Positions 1-64,000 of a stretch of DNA of 64,000 nt are shown here, piece after piece. How positions within the stretch are numbered: position 1 is the first letter of the stretch; each line of letters opens with the position of its first letter. The translations under genes were made by a program, and so were the position numbers. The DNA is from Chromatiales bacterium. GTDB taxonomy: Bacteria > Pseudomonadota > Gammaproteobacteria > JAGRGH01. The stretch spans positions 1 through 64,000 of the forward strand of contig JAGRGH010000049.1 in NCBI GenBank assembly GCA_020445605.1, in the 5' to 3' direction. The notes under the pieces are model-generated. The model was given only the letters and a program-made list of their open reading frames with translations, had not been told where the DNA came from and did not search any database.

Positions 1-1
1 C

Positions 2-598
2 AGGTACGCGGGCGAGACGGGCTGCGAGGTCCACGTCTATGTCCTGATGACCAATCACGTCCACCTGCTGCTGACACCGAGGGAGTCCGATTCAGCAGGT
101 GACCTAATGAAGCGCCTGGGCCAGCGCTACGTCCAGTACGTCAATCGTACCTATCGACGCAGCGGCACCCTGTGGGAGGGGCGATACAAGTCGTGCCTGA
201 CCCAGGAGGAGGACTACGTGCTGGGTTGTCACCGCTACATCGAGCTCAACCCGGTGCGTGCGGGGATGACTGAACATCCAGCGGAGTACCGCTGGTCGAG
301 CTACCGGGCGAACGCGCAGTCGGAAAGCAACACGCTGCTGACGCCTCATCCGTTGTACGTTGCGCTCGGCACCAGCGGAGAGTCGCGTTGCGCGAGCTAT
401 CGCGAACTGTTCAGGAACGAACTGGATCCTGGGATGGTCGGTGAAATCCGCCAGGCCACCAATGGCAATTACGCGTTAGGCACCACAAGATTCCAGGCTC
501 AAGTGGAGCGGGCATTGGGGAGACGCGCTGCCAGAGGTGTCTCCAGACGCCCTCGTAAGAGCCGATCAGACGATGCGGATCTCGACCTCTCCTCGTAG
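2..598 (+). CDS. REP-associated tyrosine transposase (RAYT), 5'-truncated by window edge
   Basis: This is a Y1/HUH-superfamily single-strand DNA transposase of the TnpA-REP kind, which mobilises or maintains short REP palindromes. The frame is open to the left edge, so the N-terminus is missing. The HUH metal site is visible as NHVHLLL near residue 20 of the visible part, followed by a tyrosine-rich helix (QRYVQYVNRTY) that should hold the catalytic tyrosine, then the family signatures LWEGRYKS and RYIELNPVRAGM. The C-terminal tail is basic. The first REP-like sequence lies about 10 bases past the stop, and more follow within 2 kb, which fits a transposase sitting with its own substrates. It is GC-rich like the rest of the window. 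Confidence 0.9.
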   Translation, partial: RYAGETGCEVHVYVLMTNHVHLLLTPRESDSAGDLMKRLGQRYVQYVNRTYRRSGTLWEGRYKSCLTQEEDYVLGCHRYIELNPVRAGMTEHPAEYRWSSYRANAQSESNTLLTPHPLYVALGTSGESRCASYRELFRNELDPGMVGEIRQATNGNYALGTTRFQAQVERALGRRAARGVSRRPRKSRSDDADLDLSS

Positions 599-607
599 GC
601 CAGTACG

Positions 608-629
608 AAACCGTGGTCTGTCCCCTATT
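608..629 (+). repeat. REP-like arm, left copy of a 22-bp inverted repeat
   Basis: These 22 bases, containing GGTCTGTCCCCTATT, recur as an exact reverse complement at 1641-1662. The core GGTCTGTCCCC is a variant of the GGGGTCAGACCCC palindrome at 1481-1501. The pair brackets the AT-rich lipoprotein gene and the transposase fragments. It lies ten bases after the RAYT stop. Confidence 0.75.
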
Positions 630-662
630 TGCTCTGCGTATGCCCCAAAAAACCCGGGCCGG

Positions 663-1196
663 ATGGGTGTGATGAATGCTCAGAATAATCTAAAGTTATT
701 CTTTGCTGTTGGATCTCTTATTTGTTTGTTAGTTGTTGGCTGTAACAATACTTCTAGGGAGAATAGTTTTTTTGTTCCTTTAATGAATGGAGGATATAAA
801 GCTAACGTATATCATTTGGAGCGAGAGTTAGCAAAGCAGTTGACTTACAAAATTGATCTTCCGTATCGCTCCAAATCAGCATACATGTATTATGTTGATT
901 TTTATGTCAATAAAGGTTGGACTTTGTGCGGGGAATTAGATGAATGGCATAAGCATACTTACTTAGATGGAAACAAACAGATAGTTAACTCTGAGCGGAT
1001 GTTAAGTTATTTCTTAGATTCTACAAGCGATAGATTATCGTTGCTGCTTACACAGACCGACTCTTTGAGAGGGCAAGAGGACAGTGGCTCTATAACCCAA
1101 TCTGTTTCGATAATTCAGTATCAGAATATATCCGCGCAAGATTTGGTTTCTTTATTATCTCTAGATTGCAAGATTTACTCACAAGTCAGCAAATAA
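663..1196 (+). CDS. AT-rich orphan lipoprotein
   Basis: This gene encodes a predicted lipoprotein of about 174-177 residues of unknown function. Starts at 663 and 672 are in frame; from the 672 ATG there is a hydrophobic signal of about 15 residues followed by a lipobox VVGC with the acylated cysteine at residue 24. The mature part has many aromatic, Asn and Ser residues and no motif I recognise. Its base composition is strikingly AT-rich (TTT, TTA and ATA codons are common) compared with GC-rich neighbours, a clear sign of recent acquisition. It lies between the two arms of a 22-bp inverted repeat and next to transposase fragments. The frame is intact, so it may be expressed. Confidence 0.65.
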   Translation: MGVMNAQNNLKLFFAVGSLICLLVVGCNNTSRENSFFVPLMNGGYKANVYHLERELAKQLTYKIDLPYRSKSAYMYYVDFYVNKGWTLCGELDEWHKHTYLDGNKQIVNSERMLSYFLDSTSDRLSLLLTQTDSLRGQEDSGSITQSVSIIQYQNISAQDLVSLLSLDCKIYSQVSK

Positions 1197-1243
1197 GACT
1201 ACAGTTGTGGAACTGAATGGTCATAGCTGAACTCCAACCGATC

Positions 1244-1480
1244 ATGAAAAGAGACGGACGTGCGCTTGATCGCAAGACCCAGGAAGCCATCCGCCTGATG
1301 GCAGTGGAACGCATCGTTGAGGGCGAGGATGTAACGAGCGTTATGGCGAGCTATGGCTTGTGTCGTACGACGGCTTACAGGTGGCTTGCCAAGATACGTG
1401 GTCGCGGCCATGGCAAACGCGCGCTGGCTGCCCGCAAGGCGACGGGCCGTCCGTCCAAGCTTACGATGACCCAGAAGTAG
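1244..1480 (+). pseudogene. IS630-family transposase, N-terminal fragment
   Basis: The 78-codon frame encodes the N-terminal helix-turn-helix of an IS630-type transposase: MKRDGRALDRKTQEAIRLM, then a helix-turn-helix (SVMASYGLCRTTAYRWLAK) and the linker GRPSKLT that normally leads to the DDE domain. The frame stops at 1478-1480, exactly where a REP palindrome begins at 1481, and no DDE catalytic domain follows. An in-frame upstream start at 1217 adds nine residues. A complete transposase is more than 300 residues, so this is a remnant. Confidence 0.75.
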
Positions 1481-1501
1481 AAAAGGGGTCAGACCCCTTT
1501 T
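1481..1501. repeat. REP-like perfect palindrome
   Basis: A 21-bp perfect palindrome with 10-bp arms (AAAAGGGGTC and its complement) around a single central A at 1491. It abuts the truncated end of the IS630 fragment. The same core appears degenerately at 1732-1750 and 2602-2620 and in the inverted arms at 608 and 1641. It is probably a REP-type element served by the RAYT at the left edge; it could also fold as a hairpin in either transcript. Confidence 0.75.
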
Positions 1502-1522
1502 ATGATGGGTTCGGCGGTGAAT

Positions 1523-1640
1523 TCAAGTTCCAAGCGCACCACCTGTGATCTTGTTGAACACTTCGAACGGGGTCTGGTAGTTGAGGCACTTGCGGGGTCT
1601 ATGATTGAGGGTGTGGACGATCCGTGCAAGCTTTTGGAAC
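1523..1640 (-). pseudogene. IS30-family transposase, C-terminal fragment
   Basis: Read on the minus strand this encodes KLARIVHTLNHRPRKCLNY followed by QTPFEVFNK. This is the characteristic C-terminus of IS30-like transposases, where the usual form is LNxRPRKxLxYxTPxEVF. The fragment begins at the REP arm 1641-1662, which replaces the upstream catalytic part, and ends with its natural stop at 1523. Only about 35 codons remain. It is a dead remnant, convergent with the IS630 fragment. Confidence 0.7.
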
Positions 1641-1662
1641 AATAGGGGACAGACCACGGTTT
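1641..1662 (-). repeat. REP-like arm, right copy of a 22-bp inverted repeat
   Basis: Exact reverse complement of 608-629. It truncates the IS30 transposase fragment at its upstream side. The pair spans about 1.05 kb including the AT-rich lipoprotein gene. Confidence 0.75.
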
Positions 1663-1731
1663 TCCGCCAGAAGCCAGCCCTGATACCCTGAAACTCCACA
1701 ATCAACGGACTGAACGATCATGCCAAGAGTC

Positions 1732-1750
1732 AAAGGGGTCAGCGCCCTTT
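1732..1750. repeat. REP-like imperfect palindrome
   Basis: AAAGGGGTCAGCGCCCTTT is an imperfect palindrome of the same family as 1481-1501, differing in the central bases. It sits between the IS30 remnant and vapC. Confidence 0.6.
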
Positions 1751-1805
1751 AATTGATCCGCCGCGGGTATTGTGAGCCCATCCTCGCTGGCGAATTCACC
1801 TGGTG

Positions 1806-2213
1806 TCAGACGCCCAACCAGTTCTCAATGCGCAGGGATGGAATGCGTTTGAATTCGCGTGTGTTTGCGCTCACGAGCGTTAGATCTGCGGCCAGTGCAT
1901 GTGCGGCGATCAACAGGTCGTTTGGGCCGATGGGGGTTCCCAACCCAGCGAGTTGGTTGCGAATCACAGCATAGAGACGATCTGCCGGGGGCGCTAGCGG
2001 CAGAATTTCCAGCGCGGACAATAGCAGCTCAACCCGTTCGGATAGTGGCTTTGATCCCGACTTTTCGGCGCCATAGCGAAGTTCGGCAGCCACGATGATG
2101 CTGGTACAAATCGAGTCTTCGCCAACCTCGGCAATTTTTCTAACTACCGCTCCGTCGGGCTGGCGAATGAGGTTCGAGATGATATTGGTGTCGAGCAGAT
2201 AGCGAAGCGACAC
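1806..2213 (-). CDS. vapC: VapC-type PIN-domain ribonuclease toxin
   Basis: The 135-residue PIN-domain protein is the toxin of a type II VapBC pair; family members are Mg2+-dependent RNases that usually cut tRNA or rRNA. The acidic metal-binding set is visible as D8 (LLDTN), E44 (AAEL) and D99 (GPNDLLIAAHA), with N117 (SANTREF) at the fourth position. The start is a GTG two bases after the vapB stop, so the two are translated together. It lies inside the REP and transposon-scarred accessory patch. Confidence 0.92.
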   Translation of the reverse strand: MSLRYLLDTNIISNLIRQPDGAVVRKIAEVGEDSICTSIIVAAELRYGAEKSGSKPLSERVELLLSALEILPLAPPADRLYAVIRNQLAGLGTPIGPNDLLIAAHALAADLTLVSANTREFKRIPSLRIENWLGV

Positions 2214-2215
2214 GC

Positions 2216-2458
2216 TCAGAGTTCCGGTTCGTCCAAAGATGCCAAGCCCTTGTCGACATCTGGGAATTTTTCAGCCAACGGCTTAAGGGTTGCCAACAAT
2301 GCCAGCAACCCGCCTTTACGGACAGGCTCAATTACCAGGCGGGCACCGTCCTTGCGCACGATGGCCTCGTTGCCCTGTAATTCGAACTCACGGGGAATGC
2401 GTAGCGCCTGATTACGGCCATTGCGAAACAGCCGGACGATTCGTTCGTTTTCAGTCAC
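2216..2458 (-). CDS. vapB: VapB-type antitoxin (AbrB/SpoVT fold)
   Basis: The 80-residue antitoxin starts with GTG. Its N-terminal half is a swapped-hairpin DNA-binding domain of the VagC type (VRLFRNGRNQALRIPREFEL). The C-terminal half (FPDVDKGLASLDEPEL) should wrap the toxin and block its active site. It is the first gene of the pair, with a 2-base gap to vapC. A perfect 7-4-7 inverted repeat lies 26 to 43 bases upstream of the start and is the likely autoregulatory operator. Confidence 0.9.
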   Translation of the reverse strand: MTENERIVRLFRNGRNQALRIPREFELQGNEAIVRKDGARLVIEPVRKGGLLALLATLKPLAEKFPDVDKGLASLDEPEL

Positions 2459-2483
2459 GGTGATGATCCCAGAACCAGAAAGA

Positions 2484-2501
2484 CATATGCGGAAGCATAT
2501 G
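2484..2501. promoter_or_regulatory. Candidate VapBC operator
   Basis: CATATGC-GGAA-GCATATG is a perfect inverted repeat with 7-bp arms and a 4-base centre, just upstream of vapB. VapBC complexes usually repress their own promoter through short palindromes in this position. The assignment rests on symmetry and location only. Confidence 0.6.
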
Positions 2502-2601
2502 CCGAGATGATCCGCTCGGTCAATTCAGACGCCTCGCTATCCTTGCTGACACAACCGGGGCGGCACTGCACCTTGGGGCGAGCCTGGGGATCCCGCGAGG
2601 G

Positions 2602-2620
2602 AGAAGGGGCAGGCCCTTTA
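2602..2620. repeat. REP-like degenerate palindrome
   Basis: AGAAGGGGCAGGCCCTTTA resembles the REP core GGGGTCAGACCCC in degenerate form. It directly precedes the RHS remnant, so REP-like sequences border several of the gene fragments in this patch. Confidence 0.4.
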
Positions 2621-2622
2621 AT

Positions 2623-2935
2623 CGCCTGACCCACTATCTAGACAAGCTCTACGAGCGCAGTTTCGAGACCGACGACCAGGGTCAACCCGTCACCAAGGCG
2701 CGGCATTTCATCTACGTCGGCGGCAACGTGATTGCCGTGCACACGAAGACCGAGGGGCGGTTGGGCTGATAGCCGCCCAGAGCGCGTTCATGCACCACGA
2801 CGCCCTGGGCTCGGTCGACACGGTCACCGACCTCCAGGCCAGGGTCATCGACCGCCAGGGCTTCGATCCATTCGGCAGCCGGCGGGGCGATCCATTCGGG
2901 CATACTCGCGGCTGGTACCGTCATCGAGTATGCAC
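2623..2935 (+). pseudogene. RHS-repeat protein core, frameshifted remnant
   Basis: Two adjacent frames together read like the conserved RHS/YD-repeat core. Frame one (2623-2769) gives RLTHYLDKLYERSF, then ARHFIYVGGNVIAVHTKTEG and a stop. Frame two (from about 2774) gives FMHHDALGSVDTVTD and then QGFDPFGSRRGDPFG. These match the xYxGGxVxAVHT, LHHDxLGSVDxVTD and FDPFGxRR signatures of Rhs and related secreted toxins. A frameshift separates them, the large N-terminal part is absent and no toxin domain follows. The remnant runs into the ABC permease start region. Confidence 0.7.
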
Positions 2936-2944
2936 CTCCGTTCC

Positions 2945-3919
2945 ATGGTCCAAACGCAGGCAAGCGATCACCTTCTCCGGGCGCTGCCTGGCGTGGGGGT
3001 CTTCGGCTATCTGATCGGCCGGGCGACGCAGGCGCTGGTTACGGCGTTTGGCGTCGTGACGCTCGTGTTCCTGCTCCTCCACCTGATTCCGGGTGACCCG
3101 GTCGAGGTCATGCTCGGTGAATCGGCGCAGCCGGCCGATCTCGAGGCGCTGCGCGCGTCGCTCGGGCTGGATCAACCGCTTGCGCGGCAATACGGCCGGT
3201 ATCTCGCCGGGCTTGCGGTCGGGGATCTGGGTGAGTCACTGAGTCATGGGCGGCCGGTTGCACAGCTGCTGGGCGAGCGCATCGGACCGACCGCGGAACT
3301 TGCCGTCGCGGCGCTGCTGATTGCAGTCGGGATCGCGATTCCGCTCGGCATTGCCGCCGCGCTTCGGCGCGGACGCGCGGTCGATCTCGCGGCGAGCAGC
3401 CTGTCGCTCGCCGGCGTTTCGATACCGAACTTCTGGCTCGGACCGATGCTGATGCTGGTGTTCGGGCTGTGGCTGGGTTGGACACCGATCAGCGGACGCG
3501 ACGCCCCGGGCGGCCTGATCCTGCCGGCCGTGACGCTCGGCACTGGCCTGGCTGCCATACTCGCCCGGATGCTGCGGGCCAGTCTCCTTGAGGTGCTTGG
3601 TGAGGACTACGTGCGCAGCGCGCGTGCGCGAGGTCTGTCCCCATCGCGCGTTCTGGTTCGTCACGCGCTGCGCAATGCGTGGATGCCGTTCGTCACGGTG
3701 CTCGGCCTGCAGTTGGGTGTTCTGCTGGGTGGCGCAGTGATCGTGGAGGTCGTGTTCGGCTGGCCGGGGCTGGGCTCGCTGATGATCGAATCCATTCAAC
3801 GCCGTGACTATCCGGTGGTGCAGGGCGCGGTGCTGCTCATTGCGCTGTCGTATGTGGCGGTGAACGCGCTGACCGATCTCGCCTACGGCTGGCTCGATCC
3901 ACGGGTTCGGCAGCGATGA
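2945..3919 (+). CDS. ABC transporter permease, DppB/OppB-like
   Basis: This is an inner-membrane permease of the binding-protein-dependent peptide/nickel family (about 324 residues). It has the typical N-terminal segment with TM1 and HLIPGDPVEVMLGE, a large loop, then TM helices and the cytoplasmic EAA loop EDYVRSARARGLSPSRVLVRHALRN that contacts the ATPase. Starts at 2930 and 2945 are both possible; the upstream frame overlaps the RHS remnant and is unlikely to be coding. It overlaps the next permease by 4 bases. No binding protein or ATPase gene adjoins, so either they lie elsewhere or the operon has lost its 5' part to the rearranged patch. Confidence 0.87.
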   Translation: MVQTQASDHLLRALPGVGVFGYLIGRATQALVTAFGVVTLVFLLLHLIPGDPVEVMLGESAQPADLEALRASLGLDQPLARQYGRYLAGLAVGDLGESLSHGRPVAQLLGERIGPTAELAVAALLIAVGIAIPLGIAAALRRGRAVDLAASSLSLAGVSIPNFWLGPMLMLVFGLWLGWTPISGRDAPGGLILPAVTLGTGLAAILARMLRASLLEVLGEDYVRSARARGLSPSRVLVRHALRNAWMPFVTVLGLQLGVLLGGAVIVEVVFGWPGLGSLMIESIQRRDYPVVQGAVLLIALSYVAVNALTDLAYGWLDPRVRQR

Positions 3920-4713
3920 ACCGCGGGCTGTGGCTGGCCGCCGGTGTGGTGGGGCTGTGGTTGCTGGCGGCCGCGTTCGGCCCCGTGTTCGTGGATGACC
4001 CGAATGCGATCGTGCTGGAGGCGATTCTGGAGCCGCCATCGACGGCCGCAATCGTCGGCCGCGACGAGCTCGGTCGTCCGGTGTTCGAGCGTGTGGTCAT
4101 GGGTGCGCGCACCGCGGCAGTTGTCGGCGCGGGGGTGGTCGCGGTGGCGGCCGTGGTCGGCGTCGCGCTGGGTGCGCTGGCCGGCTTTGCCGGCGGGACC
4201 CTGGACCGTTTCGTCGGCTTTGTCGTGGACGTGGTTCTGGCGTTTCCGGGGCTGCTTTTGGCGATTGCACTGGCTGCCGTGCTCGGTCCGGGGCTCGAAA
4301 ACGTCATTCTGGCGCTGGCGGCCGTGGGCTGGGTCGGCTTCGCGCGGCTGACGCGGGCACAGGTGCTGGTGCTGCGCGAACGCGAGCATGTGAGCGCGGC
4401 CCGGGCGCTGGGCACGACGCCGGTCCGAATTGTGCTCCGGCATCTGCTGCCGCTGGCGGCCGCGCCGCTGATCGTTGAGGCCAGCTTCGCAATGGCCACC
4501 GCAACGCTGGCGGAGGCCGGCATGGCCTTTCTGGGGTTGGGCGTACAGCCACCCGATGCCTCCTGGGGCGTGATGATCCGCGACGGCGCACGCTTCATGC
4601 TGGTCGCGCCGCATCTGGTGATCGCACCGGGGCTGGCGCTGTTCGCCGTGGTGCTGGCAATCAACCTGCTTGGCGATGCGCTTCGCGACCGGCTCGACGT
4701 GCGCCTGCGCTGA
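3916..4713 (+). CDS. ABC transporter permease, DppC/OppC-like
   Basis: The 265-residue partner permease is expected to form a heterodimer with the preceding DppB-like protein. One N-terminal TM helix, the conserved GRDELGRPVFERVVMGART stretch before TM2, and the EAA loop EREHVSAARALGTTPVRIVL identify the DppC branch. It starts with an ATGA overlap. Its substrate cannot be read from the sequence: di/oligopeptides, murein peptides and nickel are all transported by this family. The next gene, nagZ, acts on cell-wall fragments, which makes murein peptide uptake an attractive but unproven idea. Confidence 0.86.
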   Translation: MNRGLWLAAGVVGLWLLAAAFGPVFVDDPNAIVLEAILEPPSTAAIVGRDELGRPVFERVVMGARTAAVVGAGVVAVAAVVGVALGALAGFAGGTLDRFVGFVVDVVLAFPGLLLAIALAAVLGPGLENVILALAAVGWVGFARLTRAQVLVLREREHVSAARALGTTPVRIVLRHLLPLAAAPLIVEASFAMATATLAEAGMAFLGLGVQPPDASWGVMIRDGARFMLVAPHLVIAPGLALFAVVLAINLLGDALRDRLDVRLR

Positions 4714-4838
4714 TGCATTGGCTATAACGATTGTCGAACACCGGGCCCGACACTACGATGCTCACCATGTCGCGGATGAATCCCCCACGCGCGCAGCGGC
4801 GACCGAAGCGCCCGCTCTAGATTGCTGAGCAGTCGACG

Positions 4839-5888
4839 ATGGCAAGCGGTCCTCTGATGCTGGATCTCGCCGGTCTCGCGCTCGGCGAGGAAGAGCGTGA
4901 TCTGCTGGCCCACCCGGCGGTGGGCGGAGTCATTCTGTTCACGCGCAACTACGAGTCGCACGAGCAGTTGCGCGCGCTGGTCGCCGACATTCGTGCCGCG
5001 CGCGAGACGCCGCTGCTGATCGCGGTGGATCACGAGGGCGGGCGCGTGCAGCGGTTTCGCCCGGGATTCACCGAGCTGCCGCCGGCGCGCTGGATCGGGC
5101 AGTGCTATCACGCCGATGCCGCGCGGGGAAGGGCGCTGGCGCGTGAAATGGGCTGGCTGATGGCGCGCGAGCTGCGCCATTTCGACATCGATATCAGCTT
5201 TGCCCCGGTGCTCGATGTCGACCACGGCACCAGCGAGGTCATCGGCGACCGCGCGTTCGACCGTGATCCGGAGGTGGTCGCGCATCTCGGCTTCGAGTGG
5301 GTGCGCGGCATGCGCGAGGCCGGCATGGCGGCGACCGGCAAGCACTTCCCCGGCCACGGGTACGTGGCGGCCGATTCGCATCATGCGTTGCCCGTTGATG
5401 AGCGCGAATTCGCCGCAATCGAACGCCGCGATCTGCTGCCGTTCCGTCGCCTGATCCGCGCAGGGCTCGATGCGATCATGCCCGCGCACGTGATCTATCC
5501 GGCGGTGGACTCCGTGCCGGCGGGGTTTTCGCCGATCTGGCTCAGGGAAATCCTGCGCCGGCGGCTCGGGTTCGAGGGCGTGATCTTCAGCGACGATCTG
5601 GACATGGCCGCCGCGGGCGCCGGCGGTGGTTTCTGCGAGCGCGCCGACCACGCGATCGACGCCGGCTGCGACATGGTGCTCGTGTGCAATAATCGGGCAG
5701 CAGCGATCGAAGTCGCCGAGCATCTCGGTGGCTGCCGCCGTCCGACCTCGATGATGCGCCGGGTACGCATGCAGGGCCATGGTCATGACGAGCCGGCCGG
5801 CGCGGGGGATCGCTGGCGGCGCGCAATGCAGGTCGCGCAGTCTTACCGAGATGGCGGGCTTGACGAACTCGAGCTGGAGGTCACATGA
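4839..5888 (+). CDS. nagZ: Beta-N-acetylhexosaminidase, cell-wall recycling
   Basis: This is a family GH3 cytoplasmic enzyme that removes N-acetylglucosamine from GlcNAc-anhydroMurNAc peptides during peptidoglycan recycling. The 349 residues match the NagZ length. Visible motifs are the LAVDHEGGRVQRF-like segment (AVDHEGGRVQRFRPGF), the catalytic KHFPGHG loop, and the nucleophile region SDDLDM with the probable nucleophile D252. No signal peptide is present. A 125-base gap separates it from the permeases, and its stop overlaps the start of the retropepsin-like gene by 4 bases. Confidence 0.95.
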   Translation: MASGPLMLDLAGLALGEEERDLLAHPAVGGVILFTRNYESHEQLRALVADIRAARETPLLIAVDHEGGRVQRFRPGFTELPPARWIGQCYHADAARGRALAREMGWLMARELRHFDIDISFAPVLDVDHGTSEVIGDRAFDRDPEVVAHLGFEWVRGMREAGMAATGKHFPGHGYVAADSHHALPVDEREFAAIERRDLLPFRRLIRAGLDAIMPAHVIYPAVDSVPAGFSPIWLREILRRRLGFEGVIFSDDLDMAAAGAGGGFCERADHAIDAGCDMVLVCNNRAAAIEVAEHLGGCRRPTSMMRRVRMQGHGHDEPAGAGDRWRRAMQVAQSYRDGGLDELELEVT

Positions 5889-6652
5889 AAGCCATCGGTA
5901 CTGGCCTCGTCCTGACACTGTTTTCAATTCCAACGCATGCGGCTGGTGTTGCGATCGCACAGGCCCTGGATGGCCTGGCCGGCCAGCATCGGTTCACCGT
6001 GGTGGGTGCGCACCGGCTCGGTGATGCGGCTGGGCAGCTCATCGACGCCGGGCTCGACGAACAGTTGCGCACACTGCTCGCTGGCTGGAGTTACGTCTAT
6101 TCCGAGGGCGATGCAGGGGCCCCTGCGCGGCTGGTCGTCATTGGTCCCAAGGGCGCGGCGCCGGTGATCGCCGTGCCTGCGACCGCGAATGATGACGGCG
6201 TCGGGTCGGGAGACCATCAGGTCATCGCCTTGCAACCCGATGGCAGCCACCTGACGGTGCCTGCGGCGTTGCGCGGCCCGGCCGGCCGCGAGGTCACGCT
6301 GCCCCTGATCGTCGATACCGGAGCGTCAAGCGTGGTGTTGCCGAAATCCCTGGTCGAGCGGCTCGGGTTTTCGTCCGAGGCCCTGGCGCCGATCCGGATC
6401 CGGACCGCCAGTGGCGACGCCGAAGGGCTGCACGGTCGTCTTTCGGGCTTCACGTTTGGTAAAGATTCCCTGGACGATGTCGACGTGGTGTTTGTCGACA
6501 ATCCGGAAATGGGCTCGACCGGGCTGCTGGGAATGAGCGTGCTCGGGCGCTACAACTTCCGCATCGACACCGAGCAGAACCAGCTCGTTGTCCAGCCGCT
6601 CGGCGACCGCCGCAGCGACCACAACGACGGCACGCAGGAGGTCAGTCAGTGA
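5885..6652 (+). CDS. Retropepsin-like aspartic protease, exported
   Basis: The 255-residue protein has an N-terminal Sec signal (cleavage near THA-A, about residue 20), a poorly conserved domain of about 100 residues, then a clan AA retropepsin domain. The active-site motif is VDTGASSVVLP with D144, followed by the flap region and GLLGMSVL near residue 215. Retroviral-type proteases of this bacterial family act as dimers in the periplasm; substrates are mostly unknown. It is translationally coupled to nagZ (ATGA) and to the next gene (GTGA), so the three form one operon. Confidence 0.85.
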   Translation: MKAIGTGLVLTLFSIPTHAAGVAIAQALDGLAGQHRFTVVGAHRLGDAAGQLIDAGLDEQLRTLLAGWSYVYSEGDAGAPARLVVIGPKGAAPVIAVPATANDDGVGSGDHQVIALQPDGSHLTVPAALRGPAGREVTLPLIVDTGASSVVLPKSLVERLGFSSEALAPIRIRTASGDAEGLHGRLSGFTFGKDSLDDVDVVFVDNPEMGSTGLLGMSVLGRYNFRIDTEQNQLVVQPLGDRRSDHNDGTQEVSQ

Positions 6653-7074
6653 GTGGTGCCGCCGCAGGCACGGCCGAACCGGATGCCGCCGTCACGCTCG
6701 AGCCGGACGGCATCGTACACATCGAGTATCCGCTGCATGCGCACGTGACGGCCGCCATGGTGCGGCGTGTACTGGCCAACCATCAGGCCTTGGGTGATAG
6801 GGCGCGGCCGGTGCTGATCAGCGGTCAGCGCCTGACCGGGTTCGATCGTGAGGTGCACGAGGTCTGCAACAGCCCCGAGGTCGCCCGCTTAACCCTGGCC
6901 GTGGCACTGGTGGCCAAGACCGTGCTCGAGCGCTACCTGATGCGGCTGTACCTGGAGTTCTCGTCGTCACCGTACCCGCGCCGGGCGTTCAACGACGAAG
7001 ACGAGGCGCGCGCCTGGTTGCGTGGATTCCTTGCGCCTGTCCCGGAAGCCGCGGCGGGCGGGGTTGCCGGCTGA
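6649..7074 (+). CDS. Small STAS/SpoIIAA-like domain protein
   Basis: This 141-residue cytoplasmic protein starts at a GTG overlapping the previous stop. The fold suggested by alternating strands and helices (VHIEYPLHAHVTAAMVRRVL, then ARPVLISGQRLTGFDREV, then LTLAVALVAKTVLERYL) resembles STAS/SEC14-like domains that bind regulators or lipids. I see no catalytic motif. It is the last gene of the nagZ operon and converges on the gene at 7122-7571. The family assignment is tentative. Confidence 0.6.
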   Translation: MSGAAAGTAEPDAAVTLEPDGIVHIEYPLHAHVTAAMVRRVLANHQALGDRARPVLISGQRLTGFDREVHEVCNSPEVARLTLAVALVAKTVLERYLMRLYLEFSSSPYPRRAFNDEDEARAWLRGFLAPVPEAAAGGVAG

Positions 7075-7121
7075 AACCGTAGGCCCGCGGGACGCATGCC
7101 CACTGCCTGATTGCAGAGCGC

Positions 7122-7571
7122 TCAGCGCAGGTGCGCGAGGCGTTTGTCGATCCAGCGCAGGATTGCGTCGGTGAAGGCACGTTCCCGTGGTGTCACGCGG
7201 GTGCGCAGATCCTGGACCATGCCTCGCATGCGTGTGCACAGCTCGCGGTATTCGATCACCTGATCGCGGTAGTAGCGCGCGTCACGCGCCGCCTGATCGA
7301 ACGACTCCTTGAGTTCGGCGTAACTCGCGCCATAGGTCTGGCGATTGCGCTGCCCCATCGCCTTGCTGGTCGCGTCCTCGCGAATCTGGCCGACGACCTC
7401 GACCATGGTCGTGCGCCGTTCGCCGACATCCGGAAACTGCCGCTTGAGTTCGGCGAGCCGAACCTTGCCCCGCACCAGATGCAAAACGCCGCGGCGAATC
7501 TCCGCTTCGATCTCATCGATGCCGACACCGGCGAGTCGTGCGGCGCGTTCAAGGTCCAGTAATCGATCCAT
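7122..7571 (-). CDS. Conserved hypothetical protein with N-terminal HTH-like segment
   Basis: The 149-residue soluble protein begins MDRLLDLERAARLAGVGIDE, resembling an excisionase-like or MerR-like helix-turn-helix that reads a short DNA segment or serves as a docking domain. From about residue 75 it becomes charged and probably helical (YAELKESFDQAARDARYYRD), with many Arg and Glu residues, consistent with a coiled coil. No enzyme motif or membrane segment is visible. It is monocistronic and lies between convergent and co-directional neighbours. I do not recognise the function. Confidence 0.65.
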   Translation of the reverse strand: MDRLLDLERAARLAGVGIDEIEAEIRRGVLHLVRGKVRLAELKRQFPDVGERRTTMVEVVGQIREDATSKAMGQRNRQTYGASYAELKESFDQAARDARYYRDQVIEYRELCTRMRGMVQDLRTRVTPRERAFTDAILRWIDKRLAHLR

Positions 7572-7667
7572 CCGCTCAGCATAGACCCGGGCCGGCAGGC
7601 GTACAAATGCGCGGCATCGTTCGGTCGGGCGCTTTGCGAATCCGCAAGTGCCGGCGTGAATCGAACC

Positions 7668-10600
7668 TCAGGCGCGCCCGAGATGGCGATAGGCGACCGG
7701 AACGAAGATCAGGCTGACGATCAACGAGAAGCTGAGCCCGCCGGCGATTGTGATTGCCAGCGGTTGCAGCATCTCCGCGCCTTCGCCCCAGGCCAGCGCC
7801 AGCGGCAGCAGACCGACGACCGTGGTCAGCGTCGTCATCAGAATGGGACGCAGCCTTTCGCCGGCCGCGAGTGCGATCGCCCGCACGCGCTCGACACCGG
7901 CCCGACGGCGCAGTTCGATCGCCTCGATCAGCACAATGGCGTTGTTGACGACGATTCCGGCGAGCATGATCACGCCGAGCCACACCGGCATGGACACGCT
8001 GACAGCGCTCAGCTTCAGGGCCAATGCAACGCCGATCAGCGCGAACGGCACGCTCGTCAGAATCACCAGCGGATTGCGCAGCGACTCGTACTGCACCGCC
8101 AGCACGACGAACACCAGAAACACCGCCAGCGCCAGGAGACTCTGGACCAGCCGTTCGTTGCGGTGCAGGGCATCGGCGGTGCCGCCGTCGTACATCAGGT
8201 AGCCCTCGGGGAGTTCGAAATCCGTGAGGGCTTCCTGCACGGTTTGCAGGGCCACGGGCAGCGTTACGCCTTCCTTCAGTCCGGCGCTGATTTCGACGCT
8301 GCGCTGCTGGCGGTCGCGGTGGATGTTCGCCGGGTTCGAGACCAGCGAGGTGCTCGCCACGGCAGCGAGCGGTACCGCCACGCGCGGCTTCGTCTGGCTG
8401 TAGACCACCAGTCGGTCCAGCGCGCCGGCATCGCGCATGGAAGCGGCCGGCAGCCGCAGACGCAGCTCGCGCAGTTCGTCGCCGTCGATGAAGTCGGAGA
8501 TCCGTTCGCCGTCCAGCGCGATGCGCAACACGCGCCCGATCTGGTCGTCGGTCAGCCCCAGCGGCGCGGCGCGCGCCCGATCCAGCCGCACGGCGAGTTC
8601 GGTCACGCGCACGTCCGAGGAATGTTCGACGTTGCTCAGTCCATCCACGACATTAAGCCGCTGCACGAGGGCATCGCCGAGACGGTCGAGTTCGTCGAGG
8701 TCCGGCCCCGCGATGCGCAGCGCCAGATCATCATCGCCGGTATGCAGGCTGAGCCCGTGCACATGCAGCGCGCCGGCCCAGATGCGAACACCGGGTCCGC
8801 GCAGCGGCGCGAATTCGAGGTATTTATTCGCGGCCCACTCGCGCGTGCTGATGCCGCGCTCCGCAGCCGGCTTGAGGTGTACCAGCAGACTCGCGCGCGA
8901 CGGATTCTGGTATTCGTTGCGACCCCAGGTCCAGCCGCCGACGGTGGCCAGGACGGAATCCACGGCCGGGTCTGCACGCAGCTGATTCTCGACCTGCGTG
9001 ACCAGCGCATCCATGCGCTCAAGGCTGGTGCCCAGCTCCAGGCGCACGGCGACGTAGGCGCGGCCCTCGTCGATGCGCGGCAGAAACGCCGTGGATTTTT
9101 CGACCAGCGGCGGCACATACACGGCGAACGCGGCGACCAGCGCCGCGGCGACCAGCCAGCCGAATCGAAGCAGTCGTGCGACCAGCGCCGCGTAGCCGGC
9201 CTCGACGCGGGCGAAACCGCGTTCGATCGCCGCGCGAATCCGGCCATGGGTCGGCTGAACCCGCGCCGCGAGGGCCGGTACCAGCGTGAGTGCGACGACC
9301 GCGGATGCGACCACCGCCGCGGAGATCGTGAAGATCAGTTCACGAAACAGCAGACCGATCAGGCCCGTGACGAACAGGAATGGCAGCACCGCGGCGAGAT
9401 TCGTCGTCGTCGACGCGAAGATGGCACCGCTGACTTCGCCGGCCGCGCCGGCGGCGACCGTGGTCTCCGGCAGCGCCGCTTCCCGGTTTTCGCGCTGGCG
9501 GCGCGCGATCTGCTCGAGCATCACGATGGTGTTGTCGACCAGCATGCCGACGCCGAGCGCGAGTCCGCCGAGTGTCATGAGATTCAGCGTCAGACCGCCC
9601 AGCGCCATCAGCGCGAGCGTGACGAGGATCGCGATCGGGATTGCGCTGCCGATGATCAGCGTGCGCCGCAGATTGCCGAGGAACAGGTACACCACCAGCA
9701 TCGCCAGCACAGCGCCGCCAATGGCGGCCTGGGTCGCATTGTCGAGCGCGTGACGCACGAAGACCGCGGCATCGTCGACGGTACGAATGTCGAAGTTGCT
9801 TGGCACGAGCCGCTGTGCGCGCAGCCAGTCGAGCTGTTGGTGCACGGCCTCGACGACCTCGACGGTGTTGGCCTGCGGCGCCTTGCCGACGGAAATCTTC
9901 ACGGCGGGCTGGCCGTTCAGGCGCACGCGCACGCGGTCACCCGCGGCGATGTCCTGGACGACGGCGATGTCGCCCAGTCGCACCGGCGGCCCGGTGGAAT
10001 CCGCGTCGGCGCCCAGCGGCAGGGCACGCAGTTCGTCCAGCGACCGCGCGCGCCCGGCGACCCGCCCGCCGATCTCGGCCGAGGGCGTGACCAGTCGTCC
10101 GACCGGCGTGTCGCGGTTGGCCTTGCGGATGCGCTCGGCAAGGTCCAGTACGTCCATGCCCACGGCCGCGAGCCGCGCGGGGTCCGGCAGGACCTGGATC
10201 TCCCGCAGGCTGCCGCCGGAGACCGTGACGGCGGCGACGCCCGGCACGTTCACGATCCACTTGCGCAGACGCTCAGCGGCCCATTCGCGCAACGCGGCGG
10301 GGTCTTCCGTCGTGCCGGAAACGGCAAGTTCGAGAACGGGCTGCTGGGATGGATCGCTCTTGTAGACCGACGGCGGGTCGGCACTGTCGGGCAGTGCCCC
10401 GCGCGCGCGATCGAGCCGCGTGCTGGCGTCCTGCAGGGCACGGTCGATGTCGGTGCCGTAATCGAACACGAGGTCGACGGCGCTGCGGCCTTCGCGGGTA
10501 TGCGACTGCACGCCGATGGCGCCTTCGGTGAGGGCGAGCTGTTCCTCGAGCACACGGGTGACGCGGTCCTCCATGATCGCGGCCGGCACGTTGGCCTCGA

Positions 10601-10772
10601 ACACGCGCACGCGCACCTCGGGGCGGACGACCTTGGGCAGCAGATCGACGCGCAGCAGACCCAGCGTCGTGGCGCCGAGCACCACCACCGCGGCGGTGAT
10701 CGCGGCGACTCCGATCGGCCGCTCGATGCACCAGGCCGCGAGCCCGCGCGCGCCGCCCGGGCGGGGATTCAC
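7668..10772 (-). CDS. RND-family efflux pump inner-membrane subunit
   Basis: This 1034-residue protein is a proton-driven resistance-nodulation-division transporter. It has the standard layout: TM1 (about residues 15-35), a large periplasmic porter domain, TM2-TM6 with the conserved GLALGVGMLVDNTIVMLE in TM4, a second periplasmic domain, and TM7-TM12 including GVIMLAGIVVNNAIVLIEAI. The start is a GTG overlapping the adaptor stop by 4 bases. An outer-membrane factor gene is not adjacent. The substrate class (drugs, solvents or metals) cannot be decided from the sequence, although no obvious metal-relay Met/His/Cys clusters stand out. Confidence 0.92.
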   Translation of the reverse strand: MNPRPGGARGLAAWCIERPIGVAAITAAVVVLGATTLGLLRVDLLPKVVRPEVRVRVFEANVPAAIMEDRVTRVLEEQLALTEGAIGVQSHTREGRSAVDLVFDYGTDIDRALQDASTRLDRARGALPDSADPPSVYKSDPSQQPVLELAVSGTTEDPAALREWAAERLRKWIVNVPGVAAVTVSGGSLREIQVLPDPARLAAVGMDVLDLAERIRKANRDTPVGRLVTPSAEIGGRVAGRARSLDELRALPLGADADSTGPPVRLGDIAVVQDIAAGDRVRVRLNGQPAVKISVGKAPQANTVEVVEAVHQQLDWLRAQRLVPSNFDIRTVDDAAVFVRHALDNATQAAIGGAVLAMLVVYLFLGNLRRTLIIGSAIPIAILVTLALMALGGLTLNLMTLGGLALGVGMLVDNTIVMLEQIARRQRENREAALPETTVAAGAAGEVSGAIFASTTTNLAAVLPFLFVTGLIGLLFRELIFTISAAVVASAVVALTLVPALAARVQPTHGRIRAAIERGFARVEAGYAALVARLLRFGWLVAAALVAAFAVYVPPLVEKSTAFLPRIDEGRAYVAVRLELGTSLERMDALVTQVENQLRADPAVDSVLATVGGWTWGRNEYQNPSRASLLVHLKPAAERGISTREWAANKYLEFAPLRGPGVRIWAGALHVHGLSLHTGDDDLALRIAGPDLDELDRLGDALVQRLNVVDGLSNVEHSSDVRVTELAVRLDRARAAPLGLTDDQIGRVLRIALDGERISDFIDGDELRELRLRLPAASMRDAGALDRLVVYSQTKPRVAVPLAAVASTSLVSNPANIHRDRQQRSVEISAGLKEGVTLPVALQTVQEALTDFELPEGYLMYDGGTADALHRNERLVQSLLALAVFLVFVVLAVQYESLRNPLVILTSVPFALIGVALALKLSAVSVSMPVWLGVIMLAGIVVNNAIVLIEAIELRRRAGVERVRAIALAAGERLRPILMTTLTTVVGLLPLALAWGEGAEMLQPLAITIAGGLSFSLIVSLIFVPVAYRHLGRA

Positions 10773-11779
10773 GGCTGATCCGCCACCTTCACGCGACTGC
10801 CGGCGCGCAGCCCGCGCAGCCCGCGCACGACCACGCGATCACCCGGCGCGAGGCCATCGACGATGTCGATGCGCTCGCCGATCCGGGCGCCGGACTCGAC
10901 CGCGCGGCGTTCGACGGTATCGTCGCTGCCGACCACGAAGACGTACTCGCCGGCCGCGTCGCCGTTGAGCGCAGCGAACGGCACGAGCATGCGGTCGCGG
11001 GCGCGGCCGCGCAGCCGGATGCGCGCGAACTGACCGGCGCGCAGGCCCGGTGGATGTTGGGCCAGCGTCAGCTCGATCGTGCCGAGGCGGGTGCCCGGGT
11101 CGACCAGCGGATGGATGCGCGAGACGCGAGCCTCGATCAGGGCATCGCCGAGTGCGTCAATTCTGACCGTGGCCGGGGTGCCGACCGCGATCAGCGGCAG
11201 GGCGAGTTCGACCAGCTGCGCCTCGATGATCAGCGAGGCCGGATCGAGCAGGCTCAGCACATGGCTGTGCCGGGCCAGCGCGTCGCCGGGCTCGGCGAGC
11301 CGCTCGGTCACGACGCCGTCAAACGGCGCGCGCAAGCGCGTCTCGGCCAGGCGGTAGTCGAGCGCGGCGAGTTCGGCGCGGGCGATCTCGACATTGGTTT
11401 CGGCGCGAACGAGTTCGTCCTCGGAGCTGACCGAGGCACCGCGCAGCGCGCGGGTGCGGCCGAGCGTCGATTCGGCCTGACGCAGACGTGCGCTGGCCTG
11501 ATCGTGTTCGGCGCGCAGGGCGCGGTCGTCGGTCTCCACCAGCACGGCAGCGGCGGAAACCGCATCGCCGGGGCGCACCTCGAGCTTGCGGATGCGACCG
11601 TCCTCGGCGAGGTACAGGCGCGCGGTGCGCAGGGCATGCACGCTGCCGGTGGTCGTCACGGCTTCGTCCACGCTGACACGGGCGGCGGTCTCCACCGCCA
11701 CGAGCGGGAGGTCGGCGCCGGCCGGCGCCGGACCACAGAACCACGGCGCGAGCAGCAGCAGGAGGGCGCGCCCGCGCAT
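10769..11779 (-). CDS. RND efflux periplasmic adaptor (membrane-fusion protein)
   Basis: The 336-residue exported adaptor links the RND pump to an outer-membrane channel. A signal peptide (LLLLLAPWFCGPAPAGA, cleavage near residue 22) is followed by the first lipoyl half-motif (GRIRKLEVRPGDAVSAAAVL), a helical hairpin, the second lipoyl half (LRAPFDGVVTERLAEPGDAL) and beta-barrel/MP domains. It is the first gene of the two-gene operon with the pump. A short gap separates it from the S24-like gene upstream on the same strand. Confidence 0.92.
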   Translation of the reverse strand: MRGRALLLLLAPWFCGPAPAGADLPLVAVETAARVSVDEAVTTTGSVHALRTARLYLAEDGRIRKLEVRPGDAVSAAAVLVETDDRALRAEHDQASARLRQAESTLGRTRALRGASVSSEDELVRAETNVEIARAELAALDYRLAETRLRAPFDGVVTERLAEPGDALARHSHVLSLLDPASLIIEAQLVELALPLIAVGTPATVRIDALGDALIEARVSRIHPLVDPGTRLGTIELTLAQHPPGLRAGQFARIRLRGRARDRMLVPFAALNGDAAGEYVFVVGSDDTVERRAVESGARIGERIDIVDGLAPGDRVVVRGLRGLRAGSRVKVADQP

Positions 11780-11786
11780 GGCCGGG

Positions 11787-12125
11787 TCAGACCAGCGGAT
11801 GGTAGTGCTTGATCTTGCGCCGGACGTTGCGCTGGACGATCACGCCGGTCACGCGCCAGTTGCCCTCCAGGCGGATCTCCGGATACAGGTCGTTCAGCGC
11901 GACGAGGTAGGCGCCGTCCTCGCGCTCGACGTACTGGCGAAACCACGGCATTCCGTCGAAATCGACGATTGCGTAGGCGCCGCTTTTCACCGCCCCGACG
12001 GGCTCGATGATGATGATGCAGTGGCGCGGAAACTCCGGTTCCATGCTGGTGTCGGTGACCTGCAGCGCATAGGGTTCGGCGCCGCCACAGGCGCTCAGGA
12101 ACTCGTCGGGCATGGATTGGGGCAT
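11787..12125 (-). CDS. S24/LexA-like peptidase-fold protein without DNA-binding domain
   Basis: The 112-residue protein corresponds to the C-terminal self-cleavage domain of LexA/UmuD/CI proteins. The serine motif appears as TDTSMEPEF with S27, followed by strands GAYAIVDFDG and a segment WFRQYVER. In active members the second strand pair carries the catalytic lysine; here the aligned position seems to be Arg or Phe, so autoproteolysis may be lost. No helix-turn-helix precedes it. A TTG start at 12137 and an ATG at 12113 are alternatives. It is divergent from the ABC exporter at 12197 and upstream of the RND operon on the same strand, so it may regulate or accompany one of them. Confidence 0.7.
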   Translation of the reverse strand: MPQSMPDEFLSACGGAEPYALQVTDTSMEPEFPRHCIIIIEPVGAVKSGAYAIVDFDGMPWFRQYVEREDGAYLVALNDLYPEIRLEGNWRVTGVIVQRNVRRKIKHYHPLV

Positions 12126-12196
12126 GCTATTGTGCAACCTCGTCTCCGTTCACATCGCACCGCCTGCCGGCGCGTCAATGGCGTAATTATACCGGC

Positions 12197-13990
12197 ATGG
12201 ATTACCACCGCCCCGAGCTGCGTCCGCACCGCGACCGCCGCGACCTGCACAACCTGCGCGCGATGCTCCCCTATCTATGGGATTTTCGCGGCCGGGCGGC
12301 CGCCGCGCTGGTCTTTCTGATCGCCGCCAAGCTGGCCAACGTCGGGGTGCCGCTGGTCCTGAAGGCGATCGTCGATCATCTGGACGTGGAAACCGGGATG
12401 GTCGTCGCCGTTCCGCTGGCCCTGCTGGTTGCATACGGTGCGATGAAGCTCGCGGCATCGCTGTTCAACGAGCTGCGCGACGTGGTGTTCGCCCGGGTGC
12501 GCTACCGCGCGATGCGCAAACTGTCGCGGCAGGTGCTGGAGCATCTGCACCGGCTGTCGCTTCGCGACCACCTGGACCGTCGCACTGGTGCGATCTCGCG
12601 CGATCTGGAACGCGGCACGCGCTCGGTCAGCACCATCCTGAACTACATGGTGTTCAACCTGCTGCCGGTCGCCGCCGAGTTCCTGCTCGTTGCGGCCATT
12701 CTGCTCAGCGAGTACGCGGCCGTCTTCGCGCTGGTGACGTTTGGTTCGGTCGTCGTGTACATGGGCTTCACCTTCGCGGTGACCGAATGGCGCATGGAGC
12801 ACCGACTGGAAATGAACCGGCAGGAATCCGAGGCGAACAGTCGCGCGATCGACAGCCTGATCAACTACGAGACGGTCAAGTATTTCAACAATGACCGGCT
12901 CGAGCTGGACCGTTTCGATCGCACGCTGGGGCGCTGGGAGGATTCCGCCGTGCGCTCGCAGTCCTCCATGTCGGCGCTGAATTTCGGCCAGGGCGCGATC
13001 ATCGCGCTTGGCGTGACCGGCGTGATGTATTACGCAACCGCCGGCGTTGTGGACGGCAGCATGAGCCTCGGGGATCTCGTGCTGGTCAATGCATTCCTGC
13101 TGCAGCTGTTCATTCCGCTGGGCTTCCTCGGCATCGTCTATCGCCAGATCAAGTATGCGCTGGCGGACATGGATGCGGTGTTCAAGCTGCTTGAACGCGT
13201 GCCCGAGGTGGCCGATCGCCCCGGTGCACATCCGCTGCGGGTGGATCGCGGCACCGTGAAGTTTGAGAACGTGAGTTTTGGCTATCAGCCCGAACGGCCG
13301 ATTCTGCGCGGCTTCGATCTGGAGCTGCCGGCGCGGCAGACCGTGGCCGTGGTCGGCGCGAGCGGGGCGGGCAAGTCCACGCTGGCGCGGCTGTTGTTCC
13401 GGTTCTATGACGTGAACGAGGGCGCGGTGCGCATCGACGGACAGGACGTTCGCGACGTCACGCTCGAGAGTCTGCGCGCATCGATCGGTGTGGTTCCGCA
13501 GGATGCCGTGTTGTTCAACGACACCCTGCGTTACAACCTCGTCTACGCGCGTACGGATGCGACTGAAGGCGAGATCGAACACGCCGTGCGAATGGCACAA
13601 CTCGATCAGTTCGTCGCCAGCCTGCCGGAGGGCTACGAGACCCGCGTCGGCGAGCGCGGTCTGAAGCTTTCCGGTGGCGAAAAGCAGCGGGTCGCGATCG
13701 CGCGTGCCCTGCTCAAGCGCCCGCGCATTCTGATCTTCGATGAGGCGACCTCGTCGCTTGATTCGCGTACTGAAAAGGCGATTCAGGTGACCATGTCCGG
13801 GGTGGCTGCGGATCACACCGCGCTGGTGATCGCACACCGGCTGTCGACGGTCGTGAATGCCGACCGGATCGTCGTCATGGACCACGGGGTCATCGTCGAG
13901 CAGGGCACGCATGCCGAACTGCTTGCCGCCAGCGGCAGATACGCGCAGCTGTGGGCGATGCAGCGGCATGAGGAAACGTCGGCATCATGA
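12197..13990 (+). CDS. Atm1/HMT-type ABC exporter
   Basis: This 597-residue half-transporter fuses a six-helix exporter membrane domain (about residues 25-310) to a nucleotide-binding domain. The ATPase motifs are all present: Walker [11 protein letters not shown]-loop [10 protein letters not shown], signature LSGGEKQR, Walker [13 protein letters not shown] and the switch His in IAHRLSTV. The membrane domain stretch [14 protein letters not shown] is typical of the Atm1/ABCB7 branch, whose members export glutathione-linked sulfur species or metal-thiol conjugates. An AT-rich TAATTATA box lies about 12 bases upstream. It overlaps cca by 4 bases. Confidence 0.9.
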
Positions 13991-15117
13991 ACATCTATCT
14001 CGTCGGTGGTGCGGTGCGCGACGAACTGCTCGGTTTGCCGGTGGCCGAACGCGACTGGGTCGTCGTCGGTGCGACACATGACGAAATGCTCGGGGCCGGA
14101 TTCAACCCCGTGCCAGGCGACGCGCCGGTATTCTGGCATCCGGAAAGCGGCGAGGAATACGCGCTGGCACGCACCGAAACCAAGACCGGTCCGGGCTATC
14201 GCGGATTCCGCTTCGACGCCGGCCCCGATGTAACGCTGGAAGCCGATCTTGCAAGGCGCGATCTGACGATCAACGCCATCGCCCGCTCGGCGGACGGCGA
14301 CATCGTTGATCCGTTCGATGGCCGCGGCGATCTCGAAAAAGGCCTGCTGCAGCACGTCACCCCGGCGTTCGCGGAAGACCCGGTTCGGGTTCTGCGCATT
14401 GCGCGTTTCGCCGCGCGCTTTGGTGCGCTGGGGTTTCGCGTGGCGCACGGCACGCATGCAGTGTTGCGAGCCATGGTTGCCAGCGGTGAACTCGCGCACC
14501 TGGTTCCCGAGCGGGTCTGGGCGGAGACCGCGAAGGCCTTGGGCTACGAGCAACCCTGGCGATTCTTCGAGGTGCTTGCGGCCTGTGGCGCGCTGGCGGT
14601 GGTTTGTCCGACGCTGGCCGCCGGTCACGCCGCGCCGGAGCCGCACGACGGCGGCGAGCCGGCGGCCGTGCGGGCGTTGAAACGTGCCGCGCGGGCGAGC
14701 GACGATGGTCGCGTGCGTCTGGCGGTTTACGCGGCTGCGGCCGGCGTGAACGCGGATTCGCTTCCGACGCTCTGGCGGGAGCTTCCGGCACCGGCGGCCT
14801 GGCGCGAGACGGTTGCGGACCTTGTGCTGCATCAGGCGGCGCTGGGCGGGTTCGGCGCGCTGGATGCACCGGCGCGATTGGATCTGATTGAACGGCTGCG
14901 ACTGGAGCGCGATCCCGGGCGGCTGGAGCGGCTGCGTGCGGGACTGCGCGCGCTGACGCCGAACGCACCGTTCGCCGCGCTGGATGCTGCCCTCGGCGCG
15001 CTGACGGCAGTCGATGCGGCGGCCATTGCCCGCGCCGCCGGGCCGAATGCCGCCAATGCAGTCCGCGGCGCGCGAGTCGCCGCCCTGAACGCACTTGACG
15101 CGGGGACCACTGAATGA
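13987..15117 (+). CDS. cca: tRNA CCA-adding enzyme
   Basis: This is a class II nucleotidyltransferase that builds or repairs the 3' CCA end of tRNAs. The 376 residues include the N-terminal [12 protein letters not shown] motif, the conserved [13 protein letters not shown] segment, the nucleotide-selection region [13 protein letters not shown] and the helical [16 protein letters not shown]. The long C-terminal HD phosphohydrolase domain of the E. coli enzyme is not evident; the tail is Ala/Arg-rich helices instead. It is coupled by ATGA overlaps to the exporter upstream and phhB downstream. Confidence 0.93.
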
Positions 15118-15461
15118 ACGCACTGCGCGAACGGCACTGTCGCCGCTATTCAAAAAGTGAAGCACCGCTGACACCGCAGGCGGTCAGCGCGCGCATGCGC
15201 GAGATCGACCCGGGCTGGCAGCTGGAAAGCGAGCCGGCCGCCATCGAGCGGACGTTCCGGTTTGCCGATTTTCATCGCACGATGGCGTTTGTGAATGCCG
15301 TCGCCTGGATCGCGCACGCCGAGGACCATCATCCGGACATGCACGTCGGTTACAACCGGCTGCGCATCGTGTACCGGACGCATTCGGTCGGCGGCCTGAC
15401 CGACAACGATTTCATCTGTGCCGCAAAGATCGACGCGCTGCAGCCGACGGCAGACCAATGA
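15114..15461 (+). CDS. phhB: Pterin-4a-carbinolamine dehydratase
   Basis: This 115-residue enzyme dehydrates 4a-hydroxytetrahydrobiopterin and in some bacteria acts as a moonlighting pterin-recycling factor. The active-site histidine motif is clear as [12 protein letters not shown]. The first 20 residues are longer than usual, so translation may start slightly downstream, but the ATG at 15114 overlaps the cca stop in an ATGA arrangement. No phenylalanine hydroxylase gene is nearby. It also overlaps the start of the sensor kinase by 4 bases. Confidence 0.9.
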
Positions 15462-17017
15462 GCGAGTCGCGTGCTGCGATCCGGGGGTTCGGCCTGTTCG
15501 GGCCGGTTGCGGCACTGGTTGCGTTTTCGATCGGTGGTGTATTGCTGGCCATCCTGTCCGGCCGGCTTGCGTCGAGCGTTGTGATGTTGCTTGCACTGAT
15601 CGGTCTCGGCGGCGTGGCGGTCAGCGTGTGGTGGCTCGCGGAACGGGTGCGTGCACGCGTGTCGGTGCCGGTCGCACAGCTGCGGGCGTGGACGGCGGTG
15701 GCCGAGCGTGGTGTGGGCGAGGAACCCGCGCGGGTCAGTGTCGGCGGCCCGTTTGCGGCGCTGGCATCGGACCTCAACGAACTCATCGAATTGTACTGTC
15801 GGCAGAAGAAGGCCGATGACGCGCGCTTGCGCAAGGACGTCCGCAGGCTTGCGCAGAAGACCAGTTCGCTGAACATCCTCTATGACATTGCCGCGCGCAT
15901 CAACGAGGTGCACGACGTCGATGAACTGACGATCGGTTGTCTGCGCCGGTTCAAACGCATGGTCGACGCCCGCTCCGCGACGCTGAACCTGCGCGGTCAG
16001 GGCGGCAACATCCAGCTGTTTGCCGCCATCGATGAGGACGACCGCATCCTCACGGGTGCGCAGCTGCACCGCGTCCCGCTGTGTCTGTGCGGCCGCGCAC
16101 TCGGTCTCGGCGAGCGAATCTGCGATCAACCGCAACGACATTGCGAAACCCAGGTGCGCTGGCCCATGTATCGCAGCGAAGCGGTCGAGCGTGTGCGCGT
16201 GCCGATCGATCATTCCGGCGAACGACTCGGCTATTACGATCTGTTCGTCGCGCGCGAACGCATGGTTCATCAGGAGGAGGCGGTGCATCTGCTCGAGACC
16301 GTTGGTGCGCATCTGGGTACGGCGGTGAAGAAATCCCGGCTCGTCGAGCAGGCCGCGCGTACCTCACTGTTGCACGAGCGTTCCAATATCGCGCACGAGC
16401 TGCATGACTCGCTCGCGCAGTCGTTGACGAGTCTGCGCTACCAGAGCCGCACGCTCGCCGAGCGCGTCGCCCGCGTCGGCGATGCCGGGCTGGATCGCCA
16501 GGTCGAACGCATCTCCAGCGCCATCGACGAGGCGCACGGCGAACTGCGCAGTCTGATCGCGGAGTTTCGCGAGCCCATGGATCACCGCGGGCTCGTGCCC
16601 GCGCTGACGGAAATCGTCGACCGGTTCCGCAGGGAAACCGGCGTGCGCACCTTCTTTCAGGCGCAGTGTCGCGAGCCGCCGATCAGCCCGAACCACCAGT
16701 TGCAGGTGTTGCGCATCGTGCAGGAGGCGCTCGCAAACGTGCGTCAGCACAGCCAGGCGCGTAACCTGCGGGTCATGCTGCGCCGCGATGAAGACAGCCT
16801 GTGCCGGGTGTTGATTGAGGACGACGGGGTCGGTTTCGACACGGCACTGATGCACGAACACCTCGGCGAACACATCGGGCTTTCCGTGCTCGAGGAGCGT
16901 GCCTATCGCCTCGGTGGCCAGTTGCGCATCGAAAGCGAGCCTGGCGAGGGCACGCAGATCGAGCTGATCTTTGGCGCCGATCCATCGGCACCGCGCGCGC
17001 AGTCGCCCGGAGTCTGA
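15458..17017 (+). CDS. NarX/NarQ-like sensor histidine kinase lacking a periplasmic sensor domain
   Basis: This 519-residue HPK7-type kinase pairs with the NarL-like regulator that follows. Two hydrophobic segments (about residues 11-35 and 40-62) are separated by only a few residues, so there is no periplasmic P-box domain of the nitrate-sensing kind. A HAMP-like linker, a GAF-like central module with clustered cysteines C209, C211, C222 and C229, a dimerisation box with the phospho-accepting H313 (IAHELHD), and an HATPase_c domain (LANVRQHSQA, DDGVGFD) follow. Input is therefore probably cytoplasmic, perhaps redox through the cysteines as in NarX/NarQ central modules. It is coupled to phhB. 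Confidence 0.88.
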   Translation: MSESRAAIRGFGLFGPVAALVAFSIGGVLLAILSGRLASSVVMLLALIGLGGVAVSVWWLAERVRARVSVPVAQLRAWTAVAERGVGEEPARVSVGGPFAALASDLNELIELYCRQKKADDARLRKDVRRLAQKTSSLNILYDIAARINEVHDVDELTIGCLRRFKRMVDARSATLNLRGQGGNIQLFAAIDEDDRILTGAQLHRVPLCLCGRALGLGERICDQPQRHCETQVRWPMYRSEAVERVRVPIDHSGERLGYYDLFVARERMVHQEEAVHLLETVGAHLGTAVKKSRLVEQAARTSLLHERSNIAHELHDSLAQSLTSLRYQSRTLAERVARVGDAGLDRQVERISSAIDEAHGELRSLIAEFREPMDHRGLVPALTEIVDRFRRETGVRTFFQAQCREPPISPNHQLQVLRIVQEALANVRQHSQARNLRVMLRRDEDSLCRVLIEDDGVGFDTALMHEHLGEHIGLSVLEERAYRLGGQLRIESEPGEGTQIELIFGADPSAPRAQSPGV

Positions 17018-17018
17018 G

Positions 17019-17708
17019 GTGCACGTCCTGCTGATCGACGATCATGCGCTGTTTCGCTTCGGGCTCCAGGAACTCCTGCAACAGCGTGACATCGAGGTTC
17101 GTGCGGCCGGCACCGGCGACGAAGGCATCCAGATGGTGCGATCGAGCCGGCCCGACGTCGTGTTGCTCGACATGCGCATGCCCGGCATGGACGGGCGCGT
17201 GGTGCTGGCGCGACTGAGCGCGGAGTTTCCGGACCTGCCAGTCTCCATGCTGACCACGAGTGCCGACGAGCGTGACGTGCTCGACACACTCGCAGCCGGT
17301 GCGCGCGGTTACCTTCTGAAAGACATGGAGCCCGACGACCTGATCCGCGCGCTGCGCGATCTCGCCGGTGGCCGCACCGTGGTTTCGCCGGAACTCACGG
17401 CCGTGCTTGCGCGCGCGGTGCGCGGCGAAAACCTGCCGGAATCCGAACCGCACTGGACGCCGTATGCCGATTTGACCCCGCGTGAGCGCGAGATCCTCTG
17501 CCATCTGGCCGAGGGGCAGAGCAACAAGGTCATTGCAAAGGCACTCGGCATCTCGGATGGAACCGTGAAGCTGCACGTGAAGAGCATTCTGCGAAAACTC
17601 AGCGTGCACTCGCGGGTGGAGGCCGCCGTCATGGCCGTTGAGCACGATTTGTGCGGGCGCAACCGTGCACGCGAGGCGCGTGAACGCCAGCCGTCGTCGG
17701 ACGGTTGA
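17019..17708 (+). CDS. NarL/FixJ-family response regulator
   Basis: The 229-residue regulator starts at a GTG one base after the kinase stop; that start places the receiver motif VLLIDDH at residue 3. D51 (VVLLDMRMPGMDG) is the predicted phosphorylation site, T/K signatures MLTTS and LLKD follow, and the C-terminal LuxR-type helix-turn-helix (LTPREREILCHLAEGQSNKVI, shown here in two parts by its ends) binds DNA. The pair most resembles nitrate/nitrite systems, but the kinase lacks the nitrate-binding domain, so the signal is open. Targets might include the nap operon in this window; no NarL heptamers were demonstrated. Confidence 0.9.
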   Translation: MHVLLIDDHALFRFGLQELLQQRDIEVRAAGTGDEGIQMVRSSRPDVVLLDMRMPGMDGRVVLARLSAEFPDLPVSMLTTSADERDVLDTLAAGARGYLLKDMEPDDLIRALRDLAGGRTVVSPELTAVLARAVRGENLPESEPHWTPYADLTPREREILCHLAEGQSNKVIAKALGISDGTVKLHVKSILRKLSVHSRVEAAVMAVEHDLCGRNRAREARERQPSSDG

Positions 17709-17753
17709 TCTGCCGCGGTCGATCTTCCATCGCAAACTGTCCAATGCTTTGCC

Positions 17754-18173
17754 GTGCATTTTGAACTCGAGACCGGGCCGGGACATTTCATCTCCGCGGC
17801 CGAGCCGGGGCGTGTGCGCATCGGCGCGCGCGATTACACCGCGAGCCTGATCGTTACACCGGAGCGGATTGTCGACGACTGGCCCGTGCCGCACATCGGT
17901 GCGCTCGGCGACGCCGACATGGCGCGGTTGCGCGAGTTCCAGCCGCAGATCGTCCTGATCGGAACCGGTGCGAGCCTGGTGTTTCCGGATGTTGAGATCT
18001 ATGCTCGGTTGCTTGCGGACGGAATCGGCGTGGAGTTCATGAACACGCCCGCCGCCTGTCGCACCTACAATCTGCTGGCCTCCGAGCGGCGCCGCGTCGC
18101 GGCCGGGCTGGTGATCACCGCAGGCACGCGAGCCTTGTCAACGTCAGAGCGAGTGAAGAGGGCAAGACAATGA
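17754..18173 (+). CDS. Mth938-like (NDUFAF3-type) domain protein
   Basis: The 139-residue protein contains the Mth938/DUF498 fold: a strand FELETGPGHFISAAEP, the conserved DDWPV motif, IVLIGTGASLVFP and the closing GVEFMNTPAACRTYNLL. Eukaryotic relatives assist complex I assembly, and bacterial ones are of unknown role. It starts at a GTG; the gap to narL is 45 bases. Its stop overlaps the start of a secreted beta-helix gene in an ATGA arrangement, an odd pairing. Confidence 0.85.
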   Translation: MHFELETGPGHFISAAEPGRVRIGARDYTASLIVTPERIVDDWPVPHIGALGDADMARLREFQPQIVLIGTGASLVFPDVEIYARLLADGIGVEFMNTPAACRTYNLLASERRRVAAGLVITAGTRALSTSERVKRARQ

Positions 18174-19342
18174 GAAATAATCAGATCGCCGCGCTTTACA
18201 TTGCGGTGACCATAATCGGTTTCGCCTCACCGCCGGCTGCTGCTGGCGACGGTCAGTTCGAGATCAACCAGGCCTGCGCCGTCAACAGCGGCTGCTTCCC
18301 GGGGGACACGCCGGGATTTCCGGTCACGATCTCGTTTTCCGGCAGCTTTCTGCTGACCGGCAATCTGGACCTCAGTGCGCTCAGCCCGGATCTGACGGCC
18401 GTGGAAGTCAGTGCGCCCGCGGTAACCGTGGATCTCGGCGGGTTTCAGATCGTCGGTCCCGGCGGCTGTACGGGCAGCGGTTCGTCGATCAGCTGTCCGT
18501 TGGGCGGCCTGGGCCGAGGCGTGCGTGCCGTGGACCCGGCGGCGATTGCCTTCACCTTGCGCAATGGCGTGGTTCGGAACATGACGGGCTTCGGGGTGTC
18601 GACCGCCGGGTCCGCTGCCCGGATCGAGAACGTCACCGCCATTGGCAACAATATCGGGATCATCGTCCGGGAAGACTCGCTCGTGTCGCACTGTCTTGCC
18701 ATTCGAAACGGCCAGGACGGCATCAGTGCGGACATGGCCTCGATCATTGAATCGTCCGTGGCCGAGGGCAACGGTGGCGCGGGATTCGATCTGGAAAATG
18801 CCGCCGGCATGGTGACCCGCAGTGTCGCGCGCGGGAACGTACGGGGCTTTGAACTCGCACCCGGCGCTGAATTCGGTCATGACAACGTCTCCAGCGGCAA
18901 CGACAATCCGGACGACTGCGGTGGCGGAATCTGCACGGAACACCGGCGCTTCTATCTGACGGACTTCACGGATCTGGCATCCGGCAGTGGCGCGCTGACG
19001 GTCTGTGCGGCGGGGTTTCACATGGCGTCCCTGTTCGAGCTTTGGGACCTTACGGTTCTGCGCTACGATCCGGTGCTGGGTCAAACCAACCCGGACTCCG
19101 GTCTAGGGCCACCGAGTTCAAACTCTGGTTGGGTCCGAACCGGTTTTTCCAGTACTGGTGACAGTACGCCCGGTTTCGGAAACTGCCTTGGCTGGTCAAC
19201 CGGAGATCCAACTAAATTCGGCTCGCGGGCGCGTCTGCCCACGACCTGGGATACGGCACCGAGCACTCGGGTCGTACCCTGGCTTGTGGACGCGGACAAC
19301 TGTTCCAATTCTTCCTATGTCTGGTGCGTTGAGGACGACTGA
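18170..19342 (+). CDS. Secreted right-handed beta-helix protein with cysteine-rich C-terminal domain
   Basis: This 390-residue exported protein has an N-terminal signal (cleavage near PAAAG, residue 26). Residues about 70-250 form a parallel beta-helix with repeating NosD-like turns (FTLRNGVVRNMTGFGVST, then VTAIGNNIGIIVREDSLVS and further turns). A distinct C-terminal domain of about 125 residues contains a YLTDF strand, WDLTVLRY, several Trp-Ser-Asn segments and paired cysteines, resembling surface or lectin-like modules I cannot name. It may bind or process polysaccharide. The start ATG overlaps the preceding stop. Confidence 0.75.
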   Translation: MRNNQIAALYIAVTIIGFASPPAAAGDGQFEINQACAVNSGCFPGDTPGFPVTISFSGSFLLTGNLDLSALSPDLTAVEVSAPAVTVDLGGFQIVGPGGCTGSGSSISCPLGGLGRGVRAVDPAAIAFTLRNGVVRNMTGFGVSTAGSAARIENVTAIGNNIGIIVREDSLVSHCLAIRNGQDGISADMASIIESSVAEGNGGAGFDLENAAGMVTRSVARGNVRGFELAPGAEFGHDNVSSGNDNPDDCGGGICTEHRRFYLTDFTDLASGSGALTVCAAGFHMASLFELWDLTVLRYDPVLGQTNPDSGLGPPSSNSGWVRTGFSSTGDSTPGFGNCLGWSTGDPTKFGSRARLPTTWDTAPSTRVVPWLVDADNCSNSSYVWCVEDD

Positions 19343-19714
19343 GCATCCTTGGAACCCGACGGGGCCGATCGAACGAGTTTCCCGACAGATCGTGAAGCCG
19401 TTACGGATTAGGGCTTTTTTTGGCTTCGTAGCAGTGATGGCGGCCAGTATCCGCATGCGTCGCCGTTACTTGCAAAGTCGCGGCGCTTAGTCGCCCCTCG
19501 TAGTTGTGGTCACGGGCACCTTGGGCGGGCGCTGATTCGCACTGGCCCGCAAGACCAGTCTGCGAATCCCCTTTCATCGGGAATTTGCCCGTTTCCAATC
19601 GCTTGGTTCGGCCGAACTGGATCGAGCCCACGCCAAGGTACGATAGCAGCTTTATTCAAGTTCGCCGTTTGCCATCCCGTTACGCTCCGCAGCTGGATCG
19701 TCACCTGAACAGAG
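19343..19714 (+). other. Intergenic region before the AraC regulator
   Basis: No convincing coding sequence was found in these 372 bases. The only feature I can support is the 19-bp motif at 19644-19662 that recurs upstream of the large beta-helix gene. No terminator with a clean stem and T-run is visible after the upstream gene. Confidence 0.5.
19644..19662 (+). promoter_or_regulatory. 19-bp motif shared by araC-like and beta-helix upstream regions, copy 1
   Basis: TAGCAGCTTTATTCAAGTT lies 53 bases before the regulator start. An 18-of-19 identical copy is found at 20563-20581. Shared upstream sequence in front of a regulator and the next gene suggests an operator or a common promoter. Confidence 0.55.
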
Positions 19715-20521
19715 ATGATGAATCAGCAAGGTGACCCACCCAAAACTCGACTTTTCCTGTGGGAAGACTGCGGCCTTTACGCCGGCCTAGAGGCATGCAG
19801 CAAGCTGCACAGTCATCACGCCATTCAGATCACCTATGTGCTGGATGGCGAATGCCGGATTCGCGCCCAGGGAGACGGGCAGTGGCGTACGACCACGGGG
19901 TTTCTGATTCTCCCGGGCACCGTCTACCAGGGCGATACGCCGGGGCGGTTCGTGACCTTTTTCGTCGACGTCAACCACCCGCTGTATTGGCGCCACAAAT
20001 GCGCACAAGAATCCGTCTTTTTGCATGGTATCCGGTGTTTTGATGTGCATGCCGAGGACCTCCATCGGCTGCGCGAGTTTCATGGCGGCCGGATCTCTTG
20101 CCCGCAGGCCCGGGGGCTGTTTCAGGATGCCGTCGTGAGGTGGTTTCCTGAGTCTCTGGGTACACCGGCACTCGATACCAGGATCGGGCGTATCGTTGCG
20201 CACATCGATCATGCCCTCCCGGGCGCGATGAAGCTTGAAGACATTGCTGCGGTCGTGGGCTTGTCGCCCAGTCGAGTGATGCATCTGTTCCGTGCGGAAA
20301 CCGGCACCACGGTTCGACAGTTCATTCTTTGGCGTCGACTTAAATCGGTATTGGTCACCCTTGCCAAAGGCGAGAATCTGACGCACTCGGCGCATGTGGC
20401 GGGATTTTCCGATTCCGCGCACCTGACTCGAACCTTCGTCATGATGTTCGGTTTCAGTCCAACGGCGATTCTTGCCGGCCCGGTTGGCGCGCAGTTCGCG
20501 GTCTGTTCCGAAACGGACTGA
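19715..20521 (+). CDS. AraC-family transcriptional regulator
   Basis: This 268-residue protein has an N-terminal cupin-like sensing domain (LHSHHAIQITYVLDGECRI, GFLILPGTVYQ) and a C-terminal pair of AraC helix-turn-helix motifs: the first within LEDIAAVVGLSPSRVMHLF and the second at HVAGFSDSAHLTRTFVMMFG. The likely inducer is a small molecule bound by the cupin, but it cannot be named. It is followed, 183 bases downstream on the same strand, by a large beta-helix surface protein with the same upstream motif, so that gene is the obvious candidate target. Confidence 0.9.
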   Translation: MMNQQGDPPKTRLFLWEDCGLYAGLEACSKLHSHHAIQITYVLDGECRIRAQGDGQWRTTTGFLILPGTVYQGDTPGRFVTFFVDVNHPLYWRHKCAQESVFLHGIRCFDVHAEDLHRLREFHGGRISCPQARGLFQDAVVRWFPESLGTPALDTRIGRIVAHIDHALPGAMKLEDIAAVVGLSPSRVMHLFRAETGTTVRQFILWRRLKSVLVTLAKGENLTHSAHVAGFSDSAHLTRTFVMMFGFSPTAILAGPVGAQFAVCSETD

Positions 20522-20562
20522 CAACCGGCCGCGTTCCGCTCACTGTTGCTGTCTGATGACGG

Positions 20563-20581
20563 TAGCAGCTTTTTTCAAGTT
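20563..20581 (+). promoter_or_regulatory. 19-bp motif shared by araC-like and beta-helix upstream regions, copy 2
   Basis: TAGCAGCTTTTTTCAAGTT differs by one base from the copy at 19644-19662. It lies about 124 bases before the beta-helix start at 20705, in the short gap after the regulator stop. Confidence 0.55.
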
Positions 20582-20704
20582 ATCCCTACATTGAATGCGT
20601 ATGGTCCGCGAAGAGCGGCGTGAGCATCTTGCGTAAAGCGCGAGCGTGCATGTGTGTGCGCCTTCACCGAATACGCGGCCGATACAACAAAACGGGAGAG
20701 TGTC

Positions 20705-22915
20705 ATGGGGCGTTCAGATCATGTAACCATTCGTTCCGGCAAACGGGCTTGGCTTGGAATCCTTGCCGTGATTGCCGGTGCAAGCGTTATTCCCGCGCAT
20801 GGCGCATCTTTCTCAGTCATCAACACTCTGGATGCCGGCGCGGGTTCACTGCGCCAGGCGATCACGGATGCCAACGGGGCGGCCGGGCCCCACACCATCA
20901 GCTTTGCGATTCCAGGTGCCGGACCGCATACCATCAATCTCGCCACGGCGCTGCCCGGCATCACCAGTGATGACGTGACGATTGACGGTTATACACAGGC
21001 CGGGGCTTCGGCCAACACGCTTGCTGTTGGCAATGATGCGGACATCCGCGTCATCATCAGTTGTGATGCTGGGCCGGGCGGAGCGGTGGATGGGTTCGTG
21101 CTGCTTGGCGATCGAGCGGTCATTCGCGGCTTTTCGATCGTCAATTGCCGTGGCGCGATGTTTGTTCCGGGGCCGCTCAGCCCGGTGCCACCCGGCGGCG
21201 GTGGTTCGGGCCACACGATCGCCGGCAACTTCATGGGCGTATTGCCGGATGGCTCCGCGATGGCCAGCCAGCGCGGCATCACGGGCGATGCGATGGCGTC
21301 CACCATGGTTGGCGGGCCCACGCCGGCTGATCGCAACGTCATCAGCAATGGCAGCGGCGGCACCACCACCGGCTACGGCATTCGCATCAATCTGGGCGGG
21401 ACCGGTAATACCATTCAGAACAATTACATCGGTCTGGATCCGACCGGAACGCTGAATCACGGCAACGGTGGCTTCGGCGTTGAACTGGCCGGTGCTGCGT
21501 CGACGGGCAACATGATCCTCGGCAATGTGATCGGTGGTAACGAAGAGGGTGTGCGGGTCAACGCCCCAAGCAGCACCATCAGCGACAACTACATCGGCAC
21601 GAATGCGACTGGCACCGCGGCAGTCGGAAATGATACGGAAGGCGTGCATATTCGCACCCCGACGGGCATGAGCCTGGTGTCCGGCAATCTGATCTCGGGC
21701 AACGGCGCGCGCGGCGTCATCATCAACCAGGGTTCATCGGACAACATCATCCGCAGCAACAGGATCGGGACCAACGCGGCCGGCACGGCGGCGATCCCCA
21801 ACGTCGGGGGTGTCAACATCGTCTGGGGTTCGAACAATCTGATTGGCGGCGCGCCCAACGGCAACCTGATCTCCGGTAACACGCAGATTGGCGTGCGAGT
21901 CGCGGCGGGCAACAATCCCAGTAGCGGCAATATGGTGCTCGCGAATCTGATTGGAACGGACATCACTGGAACCGTGGCGATCGGTAACGGCACCAATGGC
22001 GTGATGCTCGCGGCGAACGGATCGGCGGCTCTGTCGTCAACCACTGTCGGTGGCGCGGGCGTCGGCGAGGCGAACATCATCTCCGGCAACAGTGTCGGTG
22101 TTCTTGTTACCGGCCCGAACACGGTGGGCAACGGCAATACCGTGACCAACAACATCATCGGAGCGGACCTGGCCGGCACGGGTGCGATCCCGAATGGCAC
22201 GGGCATACGCTTTGAGAACGACGGTGGCGTGGTGGTCGCCAGCAACCGGATTCTCTACAACAGCACCGCTGGCGTGACCCTGACCGGAACGACCTCGTCG
22301 TTCGAGGCCACTTCCGCAGACAACTGCGTGGTCCTGAACGCAGCCGGCGTGGACAACCAGACCGGCAGCCTGACGGTGTTCGAGAACAACTGGTGGGGCG
22401 CGTCGACCGGCCCGTCGGGCGTAGGCCCGGGCAGCGGCGACAGCGTGAGTGCCGACGTGGACTTCGATCCGTTCACGGCCGTGCAGCCCGGCAACTGTCC
22501 GAACAACGAGGGTTCGATCACGATCTTCCAGGATACCGTTCCTGACGACGCCCAGGACTTCGGCTTCTTCGGCAGTCTGGGCGGATTCACCCTCGATGAC
22601 GATCTGGACGGCGGCCTGCAGAATTCGATGATGTTCAGCGTTCCTCCGGGCCCGTACGGTGTCAGTCAGACACTGGTCGAGGGATTCCACCTGGTCAGCG
22701 TGGCGTGCGTGGATCCAAGCGCGGACAGCTCCGGCAATGTCGGCGTTGCGATCGCCTCGATCAATCTGGCGCCTGGTGAGTCGGTTACCTGCACGTTCAC
22801 GAACCATGCCGCCGCCGCGGTTCCGGCGCTGGATTGGCGCGCCGTCATTGTGCTGATGGGGATGCTGTTGTGCCTGGCCGCGTTCGGCCGGTGGCGTAGC
22901 TACGGGGTTCGCTAA
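20705..22915 (+). CDS. Large secreted beta-helix protein with IPTL-CTERM-like sorting signal
   Basis: This protein of about 736 residues starts at the ATG at 20705, which has GGGAG seven bases upstream; an in-frame ATG at 20654 lacks such a site. A signal peptide (cleavage near AHGAS, residue 34) is followed by a CSLREA-like motif GAGSLRQAITDANGAAGPH and many beta-helix turns of the form NxIxGNxxGVxxxGxxNxIxxNxIGTDxxGT between about residues 100 and 560. The end is VPALDWRAVIVLMGMLLC plus a basic tail, a variant of the IPTL-CTERM tripartite sorting signal. It is presumably surface-attached or exported, possibly as an adhesin or polysaccharide-binding protein, and likely controlled by the AraC gene upstream. 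Confidence 0.8.
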   Translation: MGRSDHVTIRSGKRAWLGILAVIAGASVIPAHGASFSVINTLDAGAGSLRQAITDANGAAGPHTISFAIPGAGPHTINLATALPGITSDDVTIDGYTQAGASANTLAVGNDADIRVIISCDAGPGGAVDGFVLLGDRAVIRGFSIVNCRGAMFVPGPLSPVPPGGGGSGHTIAGNFMGVLPDGSAMASQRGITGDAMASTMVGGPTPADRNVISNGSGGTTTGYGIRINLGGTGNTIQNNYIGLDPTGTLNHGNGGFGVELAGAASTGNMILGNVIGGNEEGVRVNAPSSTISDNYIGTNATGTAAVGNDTEGVHIRTPTGMSLVSGNLISGNGARGVIINQGSSDNIIRSNRIGTNAAGTAAIPNVGGVNIVWGSNNLIGGAPNGNLISGNTQIGVRVAAGNNPSSGNMVLANLIGTDITGTVAIGNGTNGVMLAANGSAALSSTTVGGAGVGEANIISGNSVGVLVTGPNTVGNGNTVTNNIIGADLAGTGAIPNGTGIRFENDGGVVVASNRILYNSTAGVTLTGTTSSFEATSADNCVVLNAAGVDNQTGSLTVFENNWWGASTGPSGVGPGSGDSVSADVDFDPFTAVQPGNCPNNEGSITIFQDTVPDDAQDFGFFGSLGGFTLDDDLDGGLQNSMMFSVPPGPYGVSQTLVEGFHLVSVACVDPSADSSGNVGVAIASINLAPGESVTCTFTNHAAAAVPALDWRAVIVLMGMLLCLAAFGRWRSYGVR

Positions 22916-22957
22916 CGATCGGCCCGACGTCGGACTCGATCGCTCCGGACCTGCCGG

Positions 22958-24448
22958 TCAGACCGGACCCTGGGTCGAGGCGGGGATCGCGCGCTGGAAC
23001 GACCAGTCGCGGATGGCCTTGATCTGTTCGGTCATGGTGCGCGAGAGCGGGACCATGCGTGTCGTGCCGCGCGCGACGTCCTGTTCGGTGAACGCGCGGT
23101 TTTCCTGATACGCGTCGATGCGGGCGGATTTGACGGCCTGTTCGATCTCTGCACCGCTCCATTCGCGAGTCGCCGCGGCCAGATAGTCGAGGTTGAACTT
23201 TGTCGGGTCGCCACCGTGGCGCGTGATGTGAATGCGCAGAATCTCCGCGCGTTCCTTCTTGTTGGGCAGGTCCAGAAAGAACAGCTGGTCGAAGCGACCC
23301 TTGCGCATGAACTCCGCAGGCAGTTCCTGGATGCGGTTGGCGGTCGCCGCGATGAAAACTTTCGGTGACTTTTCCTGCATCCAGGTCAGGAAACTGGACA
23401 GGATGTTCACGTTGCCGCCGCCGTGCGCGGCGCGGTCGAAACCGAAGGCGTTCTCGATCTCGTCGATCCACAACACGATGGGGGCGATCTCCGCCGCCAG
23501 ACGCGCGGCGTTCTCGAAGGCGTACTCCGGCGTGCCGAAACTGCCCGACAGCACCAGGCTCATGTCGAGCCGGACCAGGGGCAGTTCCCAGGCCGCGGCG
23601 ATCGCCTTCGCGGCCATGGACTTGCCGCAGCCGCTGACACCCATGAGCAACAGCCCCGACGGCAGCGGAACTCCGGAACTCAAAGCACGCTCCGAAAACA
23701 GGTATTTGCGCTTGAGCACCCAGTCGCGCAGCTGGTCGAGTCCGCCGACGTCCTTCATCGACCACTCGGCACCATAGAAACGCAGCACGCTCTCCTTGCG
23801 CAGCAGCTGCGATTTCTCTTCCTGGGCTTCGAGCAGCGCCTTGTGGTGATCGAACACCTGCGGCAGCAGCAGGCGCGAGACGACATGCTGGATCTCGTTC
23901 TGCGACAGGCCACGCAGCGCGCCGGCCAGCCGGTGCAGGTGTTCGGGCTGGATGTTGCGGCCGGCCGTGCGCTCGGTCAGCACCTCGAGGATCTCGTCTT
24001 CGGCCGGCAGTGGCACTTCGATGAGGAAGATTTCCTTCTTCAGCACCTCCGGCAGCACGAGCTCGGGGTGCGACATGAACACGACCACATCGCGCTGGCG
24101 CAGGGCCGCGTAGAGGTCGCGCACGGCCCGTACCAGCCGCGGGTTCCCTTCGAACCACGCCGGCAGGTCTTTCAGCAGATAGACGCCGGCGGTGTCGCGT
24201 GCGGCGATCCAGGCCAGGGCCTCCACCGGATCGGTAATCGGCGTGGACTGACCGTCGCCGCCGAACGGTGCCGAGAAACCGGTCGTGGCCGTCCAGATCA
24301 CCAAGCCGGGCGACTTCACGCGCGATGTGATCGGCCGCAGCAGGGCCTCCATGCGCGGTTCGTCCCAGCCGAGCAGGTAGACGAGCGGATAGCGCGAGGC
24401 CATGGCCTTGGCGAGCTTGTCGAGCATGGGGCGCTGGTGGCTACTCAT
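22958..24448 (-). CDS. Ycf46-type AAA+ ATPase
   Basis: The 496-residue cytoplasmic protein has an N-terminal domain of about 230 residues typical of Ycf46-like proteins (YPLVYLLGWDEPRMEALL, then VVVFMSHPELVLP) and a C-terminal AAA module. Walker A is GVSGCGKSM, Walker B IVLWIDEIE, sensor-1 VFIAATAN and the Arg-finger region FMRKGRFDQLFF. Unlike FtsH there is no transmembrane segment and no zinc protease domain. The role is unknown; cyanobacterial Ycf46 affects photosynthesis and carbon use. It is monocistronic and convergent with the beta-helix gene. Confidence 0.88.
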   Translation of the reverse strand: MSSHQRPMLDKLAKAMASRYPLVYLLGWDEPRMEALLRPITSRVKSPGLVIWTATTGFSAPFGGDGQSTPITDPVEALAWIAARDTAGVYLLKDLPAWFEGNPRLVRAVRDLYAALRQRDVVVFMSHPELVLPEVLKKEIFLIEVPLPAEDEILEVLTERTAGRNIQPEHLHRLAGALRGLSQNEIQHVVSRLLLPQVFDHHKALLEAQEEKSQLLRKESVLRFYGAEWSMKDVGGLDQLRDWVLKRKYLFSERALSSGVPLPSGLLLMGVSGCGKSMAAKAIAAAWELPLVRLDMSLVLSGSFGTPEYAFENAARLAAEIAPIVLWIDEIENAFGFDRAAHGGGNVNILSSFLTWMQEKSPKVFIAATANRIQELPAEFMRKGRFDQLFFLDLPNKKERAEILRIHITRHGGDPTKFNLDYLAAATREWSGAEIEQAVKSARIDAYQENRAFTEQDVARGTTRMVPLSRTMTEQIKAIRDWSFQRAIPASTQGPV

Positions 24449-24576
24449 CGAAGTTCCTTGTGCAATCTGGCCAGGCGGCGGGGGGCAGGTGGATCACGGC
24501 ATCTTAGCCGGTGCCATGCCTGATTGGCCCGCGCCCGGCCGTCCGGTAGACTACTAGGGTTGCCCTTCTACCATCG

Positions 24577-24604
24577 GCCCCGCCCACGGCGGGGCGTATT
24601 TTTT
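24577..24604 (+). terminator. Terminator-like hairpin in the ndk leader
   Basis: GCCCCGCC-CAC-GGCGGGGC forms an 8-bp GC stem with a 3-base loop, followed by GTATTTTTT. It has the look of an intrinsic terminator but lies 24 bases before the ndk start and after no other plus-strand gene in the gap from 24449. It may attenuate ndk or stop read-through from the left. Confidence 0.55.
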
Positions 24605-24627
24605 CCGAACTGAATCACGGAGTCCCA

Positions 24628-25059
24628 ATGTCCGTCGAACGCACCCTGTCGATCATCAAGCCCGATGCCGTGGCCAAGAACGTGATCGGCCAGATCTATG
24701 CCCGTTTCGAGGCCGCCGGCCTGCGCGTCGTTGCCGCGAAAATGCTGCACCTGTCCGAACAGCAGGCGCAGGGCTTCTACGCGGTCCACCGCGAACGGCC
24801 GTTCTACAATGACCTCGTTTCGTTCATGATGTCCGGCCCGGTCATGGTGCAGGTGCTCGAAGGCGAGGGCGCCATTGCGAAGCACCGCGAGGTGATGGGG
24901 GCGACCGATCCGGCCAAGGCCGCGCCGGGCACGATCCGCGCGGATTTCGCGAAGACCGTCGACGAAAATGCCGTGCACGGTTCCGATGGCCCCGACACCG
25001 CACGCGCCGAGATTGCATTCTTTTTCGCCGACAACGAGCTGTGCCCGCGCACGCGCTGA
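24628..25059 (+). CDS. ndk: Nucleoside diphosphate kinase
   Basis: The 143-residue enzyme transfers the gamma phosphate between nucleoside triphosphates and diphosphates through a phosphohistidine. Residue H117 (ENAVHGSD) is the active site, and the N-terminal [14 protein letters not shown] and the Kpn-loop segment [11 protein letters not shown] are conserved. It is the first gene of the run leading to der; rlmN starts 4 bases after its stop. Confidence 0.97.
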
Positions 25060-25063
25060 GGAC

Positions 25064-26128
25064 GTGACTGTAACGAACCTGCTGCCGCTGGACCGTGCCG
25101 CGCTCGAGACCTGGTTTGAAGGTCTCGGCGAGCGGCCGTTTCGCGCGCGGCAGGTTCTGAAGTGGATCCACCAGCACGGCGTGACCGATTTCGCGCAGAT
25201 GACCGACCTTTCGCGCGACCTGCGCGAACGGCTAGCGGAACGCGCGACCGTCCAGGCGCCGCCGATCGGCACGGAGCAGCACGCGCTTGACCAAACCCGC
25301 AAGTGGCTGCTGGAACTCGGCGACGGTCAGCGCATCGAGAGCGTGTTCATCCCGGAACCGGATCGTGGAACCCTGTGCGTCTCCTCGCAGGTCGGCTGCG
25401 CGCTGGACTGCCGTTTCTGTTCGACGGCGCAGCAGGGCTTCAGCCGCGATCTGACCACCGACGAGATCATCGGTCAGCTCTGGCAGGCGGAACGCCGCCT
25501 CGGCGCCGGCCGTGTAACGAACGTCGTGCTCATGGGCATGGGCGAGCCGCTGCTGAACCTGGACGCCCTGGCGCCGGCGCTGCGCCTGATGCTGGATGAT
25601 CTCGCTTACGGTCTGTCACGCCGTCGCGTGACGGTCTCCACCGCCGGCGTCGTGCCGATGATCGAGCGCCTGCGTGAAGTCGCGCCCGTGAGCCTCGCGG
25701 TATCACTGCACGCGCCCGACGACGATCTGCGCAGCGAACTCGTGCCCCTGAACCGCAAGTACCCGATCGCCGATTTGCTTGCGGCCTGTCGTCGTTACGT
25801 CGCCGACGAGGCCCGCGCGCGTGTGACCTTCGAATACGTGATGATCGAAGGCGTGAACGACTCGCTCGCGCAGGCGCGTGCGCTGGGCGCGTTGCTGCGC
25901 GATGTGCCGGCCAAGGTCAATCTCATTCCGTTCAACCCGTTTCCGGGCACGGGGTATCGGCGCTCGCCGCAGTCGACGATCGATGCGTTCCGCGATGTGC
26001 TCGTTGCGCGCGGGCTGACCTGTGTGACGCGCCGCCCGCGCGGTGAGGACATTGACGCGGCCTGCGGGCAGCTCGTCGGGCGTGTGAACGACCGGGGGCG
26101 GCGCGCGCAGCGCGCGCTTGTGTCATGA
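25064..26128 (+). CDS. rlmN: Dual-specificity 23S rRNA/tRNA adenine-C2 methyltransferase
   Basis: This radical-SAM enzyme methylates C2 of A2503 in 23S rRNA and A37 in some tRNAs. The CX3CX2C cluster motif appears as CALDCRFC, the [10 protein letters not shown] loop is present and the C-terminal part carries the second methyl-carrying cysteine region ([20 protein letters not shown]). The start chosen is the GTG at 25064, four bases after ndk, giving 354 residues, the usual size; the longer frame overlaps ndk. An ATGA overlap couples it to pilW. Confidence 0.95.
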
Positions 26129-26901
26129 GCAGATTCCTGCGTGTGGCCGCGTTCGGTTTGATCGTGCTGGCGCTCGGTGCCTGCCAGACGAACCAGCCCA
26201 GCGATGAGATCAGTTCGCGCGATACTGATCACGCGCTGGCCAAGACGTATCAGGAACTCGCCGTCGCCTACATGCAGCAGGGCGCGGCCGAAATCGCGCT
26301 TGCACAGATTCAGCGTTCGCTTGCCATCGATCCGAAGTTCGGCATGGCCAACAACGTCGCCGGCATGATCTACCAGCGCCTGAATCAGAACGAACTCGCC
26401 GAGGAATACTTTCTCAAGGCGGTGGAATTCGATCCGGCGAACCCGTATATCCGCAACGCGGTCGGCGCGTTCTACTGTGCGCAGAAGCGCTACGACAAGG
26501 CCACCGAACAGTTCGACGCGGCCTTGCGAAATCCCCTGTATCGCGAACCGGAGGTGGCGCTGTCGAACTCCGGTCTGTGTGCGTTGCAGGCCGGCGATAG
26601 CGAGCGCGGTGAACGTCTGCTGCGGGAATCTCTCGTCAAGAAACCGACCCAGCCGCGGGTCCTTCTGCAGATGGCGAAGCTGAGTTTCGAGAAGGGCATT
26701 CACCTGTCCACGCGCGCATACCTGCAGCGCTATGAACAGGTTGCGCAACCGACCGCGGCCAGCCTCTGGCTGGGCATCCGCGCGGAGCGCGAACTCAACG
26801 ACACGGATGCCGTCGCGCGATATGCCGAACAGCTGGTGCAGCGCTTCCCGGACTCCGACGAGGCGCAGCGCTACTTCCAGTCCCTGAGTCGCGCACCATG
26901 A
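26125..26901 (+). CDS. pilW: Type IV pilus biogenesis lipoprotein PilW/PilF
   Basis: The 258-residue outer-membrane lipoprotein has a signal peptide with lipobox ALGAC (acylated C20) and about six TPR repeats, for example [20 protein letters not shown]. In Pseudomonas the homologue helps PilQ secretin multimers reach the outer membrane. It sits in the conserved block with rodZ and hisS and is coupled to both neighbours by 4-base overlaps. No other pilus genes are in the window. Confidence 0.9.
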
Positions 26902-27929
26902 TTCCCGACCTGGACGCCGACGACAGCACCGCTTACAGCTCAAGCCCCGGCCAGCAGCTGCGTGCGGCGCGCGAGGCGCGGCGGCTGGAGCGCGCGGATG
27001 TCGCACGCGAACTGCGTCTGACCGAACGCGTACTCGACGCGCTGGAAACCGACGACTACGAACACCTTCCGGAGGAGGTGTTCGTGCGCGGCTATATCCG
27101 CAACTACGCACGCCTCATGGGGCTCAGTGCCGATCCGCTGCTGGCGGATTACGCACGGCTCAATCCGCAGGCCCGCGCGGTGCGCATCGACACGGCGGGC
27201 GTGCGGACGAAACAGCTGCACAGCAGTCACCTGGTCGTAAAGCTGGTCACGGCGGCGATTGTGATTGCCCTGATCGCCGGGGTGTTGTTGTGGTGGCAGG
27301 CACGCGAGGAGCCGACCCGTCGCGATGCGTCGAGTGCGCCGGCCGAGCGTGGCGAACGCGGCTCGGTGACCACGCCTGCGCGAACCGTCGCGCTGCCGCC
27401 GGCTGCGGTTCGGGTTCCGTTCGTCACCGCGGACGATCTGGCGAACGCGCCGGCCAATCCACTCGACACGCCGGCATCGGCCGAAACCGCGGCGCCCGTG
27501 CCGGAGTTCGTTGCGGCGGTGCCCGTCCAGCCGCCGGCCGATCTGCCTGACGCACCAGCGCCAGTCCCCGAGGCGAACCGGGCGCCGCTGGCAGCACAGG
27601 CGCCATCAACCGAGCCGCCGACCGCTGCGGGCCCGACCCCGGCCGTCGTGGAGACTGCGGCTGCGCCGGTCGCGAAGGCCGGCGGGCTGGAGCTGCGCTT
27701 CGCCGAGGACTGCTGGGTGGATGTGCGCGACGCGAACGGCGCGCGCGTGCTCTTCGGCACGATCCAGGCCGGGTCGAGTCGACCGCTCGATGGTGCGCCA
27801 CCGTTTCGCATGACGCTCGGCAACGCCGCCGCCGTGACCCTGCTGGAAGACGGCCAACCGGTCGACCTCGCGCCGCACACACGCGGCAACATCGCGCGCC
27901 TGAGCGCCGGCACGCCGACGCTGGATTGA
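26898..27929 (+). CDS. rodZ: RodZ-like cytoskeletal/cell-shape protein
   Basis: This 343-residue bitopic membrane protein has a cytoplasmic HTH_25 domain (about residues 18-85, [19 protein letters not shown]) that in RodZ binds MreB, one TM helix (about 115-133), a Pro/Ala-rich periplasmic linker and a C-terminal DUF4115 domain ([20 protein letters not shown]). It starts in an ATGA overlap with pilW. In most gammaproteobacteria ispG lies between rodZ and hisS; here hisS follows directly. Confidence 0.9.
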
Positions 27930-27931
27930 AC

Positions 27932-29206
27932 ATGGACCGCATCACGGCCATCCGCGGGATGCACGACCTCCTGCCGGACGCGAGCGCGCGCTGGCAGGCG
28001 CTGGAGCTGGTCCTGCGCGAGCTGGTCGCGCGCTACGGCTACAGCGAGATTCGCACGCCCATCGTGGAATCCACGGCCCTGTTCGCGCGTTCCATCGGCG
28101 AGGCGACCGATATCGTCGAGAAGGAGATGTACAGCTTCGCCGACCGCAACGGCGACGGGCTGACCCTGCGCCCCGAGGGCACGGCGAGCTGTGTGCGTGC
28201 GGCGATCGAACACGCTCTGGTCCCCGAACCGCCGCGGCGGCTCTGGTACATGGGGCCGATGTTTCGCCACGAACGCCCGCAGAAAGGCCGCTACCGGCAG
28301 TTTCACCAGCTCGGTGTCGAGGCGTTCGGCCTCGCCGGCCCGGATATCGATGTCGAGCTGATCGCGATGACCGCGCGACTATGGCGCGAGCTGGGCCTGG
28401 GCGATCAGGTCGGGCTGCGCATCAACACGCTCGGCCGGCCCGAAGAACGCGCCAGCCATCGTGCCGAGCTGATTGCGTATTTCCGCGAACATTTCGATGT
28501 GCTCGACGAGGACAGCCGAAACCGCCTCGAGCGCAATCCGCTGCGCATCCTCGACACCAAGAACCCGCGCATGCGCGCGCTGGTCGAGGCCGCGCCAAAG
28601 CTCGAACAGCACCTCGGCGAGCGCTCACGGGCGCATTTCGAGGGCCTGTGTACGGGGCTGGAGGCGGCCGGCATCGCCTACGTGGTCGATCCGCTGCTTG
28701 TGCGCGGGCTCGACTACTACACCGACACGGTTTTCGAATGGGTCACCGATACGCTCGGCGCCCAGGGCACGGTCTGCGCGGGCGGGCGCTATGACGGCCT
28801 GGTCGGACAACTCGGCGGTCCGGCGACCCCGGCGGTCGGATTCGCGCTCGGCATCGAGCGGCTGCTCGGTGTGCTGGAGGCCGCGGACCGGCCACTGCCG
28901 GAGCGCGGCGTGGACGTCTATTGGGTTTTGGTCGGGGAACAGGCGACAATGCGCGGCCCGGCGCTGGCCGAGCAGCTGCGGGATGCGGCGCCGGCACTAC
29001 GGGTCGTGACCCATTGCGGCGGCGGCAGCTTCAAAAGCCAGTTCAAGAAGGCCGATCGCAGTGGCGCGCACTACGCCATCGTCCTCGGTGACGACGAACT
29101 TGCGCGCGGCGTCGCGGGCCTCAAGCCCCTGCGCGGCAACGACGCCCAGAGCGAAGTCGCGCTGGATGCCCTCGCGGACGTGCTGCGCGCGAGCATGGCC
29201 GACTGA
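27932..29206 (+). CDS. hisS: Histidyl-tRNA synthetase
   Basis: This class II synthetase charges tRNA-His. The first ATG at 27932, three bases past the rodZ stop, starts the typical [12 protein letters not shown] motif. Motif 2 ([19 protein letters not shown]) and the histidine-specific [15 protein letters not shown] and motif 3 ([14 protein letters not shown]) are present. It has 424 residues, the usual length, and ends in an anticodon-binding domain. A TTG at 27926 is a weaker start. Confidence 0.97.
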
Positions 29207-29227
29207 AATCAAATGTTGGAGCCCTGA

Positions 29228-29863
29228 ATGGCCAGTCACTACGAGACCGAAGAGGAACAAGTCGAGGCCATCAAGAAGTGGTGGCGCGAAAACGGCAAGT
29301 CGCTGATTGCCGGCGTCGTGCTCGGTCTGCTCGGCATCTACGGCTGGAACGCCTACCAGTCGAACGAGCAGCGCAAGATCGCCGAGGCCTCGCTGACCTA
29401 CAGCCAGCTCGAAGAAGCGGCGCGAACCGGCGACGACAAGACCGTCGCCGAATACGCGCAGGCCCTCGCCGGCGATGCCGCGGAGGGTGGGTATGCCTAC
29501 TTCGCGGAACTCATGCGTGCGACCCTGCAGGTGCAGAAGGCCGGCCCGGCCGCAGCGGAATCCGCACTTCAGCTTGCGCTCGATCGCGCACCGGATGCCG
29601 GGCTGTCGCATGTCGCGCGGCTGCGTCTGGCGCGAGTGAAGATCGACCTTGGCAAGCTCGACGAAGCGGCCGCCCTGCTGGATGCCGGGGCGCCGGCCGG
29701 TGCGTTCGAAGCTGAATATCACCGCATTCGTGGCGACATCGCCGTCGCGCGTGGGGACATCCAGCTGGCGGCCACCGAGTACCGTGCCGCCCTGGACAAG
29801 GGCACCGGCGCCGCGGCGCTGGTGCGCATGCAGCTTGCCGATCTGGGCCTGGGCAATGACTGA
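29228..29863 (+). CDS. yfgM: YfgM-type ancillary SecYEG translocon subunit
   Basis: This 211-residue inner-membrane protein has one N-terminal TM helix (about residues 25-41, LIAGVVLGLLGIYGW) and a periplasmic TPR-like domain. The opening TEEEQVEAIKKWWRENGKSL is diagnostic. In E. coli YfgM works with PpiD at the translocon and in periplasmic chaperoning. It overlaps the bamB start by 8 bases. Confidence 0.92.
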   Translation: MASHYETEEEQVEAIKKWWRENGKSLIAGVVLGLLGIYGWNAYQSNEQRKIAEASLTYSQLEEAARTGDDKTVAEYAQALAGDAAEGGYAYFAELMRATLQVQKAGPAAAESALQLALDRAPDAGLSHVARLRLARVKIDLGKLDEAAALLDAGAPAGAFEAEYHRIRGDIAVARGDIQLAATEYRAALDKGTGAAALVRMQLADLGLGND

Positions 29864-31031
29864 GGCGCGCAGCCGGCTGCTGGTCGCGGCGGCGCTTGCC
29901 GGCGCACTTGCTTCGCTCTCGGGCTGCGGCATCAGCAAGCTGTGGAGCGACGACAAACCCAGCTACGGGCCGTTGCCGAAGATCGAGACCGGTTCGCCGA
30001 TCGAGCGCCTCTGGTCGGTGGATACCGGCGCCGGCGCCGACAAGCAGGTCCTGCGGCTCGCGCCGCAGGTACGCGACAACACGGTCTATGTCGCGGATGC
30101 CGACGGCCAGGTCGGTGCGTATTCATGGTCGGACGGTGCGCGCCGCTGGGAAGTCGACACCGATGCCCCGGTCAGCGGCGGTCCCGGCGTCGGCGGGGAT
30201 CTGGTCGTGGTCGGGACGACGCAGGGCGATCTGATCGCGCTGGATGCCGCCACGGGCGCCGAGCGCTGGCGTGCGGCCCTGTCCAGTGAAGTGCTTGCGG
30301 CCCCTGCGGTGACCGAAACCGTCGTGGTTGCTCGTACCGCCGACGGCGAAGTCCACGCGCGCGCGAAGTCCGACGGGAGTGCCGTATGGCGCTACGGTCG
30401 TGCCGTGCCGGCGCTGAGCCTGCGTGGCGACAGCGCGCCGGTCGCGGTCGGTCCCATCGTCGCGGTCGGGCTCGCGAACGGGCACCTCGTGGGTCTGGCG
30501 CTCGCCGACGGGCGCGAGCGCTGGGACGCGGCAGTCGCGGTGCCGAGCGGTCGCTCGGAACTCGATCGCATGGTTGATCTGGACGGCGATCCGCTGCTGG
30601 TCGGCGATACCCTGTTCGTGACGAGCTACCAGGGTCGTCTCGCGGCCGTGGACGCAACCACCGGGACCGTGCTCTGGCAGCGTGAGTTCTCGGCGTTCCA
30701 GGGCGCCGTCACCGACGGCGCGTTTCTCTACATCAGCGATGCGGCTGGTGACGTCTGGTCGATCGACCCCGGCACCGGCCGGGCCCTGTGGCGCCAGCAG
30801 GCACTTGCCGGGCGCCGCCTGTCTCCGGTCGGGCTCGCGGACCGCTGGGTCGGCGTCGGCGACAACGAGGGCAACCTGATCTGGCTCGCCGCCGACGATG
30901 GCCATCTTGTCGGCCACGAGCGGATCGACCGCGCCGGCGTGACCGCGCGTCCGGCGGGGGATGGCGAACAGGTCGTCTGGCTCGGAGACGGCGGCGAACT
31001 CGCGGCGTACCGACCGCTCGCCGGTCGCTGA
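29856..31031 (+). CDS. bamB: Outer-membrane assembly lipoprotein BamB
   Basis: The 391-residue lipoprotein of the BAM complex folds as an eight-bladed beta-propeller of PQQ-like repeats (WSDGARRWEVDTDAPV, ATGAERWRAAL, TTGTVLWQREF, GTGRALWRQQ). The signal ends in the lipobox LSGC with C24. The start at 29856 lies inside the yfgM end in another frame; the open frame extends farther upstream but that part is antisense of sense to yfgM and lacks a signal peptide. It feeds beta-barrel proteins into the outer membrane with BamA. Confidence 0.93.
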   Translation: MTEARSRLLVAAALAGALASLSGCGISKLWSDDKPSYGPLPKIETGSPIERLWSVDTGAGADKQVLRLAPQVRDNTVYVADADGQVGAYSWSDGARRWEVDTDAPVSGGPGVGGDLVVVGTTQGDLIALDAATGAERWRAALSSEVLAAPAVTETVVVARTADGEVHARAKSDGSAVWRYGRAVPALSLRGDSAPVAVGPIVAVGLANGHLVGLALADGRERWDAAVAVPSGRSELDRMVDLDGDPLLVGDTLFVTSYQGRLAAVDATTGTVLWQREFSAFQGAVTDGAFLYISDAAGDVWSIDPGTGRALWRQQALAGRRLSPVGLADRWVGVGDNEGNLIWLAADDGHLVGHERIDRAGVTARPAGDGEQVVWLGDGGELAAYRPLAGR

Positions 31032-31055
31032 CGCCACCAAGCAGCAGTTGACCGG

Positions 31056-32435
31056 ATGCTTGCGGTCGTCGCTCTGGTGGGCCGACCGAACGTCGGCAAA
31101 TCCACACTCTTCAATCGCCTGACGGCAAGCCGCGACGCACTGGTCGCGGACGAACCCGGGCTCACGCGCGATCGACGCTACGGCGTGGCACGCCGGGCCG
31201 AGCGCCCCTTCATCGTCGTCGATACCGGCGGGCTGTCCGGACTCGAGACCGGGATCGACCTGCACATGGCGCGCCAGGCCCGGGTCGCGATCGCCGAGGC
31301 CGATGTCGTCGTCCTGCTGCTCGACGCCCGCGAGGAGCCTGGCGCACAGGACCTCGAAATCGTCGCTGAACTGCGTCGCGCCGGCAAGCCCGTGATTCTC
31401 GCCGCGAACAAAACCGATGGCATCGACCCGCGCGTGCTGATCGGCGAACTGCACGCGCTCGGGTTGGGCGAGCCGCTCGCGATCGCCGCTGCGCACGGCA
31501 GCGGGATTGCGCAACTGCTCGAGCGCATCGACGCGGCCCTTCCGGCGGACGCCTCGACCGAGCACGAGGATGCGGTCGACGGCGTTGCGGTGGCCGTCAT
31601 CGGCCGGCCGAATGTCGGCAAGTCGACGCTGATCAACCGCATCGTCGGTGCCGAACGGGTCATCGCCTACGATCAACCCGGCACGACGCGCGACGCCATC
31701 GACGTGCCGTTCGAGCGCGACGGCCAGCGCTATACGCTGATCGACACGGCCGGCGTGCGGCGGCGCTCGCACGTCGAGTCCGCCATCGAGAAGTTCAGCG
31801 TCATAAAGGCGCTGCAAGCCATTGAAAAGGCGCAAGTCGTTCTGGTGGTTCTGGATGCGCACGAGGGCGTCACCGAACAGGACCAGACCATCCTCGGCAT
31901 GGCCCTCGATCGTGGCCGCGCGCTGGTCGTGGCCGTGAACAAATGGGACGGGCTGCGGCCGGATGCGCGCGACAACGTGCGCCGCGAGCTCGACCTGCGA
32001 CTCGGTTTCGTGCGCTGGGCGCCGGTGCACTTCATCTCCGCGCTGCACGGCAGTGGCGTCGGCGAACTGTTCGAGACCCTGCTCGGCGTGCATGCGGCGG
32101 CCGGGCGCACGCTCGCGACCCCGGCCCTGAACGACGCGCTCGCCGCGGCACTCACCGCGCACCAGCCGCCGTTGCAGCGTGGCCGGCGCGTCCGCCTGCG
32201 TTACGCACACCAGGGCGGGCGGTTTCCGCCGGTGATCGTGATCCACGGCACCCAGGCCGACCGCACGCCGGCAAACTACCGGCGTTATCTGGAAAACCAT
32301 TTCCGTGAGTCGTTCCGGCTGCACGGGACACCGATCCGGCTGGAGTTCCGCGGTACCGAGAACCCGTACGCGTCACGCGCCAAACGCCGACCGAAGCCTT
32401 CCGGAAGCAAGCGTGGTCGCAGCGAACGGCGCTGA
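31056..32435 (+). CDS. der: GTPase Der (EngA), ribosome assembly
   Basis: This double GTPase of 459 residues is required for 50S subunit maturation. Two complete G-domains are visible, each with a P-loop GRPNVGKST (residues about 9 and 183), DTGG/DTAG G3 motifs and NKTD/NKWD G4 motifs, followed by the C-terminal KH-like domain and a basic tail (RAKRRPKPSGSKRGRSERR). It closes the conserved rlmN-der block. Its last 23 bases overlap the helicase gene. Confidence 0.97.
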   Translation: MLAVVALVGRPNVGKSTLFNRLTASRDALVADEPGLTRDRRYGVARRAERPFIVVDTGGLSGLETGIDLHMARQARVAIAEADVVVLLLDAREEPGAQDLEIVAELRRAGKPVILAANKTDGIDPRVLIGELHALGLGEPLAIAAAHGSGIAQLLERIDAALPADASTEHEDAVDGVAVAVIGRPNVGKSTLINRIVGAERVIAYDQPGTTRDAIDVPFERDGQRYTLIDTAGVRRRSHVESAIEKFSVIKALQAIEKAQVVLVVLDAHEGVTEQDQTILGMALDRGRALVVAVNKWDGLRPDARDNVRRELDLRLGFVRWAPVHFISALHGSGVGELFETLLGVHAAAGRTLATPALNDALAAALTAHQPPLQRGRRVRLRYAHQGGRFPPVIVIHGTQADRTPANYRRYLENHFRESFRLHGTPIRLEFRGTENPYASRAKRRPKPSGSKRGRSERR

Positions 32436-34350
32436 GTTCGCGCCCGGCATCCGCGCCGCGTTCGATGCGGGCGGCGCGCTGGCCGGCGCAATCGACGGGT
32501 TCCGCGTCCGCCCCGGTCAGCGCGAGATGGCCGTCGCGGTCGCCGATGCGATCACCGGTGGACGGCATCTGATCTGCGAGGCCGGCACGGGGATCGGCAA
32601 GACCTTCGCCTATCTCGCACCCGCGATCGCCTCGGGCCGCCGGGTCGTGGTCGCGACCGGCACCCGGCACCTGCAGGATCAGCTGTTCGAGCAGGACCTG
32701 CCGCGCATCGCGCGGGCGTTCTCGACACCGGTGCAGGCGGCGTTGCTAAAGGGTCGCGCGAACTACCTGTGTCGCGAACGTCTGGCGCAGGCGCTCGCCG
32801 CCGGCGTCACGGATGCGAAACGTCACGCGGAGTACGCCGCAGTCGCCGATTGGGCCGGGCGGACCAGCAGCGGCGACCTCGCCGAATTCGACTGGCTCGC
32901 AGAGGACCACCCCCTGCGCGGGCAGATCACCTCGACCACGGACAACTGTCTGGGCGCGCAGTGCGCGCATTACTCCGAGTGCTTCGTGTTCGAGGCCCGG
33001 CGGCGTGCGCTGGCCGCGCGCCTGATCGTCATCAACCAGCATCTGCTGTGCGCGGACCTCGCTCTGAAAGGCGGCGGGTATGGCGATCTGCTGCCGAATG
33101 CCGATGTCGTGATCGTCGACGAGGCGCACCAGTTTCCGGAAATCGCAACACAGTTCTTTGGCGAGGGCCTGAGTTCACGCCAGCTCCTGGATCTCGGTCG
33201 CGATGTCACCACCGCACAGCTGCGGGATGCGCCGGACGCCGCCGCACTACGGCCACTGGTGGACGTGCTCACGACCGGGGTGCGCTCCGCGCGGGCCGGC
33301 TGGGGGCAGGGCGCGCGGCGCGCCGTGCTCGACCAGTGGGACGGCGACCAGCTGGCCGATGCCTTCGATCGCATCGACGCGGGGCTCGCGGAACTCGCGG
33401 CAGGACTCGCCGTGCACGAGGGTCGTTCGGTTGCGCTGGACCGCTGCCTGACCCGCGCAAACGAGTGCCGCGAGCGCCTCGCCACCCTGCGCGCGGTCGA
33501 TCCGGCCGAGGCGGTCGGCTGGCTCGAGACCTCGGGTGCCGGCTTCCAGTTGCGCAGCGCGCCGCTGGACGCCTCGCGACCGCTGCGCGAGTACTGGGAG
33601 TCGACCTCGGCGACCTGGGTGTTCGCCTCCGCGACCCTGGCCGTCGATGCGCGCTTCACCTACTTCACCGATCGTGTCGGGCTGCCGGCACAGACCGACA
33701 CGCTGGCCGTGCCCGGCCCGTTCGACTACGCGACCAATGGTCTGCTCGTGCTGCCCGAGGACATGCCGGAACCCAACGATGCGCGGTTTGCGGCGGCCTT
33801 CGAGCGCATGGTCATCGACGCGGTCGCCGCGACGGCTGGGCGGACCTTTGTGCTCGTGACCAGCCACGCCGCCGTGCGCCGGCTCGAGGGCGCGCTGCGG
33901 GCGAGCCTTGACTACCCGGTACTCGTGCAGGGCGACGCCCCGCGCCACGAACTGCTCCAGCGCTTCCGCCATGCCGGCAACGCCGTGCTGCTGGGCACGA
34001 GCAGCTTCTGGGAGGGCGTTGACGTGCCGGGGGCCGCGCTGAGCTGTGTGATCGTCGACCGGCTGCCGTTCGCGGCCCCCGATGACCCGATCACGCGCGC
34101 GCGGATCGAGGCCGTCCGCCGCCGCGGCGGCAGCCCGTTTCAGGACTACCAGTTGCCACAGGCGGTTCTGATGCTCAAACAGGGGGTCGGACGATTGCTG
34201 CGCTGCGAGACCGACCGCGGTGTGATCATCGTCGCCGATCCGCGCCTGACGCGGCGCGGCTACGGTCGAACGTTCCTGCGCAGCCTGCCGCCGTTCACGG
34301 TCACGAAGGATCTTTCGGCGATTCGTCCGCATCTGGAGGTCGCGGCGTGA
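32413..34350 (+). CDS. YoaA/DinG-type FeS ATP-dependent DNA helicase
   Basis: This superfamily 2 XPD-like helicase has 645 residues from the GTG at 32413. Motif I is EAGTGIGKTFAYL, the DEAH box is VDEAHQFPE, and C-terminal motifs include GTSSFWEGVDVPG. Four cysteines in YLCRERLA and DNCLGAQCAHYSEC form the expected 4Fe-4S domain. Relatives unwind damaged or replication-linked DNA; YoaA works with the HolC subunit in E. coli. The longer upstream frame overlaps der and is not needed. It overlaps tsaB by 4 bases. Confidence 0.9.
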   Translation: MVAANGAEFAPGIRAAFDAGGALAGAIDGFRVRPGQREMAVAVADAITGGRHLICEAGTGIGKTFAYLAPAIASGRRVVVATGTRHLQDQLFEQDLPRIARAFSTPVQAALLKGRANYLCRERLAQALAAGVTDAKRHAEYAAVADWAGRTSSGDLAEFDWLAEDHPLRGQITSTTDNCLGAQCAHYSECFVFEARRRALAARLIVINQHLLCADLALKGGGYGDLLPNADVVIVDEAHQFPEIATQFFGEGLSSRQLLDLGRDVTTAQLRDAPDAAALRPLVDVLTTGVRSARAGWGQGARRAVLDQWDGDQLADAFDRIDAGLAELAAGLAVHEGRSVALDRCLTRANECRERLATLRAVDPAEAVGWLETSGAGFQLRSAPLDASRPLREYWESTSATWVFASATLAVDARFTYFTDRVGLPAQTDTLAVPGPFDYATNGLLVLPEDMPEPNDARFAAAFERMVIDAVAATAGRTFVLVTSHAAVRRLEGALRASLDYPVLVQGDAPRHELLQRFRHAGNAVLLGTSSFWEGVDVPGAALSCVIVDRLPFAAPDDPITRARIEAVRRRGGSPFQDYQLPQAVLMLKQGVGRLLRCETDRGVIIVADPRLTRRGYGRTFLRSLPPFTVTKDLSAIRPHLEVAA

Positions 34351-35036
34351 GGCTGCTCGCCATCGAAACGGCGACGGACGCCTGTTCCGCTGCACTGTGG
34401 ATGGATGATGCGCTGGCGGCCGAGCGGTTTGAACTGGCGCCGCGCGGGCACACGCGGCTGCTGCTGCCCATGATCGAGGCCCTGCTGGGCGCCGCGGGCA
34501 TGCGTGCGGCGGAACTCGATGCGGTCGCGTTCGGCCGCGGACCGGGTGCGTTCACGGGCCTGCGGATTGCAGCGGCGGTTGCCCAGGGGCTGGCATTCGC
34601 GAACGCTCGGCCCGTGGTGCCGGTCTCGACCCTGGCCGCGCTTGCGCAGCCGGCGCTGGACGCGGGCGCCGCGACGGTGCTCTGCGCCCTGGATGCGCGC
34701 ATGGGGCAGGTGTACTGGGGCGCGTTCGGGCGCGATGCGTCAGGGCTTGCGCGTGCCGTCGTGGACGAACAGGTCTGCGACCCGGACCGGGTCGAAATGC
34801 CCCCGGATGCGATGGGTCCCGCCGTGGGGGTTGGCAGCGGGTTCACGGTCTACCGGGGTCTGCTCAGCGAACGCTGCGGACTCGACGATGCGGTGATCGA
34901 TTCACAGGCACTGCCGCGTGCCGCCGCGATTGCGCGGCTCGCGGCCGCGCAGTTGCGGCGTACGGGCGGGGTGAGTGTGGAGGAGGCCTTGCCGGTCTAT
35001 CTGCGCGACCAGGTGGCGACCCCGAAACCGCAATAG
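34347..35036 (+). CDS. tsaB: tRNA threonylcarbamoyladenosine protein TsaB
   Basis: This 229-residue ASKHA-fold protein forms the TsaBDE complex that modifies A37 of ANN-decoding tRNAs. The N-terminus LLAIETATDACSAAL, the HTRLLLPMI segment and GPGAFTGLRIAAAVAQGLA match the family. It starts at a GTG overlapping the helicase stop. The pair is commonly adjacent in gammaproteobacteria. Confidence 0.95.
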   Translation: MRLLAIETATDACSAALWMDDALAAERFELAPRGHTRLLLPMIEALLGAAGMRAAELDAVAFGRGPGAFTGLRIAAAVAQGLAFANARPVVPVSTLAALAQPALDAGAATVLCALDARMGQVYWGAFGRDASGLARAVVDEQVCDPDRVEMPPDAMGPAVGVGSGFTVYRGLLSERCGLDDAVIDSQALPRAAAIARLAAAQLRRTGGVSVEEALPVYLRDQVATPKPQ

Positions 35037-35157
35037 CCCCATGCCCCCCGGTACCCGTCGGACACCGCGCGCCCGTCGTCGCCGGCAAAGAGCGCTCGAA
35101 AAGTGTTTTGGGTGTCGGTAACATTCGTGCGGGCTTGGAAACGTTTGGGGGGGTATC

Positions 35158-35793
35158 GTGACACGCACAGCTTTCGACCTTTTCCGCAGACTTCTCTCGG
35201 TCGCAGTGCTGGTGGTTCCAGCAACAGCCTGGTCGGTGCCGTCGGTGACGCCACTCACGCCGCCTGATCCAGCTACGTCCCAGACCTTCATTTTCACGGG
35301 TACGTGCACGGTCGACTGCTCTCCGTCCGGCAGCATCGTGAATGCCTACATCACCCTCGGACTGGATTACGTTCCTGGAACCCCGATTGCGAGCCCTTCG
35401 GACGTGCTTTGGTTCGAGTTTCATTCGCCCAACAGCGACGTGCTGCCGGCAGGTCCGCTCGTGGCCGAACACGTCGGCGCTGTATCCGGAAGCATTTCGC
35501 TGTTGCTGGGACCCTCGATCTTCGCGATCAACTTCAACACGGATATTGCCGCCGATCTCGATACGCTGAAGTTTCACTTCGAAACCAGCCTCGATGGCGG
35601 TTGGAGCATCCAGTCGTTTGCCTCGCTGATGCCGGACGACCTGGGCGTCGCGGGCGTGTGGAGCACCCCGGTGCCGGCGACGTTTGCGCTGCTGGTGCTT
35701 GGGCTTGCTGGAATTTCTCGCGTGAAACGCCCGGTCCAGCCGGGAGACGTCACCCAGCAGGCGGTTGAAAAGGGAATTTCGGCAACTTGTTAG
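35158..35793 (+). CDS. Secreted protein with PEP-CTERM-like C-terminal segment
   Basis: This protein of about 211 residues starts at a GTG with a GGGGGG stretch a few bases upstream. A signal peptide (cleavage near AWSVP, residue 27) precedes a beta-rich domain without known motifs. Residues near 175-195 read VPATFALLVLGLAGISRVKR, a variant of the VPxPATxAL/TM/basic PEP-CTERM signal recognised by exosortase systems. Unusually, about 25 further residues follow the basic cluster, so the signal may be degenerate or the true end frameshifted. No exosortase is in the window. Confidence 0.65.
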   Translation: MTRTAFDLFRRLLSVAVLVVPATAWSVPSVTPLTPPDPATSQTFIFTGTCTVDCSPSGSIVNAYITLGLDYVPGTPIASPSDVLWFEFHSPNSDVLPAGPLVAEHVGAVSGSISLLLGPSIFAINFNTDIAADLDTLKFHFETSLDGGWSIQSFASLMPDDLGVAGVWSTPVPATFALLVLGLAGISRVKRPVQPGDVTQQAVEKGISATC

Positions 35794-35849
35794 AGCGAGA
35801 GTATTGAACGATCAAGACGGGTGCTCAGCCAGCGTGAGCGCCCGGCCGA

Positions 35850-36641
35850 TCAGGCGTTTGCCGCCTTTCGGTCCTGCGCCATCCCGACGAATTCCGTATC
35901 GCCAACCAGCGTGTGCAGTGCCGCGCTGTCGAGAATCTCGATCTCGCGTCGATCGACCTCGAGAACACCCTGTTCGCGCAGGCGCGAGAACAGCCGGCTG
36001 ACGGTCTCAACCGCGAGGCCCAGATAGTTCGCGAGTTCATGCCGAGACATGGGCATGCAGAAGCGCAGCGCGGACAGGCCGCGACGGTTCAGGCGTTCGC
36101 CGAAGTCCAGCAGAAAGCTCGCGACGCGAGCCTCCGCTGTCATCTGGCCCAGCAGCAGAAAACGGCGTTGATCGCAGGCGATTGCCTCGCCAGCCAGCCG
36201 CAGCATTTCCTGCGCCAGCCCCGGCACGGTGTCGAACAGTTCGGACATGTTGCCGAGCGGCAGGCGACACACGGTGGTACGTTCGAGCGCGATGGCCGTC
36301 ACCGCATGGCTGCCGCCGGCGATGCCATCGAGGCCGACGATCTCGCCGGGCAGATAGAAGCCGGTCGTCTGCTCGCTGCCGTCACTGGTGAGCACCAGGG
36401 TGCGAACGCTGCCGGAGCGCACGGCGAACAGAAAATCCACGCGTGCGCCCGCTTCGAACAATGCCGCACCGCGTTCGATCGGCGCGGGTCGTTCGACCTC
36501 GTCGTCGAAGCAGCGCAGTGCATCTTGGGCGAGCTCGCGCGGCAGGCACACCCGCTGCAGGGAACAGCGGTCGCAGTGCACGGCAATCGCCGGCGTTCTG
36601 GAATGCGTGTCAATGGTCGCTGGCATATCTAACCGCCCCAT
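35850..36641 (-). CDS. fnr: FNR-type oxygen-responsive transcriptional regulator
   Basis: This Crp/Fnr regulator of 263 residues has the FNR oxygen sensor: C23, C26 and C32 have the exact spacing of E. coli C20/C23/C29, and a fourth cysteine lies in TTVCRLPL. The middle is a cyclic-nucleotide-fold domain and the C-terminal helix-turn-helix contains ETVSRLFSRL, whose E-SR pattern reads TTGAT-N4-ATCAA. It should activate anaerobic genes such as nap and the octahaem cytochrome here. An in-frame ATG at 36626 is an alternative start. It is divergent from another Crp/Fnr gene. Confidence 0.94.
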   Translation of the reverse strand: MGRLDMPATIDTHSRTPAIAVHCDRCSLQRVCLPRELAQDALRCFDDEVERPAPIERGAALFEAGARVDFLFAVRSGSVRTLVLTSDGSEQTTGFYLPGEIVGLDGIAGGSHAVTAIALERTTVCRLPLGNMSELFDTVPGLAQEMLRLAGEAIACDQRRFLLLGQMTAEARVASFLLDFGERLNRRGLSALRFCMPMSRHELANYLGLAVETVSRLFSRLREQGVLEVDRREIEILDSAALHTLVGDTEFVGMAQDRKAANA

Positions 36642-36682
36642 CGGTCGACAAGCGCGATAAAATTCACTCTAGCGCGGCAGTG

Positions 36683-36700
36683 GCGACAAGTCCTTGTCGC
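36683..36700. promoter_or_regulatory. Palindrome between divergent fnr and dnr-like genes
   Basis: GCGACAAGTCCTTGTCGC is an 8-2-8 perfect inverted repeat in the 157-base divergent gap. Its centre lies exactly 41.5 bases from the start point implied by a weak -10 (TTTTAT, 36657-36662) for fnr. It is not an FNR box, because the TTG half-sites point inward. It is a candidate binding site for an unidentified regulator. Confidence 0.5.
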
Positions 36701-36798
36701 AGGTTAAAAAATTATAGAACAGCGATCCGACCGGGCGTCGCCTTTGTGCGGCGCACCATGCCGTGCGTAACGACCGGATTGCAATCATTGAGGTCCCC

Positions 36799-37482
36799 AT
36801 GAGATCCGAAGCCATTCTGCATACGCTGTCGCGCTGGCCACTGTTCAGCGAGCTTGGCGGCGAACAACTCCAGCACCTTTCCGGTGCATCCCGGGTGCGC
36901 GATTTCGATCGGGACGCGTTTCTGTTTCGCAAGGGCGATCGCCTGACGGACTTTTTCTGCATCGTTGACGGGCTGGTTGCACTGGTGATCAGCACGCCGG
37001 ATGGGGCGGAAAAGATCGTCAACATCGAAGAGTCGGGCCATACCTTCGGTGAGGCGCTGCTGTTTCTGGATCAACCGAGCCCGATCGCGGCACGTACGCT
37101 GGAACCCTCGCGTCTGTTGATGATTCCACGTGCGGTGGTCATGGACACCATCCAGGACTCGCACCAGTTCACGCGTCAGCTGCTGGCCGGTCTGAGCGCG
37201 CGCCTGCATCATCTGGTCATGGACCTGGAGTCCTATTGCCTGCGCAGTTCCACGCAGCGTGTCGTCGACTACCTGATCAGCGAGGCGCAGTTGTGCGAGT
37301 CCAACCGCAATGCCGCGGAACTGTTGCTGCCCGTTGCCAAGGGCGTGCTGGCCTCGCGACTGAAACTGACGCCTGAAACGCTCTCGCGGGTGTTGCATGA
37401 ACTCGTCGCCGACGGGCTGATTTCCGTCAGCGGCAAGGTGATTCGAATCCTGGATCTCAGGCGGCTTCGCGAAGCGCGCTAG
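36799..37482 (+). CDS. Crp/Fnr-family regulator, DNR-like
   Basis: The 227-residue protein starts at the ATG at 36799, preceded by GAGG; a GTG at 36763 would add 12 residues. It has the cyclic-nucleotide-fold domain (LFSELGGEQLQHL, then HTFGEALLFLDQPSP) and a Crp-type helix-turn-helix with ETLSRVLHEL, again the E-SR pattern for FNR-like boxes. There is no N-terminal cysteine cluster, so it cannot bind an FNR-type FeS cluster. NO-sensing DNR/NNR proteins fit this picture. It is convergent with the moa genes and may share the boxes at 47245 and 50875 with FNR. Confidence 0.85.
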   Translation: MRSEAILHTLSRWPLFSELGGEQLQHLSGASRVRDFDRDAFLFRKGDRLTDFFCIVDGLVALVISTPDGAEKIVNIEESGHTFGEALLFLDQPSPIAARTLEPSRLLMIPRAVVMDTIQDSHQFTRQLLAGLSARLHHLVMDLESYCLRSSTQRVVDYLISEAQLCESNRNAAELLLPVAKGVLASRLKLTPETLSRVLHELVADGLISVSGKVIRILDLRRLREAR

Positions 37483-37508
37483 TGCGGGCACGCGCTCCGG
37501 CTTTGTTT

Positions 37509-37524
37509 GGACGGTAAACCGTCC
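37509..37524. terminator. Short hairpin between convergent genes
   Basis: GGACGGTAAACCGTCC forms a 7-bp stem with a 2-base centre between the stops of the dnr-like gene and moaE. No T-run follows, so it is only a possible bidirectional terminator. Confidence 0.3.
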
Positions 37525-37545
37525 GGCAGCCCAATTCTGATCCGG

Positions 37546-37980
37546 TTACCAGTCGTCGCGCTTGGTTTGATCGGACCTGCGCGCGTCGACCCAGCGCTCT
37601 CCGTCGCGCGTGAATTCCTTTTTCCAGAACGGTGCGTCGGTCTTCAAATAGTCGATGATGAACTCGCAGGCCCGCAATGTCTGCGTGCGGTGCCGGCCCG
37701 TGACGGCGACCAACACGATGCGTTCACCGGGGTTGAGTTCGCCGACGCGATGAATCACCAGCGCATCGGCAAATTCGAATCGCTGGTGGGCTGTCGCTAC
37801 GATTCCCGCGAGCGCCGCTTCGGTCATGCCCGGATAGTGCTCCAGCGCCATGCGCTCGACGCCATCGTCGGACCGCACGTAGCCGACGAAGCTCGTGACC
37901 GCGCCGAGGTCGGTGCGTGCGCCGCGCAGCCGGTCGATCTCGGCGCCGGGATCGAAATCCTCGCGCTGGATGCGGATCAT
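37546..37980 (-). CDS. moaE: Molybdopterin synthase large subunit
   Basis: The 144-residue MoaE converts cyclic pyranopterin monophosphate into molybdopterin with sulfur carried by MoaD. Conserved parts are TSFVGYVR, LEHYPGM, HRVGELNPGE and the catalytic-lysine region LKTDAPFWKKEF. It is the last gene of the nap-moa series and overlaps moaD by an ATGA. Confidence 0.95.
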   Translation of the reverse strand: MIRIQREDFDPGAEIDRLRGARTDLGAVTSFVGYVRSDDGVERMALEHYPGMTEAALAGIVATAHQRFEFADALVIHRVGELNPGERIVLVAVTGRHRTQTLRACEFIIDYLKTDAPFWKKEFTRDGERWVDARRSDQTKRDDW

Positions 37981-38234
37981 CCGCCGGTGACCGGCGGCAT
38001 GAAGGCGATCTCGTCGGCCGCGCCGATGGCGTGATCGCGCGCGACCAGCACCTGATTGACGGCGATGAGCACGCGTGGATCGTCCCTGAGGGCCGCGCGC
38101 CAGGTCGGTCCACGCCGGGCGAGGTGATCGATCAGCGCGTCGACACGCGTGACACCCTCCGGCAGGTCCGGCAGTTCCTCACCGGCGCTGCCAAGTGTCT
38201 CGCGCAGACGGGCGAAATACAGAAGCCGGGCCAT
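37977..38234 (-). CDS. moaD: Molybdopterin synthase sulfur carrier subunit
   Basis: This small ubiquitin-like protein of 85 residues ends in the required Gly-Gly (PPVTGG), which carries a thiocarboxylate. The ATG at 38234 gives MARLLYFARLRETLG, the usual beginning. It lies 7 bases after moeA. Confidence 0.93.
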   Translation of the reverse strand: MARLLYFARLRETLGSAGEELPDLPEGVTRVDALIDHLARRGPTWRAALRDDPRVLIAVNQVLVARDHAIGAADEIAFMPPVTGG

Positions 38235-38241
38235 GCTGCGA

Positions 38242-39489
38242 TCAGTCGAGCAAGGCGGACCAGTTCGCGTAACGCACCGGCTCGCCGCTGCGAATCGCGC
38301 GCCCGCGCGGGATTTCGACGAGGCCATCGGCCCAGACGACCGATGACAACACGCCGGAGCCCTGCTGGGGATACAGGCGCGCGCGGCCGTCGCAATCGAG
38401 CCGGGCGCGGGCAAACTCGGTGCGTGGTCCGGCATGCGGCCAGTCGAAGTCCGCCGCGACCTCGCGCCAGCAGCTGCCCTGTGCGTCGGTACGGCCCTGG
38501 CGCAGTCGCAGGTAGGGGCGCACGAAGATCGCGAAGGTCACGAAGCTCGAGACCGGGTTCCCGGGCAGGCCGATGAAATCCGTGCCGGCGACCTGGCCGA
38601 ACGCCAGCGGTTTGCCGGGCTTCATGGCGACGCGCCACAGATGAATCGTGCCTTCCGCCTCCACTGCTGCGCGCACGTGGTCTTCCTCGCCGACCGAGAC
38701 CCCGCCAGAGGTCAGGATCAGATCGGCTTTCGAGGCCGCGCCGCGAAGCGCCGCGCGGGTGGCGTCCAGTCGGTCCTCGACGCGGCCGAGATCGATCGCC
38801 TCGCAGCCGCACCGCTCGGCGAGCGCGAGCAGCATGTAGCGGTTGGAGTTGTAGATCTGTCCGGCGGCGAGTTTCTCGCCGGGCTCGCGCAGTTCGTCGC
38901 CGGTTGAAAATACCGCGACGCGCAGCTTGCGGAAGACGTTCAGCCGCGCGATGCCGAGCGACGCAGCCAGGCCCACATGCTGGGCCGCCAATCGGGTGCC
39001 GGTCGCCAGTGCCTCGGATCCGCGCGACAGGTCCTCGCCACGCCGGCGGACGTTCATGCCGGACTTCAGCGGCCCCTCGAACTCGATGTGATCGCCGTCC
39101 GCTCGGCAGTGCTCCTGCATGAGCACGCAGTCCGCGCCTGCGGGCAGCGGGGCACCGGTAAAGATCCGCGCGGCCGAGCCCGGTTCTAGCGGCTCACCGG
39201 CCTGGCCGGCGGCGATCCGCTGACGGACCGGCAGGCGATTCGCGGCTCCGGCGCCATCGCTGGCGCGCAGCGCATAGCCGTCCATCGCGCTGTTGTCCCA
39301 GCCCGGCACGTCGATCGGTGCGAGCAGGGGTTCGGCGAGGACCCGCCCCGGCGCCTCGGCGAGCGCGAGATTTTCGGTCGCCGCCGACGGCCTAGCCGCG
39401 TCACACAGAACCTCGATCGCTTCGGCGACGGCTAGCAGCCGGTCGCCGGGCGTCACACAGGCGTCGACTTGCGTGGCGGCCGTGCTCAC
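38242..39489 (-). CDS. moeA: Molybdopterin molybdenumtransferase
   Basis: MoeA inserts molybdenum into adenylated molybdopterin. The 415-residue product from the GTG at 39489 overlaps the moaB stop (GTGA); an ATG at 39534 would overlap moaB by 49 bases. Visible motifs are SAMDGYALR, FTGAPLPAGAD, FSTGDEL, TSGGVSVGEEDHV and LPGNPVSSFVTF. It supports the nap operon and other molybdoenzymes. Confidence 0.94.
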   Translation of the reverse strand: MSTAATQVDACVTPGDRLLAVAEAIEVLCDAARPSAATENLALAEAPGRVLAEPLLAPIDVPGWDNSAMDGYALRASDGAGAANRLPVRQRIAAGQAGEPLEPGSAARIFTGAPLPAGADCVLMQEHCRADGDHIEFEGPLKSGMNVRRRGEDLSRGSEALATGTRLAAQHVGLAASLGIARLNVFRKLRVAVFSTGDELREPGEKLAAGQIYNSNRYMLLALAERCGCEAIDLGRVEDRLDATRAALRGAASKADLILTSGGVSVGEEDHVRAAVEAEGTIHLWRVAMKPGKPLAFGQVAGTDFIGLPGNPVSSFVTFAIFVRPYLRLRQGRTDAQGSCWREVAADFDWPHAGPRTEFARARLDCDGRARLYPQQGSGVLSSVVWADGLVEIPRGRAIRSGEPVRYANWSALLD

Positions 39490-40016
39490 CCGCTGCGTTC
39501 GCGCAGCCGCGGCAGGATTTCGATCATGTTGCATGGCCGGTGCGTGGCGTCGAACTGGTGGGTGAGGATCGCGTCCCAGCCGAGTCGGCAGGCGCCGGTC
39601 GAACCCGGCAGGCAGAAGATGTACGTTCCGTTCGCGACGCCGCCGATTGCACGCGACTGCACGGTCGAGGTACGGATCTCTTCGAACGACAGCCAGCGGA
39701 ACACCTCGCCGAACCCTTCGATTTCCTTGTCGAACAGCGGCCGCACGGCCTCGACCATGACATCGCGTCCGGTCAGCCCGGTGCCGCCGGTGGAAACCAC
39801 GACCTGGACCGCCGGATCGACGATCCAGTTGGAGACGATCGCGCGAATCCGGTAACGATCGTCTGGAAGGATCTGTTTGTGCACGAGTCGGTGACCCGCC
39901 GCTTTGATTCGTTCAGCGAGCAGCCCTCCGGAGGTGTCGGTCGCCTCGGTGCGGGTGTCGGAAACGGTCAGAACGGCAAAGCCGACCGCGCTTGCGGCCG
40001 CAGGTGAATCGGACAT
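39486..40016 (-). CDS. moaB: Molybdopterin adenylyltransferase-family protein MoaB
   Basis: The 176-residue MoaB/Mog-fold protein carries VSDTRTEATDTSGGLL, STGGTGLTGRDVMVEAV and LPGSTGACRLGWDAIL, the molybdopterin-binding motifs. Its homologues adenylate molybdopterin or assist metal insertion. It follows moaA by 37 bases and precedes moeA. Confidence 0.93.
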   Translation of the reverse strand: MSDSPAAASAVGFAVLTVSDTRTEATDTSGGLLAERIKAAGHRLVHKQILPDDRYRIRAIVSNWIVDPAVQVVVSTGGTGLTGRDVMVEAVRPLFDKEIEGFGEVFRWLSFEEIRTSTVQSRAIGGVANGTYIFCLPGSTGACRLGWDAILTHQFDATHRPCNMIEILPRLRERSG

Positions 40017-40053
40017 GGTCTGGCTCGAAAAGGGAGTCGGGCAGGGCGCCGGC

Positions 40054-41037
40054 TCAGCCGCCGGTCATGGACATGAATCGTACCACCTGCCGGGGTTTTT
40101 CCCGGAACTCGTGGCGTTCGGGCTTCAGTGCGATCGCAGCGGCGAGGGTTTCGCGAAGCTCGGCGTCGGAGATGCCCGCGCGTAACGGTTCTCGCAGTTC
40201 GACGTTGTCGTTCTGACCCAGGCACAGATGCAGAGTGCCGTCCACGGTGACGCGCACACGATTGCAGGTTTCGCAGAAGTGCTGGGAAATCGGCGTGATG
40301 AAACCGATCTTGAGGTCCGTCCCGGCGACCTGGACATAGCGCGCCGGACCACCGCCGGGCATGGCCGCCGGAATCAGATCGTAGCGTTCGGCAAGCCGGG
40401 ACCGCACGGTCTGCAGGTCGACATAGCCCCGGCTGGCATCGCGACCGGTGTCGCCGATCGGCATGGTCTCGATCAGCCGTAGCGTGAACCCGTGCTCCGC
40501 GCAGAAGTCGACCATGGCCTCGACCTCGTGGTCGTTCACGTCGCGCATCACCACCATGTTGATCTTGATCGGCGCGAAGCCTTCCTCCTTCGCGGCCATG
40601 AGCCCGGCGATGACGCGGTCGAGCCGGCCGGTGCGTGTGATCTCGTGGAACCGCTCGGCGTCCAGTGAATCCAGGCTGACGTTGATCCGGCTCACACCCG
40701 CAGCGCGCAATGCCGCCGCATGTCGTGCGAGTTGCGAGGCGTTGGTCGATAGCGAAAGGTCTTCGATACCGTCGAGCGCAGCGAGGAGACCGGCGAGTTC
40801 GGGCAGGCCGCGACGGGTCAGTGGTTCACCGCCGGTGATGCGCACGCGGCGCACGCCGAGCGCGGCGAACGCACCGATCACGCGTTCGATCTCCTCGAAG
40901 CGCAGCCAGTGGTCTGGCTCCTCGAAGCCGCGAAAACCCTCCGGCATGCAGTAGCTGCAGCGGAAGTCGCAGCGGTCGGTGACCGACAGTCGAACGTATT
41001 CGATCCGCCGGCCGAATGGATCGATCAGCTCAGCCAT
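40054..41037 (-). CDS. moaA: GTP 3',8-cyclase
   Basis: This radical-SAM enzyme of 327 residues carries out the first step of molybdenum cofactor synthesis. The N-terminal cluster is RCDFRCSYC, the C-terminal cluster cysteines lie in FCETCNRVR and LHLCLG, and the C-terminus ends in Gly-Gly (SMTGG) as required for MoaA activity. No moaC gene is in the window. It is 42 bases downstream of a 33-codon frame and follows napF. Confidence 0.96.
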   Translation of the reverse strand: MAELIDPFGRRIEYVRLSVTDRCDFRCSYCMPEGFRGFEEPDHWLRFEEIERVIGAFAALGVRRVRITGGEPLTRRGLPELAGLLAALDGIEDLSLSTNASQLARHAAALRAAGVSRINVSLDSLDAERFHEITRTGRLDRVIAGLMAAKEEGFAPIKINMVVMRDVNDHEVEAMVDFCAEHGFTLRLIETMPIGDTGRDASRGYVDLQTVRSRLAERYDLIPAAMPGGGPARYVQVAGTDLKIGFITPISQHFCETCNRVRVTVDGTLHLCLGQNDNVELREPLRAGISDAELRETLAAAIALKPERHEFREKPRQVVRFMSMTGG

Positions 41038-41079
41038 CCAAGCACCCGTTCCACGACGCCGTGAGCCGCATGGATCGAC

Positions 41080-41181
41080 TCAGGCGATTGGTGCCACGGA
41101 GGCCACGGCGATGCCCGTTCCGATCGTCGCGATCAGGGCCCAGAACACCAGATCGGTCAATAGATCACGCGGACTTCGCAT
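41080..41181 (-). CDS. Possible 33-residue single-pass membrane protein
   Basis: Between napF and moaA, reading on the minus strand, an ATG preceded by GGAGA (nine bases upstream) opens a 33-codon frame. The product has a short basic N-terminus (MRSPRDLL) and a hydrophobic stretch (LVFWALIATIGTGIAVASVA) long enough for one membrane helix. It is not recognisably NapE, which also is a small membrane protein of nap operons. The tight spacing and ribosome site make it plausible, but chance cannot be excluded. Confidence 0.45.
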   Translation of the reverse strand: MRSPRDLLTDLVFWALIATIGTGIAVASVAPIA

Positions 41182-41201
41182 GGATGGTCTCCGGTTGGAT
41201 C

Positions 41202-41768
41202 TCAGCGGCCAGGGACAGCGTCGGCCATGGCGGCGGTGACGCTAATCGCCTGGGTCGGACAGCCGCGCACGCACTTGCCGCAACCGTTACAGGCCTCTGC
41301 CGCGATCGCGGGTCGCGAGCGGGCATCGGCACCGATCGCACGGGTCGGACAGGCATACCGGCAGCTCACGCAGATTACTCCGTTCCAGGCCAGACAGGCA
41401 GACGGGTCCAGTGTCGCCAGACCGATTGCGGGCAGCGTCGCCGGCACCACGGTATGCGGACAGGCCGTTCCACAGTCCCCACAAAAGGTACAGCCCCCGG
41501 CGCCGAAATCCAGGTAGGGCTGGCCGGCCAGCGCGTGATTCTGTGGGTGTTTCCGGATGATCCCCTCGGAGCACGAGGACACACACGGTGCGGCGCAGTC
41601 TCGGCACGGAGCGGCTGAGTCGAGGCCGGCCAGGGTGGCGGCCACGCCAGGCGGTGGCGGGCCGAGTGGCTTCATCGCCGCTGCGGCCAGCGCGCGGCCC
41701 TCATGTGTCAGGGCCCTGCCGCGCAGAAATGCGCGTCTGTCGGAATCGACTGTTAATGAGCGGCTCAT
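41202..41768 (-). CDS. napF: Ferredoxin-type protein NapF
   Basis: This cytoplasmic FeS protein of 188 residues is thought to help mature NapA before export. Cysteine groups are CRDCAAPCVSSC, CTFCGDCGTACPH, CVSCRYACP and CNGCGKCVRGCP, enough for three to four 4Fe-4S clusters. No signal peptide cleavage is obvious. It is 23 bases after napB in the nap series. Confidence 0.92.
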   Translation of the reverse strand: MSRSLTVDSDRRAFLRGRALTHEGRALAAAAMKPLGPPPPGVAATLAGLDSAAPCRDCAAPCVSSCSEGIIRKHPQNHALAGQPYLDFGAGGCTFCGDCGTACPHTVVPATLPAIGLATLDPSACLAWNGVICVSCRYACPTRAIGADARSRPAIAAEACNGCGKCVRGCPTQAISVTAAMADAVPGR

Positions 41769-41791
41769 CGAACTTGCGGTCGAAGCCCTGC

Positions 41792-42265
41792 CTAGAAGGT
41801 GTTGTCAACCAGCGTCGGGGCGTTGGCCTGAGGTACATGGCACTGGGTGCAGACGTAACGCGATCCGCTCAGTTTATCGCCGGCGGTCGGTGCAAGTCCT
41901 GCGGCTGGTTTGCCATAGGCGGGCTCCGCGTAGTGGCTGGCCGGGATCGAAGTGGGCAGACCCTTTTGCTTGATACCGCGCATGTTGGGCTTGTCGTGAC
42001 AGCCCAGGCAGGCGTTCGAACCGGCCTTGACCGGCGTGAACAATGCGATGTTGTGTGGAATCTGCGGTGGCGCGGTCACGTAGGCAACGGGCAGGCGCTC
42101 GTTGGAGCCCGGAAAGCTCTGCGTATATTCCGTCGGCGGCGGGGCCGGGGCGTCACGCACGTCAGTGCGAGAAAGGCCCATGTCACTGGCGGAGATCGCC
42201 TGACCGGCCTGGGTGGCAGGAACCATGAACCAGGCCGCGGCGAGAATCATCAGGTAACGTTTCAT
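41792..42265 (-). CDS. napB: Periplasmic nitrate reductase dihaem subunit NapB
   Basis: The 157-residue exported cytochrome c hands electrons to NapA. A signal peptide (cleavage near TQA-G, residue 20) precedes two haem motifs, CLGCH (86-90) and CTQCH (139-143). PHxI and SHY histidines around them are typical distal ligands. It overlaps napH by ATGA. Confidence 0.95.
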   Translation of the reverse strand: MKRYLMILAAAWFMVPATQAGQAISASDMGLSRTDVRDAPAPPPTEYTQSFPGSNERLPVAYVTAPPQIPHNIALFTPVKAGSNACLGCHDKPNMRGIKQKGLPTSIPASHYAEPAYGKPAAGLAPTAGDKLSGSRYVCTQCHVPQANAPTLVDNTF

Positions 42266-43203
42266 GCGGTTTTCCTCCGGTGGTCTTGTGTTTGTGTTGC
42301 CTGCCGATTGTGCTGATCAATCAGCCAGCGCAGATCGTACGAAAGGGTGTCTTCCGGGCACACGCTGATGCATTGCCCGCAGTTCGTGCATTCGCCCGAG
42401 GTGATTCGTCCGGCCGCGGCTGCCTGCTTCAGGTTCAGCACCTGCGGTTCCGGGCAAACCTTCGCGCACTCGCCACAGTGCGTGCAGGTCGGTGGGTCGA
42501 AGCGCACGCGCACCGGCGCGAACGACCCGACCAGGGCGTAGAACGCCCCGAGCGGACACAGGTGCCCGCACCATCCATGCCGCAGCACGAACAGGTCGAA
42601 CAGGAACACGCCGAGTACAGCCGTCCAGCCCAGTCCGATGCCGAAGATCAACTCGCGATGCAGCATGCTGATCGGGCTGATCCACTCGAATGCCGCGATG
42701 CCCGTAAGCGCGCTGAGGACCAGCGTCAGGGCGAGCGCGATGTAACGCACGCCGCGCCGAACCGACAGCGCGTCGCGCAGGCCGAGCTTTTTGCGCAACC
42801 AGCCCGCGGCATCTGTGACCGGGTTGATCGGGCAAACCCATGCGCACCAAGTGCGGCCGCCAAGCGCCGCATACAGCGCGAAGATGATCGCGGCGCCGAT
42901 CAACACCTCGCGTGCCGGCCAGTGTCCCGTGAGGATGATCTGCAATACCGCGAATGGATCGGCCATGGGCAGCGCATCCAGCAGCTTCGAACTGCTCAGG
43001 TTGCCGAGCAGCACGGGGTGCCCGGCGATCTCCCAACCCCAGCGCGCCGTGCCTATGAACAACACCAGCACGGTGATCTGCACGAGACGACGTGCGATCA
43101 GGTAACGCCACACGCGGAGTTTTCCGGTCAGGCTTGCCGGCATGACAAACGGACGCACCGGACGCCCGTTCGGGCCGATGCGGGGCACGTTCGGTGGTGT
43201 CAC
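42262..43203 (-). CDS. napH: Quinol dehydrogenase membrane subunit NapH
   Basis: The 313-residue membrane FeS protein oxidises quinol with NapG and supplies NapA-NapB, replacing NapC, which is absent here. Four TM helices are visible, with CxxxCP motifs (WCAWVCP and WCGHLCP) and two C-terminal 4Fe-4S sites (CTHCGECAKVCP, CTNCGQCISVCP). The start is a GTG overlapping the napG stop. Confidence 0.94.
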   Translation of the reverse strand: MTPPNVPRIGPNGRPVRPFVMPASLTGKLRVWRYLIARRLVQITVLVLFIGTARWGWEIAGHPVLLGNLSSSKLLDALPMADPFAVLQIILTGHWPAREVLIGAAIIFALYAALGGRTWCAWVCPINPVTDAAGWLRKKLGLRDALSVRRGVRYIALALTLVLSALTGIAAFEWISPISMLHRELIFGIGLGWTAVLGVFLFDLFVLRHGWCGHLCPLGAFYALVGSFAPVRVRFDPPTCTHCGECAKVCPEPQVLNLKQAAAAGRITSGECTNCGQCISVCPEDTLSYDLRWLIDQHNRQATQTQDHRRKTA

Positions 43204-43955
43204 AGGGGGTTCGCATTGAGATAGTCGAGTCCGCCCGGCGATTCCCCAGTCGGCGCGGGTGTCCGGTCGGCGGGTACGAATTCCTGGGTGATTTCGTTGT
43301 CGATTTTCCAGCCCAGCCGATAGTGTTCACCGATCCGGCCCTGGACCAGGTCGGCCTGCACGACACGGATTGCGGCGAGTTCGGTGGGGCAGGCCTTTTC
43401 GCAGATACCGCAGCCGGTGCAGGCGTTTGAATGCACGATGGGTACGAACATGCCGTGCTTGGAAAGCTTGCGTGGCTGGTTCTCGATCGTGATTGCCGTG
43501 CCCTTCAACGGGCATTCCCTGTAACAGACTTCGCAGCGCAGACCCTGCCAGGACAGGCAGCTCTCGATGTCGATTGCCGCGAGCCCCATGCGGGATGCCT
43601 CGATCGAGTCCAGCTCGGGATTCAGCGCACCGGTCGGGCAGGCCGCCTTGCACGGGATGTCCTCGCACATGTAGCAGGGCACGTCACGGGGCGTGAAATA
43701 CGGCGTGCCGATCGGGATGCCTTCGCCGGCCGCTGAGAGTCTCAGCGTGTCATACGGACAGGCGCGCACGCACTGTCCGCATTTGATGCACTTGGCGTTG
43801 AAGTCGTCTTCTGCGAGTGCGCCCGGTGGACGGATGGCAAACGGCGTTGCACGCGCCTCGTTCTTCAGCAGGAACGACCAGACCAGACCGGCCGTGGCGG
43901 CAAGCGCAGTCCCTTGCGCCGCTTTCGCCAGAAATTCACGCCGTGTACTTGCCAT
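43200..43955 (-). CDS. napG: Ferredoxin-type periplasmic protein NapG
   Basis: The 251-residue Tat-exported FeS protein has the twin-arginine signal TRREFLAKAA and four cluster motifs: CIKCGQCVRACP, CYMCEDIPCKAACP, CEVCYRECP and CTGCGICEKACP. With NapH it forms the quinol dehydrogenase module. It lies 28 bases after napA. Confidence 0.95.
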   Translation of the reverse strand: MASTRREFLAKAAQGTALAATAGLVWSFLLKNEARATPFAIRPPGALAEDDFNAKCIKCGQCVRACPYDTLRLSAAGEGIPIGTPYFTPRDVPCYMCEDIPCKAACPTGALNPELDSIEASRMGLAAIDIESCLSWQGLRCEVCYRECPLKGTAITIENQPRKLSKHGMFVPIVHSNACTGCGICEKACPTELAAIRVVQADLVQGRIGEHYRLGWKIDNEITQEFVPADRTPAPTGESPGGLDYLNANPL

Positions 43956-43983
43956 GGGCGGATGCCGCTGAAAACGCGCTCAC

Positions 43984-46722
43984 TCAGGCCTTGTAGACCT
44001 TCACGGCACATTTCTTGAAATCCGTTTCCTTGGACATCGGGCAGGTCGCGTCCAGCGTGACCTTGTTGATGAACACACCCTCGTCGAACCACGGTACGAA
44101 GATCGAACCACGTGGCATCGTGTTTCGACCCTGGGTCTCCACACGTGCCTGTATCTTGCCGCGGCGCGATTCGACCCAGGCCAGATCGTTGCGTGCCAGG
44201 CCGAGCTTTTCGGCATCTTTCGGGTGCATGAAGATCTGCGCGGCCGGAACGGCACGGTGTAGCTCCGGAACACGTCGTGTCATCGTTCCGGAATGCCAGT
44301 GCTCCAGTACCCGACCGGTTGCGAGCCAGAACGGATAGTTTTCGTCCGGGCGCTCGACCGGCGCCGCGTAGGGCCGGAAGAAGATCTTGGCCTTGCCGGC
44401 AAGCGAGGTCTTCTCCTTGTTCGTGACGCCATCCAGGTCGCCGCTCGGCAGCGCCTTCAGCGCCTTGCCGTAGAACTCGATATCGCCATTCTTGACGTAG
44501 GGATCGTACTTCGCGTTGAAGCGGATCTGCGTCTCCTTGCCGTCGACGACCGGCCACTTCAGGCCACGCACATCGTCGCGCATATAGGTGTCGAACTCGG
44601 CCAGATCATGCGCATGTCCGCGACCGAAGCTGGCATATTCCTCGAACATCGCCTTTTCCGGGAACCAGCCATCGCCAAGCCAGTTTGCCGTGCTGTTGTC
44701 ATGGCCCTTCGCGACCGGGTCTGGCCAGGGGAATTTTTTCTTCAGCTCTTTGCGCGCGAACAAGACGTCGTACAAGTTGTCGTCCGGCGAGTAACCCATC
44801 TTTTTCGCCTCGGCCATGATGTCTGGCAGCTTGCCGTCTTCGAAGCCGGCCTCTTTCAGGCCAGGTATCGGAGACTCGCCCCAGACTTCCTTCAGCTTGA
44901 AGCGCTTGGAGAACTCCATGACCTGCCAGACGTCGTTACGCGCGTCGCCGGGCGAGGGCACCTGTTCGCGCCAGCCCTGGGTGCGCCGCTCGGCATTCCC
45001 GTAAAGACCCCATTTCTCGAAGATCATCGAGGTCGGCAGGATCAGGTCTGCCACCTTCGCCGAGATCCCGGGATACGGATCAGAGCAGACGATGAAGTTG
45101 TCCATGTCGCGCGCACCGGTGATCCAGTGGTTCGCGTTGGCCGTCGCCTGGAACGGATTGTTGACCTGCACCCAGGCGAACTTGACCGTGCCGTCCTCGA
45201 GATCGCGAAGGATCTTGGTGATGTGACTGCCGACCTTCGGGTTCACGGTCTTCGCCGGCACATTCCAGGTCTTCTCGGCAAAGGCGCGGTGATCGGCATT
45301 CGTCACGACCATGTCGGCCGGCAGACGGTGGGCAAACGTGCCCACTTCCCGCGCGGTACCGCAGGCCGAGGGCTGTCCGGTCAGCGAGAACGCGCCACTG
45401 CCGGGCTGGCATTGCTTGCCCGTCAGCAGATGGTTCATGTAGGCCTGTTCGTTGACCCAGCTGCCGCGCTGGTGCTGGTTGAATCCCATGGTCCAGAACG
45501 ACACGAGCTTGCGGTCCGGGTCGGCATAGTAGTCGGCCAGCTGTTTCAGCTTTTCCTTGAACTGCTCCATGGGTTCGTCCGGATCGCCCTTGGCGACCTC
45601 GGCGACGAAGTCCAGGGTGTACGGTTCAAGACCACGCTTGAATTCCTCGAAGCTGATCAGCCAGTGCTTGACCGGGGCTTTGGTGTTCTTCTGCTCGACG
45701 ACCTCACCCTCGGTGCGACGTTGGGCAATGGCTTCGTGTTTGGTCAGCGTGTGGCGGATTTCATTGGCCTGGGTGTCTTTCTCGGCGTCATAGGCGAACT
45801 TGTCGGTCGCACGCATGCCGTAGCCGATGTCGTATGGCCCGGTCGCGAATACGCAGTGCTTGTCGACGAAATCCTGATTGACCGCGCCGCGCTTGACGAT
45901 CTCACGCGCGATGTAGTTCTGGATCGCAAGATCGCCACTCGGGGCGAAGATGATCTCGAGATCGGCCATGTCCGAGGACATGTTGCGGTAGGTCGACAGG
46001 TTCACGATCTTCATCTTGTCGTGACCAAGGCGCCGATCGGCAATGCGTGCCCAAAGAATCGGGTGCATCTCCGCCATGTTCGCGCCCCAGAGGACCGCGG
46101 TATCGGTGTGTTCGATGTCGTCGTAGTTGCCGGCCGGCTCATCAATGCCAAAGGTCTGGATGAACGCGACCACGGCCGAGGCCATGCAGTGGCGTGCGTT
46201 CGGGTCGATGTTGTTCGAACGCAGCCCGGCTTTCATGAACTTCGCCGAGGTATAGCCTTCGGGAATGGTGTACTGGCCAGAGCCGATGATTGCGACACCA
46301 TGCGGGCCTTTTTCCTTGAGTGCGGCCTTGCACTGCTTTTCCATTTCGTCGAAGGCGCGTTCCCAGCTGACGGGCCCGAACTTGCCCTTCTTGTCGAACT
46401 TGCCGTTGGTCATGCGCAGCAGGGGCTGGGTCAGGCGATCCTTGCCGTAGAGGATCTTGCCGTTGAAATAGCCCTTGATGCAGTTGAGCCCGCGGTTGAC
46501 CGGCGCGTCCGGATCACCCTTGGTCGCGACGATCTTGCCGTCCTTGGTGGCGATCTGGATGCCGCAGCCGGTTCCACAGAACCGGCACACGCCCTTGTCC
46601 CACTGCCAGCCGGCTTCGGCGTCGGCAGCCGCAGCAACCGGAGCGGCGACGGGGATGCCTACAGTGGCTGCGGTCGTGGCGGCGATCGAGGATTTGATGA
46701 AATCGCGACGGGATACGGACAT
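43984..46722 (-). CDS. napA: Periplasmic nitrate reductase catalytic subunit, long form
   Basis: This Mo-bis-MGD enzyme reduces nitrate to nitrite in the periplasm. A Tat signal (SRRDFIKS) is followed by the 4Fe-4S site C46, C49, C53 and C81. The probable molybdenum ligand is C179 ([10 protein letters not shown]). At 912 residues it is about 80 longer than the E. coli enzyme; inserted segments around [16 protein letters not shown] and near [18 protein letters not shown] recall the longer epsilonproteobacterial NapA. The C-terminal [21 protein letters not shown] is typical. It follows napD by 68 bases and is transcribed leftward with napG-H-B-F. Confidence 0.97.
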
Positions 46723-46790
46723 GGGTGGCCTCCTACGGCGATGGTCTGTTCGCCAGTGCCCGCGGCAGGCGCGGAGCAGTCGGCGTGGTT

Positions 46791-47111
46791 TTAGTCATTC
46801 AGGGCTGCGGGTACGGCACGCGAATCGAAACCGGTCTCGGTGTCGAGGTCGGAGGGATTCGCGTTGATGACCGGCGACTCTTCGTCAAAACGGTGATAGA
46901 CGAGTTCGGCATAGACCACATGGGGCAGGGACTTGATGGCGCGCAGGGTCGCGACTTCGCTGCCCGTGTTGGCGGCCTCGATGGTCGCGACCAGGCGCGA
47001 ACTCTGCGTATCCACCTGGTGGACATCCACGCCGTCGATCGACGTCAGCGAGTCGATCACGGCTTCCAAGCGCCCGGAAGCGCTCTGCACGACGATGCCT
47101 GAAATGTTCAC
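46791..47111 (-). CDS. napD: NapD, Tat-signal chaperone for NapA
   Basis: This small cytoplasmic protein of about 106 residues binds the NapA signal peptide until the cofactor is inserted. The start chosen is the GTG at 47111, giving [20 protein letters not shown], the canonical beginning, with GAGG about nine bases upstream. The longer open frame (to 47276) overlaps the promoter described at 47217-47258 and is rejected. The acidic C-terminus extends about 25 residues beyond the ferredoxin-like fold. Confidence 0.88.
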
Positions 47112-47216
47112 TCCGTCCTCGCTTTTACTTGTTGAGGCGCTGATGCGCTCTGCGTCCGCAGTTTCAGCCTGCCCGGGCGGGGTTGGGCGTTGCGCAGGCA
47201 CAGCTGGTCTCGAGAC

Positions 47217-47258
47217 ATAGTAGGCGGCTGCGGGCAGAGCGTCCTTGACGTGCGTCAA
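47217..47258 (-). promoter_or_regulatory. FNR/DNR-type class II promoter of the nap operon
   Basis: On the minus strand, TTGAC-N4-GTCAA lies at 47245-47258 with a TACTAT -10 hexamer at 47217-47222. The implied start point is 47210, which puts the box centre exactly at -41.5, the standard position for FNR-class activators. The leader to the napD start is about 99 bases. Confidence 0.8.
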
Positions 47259-47520
47259 GTCAGTGCACCGAATCAATGACCGGGATCATGTGAAGAGCCG
47301 GAAGCACCGGAGTTGGGCGCGTTATCTGGGCATATTCGAAAATACTGATCGCACTTTTTCGCGCTTGAAGCGCCGATCCGGCTCGGTCTGCCCCGAGCGG
47401 CCGGCGCGCGACGGCGGGGCCGTGTGCGGCGGCGAAAAGAAAAAAATCCTGCTACAGCGGCCGGTTGCGCACACCGGCCCCCAATCTGTCCACAGTTTGT
47501 CCGTAGGACAATTCTCTAAA

Positions 47521-47568
47521 ACACAATATCTTGTGTTTGACAAAGCGGAGACTGCCTATATATTGGGT
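47521..47568 (+). promoter_or_regulatory. Pair of NrdR boxes
   Basis: ACACAATATCTTGTGT at 47521-47536 matches the NrdR-box consensus, and a weaker TGCCTATATATTGGGT lies at 47553-47568. The 32-bp start-to-start distance is three helical turns, the usual NrdR spacing. The second box covers the -10 of the promoter at 47537-47564. NrdR represses ribonucleotide reductase genes when dATP is high. Confidence 0.88.
47537..47564 (+). promoter_or_regulatory. Sigma-70-type promoter of nrdJ
   Basis: A consensus TTGACA (47537-47542), 16-base spacer and TATATT (47559-47564) lie between and inside the two NrdR boxes. The implied start is around 47571, leaving a leader of about 110 bases. Confidence 0.75.
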
Positions 47569-47679
47569 ATTCAGGAGCCTGGAACAGGCTTCGGACAACA
47601 ACGAGCACCACCACGACCGCGGCCGGCCTGAACCGCTGAACATGCCGGCGCGCTCGCGCCTTCGGAGGACCTGCGGCCC

Positions 47680-49842
47680 ATGAGCACACTGCGCGCTGAC
47701 GACCTGAAGAACCGCGTCCACAAGCCTGCCGAGATCGGCATGCAGGCCGCCTCACAGGACATCTGGGACAAGAAGTACCGCCTCAAGACCAAAACTGGTG
47801 AGGTGCTCGATCAGGACATCGACGCGACCTACCGGCGCATCGCAACCGCGCTGGCCGAATGCGAGTCCACGCCGGCCCTGCGCAAGCACTGGGCCGAGCG
47901 CTTCGTCTGGGCGCTGCGCCATGGCGCGATCCCGGCCGGGCGCATTGTTTCGAACGCCGGCGCGCAGGCGCACAAGCCGGCGACCTCGACGATCAACTGC
48001 ACGGTCTCGGGCACGATCCGCGACTCCATGGACGACATCCTCGGCAAGGTCCACGAGGCCGGGCTGACGCTCAAGGGCGGCTCCGGCATCGGCTACGAGT
48101 TCTCGACCCTGCGACCGAAGGGCGCGTACGTCTCGGGCGCCGGGGCCTATACCTCCGGCCCGCTGTCGTTCATGGACATCTACGACAAGATGTGTTTCAC
48201 CGTGTCGTCGGCCGGCGGGCGGCGCGGCGCGCAGATGGCGACCTTCGATGTCGGGCATCCGGACGTCATGGATTTCATTCGAGCCAAGCGCGAGAACGGC
48301 CGCCTGCGGCAATTCAACCTGAGCCTTTTGATCACCGAGCCGTTCATGCAGGCCGTGCAGGACGACGCGGACTGGGCGCTGGCGTTTCCGCTCGACCAGC
48401 GCGAGCAGCAGGAATCGCCGATCGACCTGAACGATGCCGAGATCGTGATCTGGCGCGACTGGCCCAGCACGCAGGGCTATGTCAGCAACGAAGTCGGTCA
48501 GGTCGCCTGCAAGGTCTACCGGCGCATCCGCGCGCGGCGCCTGTGGGACATGATCATGAGTTCCACCTACGATTTTGCCGAACCGGGCTTCATCCTGATC
48601 GACAAGGTCAACGACGAGAACAACAACTGGTTCTGCGAGAACATCCGCGCGACCAATCCCTGTGGCGAACAGCCGCTGCCGCCGTATGGCGCATGTCTGC
48701 TGGGCTCGGTGAACTTGACGCGCTTCGTGCGCGATCCGTTCACGAAAAATGCGCGCTTCGACTGGGATGAGTTCCGCGAGGTGGTCGCGGTGTTCACGCG
48801 CATGCTCGACAACGTCGTCGAGATCAACGGCCTGCCGCTCGACAAGCAGCGCGCCGAGATCATCCGCAAGCGTCGCCACGGCATGGGTTTTCTCGGTCTG
48901 GGGTCGACGCTGACCCTGCTGCGCATGAAGTACGGAACGGCACCGGCCGTGCGCTTCACCGAGGATGTGACCCGTGAACTGGCCGTCACCGGCTGGAAGG
49001 TCGCGCTGGAACTGGCGAAGGAGAAGGGCGCCGCGCCGATCATGAGCGAGGAGTTCGAGGTGACCGAGTCCATGCTCGCGCACCGGCCCGAAATGCGCCG
49101 TGACGGTTTCCGCGTCGGCGAGCGTGTGCCGGGTCGCGTGCTGCATGCGCGCTACAGCCGCTACATGCAGCGCCTGGCCGAGGTCGAGCCGGAGCTGGTC
49201 GAGGCGCTTGCAAGCGAGGGCGCTCGCTTCACGCACCACAGCTCGATCGCGCCGACCGGCACGATCTCGCTGTCGCTTGCGAACAATGCCTCGAACGGCA
49301 TTGAACCCTCGTTTGCACATCATTATTCGCGCAATGTGATCCGCGAGGGCCGCAAGACCAAGGAGAAGGTCGACGTGTATTCCTACGAGCTGCTGGCCTA
49401 TCGCGAACTCGTCGACCCGCAGGCATACCCGGATGCCGAGGACGACGCCCACCGGCTGCCGGAATACTTCATCGCGGCCGACGACATCACGCCGCGCGCG
49501 CATGTCGACATCCAGGCCGCCGCGCAGAAGTGGATCGATTCATCGATCTCCAAGACCGCGAACGTGCCGACGGATTATCCGTTCGAGGATTTCAAGGATA
49601 TCTATCTGTACGCCTATGAGAGCGGGCTCAAGGGCTGCACGACCTTCCGCTTCAATCCGGAGGCGTTCCAGGGCGTGCTGGTCAAGGAGAAGGATCTCGA
49701 AAACACGACCTACGAATTCAAGCTCAAGGACGGCACGACCGTCCGGGCGCGGGGCAACGAAATGATCGAGTACGACGGCGAAGAACACACCGCGGCGAAT
49801 CTGTTCGACGCGTTGAAAGAAGGCTACTACGGCAAGTTCTGA
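47680..49842 (+). CDS. nrdJ: Adenosylcobalamin-dependent (class II) ribonucleotide reductase, NrdJa part
   Basis: This catalytic part of 720 residues reduces ribonucleotides to deoxyribonucleotides independent of oxygen. Visible motifs are TSTINCTVSGTI with a redox cysteine, the catalytic loop NPCGEQPLPPYGACLLGSVN with C-x-E, and HHSSIAPTGTISLSLANN. It ends without the C-terminal TSCPD/zinc module, which is encoded by the next gene 40 bases downstream, as in the split Pseudomonas enzyme. NrdR boxes control the promoter. B12-dependence suits a facultative anaerobe. Confidence 0.95.
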   Translation: MSTLRADDLKNRVHKPAEIGMQAASQDIWDKKYRLKTKTGEVLDQDIDATYRRIATALAECESTPALRKHWAERFVWALRHGAIPAGRIVSNAGAQAHKPATSTINCTVSGTIRDSMDDILGKVHEAGLTLKGGSGIGYEFSTLRPKGAYVSGAGAYTSGPLSFMDIYDKMCFTVSSAGGRRGAQMATFDVGHPDVMDFIRAKRENGRLRQFNLSLLITEPFMQAVQDDADWALAFPLDQREQQESPIDLNDAEIVIWRDWPSTQGYVSNEVGQVACKVYRRIRARRLWDMIMSSTYDFAEPGFILIDKVNDENNNWFCENIRATNPCGEQPLPPYGACLLGSVNLTRFVRDPFTKNARFDWDEFREVVAVFTRMLDNVVEINGLPLDKQRAEIIRKRRHGMGFLGLGSTLTLLRMKYGTAPAVRFTEDVTRELAVTGWKVALELAKEKGAAPIMSEEFEVTESMLAHRPEMRRDGFRVGERVPGRVLHARYSRYMQRLAEVEPELVEALASEGARFTHHSSIAPTGTISLSLANNASNGIEPSFAHHYSRNVIREGRKTKEKVDVYSYELLAYRELVDPQAYPDAEDDAHRLPEYFIAADDITPRAHVDIQAAAQKWIDSSISKTANVPTDYPFEDFKDIYLYAYESGLKGCTTFRFNPEAFQGVLVKEKDLENTTYEFKLKDGTTVRARGNEMIEYDGEEHTAANLFDALKEGYYGKF

Positions 49843-49882
49843 TCCGTCACCAGCGGGGCAATCCGCAAGAGGGCAAACGAAC

Positions 49883-50569
49883 ATGAGCATCAAGATCGAG
49901 CAGAAGATCGTCGACTACGGTGTGGTTCGCGACGAACCGCAGGCCCCGGCTGCGCCGAAGGAGGAGCGCCCGCGCGCCGACGTGATCCAGATGAATGAGC
50001 GTCTGGAGCGTCCGGAGCGACTCGAGGGCACGACCTACAAGGTCAAGACGCCGAACTCCGAACACGCGATGTACATCACAATCAACGACATCGTGCTGAA
50101 CGAGGACACGCCGCACGAACACCGCCGGCCGTTCGAGATCTTCATCAACTCGAAAAACATGGACCACTTCCAGTGGATCGTGGCCCTGACGCGCATCATG
50201 TCGGCGGTGTTCCGCAAGGGTGGTGACGTGACCTTCCTGGTCGAGGAACTTCGCAGCGTGTTCGATCCGCACGGCGGTTATTTCAAGAAGGGTGGCCGCT
50301 TTGTGCCGTCCGTGATCGCCGAGATCGGCGACATCATCGAATGCCATCTGAAGAAGATCGGCATGATCGTGGAATGCGATCTCGAGACCGGACAGAAGGA
50401 GCTGATCCGGAAGGCGCGGGAAAAGGCCGGGCTGGACTCTGCACCCGGGGCGGAGGATACCGGTTATCCCGACAGCGCGACGGTGTGTCGCAAGTGCTCG
50501 ACCAAGGCCGTGGTGATGCTCGACGGCTGCATGACCTGTCTGAGCTGCGGCGACTCCAAGTGCGGCTGA
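49883..50569 (+). CDS. Class II ribonucleotide reductase, NrdJb part
   Basis: The 228-residue protein carries the C-terminal half of the class II enzyme. It begins with a charged linker, then a TSCPD-like domain (YKVKTPNSEHAMYITINDI, FEIFINSKN, ECHLKKIGMIVECDL) and ends in a zinc-ribbon-like CRKCSTKAVVMLDGCMTCLSC. In Pseudomonas the corresponding subunit NrdJb is needed for activity. It lacks its own promoter signal and is followed by a terminator hairpin at 50701. Confidence 0.88.
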   Translation: MSIKIEQKIVDYGVVRDEPQAPAAPKEERPRADVIQMNERLERPERLEGTTYKVKTPNSEHAMYITINDIVLNEDTPHEHRRPFEIFINSKNMDHFQWIVALTRIMSAVFRKGGDVTFLVEELRSVFDPHGGYFKKGGRFVPSVIAEIGDIIECHLKKIGMIVECDLETGQKELIRKAREKAGLDSAPGAEDTGYPDSATVCRKCSTKAVVMLDGCMTCLSCGDSKCG

Positions 50570-50700
50570 TGGCTTCGAGCGTAGCCGTACGCGATCCTGC
50601 TATTGATTGTGGCGATGTTTCGCCGTGCCCTGAGAAGCTCTGAGCGTATCGGCATTTCCTGACATTCGGTTACCGGTCGACTCCTCGACGACCGTGATTT

Positions 50701-50733
50701 CGGGGCCCGCGTTCTGCGTGGCCCCGTGTTTTT
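50701..50733 (+). terminator. Intrinsic terminator after nrdJ operon
   Basis: CGGGGCC and GGCCCCG arms enclose a short CG-rich inner loop and are followed by TGTTTTT. It lies 131 bases after the NrdJb stop, before the octahaem-gene promoter. Confidence 0.7.
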
Positions 50734-50874
50734 CACAACGCCAACACGCTGTTCTGCACGCGTGCAATTTGCGCCTCAGGTCTCGTGCTTGCACCAGGTT
50801 TCGTCACGAAGCTGTAACACAGCGGTGTGTTTTCCTCTCGGAGTGCCGTTTCACCGGGTCTCGCCCCGGCGTTC

Positions 50875-50916
50875 TTGATCGTCGTCAAGGATTGCAATCT
50901 GCACCCTGCGTATTAA
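50875..50916 (+). promoter_or_regulatory. FNR/DNR-type class II promoter of the octahaem cytochrome gene
   Basis: TTGATCGTCGTCAA at 50875-50888 is a full FNR/DNR-type box. A TATTAA -10 hexamer lies at 50911-50916, which implies a start at 50923 and places the box centre at exactly -41.5. The rest of the 523-base gap (50570-51092) holds the terminator at 50701 and a second box at 50978. The leader to the ATG at 51093 is about 170 bases. Confidence 0.8.
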
Positions 50917-50977
50917 TGTGCGCGGGATCCAGTAAACCGGCATAACTGATTGATTTAGATTAATTAGAAACACCTAA

Positions 50978-50991
50978 TTGATCTGCGTCAT
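50978..50991 (+). promoter_or_regulatory. Second FNR-like box upstream of the octahaem gene
   Basis: TTGATCTGCGTCAT has one mismatch to TTGAT-N4-GTCAA. It lies downstream of the start predicted from the first box (centre about +61), so it might repress at high activator level or serve a second promoter. Its role is uncertain. Confidence 0.5.
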
Positions 50992-51092
50992 CAAGCGAAG
51001 TGGTTCCCGTCCGGCGTATCAGAAAGATGCGCTAGACCTAGTGTTCAGACCGGAGCATTCCGGCAAGGCACCTCAACCAAAGGGGACAACTC

Positions 51093-52598
51093 ATGACAAC
51101 TCGCCGCCGAGACTCCCGGATTTTGAGTCCGTGGAGCATTGTTTTCACAGCATTGCTGTGTTTGGGCTCAACCACCGCGAATGCCGCGCGCCCCTCGGGG
51201 AAGATCGGCGTCGACTGGGGTGACCCCAAGGGCCAGCAGTGCGTTGACTGCCATCGCTCGGTCACGCCGGGCCTCACCATGGAGTGGAACAACAGCCAGC
51301 ATGGACAGCTGGGCGTCAACTGTCTCGACTGCCACAAGGCGGAAGACGGCGACAAGGACGGCTTCGCCCATGCCGGACAGAAGGTTTCGGTCATCGTTTC
51401 GCCGAAGGACTGCTCGCGTTGCCACAGCACCGAGTTCGAGGAGATGGACGGATCGCATCACTCGCATGCGGGTCGCATCCTGGCGTCGCTGGACAACCTG
51501 CTCGGTGAAGTCATCGGTGGTCCGGCTGCGGTGCATGTAGGCTGCCGTCAGTGTCACGGCGCGGTGGTCGAGATCGGCGCCGATGGCAAGCCGACCGCCG
51601 ACACTTGGCCAAACACCGGCATCGGCCGCAAGAACCCGGACGGCAGCGAGGGTTCCTGCACGGCCTGTCACACGCGGCACCGCTTCTCCAAGATGCAGGC
51701 GCGTACGCCGGATACCTGTGGCAAGTGCCACGTCGGACCGGATCATCCGCAGATCGAGGTTTACAACGAATCCAAGCACGGCATCCTGTATCGCGCGTTC
51801 AAGGACGAGCTGAACATGACGTCGGACAAGTGGGTTGCGGGCGTGGATTACTCCGCGGCGCCGACCTGTGCGTCCTGCCACATGAGTGCCGGCGGCAGCG
51901 AGGGCAAGACCCACAACGTCGGAGACCGCATCTCCTGGACGCTGCGTCCGCCGGTATCCAAGAAGTTGAACATGGTCCGGCTCGACAACGGTCAGGAAAA
52001 GGACATCCCGGGTGACAATCCGGAACTGCCGGCGATCGGCTCATCGCCGGATTGGGCGAATGGTGCGAAGGTCGTCGAGGTGCTGACTTGGCAGCAACGC
52101 CGCGACAAGATGAAGCAGGTCTGCCGTGCGTGTCATACCTCGAGTGTCGTGGAAGGGCATTACCTGCAGTTCGACAACCTGGTGGAACTTTACAACGAGA
52201 AGTTCGCCAAGCCCATTGCCGCGATCATGGGTGAACTCAAGGAGAAGGGTTACATCACCAAGAGTCCGTTCGACGAGAAGATCGAGTGGGTCTGGTGGGA
52301 GATCTGGCACCACGAGGGCCGTCGTGCTCGCCACGGTGCTTCGATGAACGGTCCGGACTATGCCTGGTGGCACGGCATCTACGATGTCGCGAAAAACACC
52401 TACTTCGAGTGGATTCCGGAGCTCAAGGAAGTCGCCCACAAGAAGGACGGCAACGAGCACTTCGCCGAGGCGATGCTCGAGAAGTACTTCAAACCCATCG
52501 AGGGGCATGACTGGTACTTCAACGGCATGAGCAAGGATCAGCTCGACAAGGTTCGCAAGGGCTTTGAAGCCCGCTACGGCAAGGGTTCCCTGAAGTAG
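51093..52598 (+). CDS. Octahaem hydroxylamine oxidoreductase-like multihaem cytochrome c
   Basis: This 501-residue exported protein has a signal peptide (cleavage near NAA, residue 31) and eight CXXCH sites starting at C50, C77, C107, C151, C189, C209, C259 and C344. Number, spacing and the C-terminal helical region (HHEGRRARHGASMNGPDY) match the HAO family, which oxidises hydroxylamine or hydrazine or, in some Epsilonproteobacteria, reduces nitrite. Y423 in GPDYAWWHG is a candidate for the tyrosine that crosslinks the P460 haem in true oxidases, but I cannot confirm alignment. The leader carries FNR-type boxes, suggesting anaerobic use. It precedes a TPR gene and fccAB on the same strand. 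Confidence 0.88.
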   Translation: MTTRRRDSRILSPWSIVFTALLCLGSTTANAARPSGKIGVDWGDPKGQQCVDCHRSVTPGLTMEWNNSQHGQLGVNCLDCHKAEDGDKDGFAHAGQKVSVIVSPKDCSRCHSTEFEEMDGSHHSHAGRILASLDNLLGEVIGGPAAVHVGCRQCHGAVVEIGADGKPTADTWPNTGIGRKNPDGSEGSCTACHTRHRFSKMQARTPDTCGKCHVGPDHPQIEVYNESKHGILYRAFKDELNMTSDKWVAGVDYSAAPTCASCHMSAGGSEGKTHNVGDRISWTLRPPVSKKLNMVRLDNGQEKDIPGDNPELPAIGSSPDWANGAKVVEVLTWQQRRDKMKQVCRACHTSSVVEGHYLQFDNLVELYNEKFAKPIAAIMGELKEKGYITKSPFDEKIEWVWWEIWHHEGRRARHGASMNGPDYAWWHGIYDVAKNTYFEWIPELKEVAHKKDGNEHFAEAMLEKYFKPIEGHDWYFNGMSKDQLDKVRKGFEARYGKGSLK

Positions 52599-52614
52599 CA
52601 TCCTGAGTTGCATT

Positions 52615-52638
52615 GGGCCGGATCAAGCGATCCGGCCC
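52615..52638 (+). terminator. Perfect hairpin between octahaem and TPR genes
   Basis: A 10-bp perfect stem (GGGCCGGATC and its complement) with the loop AAGC lies 17 bases after the octahaem stop. No T-run follows, so it is more likely an mRNA-stabilising or processing element than a true terminator. Confidence 0.5.
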
Positions 52639-52703
52639 GATGCCGTCCGGCCCCGGTCGCGGTGTCTGTGCCGCGGCGGGGCATTCCAAGCAGGAGTCCC
52701 CCA

Positions 52704-53198
52704 ATGCGACATTTCAATGCCGCCAGTCTTTTTTTCTGCCTGATGCTGGCGTTTTCGGCGAGTGCCCCGGCGGCGGCATCCGCGGAAGATTCCGAATCGT
52801 TGCTCAAACAGGGCGAGGCGCTGTCGGCCGAAGGTCGCTTTGCCGATGCGCTGGAGTACTTCAAACGAGCCACCGCCGCCAATCCGAAGTCATCCGTCGC
52901 ATTCTTCCGCCAGGGCGGCATGGAGATTGCGTTGCAGCGCTACGATGACAGCATTCAGAGCTTTCAGAACGCGGTCGAACTGGACTCCAGTCTCGGCCCC
53001 GCATTCCTGGGCATGGCGATCGCCTTGATCCATACCGGTCGTTATGACACGGCCCGACTCGCGCTCGACGAGGCGTTGCAGCGTTCGCCGCAGCGCGCAG
53101 CGGAGATCGAACACGTCAAGGCCTGGCTGAGTCAACGTTCCGACGGCGAGTCGCTTGGGCACAGCGAGCGCCCGATGGCATTCATGCCGCAACACTAA
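52704..53198 (+). CDS. Exported TPR-repeat protein
   Basis: The 164-residue protein starts at 52704 with AGGAG eight bases upstream. A signal peptide (cleavage near ASAED, residue 27) precedes about three tetratricopeptide repeats (ESLLKQGEALSAEGRFADAL, then AFFRQGGMEIALQRYDDSIQ). A periplasmic scaffold or maturation factor for the cytochromes on either side is plausible because of the position between them; this is an inference. Confidence 0.8.
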   Translation: MRHFNAASLFFCLMLAFSASAPAAASAEDSESLLKQGEALSAEGRFADALEYFKRATAANPKSSVAFFRQGGMEIALQRYDDSIQSFQNAVELDSSLGPAFLGMAIALIHTGRYDTARLALDEALQRSPQRAAEIEHVKAWLSQRSDGESLGHSERPMAFMPQH

Positions 53199-53257
53199 CC
53201 ACCAGAACAATGCTGCGTCGCCAGACGAGTGGCGCAGCCGACGAGGAGGAGATTTCG

Positions 53258-53851
53258 ATGAGACTGAGACTCAAGATCACGGCAGCGGCGCTCCTGGCGG
53301 GCGCGCTGCTCCAGGCGACTGGGTCGATCGCAAGCGATCCGCGATCGGCCGAGATGCTGGCGCGTACCTGCGCCGGTTGTCACGGAACGGATGGCGTAAG
53401 CAGCGGGATTGCAAATCCTTCCATTGCCGGCCTGAACGGCGAGTACCTGAACAAGGCGATGGACGAGTTTGCCAAGGATACCCGCCCGTCGACCATCATG
53501 GGCCGCATTGCCCGCGGTTACAGCGAGCTGGAAATCAAGGCGATTGCCGACTATTTTGCCGCGCGGCCGTGGGTGTCTTCCAGCGCTTCTACAAAACCGG
53601 CGCTGGTCGAGAAGGGGCGCGGACTGCATGAACGGTCCTGCGCAACCTGCCATACCGACGGTGGTCGTGGCGGGCCGGGTGCGACACCGCGCATGGCCGG
53701 GCAATGGCCGGCCTATCTGTATATGCAGATGCGCGATATGCACGATCCCGGGTATCTAGGTCCGTCGCCGCTGCTGATGCGCCAGCTGATCCAGCAGCTC
53801 AGCGACGACGATTTGCATGCGCTCGCGCACTACTACGCAAGCCAGAAGTAG
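53258..53851 (+). CDS. Dihaem cytochrome c, FccA-like subunit of flavocytochrome c
   Basis: The 197-residue exported cytochrome has a signal peptide (cleavage near IAS, residue 26) and two class I haem sites CAGCH (38-42) and CATCH (128-132), each with a following Met-containing segment. Such a c4-like dihaem protein is the partner of the sulfide-oxidising flavoprotein FccB, which lies 12 bases downstream. The start ATG at 53258 has GAGGAG upstream; the longer frame lacks a signal. A stand-alone c4 role cannot be excluded. Confidence 0.85.
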   Translation: MRLRLKITAAALLAGALLQATGSIASDPRSAEMLARTCAGCHGTDGVSSGIANPSIAGLNGEYLNKAMDEFAKDTRPSTIMGRIARGYSELEIKAIADYFAARPWVSSSASTKPALVEKGRGLHERSCATCHTDGGRGGPGATPRMAGQWPAYLYMQMRDMHDPGYLGPSPLLMRQLIQQLSDDDLHALAHYYASQK

Positions 53852-53863
53852 AGGAGTCCGATC

Positions 53864-55144
53864 ATGTCCAAGCTTTCACGTAGGGATTTTGTCCGGATCC
53901 TCGGCGCCTCCTCGGCACTCGGGCTGCTCGGCGCCTCCGGCATGGCCCGTTCGGCGGGCACCAAGGCCCGTGTGGTGGTGATCGGCGGTGGCTACGGTGG
54001 CACCATCGCGGCGAAATACATCGCGATGTCGGATCCAGGCATCCGTGTCACGCTGATCGAGAAGGACTCGCAGTTCGTCTCGTGCCCGCTCAGCAACGAG
54101 GTGCTGAGCGGCGATCGCACCATCGGGTCGCTGACGTTCGGCTACCACGGCCTCACTGGGCATGGCGTCAACGTCATGCAGGACGAGATCATCGATATCG
54201 ACGCCGCAAACAAGTATGCACGCGGCAAGTCCGGTAATCGTTACAACTACGACATGCTGGTTGTCTCGCCGGGCGTGGATTTCAAATGGGGTGCGATCAA
54301 GGGCTACGACGAGGCGGCATCGCAACACATGCCGCACGCCTGGAAGGCCGGCGAGCAGACCCTGCTGCTGCGGCGTCAGCTCGAAGCGATGCGTGATGGC
54401 GGCACGTTTTTCATCGTCGCGCCGCCGAATCCGTTCCGATGCCCACCGGGGCCGTACGAGCGTGCCGCGCAGGCCGCCCACTATTTCAAGCATCACAAGC
54501 CGAAATCCAAGGTCGTCATCCTGGATCCGAAGGACAAGTTCTCCAAGCAGGGCCTGTTCACGGCCGGCTGGAAGGCCAACTACGGCGACATGATCGAGTG
54601 GGTGTCCGGTGCCGCGGGTGGCATCGTCGAGGAGGTCAGGCCGGGTTCGATGAAGATCATCGGCCAGGTCGACGAGCACACCGGCGATGTCGTCAACGTG
54701 ATTCCACCGCAGCGTGCGGGCGCCATTGCACAGAAGGCCGGCCTGACCAACGACAGTGGCTGGTGTCCGGTCGATCAGCGCAGTTTCGAGTCATCCATCC
54801 ACAAGGACATCTATGTGATTGGCGATTCCTGCATCGCCGGTGCCATGCCCAAATCCGGCTATGCGGCGAACTCGCAGGGCAAGGTTGTCGCGGCCAACGT
54901 TGTGGCCAAGGTCAACGGTCGCTCTGCTTCGGAGCCGTCCTACGTCAACACCTGCTACAGCGTGATCGCGCCGGATTACGGCATATCGGTCGCGGCCGTT
55001 TATCAGCTCGGCGAGAACGGGATTGTTGGGGTCAAGGGCGCCGGCGGATTGTCACCGGGCCAGGCCAGCGCCCGGACCCGCGCCGACGAGGTCATGTACG
55101 CCTACGGCTGGTATCAGAACATTACGTCCGACATGTTCTCCTGA
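53864..55144 (+). CDS. fccB: Flavocytochrome c sulfide dehydrogenase, flavoprotein subunit
   Basis: This 426-residue periplasmic flavoprotein oxidises sulfide to sulfur or polysulfide. A Tat signal (SRRDFVRIL) is followed by the FAD-binding GGGYGG and C74 in FVSCPLSNEV, equivalent to the cysteine that binds FAD covalently in Allochromatium. The redox-active cysteine pair is C193 (PFRCPPGPYE) and C364 (VNTCYSVIAP). It completes the fccAB pair and is followed by a strong terminator at 55174. Confidence 0.93.
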   Translation: MSKLSRRDFVRILGASSALGLLGASGMARSAGTKARVVVIGGGYGGTIAAKYIAMSDPGIRVTLIEKDSQFVSCPLSNEVLSGDRTIGSLTFGYHGLTGHGVNVMQDEIIDIDAANKYARGKSGNRYNYDMLVVSPGVDFKWGAIKGYDEAASQHMPHAWKAGEQTLLLRRQLEAMRDGGTFFIVAPPNPFRCPPGPYERAAQAAHYFKHHKPKSKVVILDPKDKFSKQGLFTAGWKANYGDMIEWVSGAAGGIVEEVRPGSMKIIGQVDEHTGDVVNVIPPQRAGAIAQKAGLTNDSGWCPVDQRSFESSIHKDIYVIGDSCIAGAMPKSGYAANSQGKVVAANVVAKVNGRSASEPSYVNTCYSVIAPDYGISVAAVYQLGENGIVGVKGAGGLSPGQASARTRADEVMYAYGWYQNITSDMFS

Positions 55145-55173
55145 ATACCCATAAATCCCCCCTGGGTGATTGT

Positions 55174-55211
55174 CGCGGCACCTCTCGGGGTGCCGCGAAT
55201 CGTTTTGTTCC
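55174..55211 (+). terminator. Intrinsic terminator after fccB
   Basis: CGCGGCACC and GGTGCCGCG form a 9-bp stem with a 6-base loop, followed by AATCGTTTTG. It lies 29 bases past the fccB stop. Confidence 0.8.
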
Positions 55212-55303
55212 ACGAACCCGCGCAGCCGTCCACTGCGGGTGTCTGGGGCGGTGTCGCGGCTGGTCAAGCCCGGGGTGATCGCGTATGATTGCCGGCTCTA
55301 TCC

Positions 55304-55379
<76 letters not shown>

Positions 55380-55392
55380 AAATCCCCCCGGG

Positions 55393-55432
55393 ACGGGCGC
55401 CGATCGCAACGATCCGCGCCCGTTTTGTTTTT
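55393..55432 (+). terminator. Intrinsic terminator after tRNA-Ala
   Basis: A long stem (ACGGGCGC...GCGCCCGT with an inner CGATCG/CGATC part and one mismatch) is followed by TTTGTTTTTG. It sits 13 bases after the tRNA. Confidence 0.85.
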
Positions 55433-55441
55433 GCCGTTCCG

Positions 55442-55960
55442 TCAGCCGGACGGAACAGACCGAACCTCGAAGCTGAGTGCTTCGAGATCGCCGAACACCC
55501 AAGTCGCAGCCGCACCGCCCGCGCCACCCACCGTGCCGGGATCAACGAGCGTCGTTTTGCCCCCCTTCAGATTCGGCAGTTGCTCGATCCCCGGAACGTG
55601 GCTATGGCCGCAGCAGACCAAGTCCCAATCCCCGGTGGCGCACATCGCGCGTGCATAGTGCGGGTAGTGGACCAGAAAGATGCGCCGGCCGCCGAGTTCA
55701 AGTTCGGCGTCCTGGCCGTGGAAGGTGATCGCGCGATCGCGCCTGGCGGCCATGCGGCTCATCACGACGAGGTCGCCCGTATTGTTGCCATGAATGACAT
55801 GGATCGGCAGGCCGACATCGGTCACTGCGGCCAGCGTACTCGGGGCGACGACGTCGCCGCAGTGCAGCACCGTTTCGGCACCCATGGCGTGCGCGTCGGC
55901 AAGCGCTCGCGCCAGCAGCGGGATGTTGTCGTGGCTGTCCGAAACGATCGCGACTTTCAT
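55442..55960 (-). CDS. YfcE/MJ0936-family metallophosphodiesterase
   Basis: The 172-residue cytoplasmic enzyme has the calcineurin-like dinuclear metal motifs: SDSHDN, CGDVV, HGNNTGD, LVHYPHY and CGHSHVP. Family members hydrolyse artificial or cyclic phosphodiesters and their natural substrate is often unknown. The start at 55960 is preferred; the longer frame to 56110 is not conserved in style. The 250 bases upstream, to ppa, contain no gene I can support. Confidence 0.88.
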   Translation of the reverse strand: MKVAIVSDSHDNIPLLARALADAHAMGAETVLHCGDVVAPSTLAAVTDVGLPIHVIHGNNTGDLVVMSRMAARRDRAITFHGQDAELELGGRRIFLVHYPHYARAMCATGDWDLVCCGHSHVPGIEQLPNLKGGKTTLVDPGTVGGAGGAAATWVFGDLEALSFEVRSVPSG

Positions 55961-56210
55961 GGGCGGGTGGTCGGAGACACAGCTTCGACAGGATGTTGAA
56001 AACGGTCCGTCGATGGCCTTTTCGACGTCACAGCCGAAGCGCGAAGATTTCCGTTGCTGACGAAAATCCAACGCTTCGAGGTTCGGTTTCCTGGCGAAAC
56101 TCCCCCGCACGACACCACAGCCTGCCGCCCCAGTGGAACGACGGGTGTCCGGCGTCGCCGGGGCGCGCTGGGCGGCAAAAGCGGCGGCCCAGCCACCGCC
56201 GCCATGCGGA

Positions 56211-56759
56211 TCAGAAGTTCGGGCGTTCCGGCGCTTCCTTGAACATCCTCACGCTGTCGAGGATTTCCTGCTTGGCTTCCTCGACGCCGGCCCAGCCGCC
56301 CACGCGAACCCACTTGCCTTCGTCCAGGTCCTTGTAGTGCTCGAAAAAGTGCGCGATCTGGTTGAGCAGTTCCTCGGGCATGTCGCGAAACGAGTCCACG
56401 CGCCGGTAGGTCTTGCAAAGCTTGTCGATGGGCAGGGCGAGCACCTTGGCATCGTCGCCCGATTCGTCGGTCATCTTCAGCACACCGACCGGCCGGCAGC
56501 GGATCACCGAGCCCGAGATGAGCGGGTAGGGCGTCACGACCAGCACGTCGACCGGGTCGCCATCCGCGGACAGCGTGTGCGGCACGTAGCCGTAGTTGCA
56601 CGGATAGTGCATGGCCGTCGACATGAACCGGTCGACGAACATCGCGCCGGTATGTTTGTCGAGTTCGTATTTGACCGGGTCGCTGTGCGCCGGGATCTCG
56701 ACTATGACGTTGATGTCGTTCGGGACGTCGGCGCCCGAGGTGACGCGGTCAAGGATCAT
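56211..56759 (-). CDS. ppa: Soluble inorganic pyrophosphatase
   Basis: This family I pyrophosphatase of 182 residues hydrolyses PPi. The metal-binding signature is DGDPVDVLV, with further conserved YxxD-like stretches ([10 protein letters not shown]) and the [15 protein letters not shown] start. It lies downstream of hppA and pfp on the same strand but with a 189-base gap and a hairpin, so it may have its own promoter. Soluble PPase would compete with the energy-conserving PPi users beside it. Confidence 0.95.
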
Positions 56760-56918
56760 CGATTCGGTCCTGTGCTGCGGTAGGTCTCATTTTGGCGCTC
56801 TGATCCATCCATCCCGGATTGCCAGAGCGATGAAAACGTGAAACGCGGGTTCCCGTTTTCTCTCATTTTCAATGGCTTGCGCGCATGGAAAATGTCTGCA
56901 CGTCCCTGTGCCGAAAGA

Positions 56919-56939
56919 AGCTCTGACCGAATCAGAGCT
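56919..56939 (-). terminator. Terminator-like hairpin after hppA
   Basis: On the minus strand AGCTCTGA-TTCGG-TCAGAGCT, an 8-bp perfect stem with a 5-base loop, is followed by TCTTTC. It lies 10 bases after the hppA stop and separates it from ppa. Confidence 0.65.
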
Positions 56940-56948
56940 GCCGACGGA

Positions 56949-58997
56949 TCATAGCAGCGGCACGATCATCAGGGCGACGATGTTGATGATCTTGATCAGC
57001 GGGTTCACGGCCGGTCCCGCGGTGTCCTTGTACGGGTCGCCGACGGTGTCGCCGGTGACCGCGGCCTTGTGCGCGTCCGAGCCCTTGCCACCGTGATTGC
57101 CGTCCTCGACGTATTTCTTCGCGTTGTCCCAGGCGCCACCACCGGTGGTCATGGAGATCGCGACGAACAGGCCGGTGATGATGGTTCCGATCAGAAGACC
57201 GCCCAGCGCCTTGGGTCCGGCGTCGCCGCCGAGCGCGAAGGCCATGCCGAATGCGACCACGATCGGCGCGAGCACCGGAAGCAGTGACGGGATGATCATT
57301 TCCTTGATCGCCGAGCGCGTCAGCATGTCCACGGCGCGGCCGTAATCAGGCTTTTCGCTGTGGTCCATGATGCCGGGCTTTTCTTTGAACTGGCGACGCA
57401 CCTCGTTGACGATGCCGCCGGCTGCACGGCCCACGGCCTCCATCGCCATCGAACCGAACAGGTACGGGATCAGGCCACCGAGGATCAGGCCGATCAGCAC
57501 AGCCGGGTCGGACAGGCGGAAGACCAGATCCTTGCCGGCTTCGGAAAGGGAGTTCGTGTAGTCCGCGAACAGCACCAGCGCGGCCAGCCCGGCCGAGCCG
57601 ATTGCGTAGCCTTTCGTGACGGCCTTGGTGGTGTTGCCGACCGCATCGAGCGGGTCGGTGATGTTGCGGATCGACTCGTCGAGTTCCGCCATTTCGGCGA
57701 TGCCGCCGGCGTTGTCGGTGATCGGTCCGTAGGCGTCCAGCGCGACGATGATGCCGGTCATCGAAAGCATCGAGGTCGCGGCGATCGCGATGCCGTACAG
57801 GCCGGCCATCTCGTACGCACCAAGAATCGAGGCGCAGATCGCGATGACCGGCGCAGCGGTGGATTTCATCGAGATGCCGAGGCCCGCGATGATGTTCGTG
57901 CCATGCCCGGTGGTCGACGCCGAGGCGATATGCCGGACCGGCGCGTAGTGCGTGGAGGTGTAGTACTCCGTGATCATCACCAGTGCAGCGGTCAGCACCA
58001 GCCCGATCACCGCGGAGGCGAACAGATCGCCGGTGGAATACAGGCCGTTGTCGGCCATGACCCAGTCGGTCACGAAGTAGAACGCGACCGCCGACAGCAG
58101 GCCGGCGACGATCAGACCCTTGTACAGCGCGCCCATGATGTTGGCCTGGCCCGCACGCATCTTCACGAAGAAGGTGCCGATGACCGATGCAATGATCGAC
58201 GCGCCACCCAGTGCGAGCGGGTAGATCACGGATGCCGCGGAGGCGTCGCCCGTGAACGTCAGCCCGCCGAGCAGCATGGTCGCGATGATCGTGACCGCGT
58301 AGGTCTCGAACAGGTCTGCGGCCATGCCGGCGCAGTCACCGACGTTGTCGCCGACGTTGTCCGCGATCACCGCCGGGTTTCGGGGGTCATCCTCGGGGAT
58401 GCCGGCCTCGACCTTGCCAACCAGGTCCGCGCCAACGTCCGCGCCCTTGGTGAAGATGCCACCGCCGAGGCGGGCGAAGATCGAAATCAGCGAGCCGCCG
58501 AAGCCCAGTCCGACCAGCGCGTGCAGGGCGTGTTTCTGTTCCACGCCGACCGCGGAGAGGATCGCGAAATAGCCGGCGACGCCGATCAGGCCGAGACCGA
58601 TGACCAGGAGCCCCGTGATCGCACCACCGCGGAACGCCACGTCGAACGCCGCGGCCATGCCGTCGTGGGCGGCCTGCGCGGTGCGCACGTTCGCGCGCAC
58701 CGAGATGTTCATTCCGATGTAGCCGGCCGCGCCCGAGAACACCGCGCCGATGAGAAAGCCGAATGCGGATGCCCAGGAGATGAACACGCCGATCAGGACG
58801 AACAGTACGGCACCGACGATGCCGATGGTCGTGTACTGCCGGTTGAGGTAGGCGGCAGCGCCTTCCTGCACCGCGGCGGAGATCTCGACCATCCGCGCGT
58901 TGCCGGTCGGCTTGGCAAGAATCCATTTGACCGACAACGCGCCATAGGCAATGGCGACGACACCGGCGATCAGTGCAAACAACAGTTCGACGGACAT
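56949..58997 (-). CDS. hppA: K+-independent H+-translocating membrane pyrophosphatase
   Basis: This 682-residue integral membrane enzyme couples PPi hydrolysis to proton export. The substrate motif [21 protein letters not shown] (positions about 190-210, here by its ends) and [18 protein letters not shown] are intact, and about 16 hydrophobic segments are present. The sequence [10 protein letters not shown] has Lys at the position that separates K+-independent (Lys) from K+-dependent (Ala) enzymes, so proton pumping without potassium is predicted. It is 128 bases downstream of the PPi-dependent phosphofructokinase gene. Confidence 0.96.
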
Positions 58998-59125
58998 GGG
59001 ATTACCCCCGGTTAATACAGATTAGGGAAACTCCGAACAGCTCAGAGTTTCACGTTCGCGGCAATCCTTCGTTGGATTGGTGAAAGCTTCGTCAAGCCGG
59101 CCCGGATCGCTCCGTGCGCTTGTGC

Positions 59126-60379
59126 CTATAACTCGAACGCAGGCAGTTTCTTGGCGACTGCGGCGTTTTTCAGCGTCACATATCGCGGCATGCCGTTTTC
59201 ATAGGGTGGGTAGTCCTCGCCCAGCGTCAGCGGCATGAGGTAGTCGCGACATTCCTGGGTGATGCCGAAACCGTCGGGGCTGATGAATTCGCGCGGCATC
59301 ATCTTTTCGACGTTGGCGACCTCCGACAGCGGGGCCTTGCCGACGGTCCAGGTGTACGGCTTGTTGGACGTGCGTACGACTGTGGGCATGATCGCGCTGT
59401 CACCGGCCAGCGCAAACTCGACGGCGGCCTTGCCCATGGCATAGGCCTGCTCGACGTCACTCTTGGACGCCAGGTGTCGCGCAGCACGCTGCAGGTAATC
59501 GGCCACGGCCCAGTGGAACTTGTAGCCAAGTGCGTCCTTGATCATGTTCGCGACGACCGGAGCCGCGCCGCCGAGCTGCGCATGTCCGAACGCATCGCGC
59601 GTGCCCTGTTCGGCGAGGAAGCGGCCATCGGGCCAGTGCGCCCCTTCGGAGACGACGACGGTGCAGTAGTCGTATTTTTCGACGTTCGCCTTGACCTGCG
59701 CGAGAAACTTTTCCTGGTCGAATTCGATCTCTGGAAACAGGATCACGACGGGAATGCCGTGGTCGGTCACCAGGCCGCCGGCTGCGGCAATCCATCCGGC
59801 ATGTCGGCCCATGACCTCGATCACGAACACCTTGGTCGAGGTCTTGGCCATGGAGCGCACGTCGAACGACGCCTCCAGGGTGCTGACCGCGATGTACTTT
59901 GCCACCGAGCCGAAACCCGGGCAGTTGTCGGTGATCGGCAGATCGTTGTCGACGGTCTTCGGCACATGGATCGCCTGGATCGGAAAGCCCATGGTCTCCG
60001 ACAGCTGCGAGACCTTGTGGCAGGTGTCGGCGGAGTCGCCGCCACCGTTGTAGAAGAAGTAGCCGATGTCGTGCGCCTTGAAGACTTCGATCAGGCGCTC
60101 GTACTCGCGGCGGTTCTTCTCGAGGCTCTTGAGCTTGTAGCGACACGAGCCGAACGCGCCGGACGGGGTGTACTTCAGCGCGGCAATCTTGGCGTCGGAT
60201 TCTTTCGAGGTGTCGATCAGATCCTCGGTCAGTGCGCCGATGATGCCGTTGCGTCCGGCATACACGTTCGCAATCTTGTCCGGATGGCGGCGCGCGGTTT
60301 CAATGACGCCACAGGCTGAGGCGTTGATGACGGCGGTGACACCGCCGGACTGTGCGTAGAAGGCATTTTTGGCAGCCAT
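59126..60379 (-). CDS. pfp: Pyrophosphate-dependent 6-phosphofructokinase
   Basis: The 417-residue enzyme interconverts fructose 6-phosphate and fructose 1,6-bisphosphate using PPi. The determinants that exclude ATP are present: D115 in NGGGDSADT and K141 in PKTVDND, 26 residues apart as in other PPi enzymes. Further motifs are GFGSVAKYI and MGRHAGWIA. In autotrophs and methanotrophs this reversible enzyme can return energy as PPi, feeding a proton-pumping pyrophosphatase such as the hppA next to it. Confidence 0.94.
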   Translation of the reverse strand: MAAKNAFYAQSGGVTAVINASACGVIETARRHPDKIANVYAGRNGIIGALTEDLIDTSKESDAKIAALKYTPSGAFGSCRYKLKSLEKNRREYERLIEVFKAHDIGYFFYNGGGDSADTCHKVSQLSETMGFPIQAIHVPKTVDNDLPITDNCPGFGSVAKYIAVSTLEASFDVRSMAKTSTKVFVIEVMGRHAGWIAAAGGLVTDHGIPVVILFPEIEFDQEKFLAQVKANVEKYDYCTVVVSEGAHWPDGRFLAEQGTRDAFGHAQLGGAAPVVANMIKDALGYKFHWAVADYLQRAARHLASKSDVEQAYAMGKAAVEFALAGDSAIMPTVVRTSNKPYTWTVGKAPLSEVANVEKMMPREFISPDGFGITQECRDYLMPLTLGEDYPPYENGMPRYVTLKNAAVAKKLPAFEL

Positions 60380-60728
60380 GATGCTTCCCCTTTCGGTGTT
60401 CGTTTATGGCTTAACGTGGATCAAGTTCGGTCAGTCCCCGTGCCGGGCTGCGCCACGGCCTGATCTGACCCGGTTCGGCGGCGATGCGAACTTTGCGCAA
60501 GCTTCAATCATCGGCCTGAAGTTCGTGGCGAAAGATCGGCGCAAGTGGGCGCGCTGTGGGCCTGAGGACGGCGAAAAACCGGACATCGCCGGGCCGCTGC
60601 GGCCGCTACCAATCGGTCGCGAAGCATACCGCATCCGGGCCGGACGCAGGATGAGCCTGGCTTGATCGGGGTATAGAAAGAAAAAGGGCCCGCGTTGCGG
60701 GCCCTGGTGAGTGTCGCGCAGGGGTGTC
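60380..60728 (-). other. Intergenic region upstream of pfp
   Basis: No coding sequence could be supported in these 349 bases; open frames on both strands lack ribosome sites and family features. It holds the degQ terminator at 60675-60705 and presumably the pfp promoter next to the pfp start. Confidence 0.5.
60675..60705 (-). terminator. Intrinsic terminator after degQ
   Basis: On the minus strand AGGGCCCGC-AAC-GCGGGCCCT forms a 9-bp stem and a 3-base loop followed by TTTTTCTTTC. It lies 23 bases after the degQ stop. Confidence 0.9.
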
Positions 60729-62174
60729 TCAGGCGCGCGGCACGCGCACCGCGATGAACATCGGGCTGCCCGCGCGTTCCACGAGCACGGCCACCGAGCG
60801 GTCGGCCTTCAGGTCGTTGATGGCGGACTCGGCGTCGGACAGGGAGTCCACGCGGCGACCGTCGATCATGACGATCACGTCACCGCGCCGCAGCCCGGCC
60901 GAATCGGCCGCGCTCTCCGGGGTGACCTTGACGACGACGACGCCGTGATTCGCTTCGATCTCCGGATTGCGGCGCTTGGCGTCGTCCAGCGGCTCGATCA
61001 CCAGTCCGAGCCGGTCGCTCGGCTGCTCGCGCGGCGTCTCGTCTTTGCGCGAATCGCGACTCGAAAGCTGGGTCTGGTCCTCGTTCGGCAGGGCGCCGAT
61101 GCGCACCTGGACCTCGCGCGAGCGGTTGTCGCGCAGAACCAGCACGGTGGCGTTCTTGTCGACCGGCGCCGCGCCGACCAGGGGCGGCAGGGCCGCGGAA
61201 TTGCCGACCTTGCGGCCGTTGAATTCCAGGATGACGTCGCCGACGCGCAGCTCGGAATCGCGCGCTGGGCTGTCGTCGAGAATCTGTGCGACCAGCGCCC
61301 CGTGCGGGTGATCCATGCCGAATGAGCGTGCCAGTTCGCGGTCGACGTCCTGAATCAGCACGCCAAGCCAGCCGCGAGAGACGTGGCCGGTGGTGCGCAG
61401 CTGGTCTGCCACGTTCATCGCGATCGAGATCGGGATCGCGAACGACAGGCCCATGAACCCGCCATTGCGGCTGTAGATCTGCGAATTGATGCCGACCACC
61501 TTGCCGTCCAGATCGAACAGGGGTCCACCCGAATTGCCAACATTGATCGGCACGTCGGTCTGAATGAACGGCACGTAGTTCTCGCTGGGAAGGTTGCGGC
61601 CCTTGGCGCTGACTATGCCCTTGGTCACCGTGTGCTCGAAGCCGAACGGCGAGCCGATCGCGAGCACCCAGTCGCCGGTGCGCAGGGTCGCATCGTCGCC
61701 GACCTTCACGGTCGGAAGGCCCCTGGCGTCGATTTTCAGGACTGCGACGTCGCTGCGCTTGTCGATGCCGACCACGGTTGCGGTGAATTCGCGGCGGTCG
61801 TTCAGCCGCACGACAATCTCGTCTGCATCGTCAACGACATGTGCGTTCGTCAGAACGTAACCGTCTTCCGAAATGATGAATCCCGAGCCCAGCGAGCGTG
61901 CATCGAAATGTCCGAACGGACTTTCTTCGCCGTCCTCGGGGTTGTTGAAAAAGTGCCGGAAGAATTCGTGGAACGGGGAATCCTCGGGCAGATTCGGAAT
62001 CTGCATGTTCGGTTTGCGCTGCGCGATGTGCTGTTTCGTGCTGATGTTGACGACGGCCGGCGCATTGCGGTCCACGAGATCGGCGAACTGCGGCAGGCCG
62101 TCATGCGCACGCAGCGCGCCCGCCCAGATCATCACGATGGCAAATACGCTGTAAAACCTTGCTTGTCTGATCAT
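60729..62174 (-). CDS. degQ: DegQ/MucD-type periplasmic serine protease
   Basis: This HtrA-family protease of 481 residues degrades misfolded envelope proteins. A signal peptide (cleavage near LRAHD, residue 23) precedes the trypsin-like domain with the triad in TNAHVV, SDVAVLKI and VGNSGGPLFD. Two PDZ domains follow (from GWLGVLIQDVD and from LGLVIEPLDDA). The start at 62174 is preferred because it begins the signal. As mucD it ends the envelope-stress cluster rseA-rseB-rseC. Confidence 0.94.
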   Translation of the reverse strand: MIRQARFYSVFAIVMIWAGALRAHDGLPQFADLVDRNAPAVVNISTKQHIAQRKPNMQIPNLPEDSPFHEFFRHFFNNPEDGEESPFGHFDARSLGSGFIISEDGYVLTNAHVVDDADEIVVRLNDRREFTATVVGIDKRSDVAVLKIDARGLPTVKVGDDATLRTGDWVLAIGSPFGFEHTVTKGIVSAKGRNLPSENYVPFIQTDVPINVGNSGGPLFDLDGKVVGINSQIYSRNGGFMGLSFAIPISIAMNVADQLRTTGHVSRGWLGVLIQDVDRELARSFGMDHPHGALVAQILDDSPARDSELRVGDVILEFNGRKVGNSAALPPLVGAAPVDKNATVLVLRDNRSREVQVRIGALPNEDQTQLSSRDSRKDETPREQPSDRLGLVIEPLDDAKRRNPEIEANHGVVVVKVTPESAADSAGLRRGDVIVMIDGRRVDSLSDAESAINDLKADRSVAVLVERAGSPMFIAVRVPRA

Positions 62175-62238
62175 CTGGCTACCTCGAATCTGAGCAGCGA
62201 AACCTGCGGTATGTATTGCGACACACCGTGCTGCCCAC

Positions 62239-62718
62239 TCAGAGCTTGTTGTCCGGCGCAAAGTTCCGCGCATGGGCTGGCCGGGTGGAAGGTTCGGTTG
62301 CCGGAGCGATCCAGCGCTGCGCCCAGACCGGTCGGCGAAGCAATGAATGCGCGATCCACAGCCCCAGTCCGAGGCCCGCGGCGCCGGCAATCAATTCGAT
62401 TCCGGTCGCTGCCGGCGCAAGCGCCATGCCCAGACAGAGTCCGGCGACCGGCAGACCATAGGCGATCACCGTCGAGGCGAGCAGTGCGGATTCGTCGATC
62501 GCCAGTTCGATCGGCGTGCCTGGCGCGGGTGTTGGTGACGGTGTGGCGACCTCGATCACACGGGCGGGCCGGACCAGCCAGCGCTCGATCAGCGAACCCC
62601 CACAGGCACCGGTGCTAGTACAACCGGTGCAGCCCGTTGCGTTTTGCTCCAGCGCCACCTGCATCCGCGCGCCGCAGAGCGCAATCACCTTGCCCCGCAG
62701 CCGCAGGTCGTCGCTCAC
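62239..62718 (-). CDS. rseC: SoxR-reducing/RseC-family membrane protein
   Basis: The 159-residue protein has an N-terminal cysteine cluster (CTGCTSTGAC, plus CG before), two TM helices (about residues 80-100 and 105-125) and a basic tail, the RseC/MucC arrangement. In E. coli RseC has been linked to sigma-E and to SoxR reduction. It overlaps rseB by 4 bases and is 64 bases before degQ. Confidence 0.88.
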   Translation of the reverse strand: MSDDLRLRGKVIALCGARMQVALEQNATGCTGCTSTGACGGSLIERWLVRPARVIEVATPSPTPAPGTPIELAIDESALLASTVIAYGLPVAGLCLGMALAPAATGIELIAGAAGLGLGLWIAHSLLRRPVWAQRWIAPATEPSTRPAHARNFAPDNKL

Positions 62719-63695
62719 TCGCCGCGGACCATGCTGGTCGCCACGGTACGCACGCTCAGCATGGGCACTTCGCCCATTGCGGTGACATGGTGTTCGTCGT
62801 CGAGCGGTGCACCGAAGGTGCTGACTGCGCCGAGGCGCGAGCCGCCGCTCAGGGGCTCTCCGGACCTGACCGACTCGATGTAGACCGAGATGGACGCGAG
62901 CCCGTCGGAGTAGACCAGCTGCTCAGCACCGCGGCGGTCTTCGTGCCCCGCGAGTCGCGCCATCGTGGTCTGCCGGAACCCGGGCGGAACCTGGCTCGGT
63001 GACCAGCTTGCACGGCCGTTCTGGATCAGGTCCGGGACGGGAGTCTGCACCTGACGGAAAGCGGCATTGGCACTGGACAGCGTCAGTTCCGCGGGGGCGA
63101 TCGGGCTGTCGGTGTTCAGGTTCGTGAACTGGATGCGCTCAACGGGCTGCTTCGATTCGCTGAGCATTTCGACGCGCAGCGGCAGCGCGGTGTCCCGATC
63201 GAGCCAGAGTGAGTAGCCATAGCGGAATTCGTCGCGCGCTTCGATGTCGATGCGCTGCGCATCGCGCCCGGCAACGCGCTCGTCGCCGGCGAGCTGCACC
63301 ACGTAGTTCTCATGCAGGCGTTGAAAATCGGCTGAGCCCAGTACCCCGAGCGTCTGGTTCGGGCGGCGTTGATCGATCACGATCGAAGCCCGGTCGGGCA
63401 GTACGCAGGTGACGCGTTCGTGATCGCGCAGGATCTCGCGCGCCGGACCGTCCAGCGAAATCAGGCGCTCGCGCTCGACCTCGCCTGTTCCGCTGTGCCA
63501 GATTCGCATCGATGCCAGCTTCTGGCCCTGCTGGACGACGAAGGTGCCCTCGTAGTCGAGGTTGTGGACGGCGGCGCGCATGCGCGCCAGCCACGCCAGC
63601 GCGAGGTCATTGCCAGCGGCGGCCGCGGCGGCGTGCAGGGCGGCAATGGCCACGGCCGCGGCGGCGAGGCCGCGACGGCGGCGTGGCTCAATCAT
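62715..63695 (-). CDS. rseB: Sigma-E factor negative regulatory protein RseB/MucB
   Basis: The 326-residue periplasmic protein binds and protects the anti-sigma factor RseA until lipopolysaccharide or lipoprotein stress signals arrive. A signal peptide (cleavage near AAAGN, residue 28) precedes the LolA-like fold (LDYEGTFVVQQGQKLASMRI, RVTCVLPDRASIVID) and the C-terminal domain (VYSDGLASISVYIE). It overlaps the rseA stop by 8 bases. Confidence 0.93.
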   Translation of the reverse strand: MIEPRRRRGLAAAAVAIAALHAAAAAAGNDLALAWLARMRAAVHNLDYEGTFVVQQGQKLASMRIWHSGTGEVERERLISLDGPAREILRDHERVTCVLPDRASIVIDQRRPNQTLGVLGSADFQRLHENYVVQLAGDERVAGRDAQRIDIEARDEFRYGYSLWLDRDTALPLRVEMLSESKQPVERIQFTNLNTDSPIAPAELTLSSANAAFRQVQTPVPDLIQNGRASWSPSQVPPGFRQTTMARLAGHEDRRGAEQLVYSDGLASISVYIESVRSGEPLSGGSRLGAVSTFGAPLDDEHHVTAMGEVPMLSVRTVATSMVRGE

Positions 63696-63999
63696 TGGGC
63701 GTGAAACTCACGACACTCGTGTACGGCAGCAGACCCTTCATGTGCTGGGCGCCGGCCAGTTCGTTGTGTCGCAGCAGCAGGCTGTCCAGGCGGTCGCGTT
63801 CCGCGGCACTCGGCACGCTGGCCCGCGAGGTGACGCTGGCGGCGACCGGGCGGGTGTCCTGGATCGGAACCGAGGCGACCAGCTGGCCCGCAGCCGGCAG
63901 CGGTGCGTCGGCGCCGCGCCACTGCACGAACGCGATGGCGGCGACCGATGCGGCGGCGGCAAGGGAGGCCCAGGTCCAGCGCGGTGTGGAACGTCGGCG
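63688..63999 (-). CDS. rseA: Anti-sigma-E factor RseA/MucA, C-terminal part (truncated by window edge)
   Basis: The visible 103 codons contain the membrane helix (WASLAAAASVAAIAFVQW) and the periplasmic C-terminus ending LLLRHNELAGAQHMKGLLPY, the RseA/MucA tail recognised by RseB. The cytoplasmic sigma-binding domain lies beyond the right edge, as does, presumably, rpoE. The frame remains open to the edge. An internal GTG at 63925-63927 is not the true start. Confidence 0.85.
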   Translation of the reverse strand, partial: RRRSTPRWTWASLAAAASVAAIAFVQWRGADAPLPAAGQLVASVPIQDTRPVAASVTSRASVPSAAERDRLDSLLLRHNELAGAQHMKGLLPYTSVVSFTPND

Positions 64000-64000
64000 T

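Follow-up and report, generated by a model that had tools for sequence, protein, structure and literature searches.

An octahaem cytochrome of the HAO family and a sulfide dehydrogenase of the flavocytochrome c type are encoded side by side in the window, the whole 64,000-nucleotide stretch of DNA analysed here. The pairing raises the question of which reaction the octahaem catalyses and whether its electrons come from sulfide. Octahaems of the reductive HAO type occur widely among sulfur bacteria, and a recurrent link to a sulfide dehydrogenase points to one particular electron donor, making the role of the octahaem testable. The octahaem type itself is already known. The literature searched holds no description of an octahaem-fccAB cassette; most subscription papers lay outside that search, which makes this weak evidence of novelty.

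The four-gene cassette and its octahaem cytochrome

The cassette occupies positions 51093–55144 and consists of four genes on the forward strand. They encode the octahaem cytochrome (OCC, 51093–52598), an exported TPR protein with a signal peptide (52704–53198), the dihaem cytochrome c subunit FccA (53258–53851), and FccB, the flavoprotein subunit of flavocytochrome c sulfide dehydrogenase (FCSD; 53864–55144). The TPR start is assigned to the ATG at 52704, in preference to an upstream TTG. The co-directional genes are separated by gaps of 105, 59, and 12 bp. A terminator scan found no hairpin in these gaps and a terminator-like hairpin 3' of the cassette, at 55173–55198 on the forward strand. 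The preliminary description of the locus was correct in its coordinates, its gene content, the short gaps, and a terminator placed only at the end. It made no mention of the nap/moa cluster, the FNR-type boxes, or the additional FccB genes described below. The order OCC-TPR-FccA-FccB was also searched for in other genomes and recurs in many of them. The layout is therefore not due to chance, and the neighbourhood is conserved.

OCC is a protein of 501 residues with a Sec-type signal at its N terminus, as read from the sequence. It contains eight CXXCH motifs and a PF13447 domain, and its Foldseek matches are HAO structures, as expected for an eight-haem HAO fold. IhOCC of Ignicoccus hospitalis (PDB 4qo5) ranks first in Foldseek, followed by the reducing HAO-like complex 6h5l. 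In the tree, OCC falls within a 78-member subfamily (SH-aLRT 94).

The position of Tyr467 in nitrifier HAO is occupied by Trp426 in OCC, and by Trp in 78/78 close relatives and a further 17/17 sequences. Met418, eight residues ahead of Trp426, is invariant in the same two sets, whereas nitrifier HAO has His. The cross-linking Tyr is missing from all 95 of these sequences and present in 4/4 HAO references. One of the references (L170) is a true HAO, whose Tyr maps to mature position ~467. The active-site Asp-His of HAO is kept in OCC. A Trp with a Met eight residues before it is the signature of epsilon-Hao (PMC8940962), and OCC carries this signature in full: no Tyr, Trp in its place, and the preceding Met. 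Tyr-less HAOs are regarded as reductive (PMC8940962, PMC12758564). OCC is best read, from its sequence, as a Tyr-less, reductive HAO-family octahaem of the epsilon-Hao/IhOCC type.

Three other assignments were rejected. OCC is not an oxidative HAO of the nitrifier type, because the Tyr467 that cross-links haem P460 is replaced by Trp. It is not ONR/TVNIR or NrfA, as all eight motifs are CXXCH, none is CXXCK, and no NrfA model matches. Octahaem tetrathionate reductase (OTR) is ruled out because OCC has no NCBIfam match to TIGR04315. The same model does match a gene neighbouring OCC at one other locus (L050).

Linkage of OCC to FccAB and the TPR protein

FccA has two CXXCH motifs, and its best PDB matches are 3vrd_A and 1fcd_C. 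FccB has a Tat-type N terminus and the FCSD Pfam domains, and matches 5n1t, 1fcd, and 3vrd. In 57/57 FccBs, Cys is conserved at the positions equivalent to the FAD-binding and paired redox Cys residues of FCSD. The flavin domain, these Cys residues, and a dihaem partner are all present, and a sulfide:cytochrome c activity is predicted. The arrangement resembles the FCSD of Allochromatium vinosum (1fcd), in which FccB pairs with a dihaem FccA, and all key Cys residues are found here. The classical enzyme, however, has not been described with an octahaem partner gene, and the cassette has one. The same genome contains three further FccB genes.

FccB lies within 10 kb of OCC in 26 of 58 assessable loci, a set that includes near-identical genomes, and no FccB lies within that distance in the other 32. 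The linked gene is downstream on the same strand in 17 loci, divergent upstream in seven, and upstream on the same strand in two, with a spacing of 0.2–1.4 kb in most. The estimated chance of such linkage is ~0.4–2.5% per locus, given 1–5 FccB copies per 4–5 Mb. The OCC-linked FccBs do not form one clade (AU test, p = 0.0017 and 0.0011). In one genome (G061), FccAB of the window type adjoins a different HAO-like octahaem of 26% identity (locus L077), and in another (G152) fccAB-soxY stands ahead of a mid-group OCC (locus L064). From these trees and neighbourhoods, HAO-type octahaems and FccAB seem to have become linked on more than one occasion, FccBs of different lineages being involved. The apparently repeated origin of this linkage and its recurrence in many sulfur bacteria suggest that OCC and FccAB probably work together.

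OCC and FccAB might instead be two anoxic periplasmic enzymes that sit in a common redox island, in many cases alongside nap and ccm, and share a cytochrome c pool without direct coupling. The 32 unlinked loci are consistent with this, as are the ccm genes that cluster near OCC in ~14 loci and the carriers in which a window-type FccB is located elsewhere in the genome. Co-regulation of this kind is nevertheless rather unlikely, since FccBs of different lineages are linked to OCC, mostly at close range and in three geometries, and FccAB is once paired with another octahaem, at L077. At the threshold used, 11/51 OCC genomes have no FccB.

The TPR gene follows OCC in ~60/82 loci, and most loci that lack FccAB still have it. 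A role for the TPR protein in holding OCC and FccAB together, as the preliminary description had suggested, is therefore disfavoured, and the protein looks like a dedicated partner of OCC rather than a linker between OCC and Fcc. It more likely serves as an assembly or docking factor for OCC. The OCC C terminus (consensus RYGKGSLK) was considered as a TPR-binding tail. Nitrospirales OCCs that lack a TPR protein conserve it to the same degree, which makes it a clade marker, uninformative on TPR binding.

Nitrogen-oxide genes and FNR-type boxes around OCC

A nap/moa cluster is located 4–12 kb upstream of OCC in the same stretch. It includes, on the reverse strand, napD (46791–47276, PF03927), the periplasmic nitrate reductase gene napA (43984–46722, TIGR01706 over the cut-off), and napG and napH-like ferredoxin genes (42262–43955), which are named by gene order and Fer4 domains. 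The nap genes are found near OCC in several lineages. In Thiocystis violacea, a NarX/NarQ-type sensor and a NarL-type regulator lie between OCC-TPR and napAGH, and the surroundings of OCC in relatives include nap, NarX/NarL, NapC, Amt, and adjacent Crp/FNR genes. NapA is present in 28/50 OCC genomes compared with 50/274 of a class sample, an enrichment that, like that of FccB, is confounded by phylogeny. For the other 22 OCC genomes, the search covered NapA but not NarG and gave no hit above the cut-off, so nitrite need not be produced in the cell. True NrfA occurs in only 2/51 OCC genomes. The genome of the window carries NirS, and OCC would thus not be its sole nitrite reductase.

Two boxes precede the cassette on the forward strand. 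The FNR/DNR-type box TTGATCGTCGTCAA (50875–50888) has one mismatch to TTGATN4ATCAA, and a second, FNR-like box, TTGATTTAGATTAA (50950–50963), read from the sequence, also has one mismatch to this consensus. Among 76 relatives, perfect FNR-type boxes are present upstream of OCC in 24 (~0.1 expected) and boxes with at most one mismatch in 50 (~1.6 expected), with the expected counts computed over all 93 regions. An FNR/DNR-type regulator probably activates transcription of the cassette when oxygen is absent.

Four Nitrospirales contain an OCC of 69–71% identity, and their genomes gave no FccB hit. Their OCC gene is directly followed by one for a NapC/NirT protein, a NapC-type quinol dehydrogenase. 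With this neighbour instead of FccAB, the octahaem looks like the conserved element and its donor like the part that can be exchanged. For a NapC-family protein of ammonia oxidisers, electron flow towards quinone has been proposed, so that NapC is no proof of direction.

A sulfur substrate has also to be considered. OCC could reduce or oxidise tetrathionate, sulfite, polysulfide, or carrier-bound sulfur, with FccAB as its partner and SoxYZ added in some lineages, and nitrite turnover would then be a side reaction. The carriers of OCC are mostly sulfur oxidisers, purple sulfur bacteria included; in Marithrix, OCC-TPR is followed by soxYZ, and Thiothrix and G152 have a soxY gene close to OCC. 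In orange Beggiatoaceae, a different octahaem reduces tetrathionate as well as nitrite (PMC6449678), and the carriers without NapA fit the same idea. However, the OTR model gives no match, and OCC retains both the Asp-His of HAO and the epsilon-Hao signature, while nap, NarX/NarL, the FNR boxes, and NapC favour nitrogen oxides. The closely similar OCCs of the Nitrospirales, found without FccB, also speak against a sulfur enzyme, which we regard as unlikely.

A predicted route from sulfide to nitrogen oxides

In FCSD, FccB oxidises sulfide at an FAD/disulfide site and transfers the electrons to FccA. The reading favoured here, held with moderate confidence, is that the cassette forms a periplasmic sulfide-to-nitrogen-oxide electron-transfer module. 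Sulfide would be oxidised at the FAD/disulfide site of FccB and the electrons passed to FccA, which may reduce OCC directly or via a soluble cytochrome c. The substrate reduced by OCC would then be nitrite, or else hydroxylamine or NO, with the reaction probably leading towards ammonium; we infer the direction and substrate of OCC from its signature, its context, and characterised relatives. The donor, either FccAB or a NapC-type quinol dehydrogenase, would be exchanged around a conserved OCC. The preliminary description had proposed that sulfide-derived electrons reach a nitrogen-oxide enzyme. As a prediction, this proposal is strengthened by the conserved linkage, the apparently repeated pairing with FccAB, the Tyr-less reductive signature, and the nitrate and nitrite genes in the surroundings.

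A more specific version is put forward tentatively, and is the less probable of the two. FccAB and the octahaem may form a dedicated periplasmic complex, a sulfide:nitrite oxidoreductase that ammonifies nitrite without the quinone pool and that evolved more than once, with exchange of the donor module (FccAB or NapC). If sulfide oxidation does meet nitrite reduction in a short periplasmic chain, it would do so in purple sulfur bacteria, lucinid symbionts, Thiothrix, and large sulfur bacteria, and would bear on the retention versus loss of fixed nitrogen in sulfidic habitats.

The closest known module is the epsilon-Hao/reverse-HURM system of Campylobacterota such as Nautilia and Campylobacter. 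It likewise contains a Tyr-less HAO-family octahaem, with Trp and a Met eight residues before it, in association with Nap, and epsilon-Hao has been proposed as a nitrite reductase (PMC3701875). Its electrons come, however, from a NapC/NrfH-type quinol dehydrogenase, with Hcp completing the pathway, whereas the neighbours here are TPR and FccAB. The NapC/NrfH-type partner gene is absent beside OCC in the window and present in the Nitrospirales relatives. Hcp was not found in the genome of the window, which rules out reverse-HURM with Hcp, and hence the full Nautilia-type pathway, in this genome.

BOGUAY_0691, the orange octahaem of Guaymas Beggiatoaceae, is also a ~500-residue octahaem of the same broad group from a sulfide oxidiser. 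It has napAB upstream and is a nitrite reductase in vitro (PMC6449678). The reaction is slow, with 0.31 U/mg for the native preparation and at most 0.014 for the recombinant protein, and its authors left the physiological role open (PMC6449678). No FccAB or TPR neighbour has been reported for it, and none of the Beggiatoaceae hits was identified as this gene. The native protein also oxidises hydroxylamine and hydrazine in vitro (PMC6449678), but a similar oxidation by OCC to NO or nitrite, with electrons passed to cytochrome c, is highly improbable despite its HAO family membership, as the cross-linking Tyr is missing throughout and a sulfide dehydrogenase partner would have no reason.

IhOCC is the top match to OCC among solved structures in both structure and sequence, but shares only ~26% identity and has Asp-Val where OCC has the active-site Asp-His. 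We know of no Fcc partner for IhOCC. The Kuenenia HAOr complex (kustc0457/0458, PDB 6h5l) is more distant, with ~19% identity to OCC, another partner protein, and an anammox context, but here too a reductive HAO-like octahaem that lacks the Tyr is paired with a separate cytochrome (PMC12485887).

The octahaem cassette

The cassette (51093-55144, forward strand) is sequentially composed of genes for an octahaem HAO-family cytochrome (OCC, 51093-52598), an exported TPR protein (52704-53198), and the dihaem cytochrome c (FccA, 53258-53851) and flavoprotein (FccB, 53864-55144) of flavocytochrome c sulfide dehydrogenase (FCSD). The placing of the four genes on one strand and the terminator-like hairpin 3' of the last gene agree with the preliminary description. 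The stop-to-start gaps are 105, 59, and 12 bp. OCC contains eight CXXCH motifs and matches PF13447, FccA carries two haems, and FccB possesses the FCSD domains, with FccB structures as its best solved relatives. Cysteines equivalent to the FAD-binding residue and to the FCSD redox pair are kept in all 57 FccBs compared. Judged from their sequences, the N-termini are of Sec type in OCC and FccA and of Tat type in FccB; a periplasmic location is therefore expected for all three proteins.

By both sequence and fold (model mean pLDDT 81.5), OCC comes closest, among solved structures, to the Ignicoccus octahaem 4qo5, with reducing and oxidising HAOs next. In an alignment with a true nitrifier HAO (L170; E=0 to 1fgj), whose Tyr corresponds to approximately residue 467 of the mature protein, Trp426 replaces the cross-linking Tyr in 78/78 close relatives of OCC and 17/17 more distant ones. 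Met418, eight residues before it, is invariant in the same 78 and 17 sequences, and the active-site Asp-His is retained in all 78 close relatives. The Trp and Met combination is quoted for epsilon-Hao (PMC8940962), and two papers regard the missing Tyr as a mark of reductive HAOs (PMC8940962, PMC12758564). By this sequence signature, OCC thus belongs to the Tyr-less HAO-like octahaems, and its identity as a nitrifier HAO is ruled out. The octahaem tetrathionate reductase (OTR) model gave no match to OCC, and no CXXCK motif was found in it.

Distribution and linkage to FccAB

A scan of GTDB genomes yielded 273 stretches encoding an OCC relative. The best 80 of them are 59-77% identical and come from Chromatiaceae, Thiodiazotropha and other lucinid symbionts, Thiothrix, Marithrix, Thiomargarita, Betaproteobacteria (Rhodoferax, Sulfuritalea, Parasulfuritortus, and others), Magnetococcales, and Nitrospirales. 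Together with the window and a small number of additional loci, the best relatives form a single subfamily of 78 OCCs (SH-aLRT 94).

The preliminary description had linked the octahaem protein genetically to FccAB, and the four-gene neighbourhood proves conserved in other genomes. TPR adjoins OCC in about 60 of 82 loci; the Marithrix TPR is present beside OCC, though too divergent for the search behind this count. FccB lies within 10 kb of OCC in 26 of 58 loci with sufficient flank, a sample including near-identical genomes and some mid-group loci. Of these 26, 17 follow OCC on its own strand, 7 lie divergently upstream, and 2 precede it in the same orientation; the linkage state changes 9 times across the tree. 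In an FccB set enriched for OCC-linked copies, linked FccBs fall in separate lineages, namely the window's 22-row clade (SH-aLRT 94), Marithrix/Thiomargarita, and Parasulfuritortus/Gallionellaceae. A single clade of all linked FccBs is rejected (AU test p 0.0017; p 0.0011 minus the Parasulfuritortus/Gallionellaceae lineage). Window-type FccBs also occur away from OCC in some carriers, and their clade is therefore not exclusively octahaem-linked.

Outside the subfamily, a window-type FccAB adjoins a 26%-identical HAO-like octahaem in genome G061 (locus L077), and a mid-group OCC in G152 (L064) is preceded by fccAB-soxY. In Candidatus Marithrix (L139:11482-12666, L141), soxY and soxZ follow the OCC-TPR pair and fccAB is divergent upstream. 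In some FccAB loci without OCC (L191, L193, L194, L205, and L210), fccA is immediately preceded by a gene for a four-haem protein of 180-200 aa.

The four Nitrospirales loci (L119, L126, L132, L133) contain no TPR; a NapC/NirT-type tetrahaem protein directly follows OCC instead. Their OCCs are nested within the mostly gammaproteobacterial subfamily; this placing and the downstream NapC-type gene suggest lateral transfer and donor exchange.

Nitrogen-oxide genes and regulation

In the window, napD, napA, two ferredoxin-type nap genes, moaA, moaB, and moeA lie 4-12 kb upstream of the cassette on the opposite strand, with two Crp/FNR regulator genes beyond them. The window NapA (43984-46722) has 912 aa against an 830-position family model, and NapAs of comparable length are encoded by several other genomes. 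The adenosylcobalamin-dependent ribonucleotide reductase (47680-50569) is split into a catalytic ORF (47680-49842) and a TSCPD-domain ORF (49883-50569). The genome also encodes a NirS-type nitrite reductase and, at other sites, three additional FccBs.

Besides the window, nap genes lie near OCC in Thiocystis, Halochromatium, Lamprobacter, several Comamonadaceae and Rhodocyclaceae, and one uncultured proteobacterium. In Thiocystis violacea, genes for a NarL-type regulator and a kinase of NarX/NarQ type separate OCC-TPR from napAGH. Uncorrected for phylogeny, NapA exceeds the cut-off in 28/50 OCC carriers versus 50/274 in a class sample, and FccB is present in 40/51 versus 87/274. True NrfA occurs in 2/51 carriers.

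A Crp/FNR gene is present in 16/82 OCC loci. Two FNR-type boxes precede OCC in the window; across the subfamily, the upstream regions of 24/76 members contain perfect boxes, and those of 50/76 contain boxes deviating at one position at most. For the whole set of 93 regions, resampled sequences predict about 0.1 and 1.6, respectively; the rates in random 360-bp windows from the same loci are 0.9% and 3.8%.

In a distant OCC group (about 45-49% identical; L053:6898-10223, L061, L062, L071), a nine-haem cytochrome-cytochrome b561 fusion and/or a 'marine subtype' ammonium transporter lies nearby, which looks like a quinol-linked, ammonium-related module. Other more distant OCCs neighbour a NapC-type protein and OTR. 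Both neighbourhoods would fit with ammonium formation.

Proposed function and relation to known systems

The analysis demonstrates the gene content, its conservation, the signature residues, the enrichment of regulatory boxes, and the repeated pairing. It is established that FccAB transfers electrons from sulfide to cytochrome c and that characterised Tyr-less HAOs reduce nitrite. OCC may be fed by FccA and would reduce nitrite (alternatively hydroxylamine or NO) in the probable direction of ammonium, with TPR putatively at its service. The replacement by NapC in Nitrospirales suggests that the donor is exchangeable around a conserved octahaem enzyme. One main rival, in which the OCC and FccAB genes are co-regulated with no direct coupling, is unlikely. 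The other, in which sulfur species are the OCC substrate, draws on soxYZ in Marithrix and on purple sulfur bacteria without NapA, and we consider it improbable.

The nearest described systems are the orange Beggiatoaceae octahaem (PMC6449678) and the Nautilia reverse-HURM pathway (PMC3701875). The former, from Guaymas, is in vitro a nitrite reductase and a hydroxylamine and hydrazine oxidase, its physiological role being open, and napAB lies upstream of its gene (PMC6449678). No description of an octahaem-FccAB pairing was found in the literature searched, which included few subscription papers. The octahaem type itself is known, and its coupling to FccAB is putative. Beggiatoaceae genomes (L249:8377-10194, L248, L225-L228) each encode several octahaem paralogues, one variant of which is longer, at about 606-623 aa.
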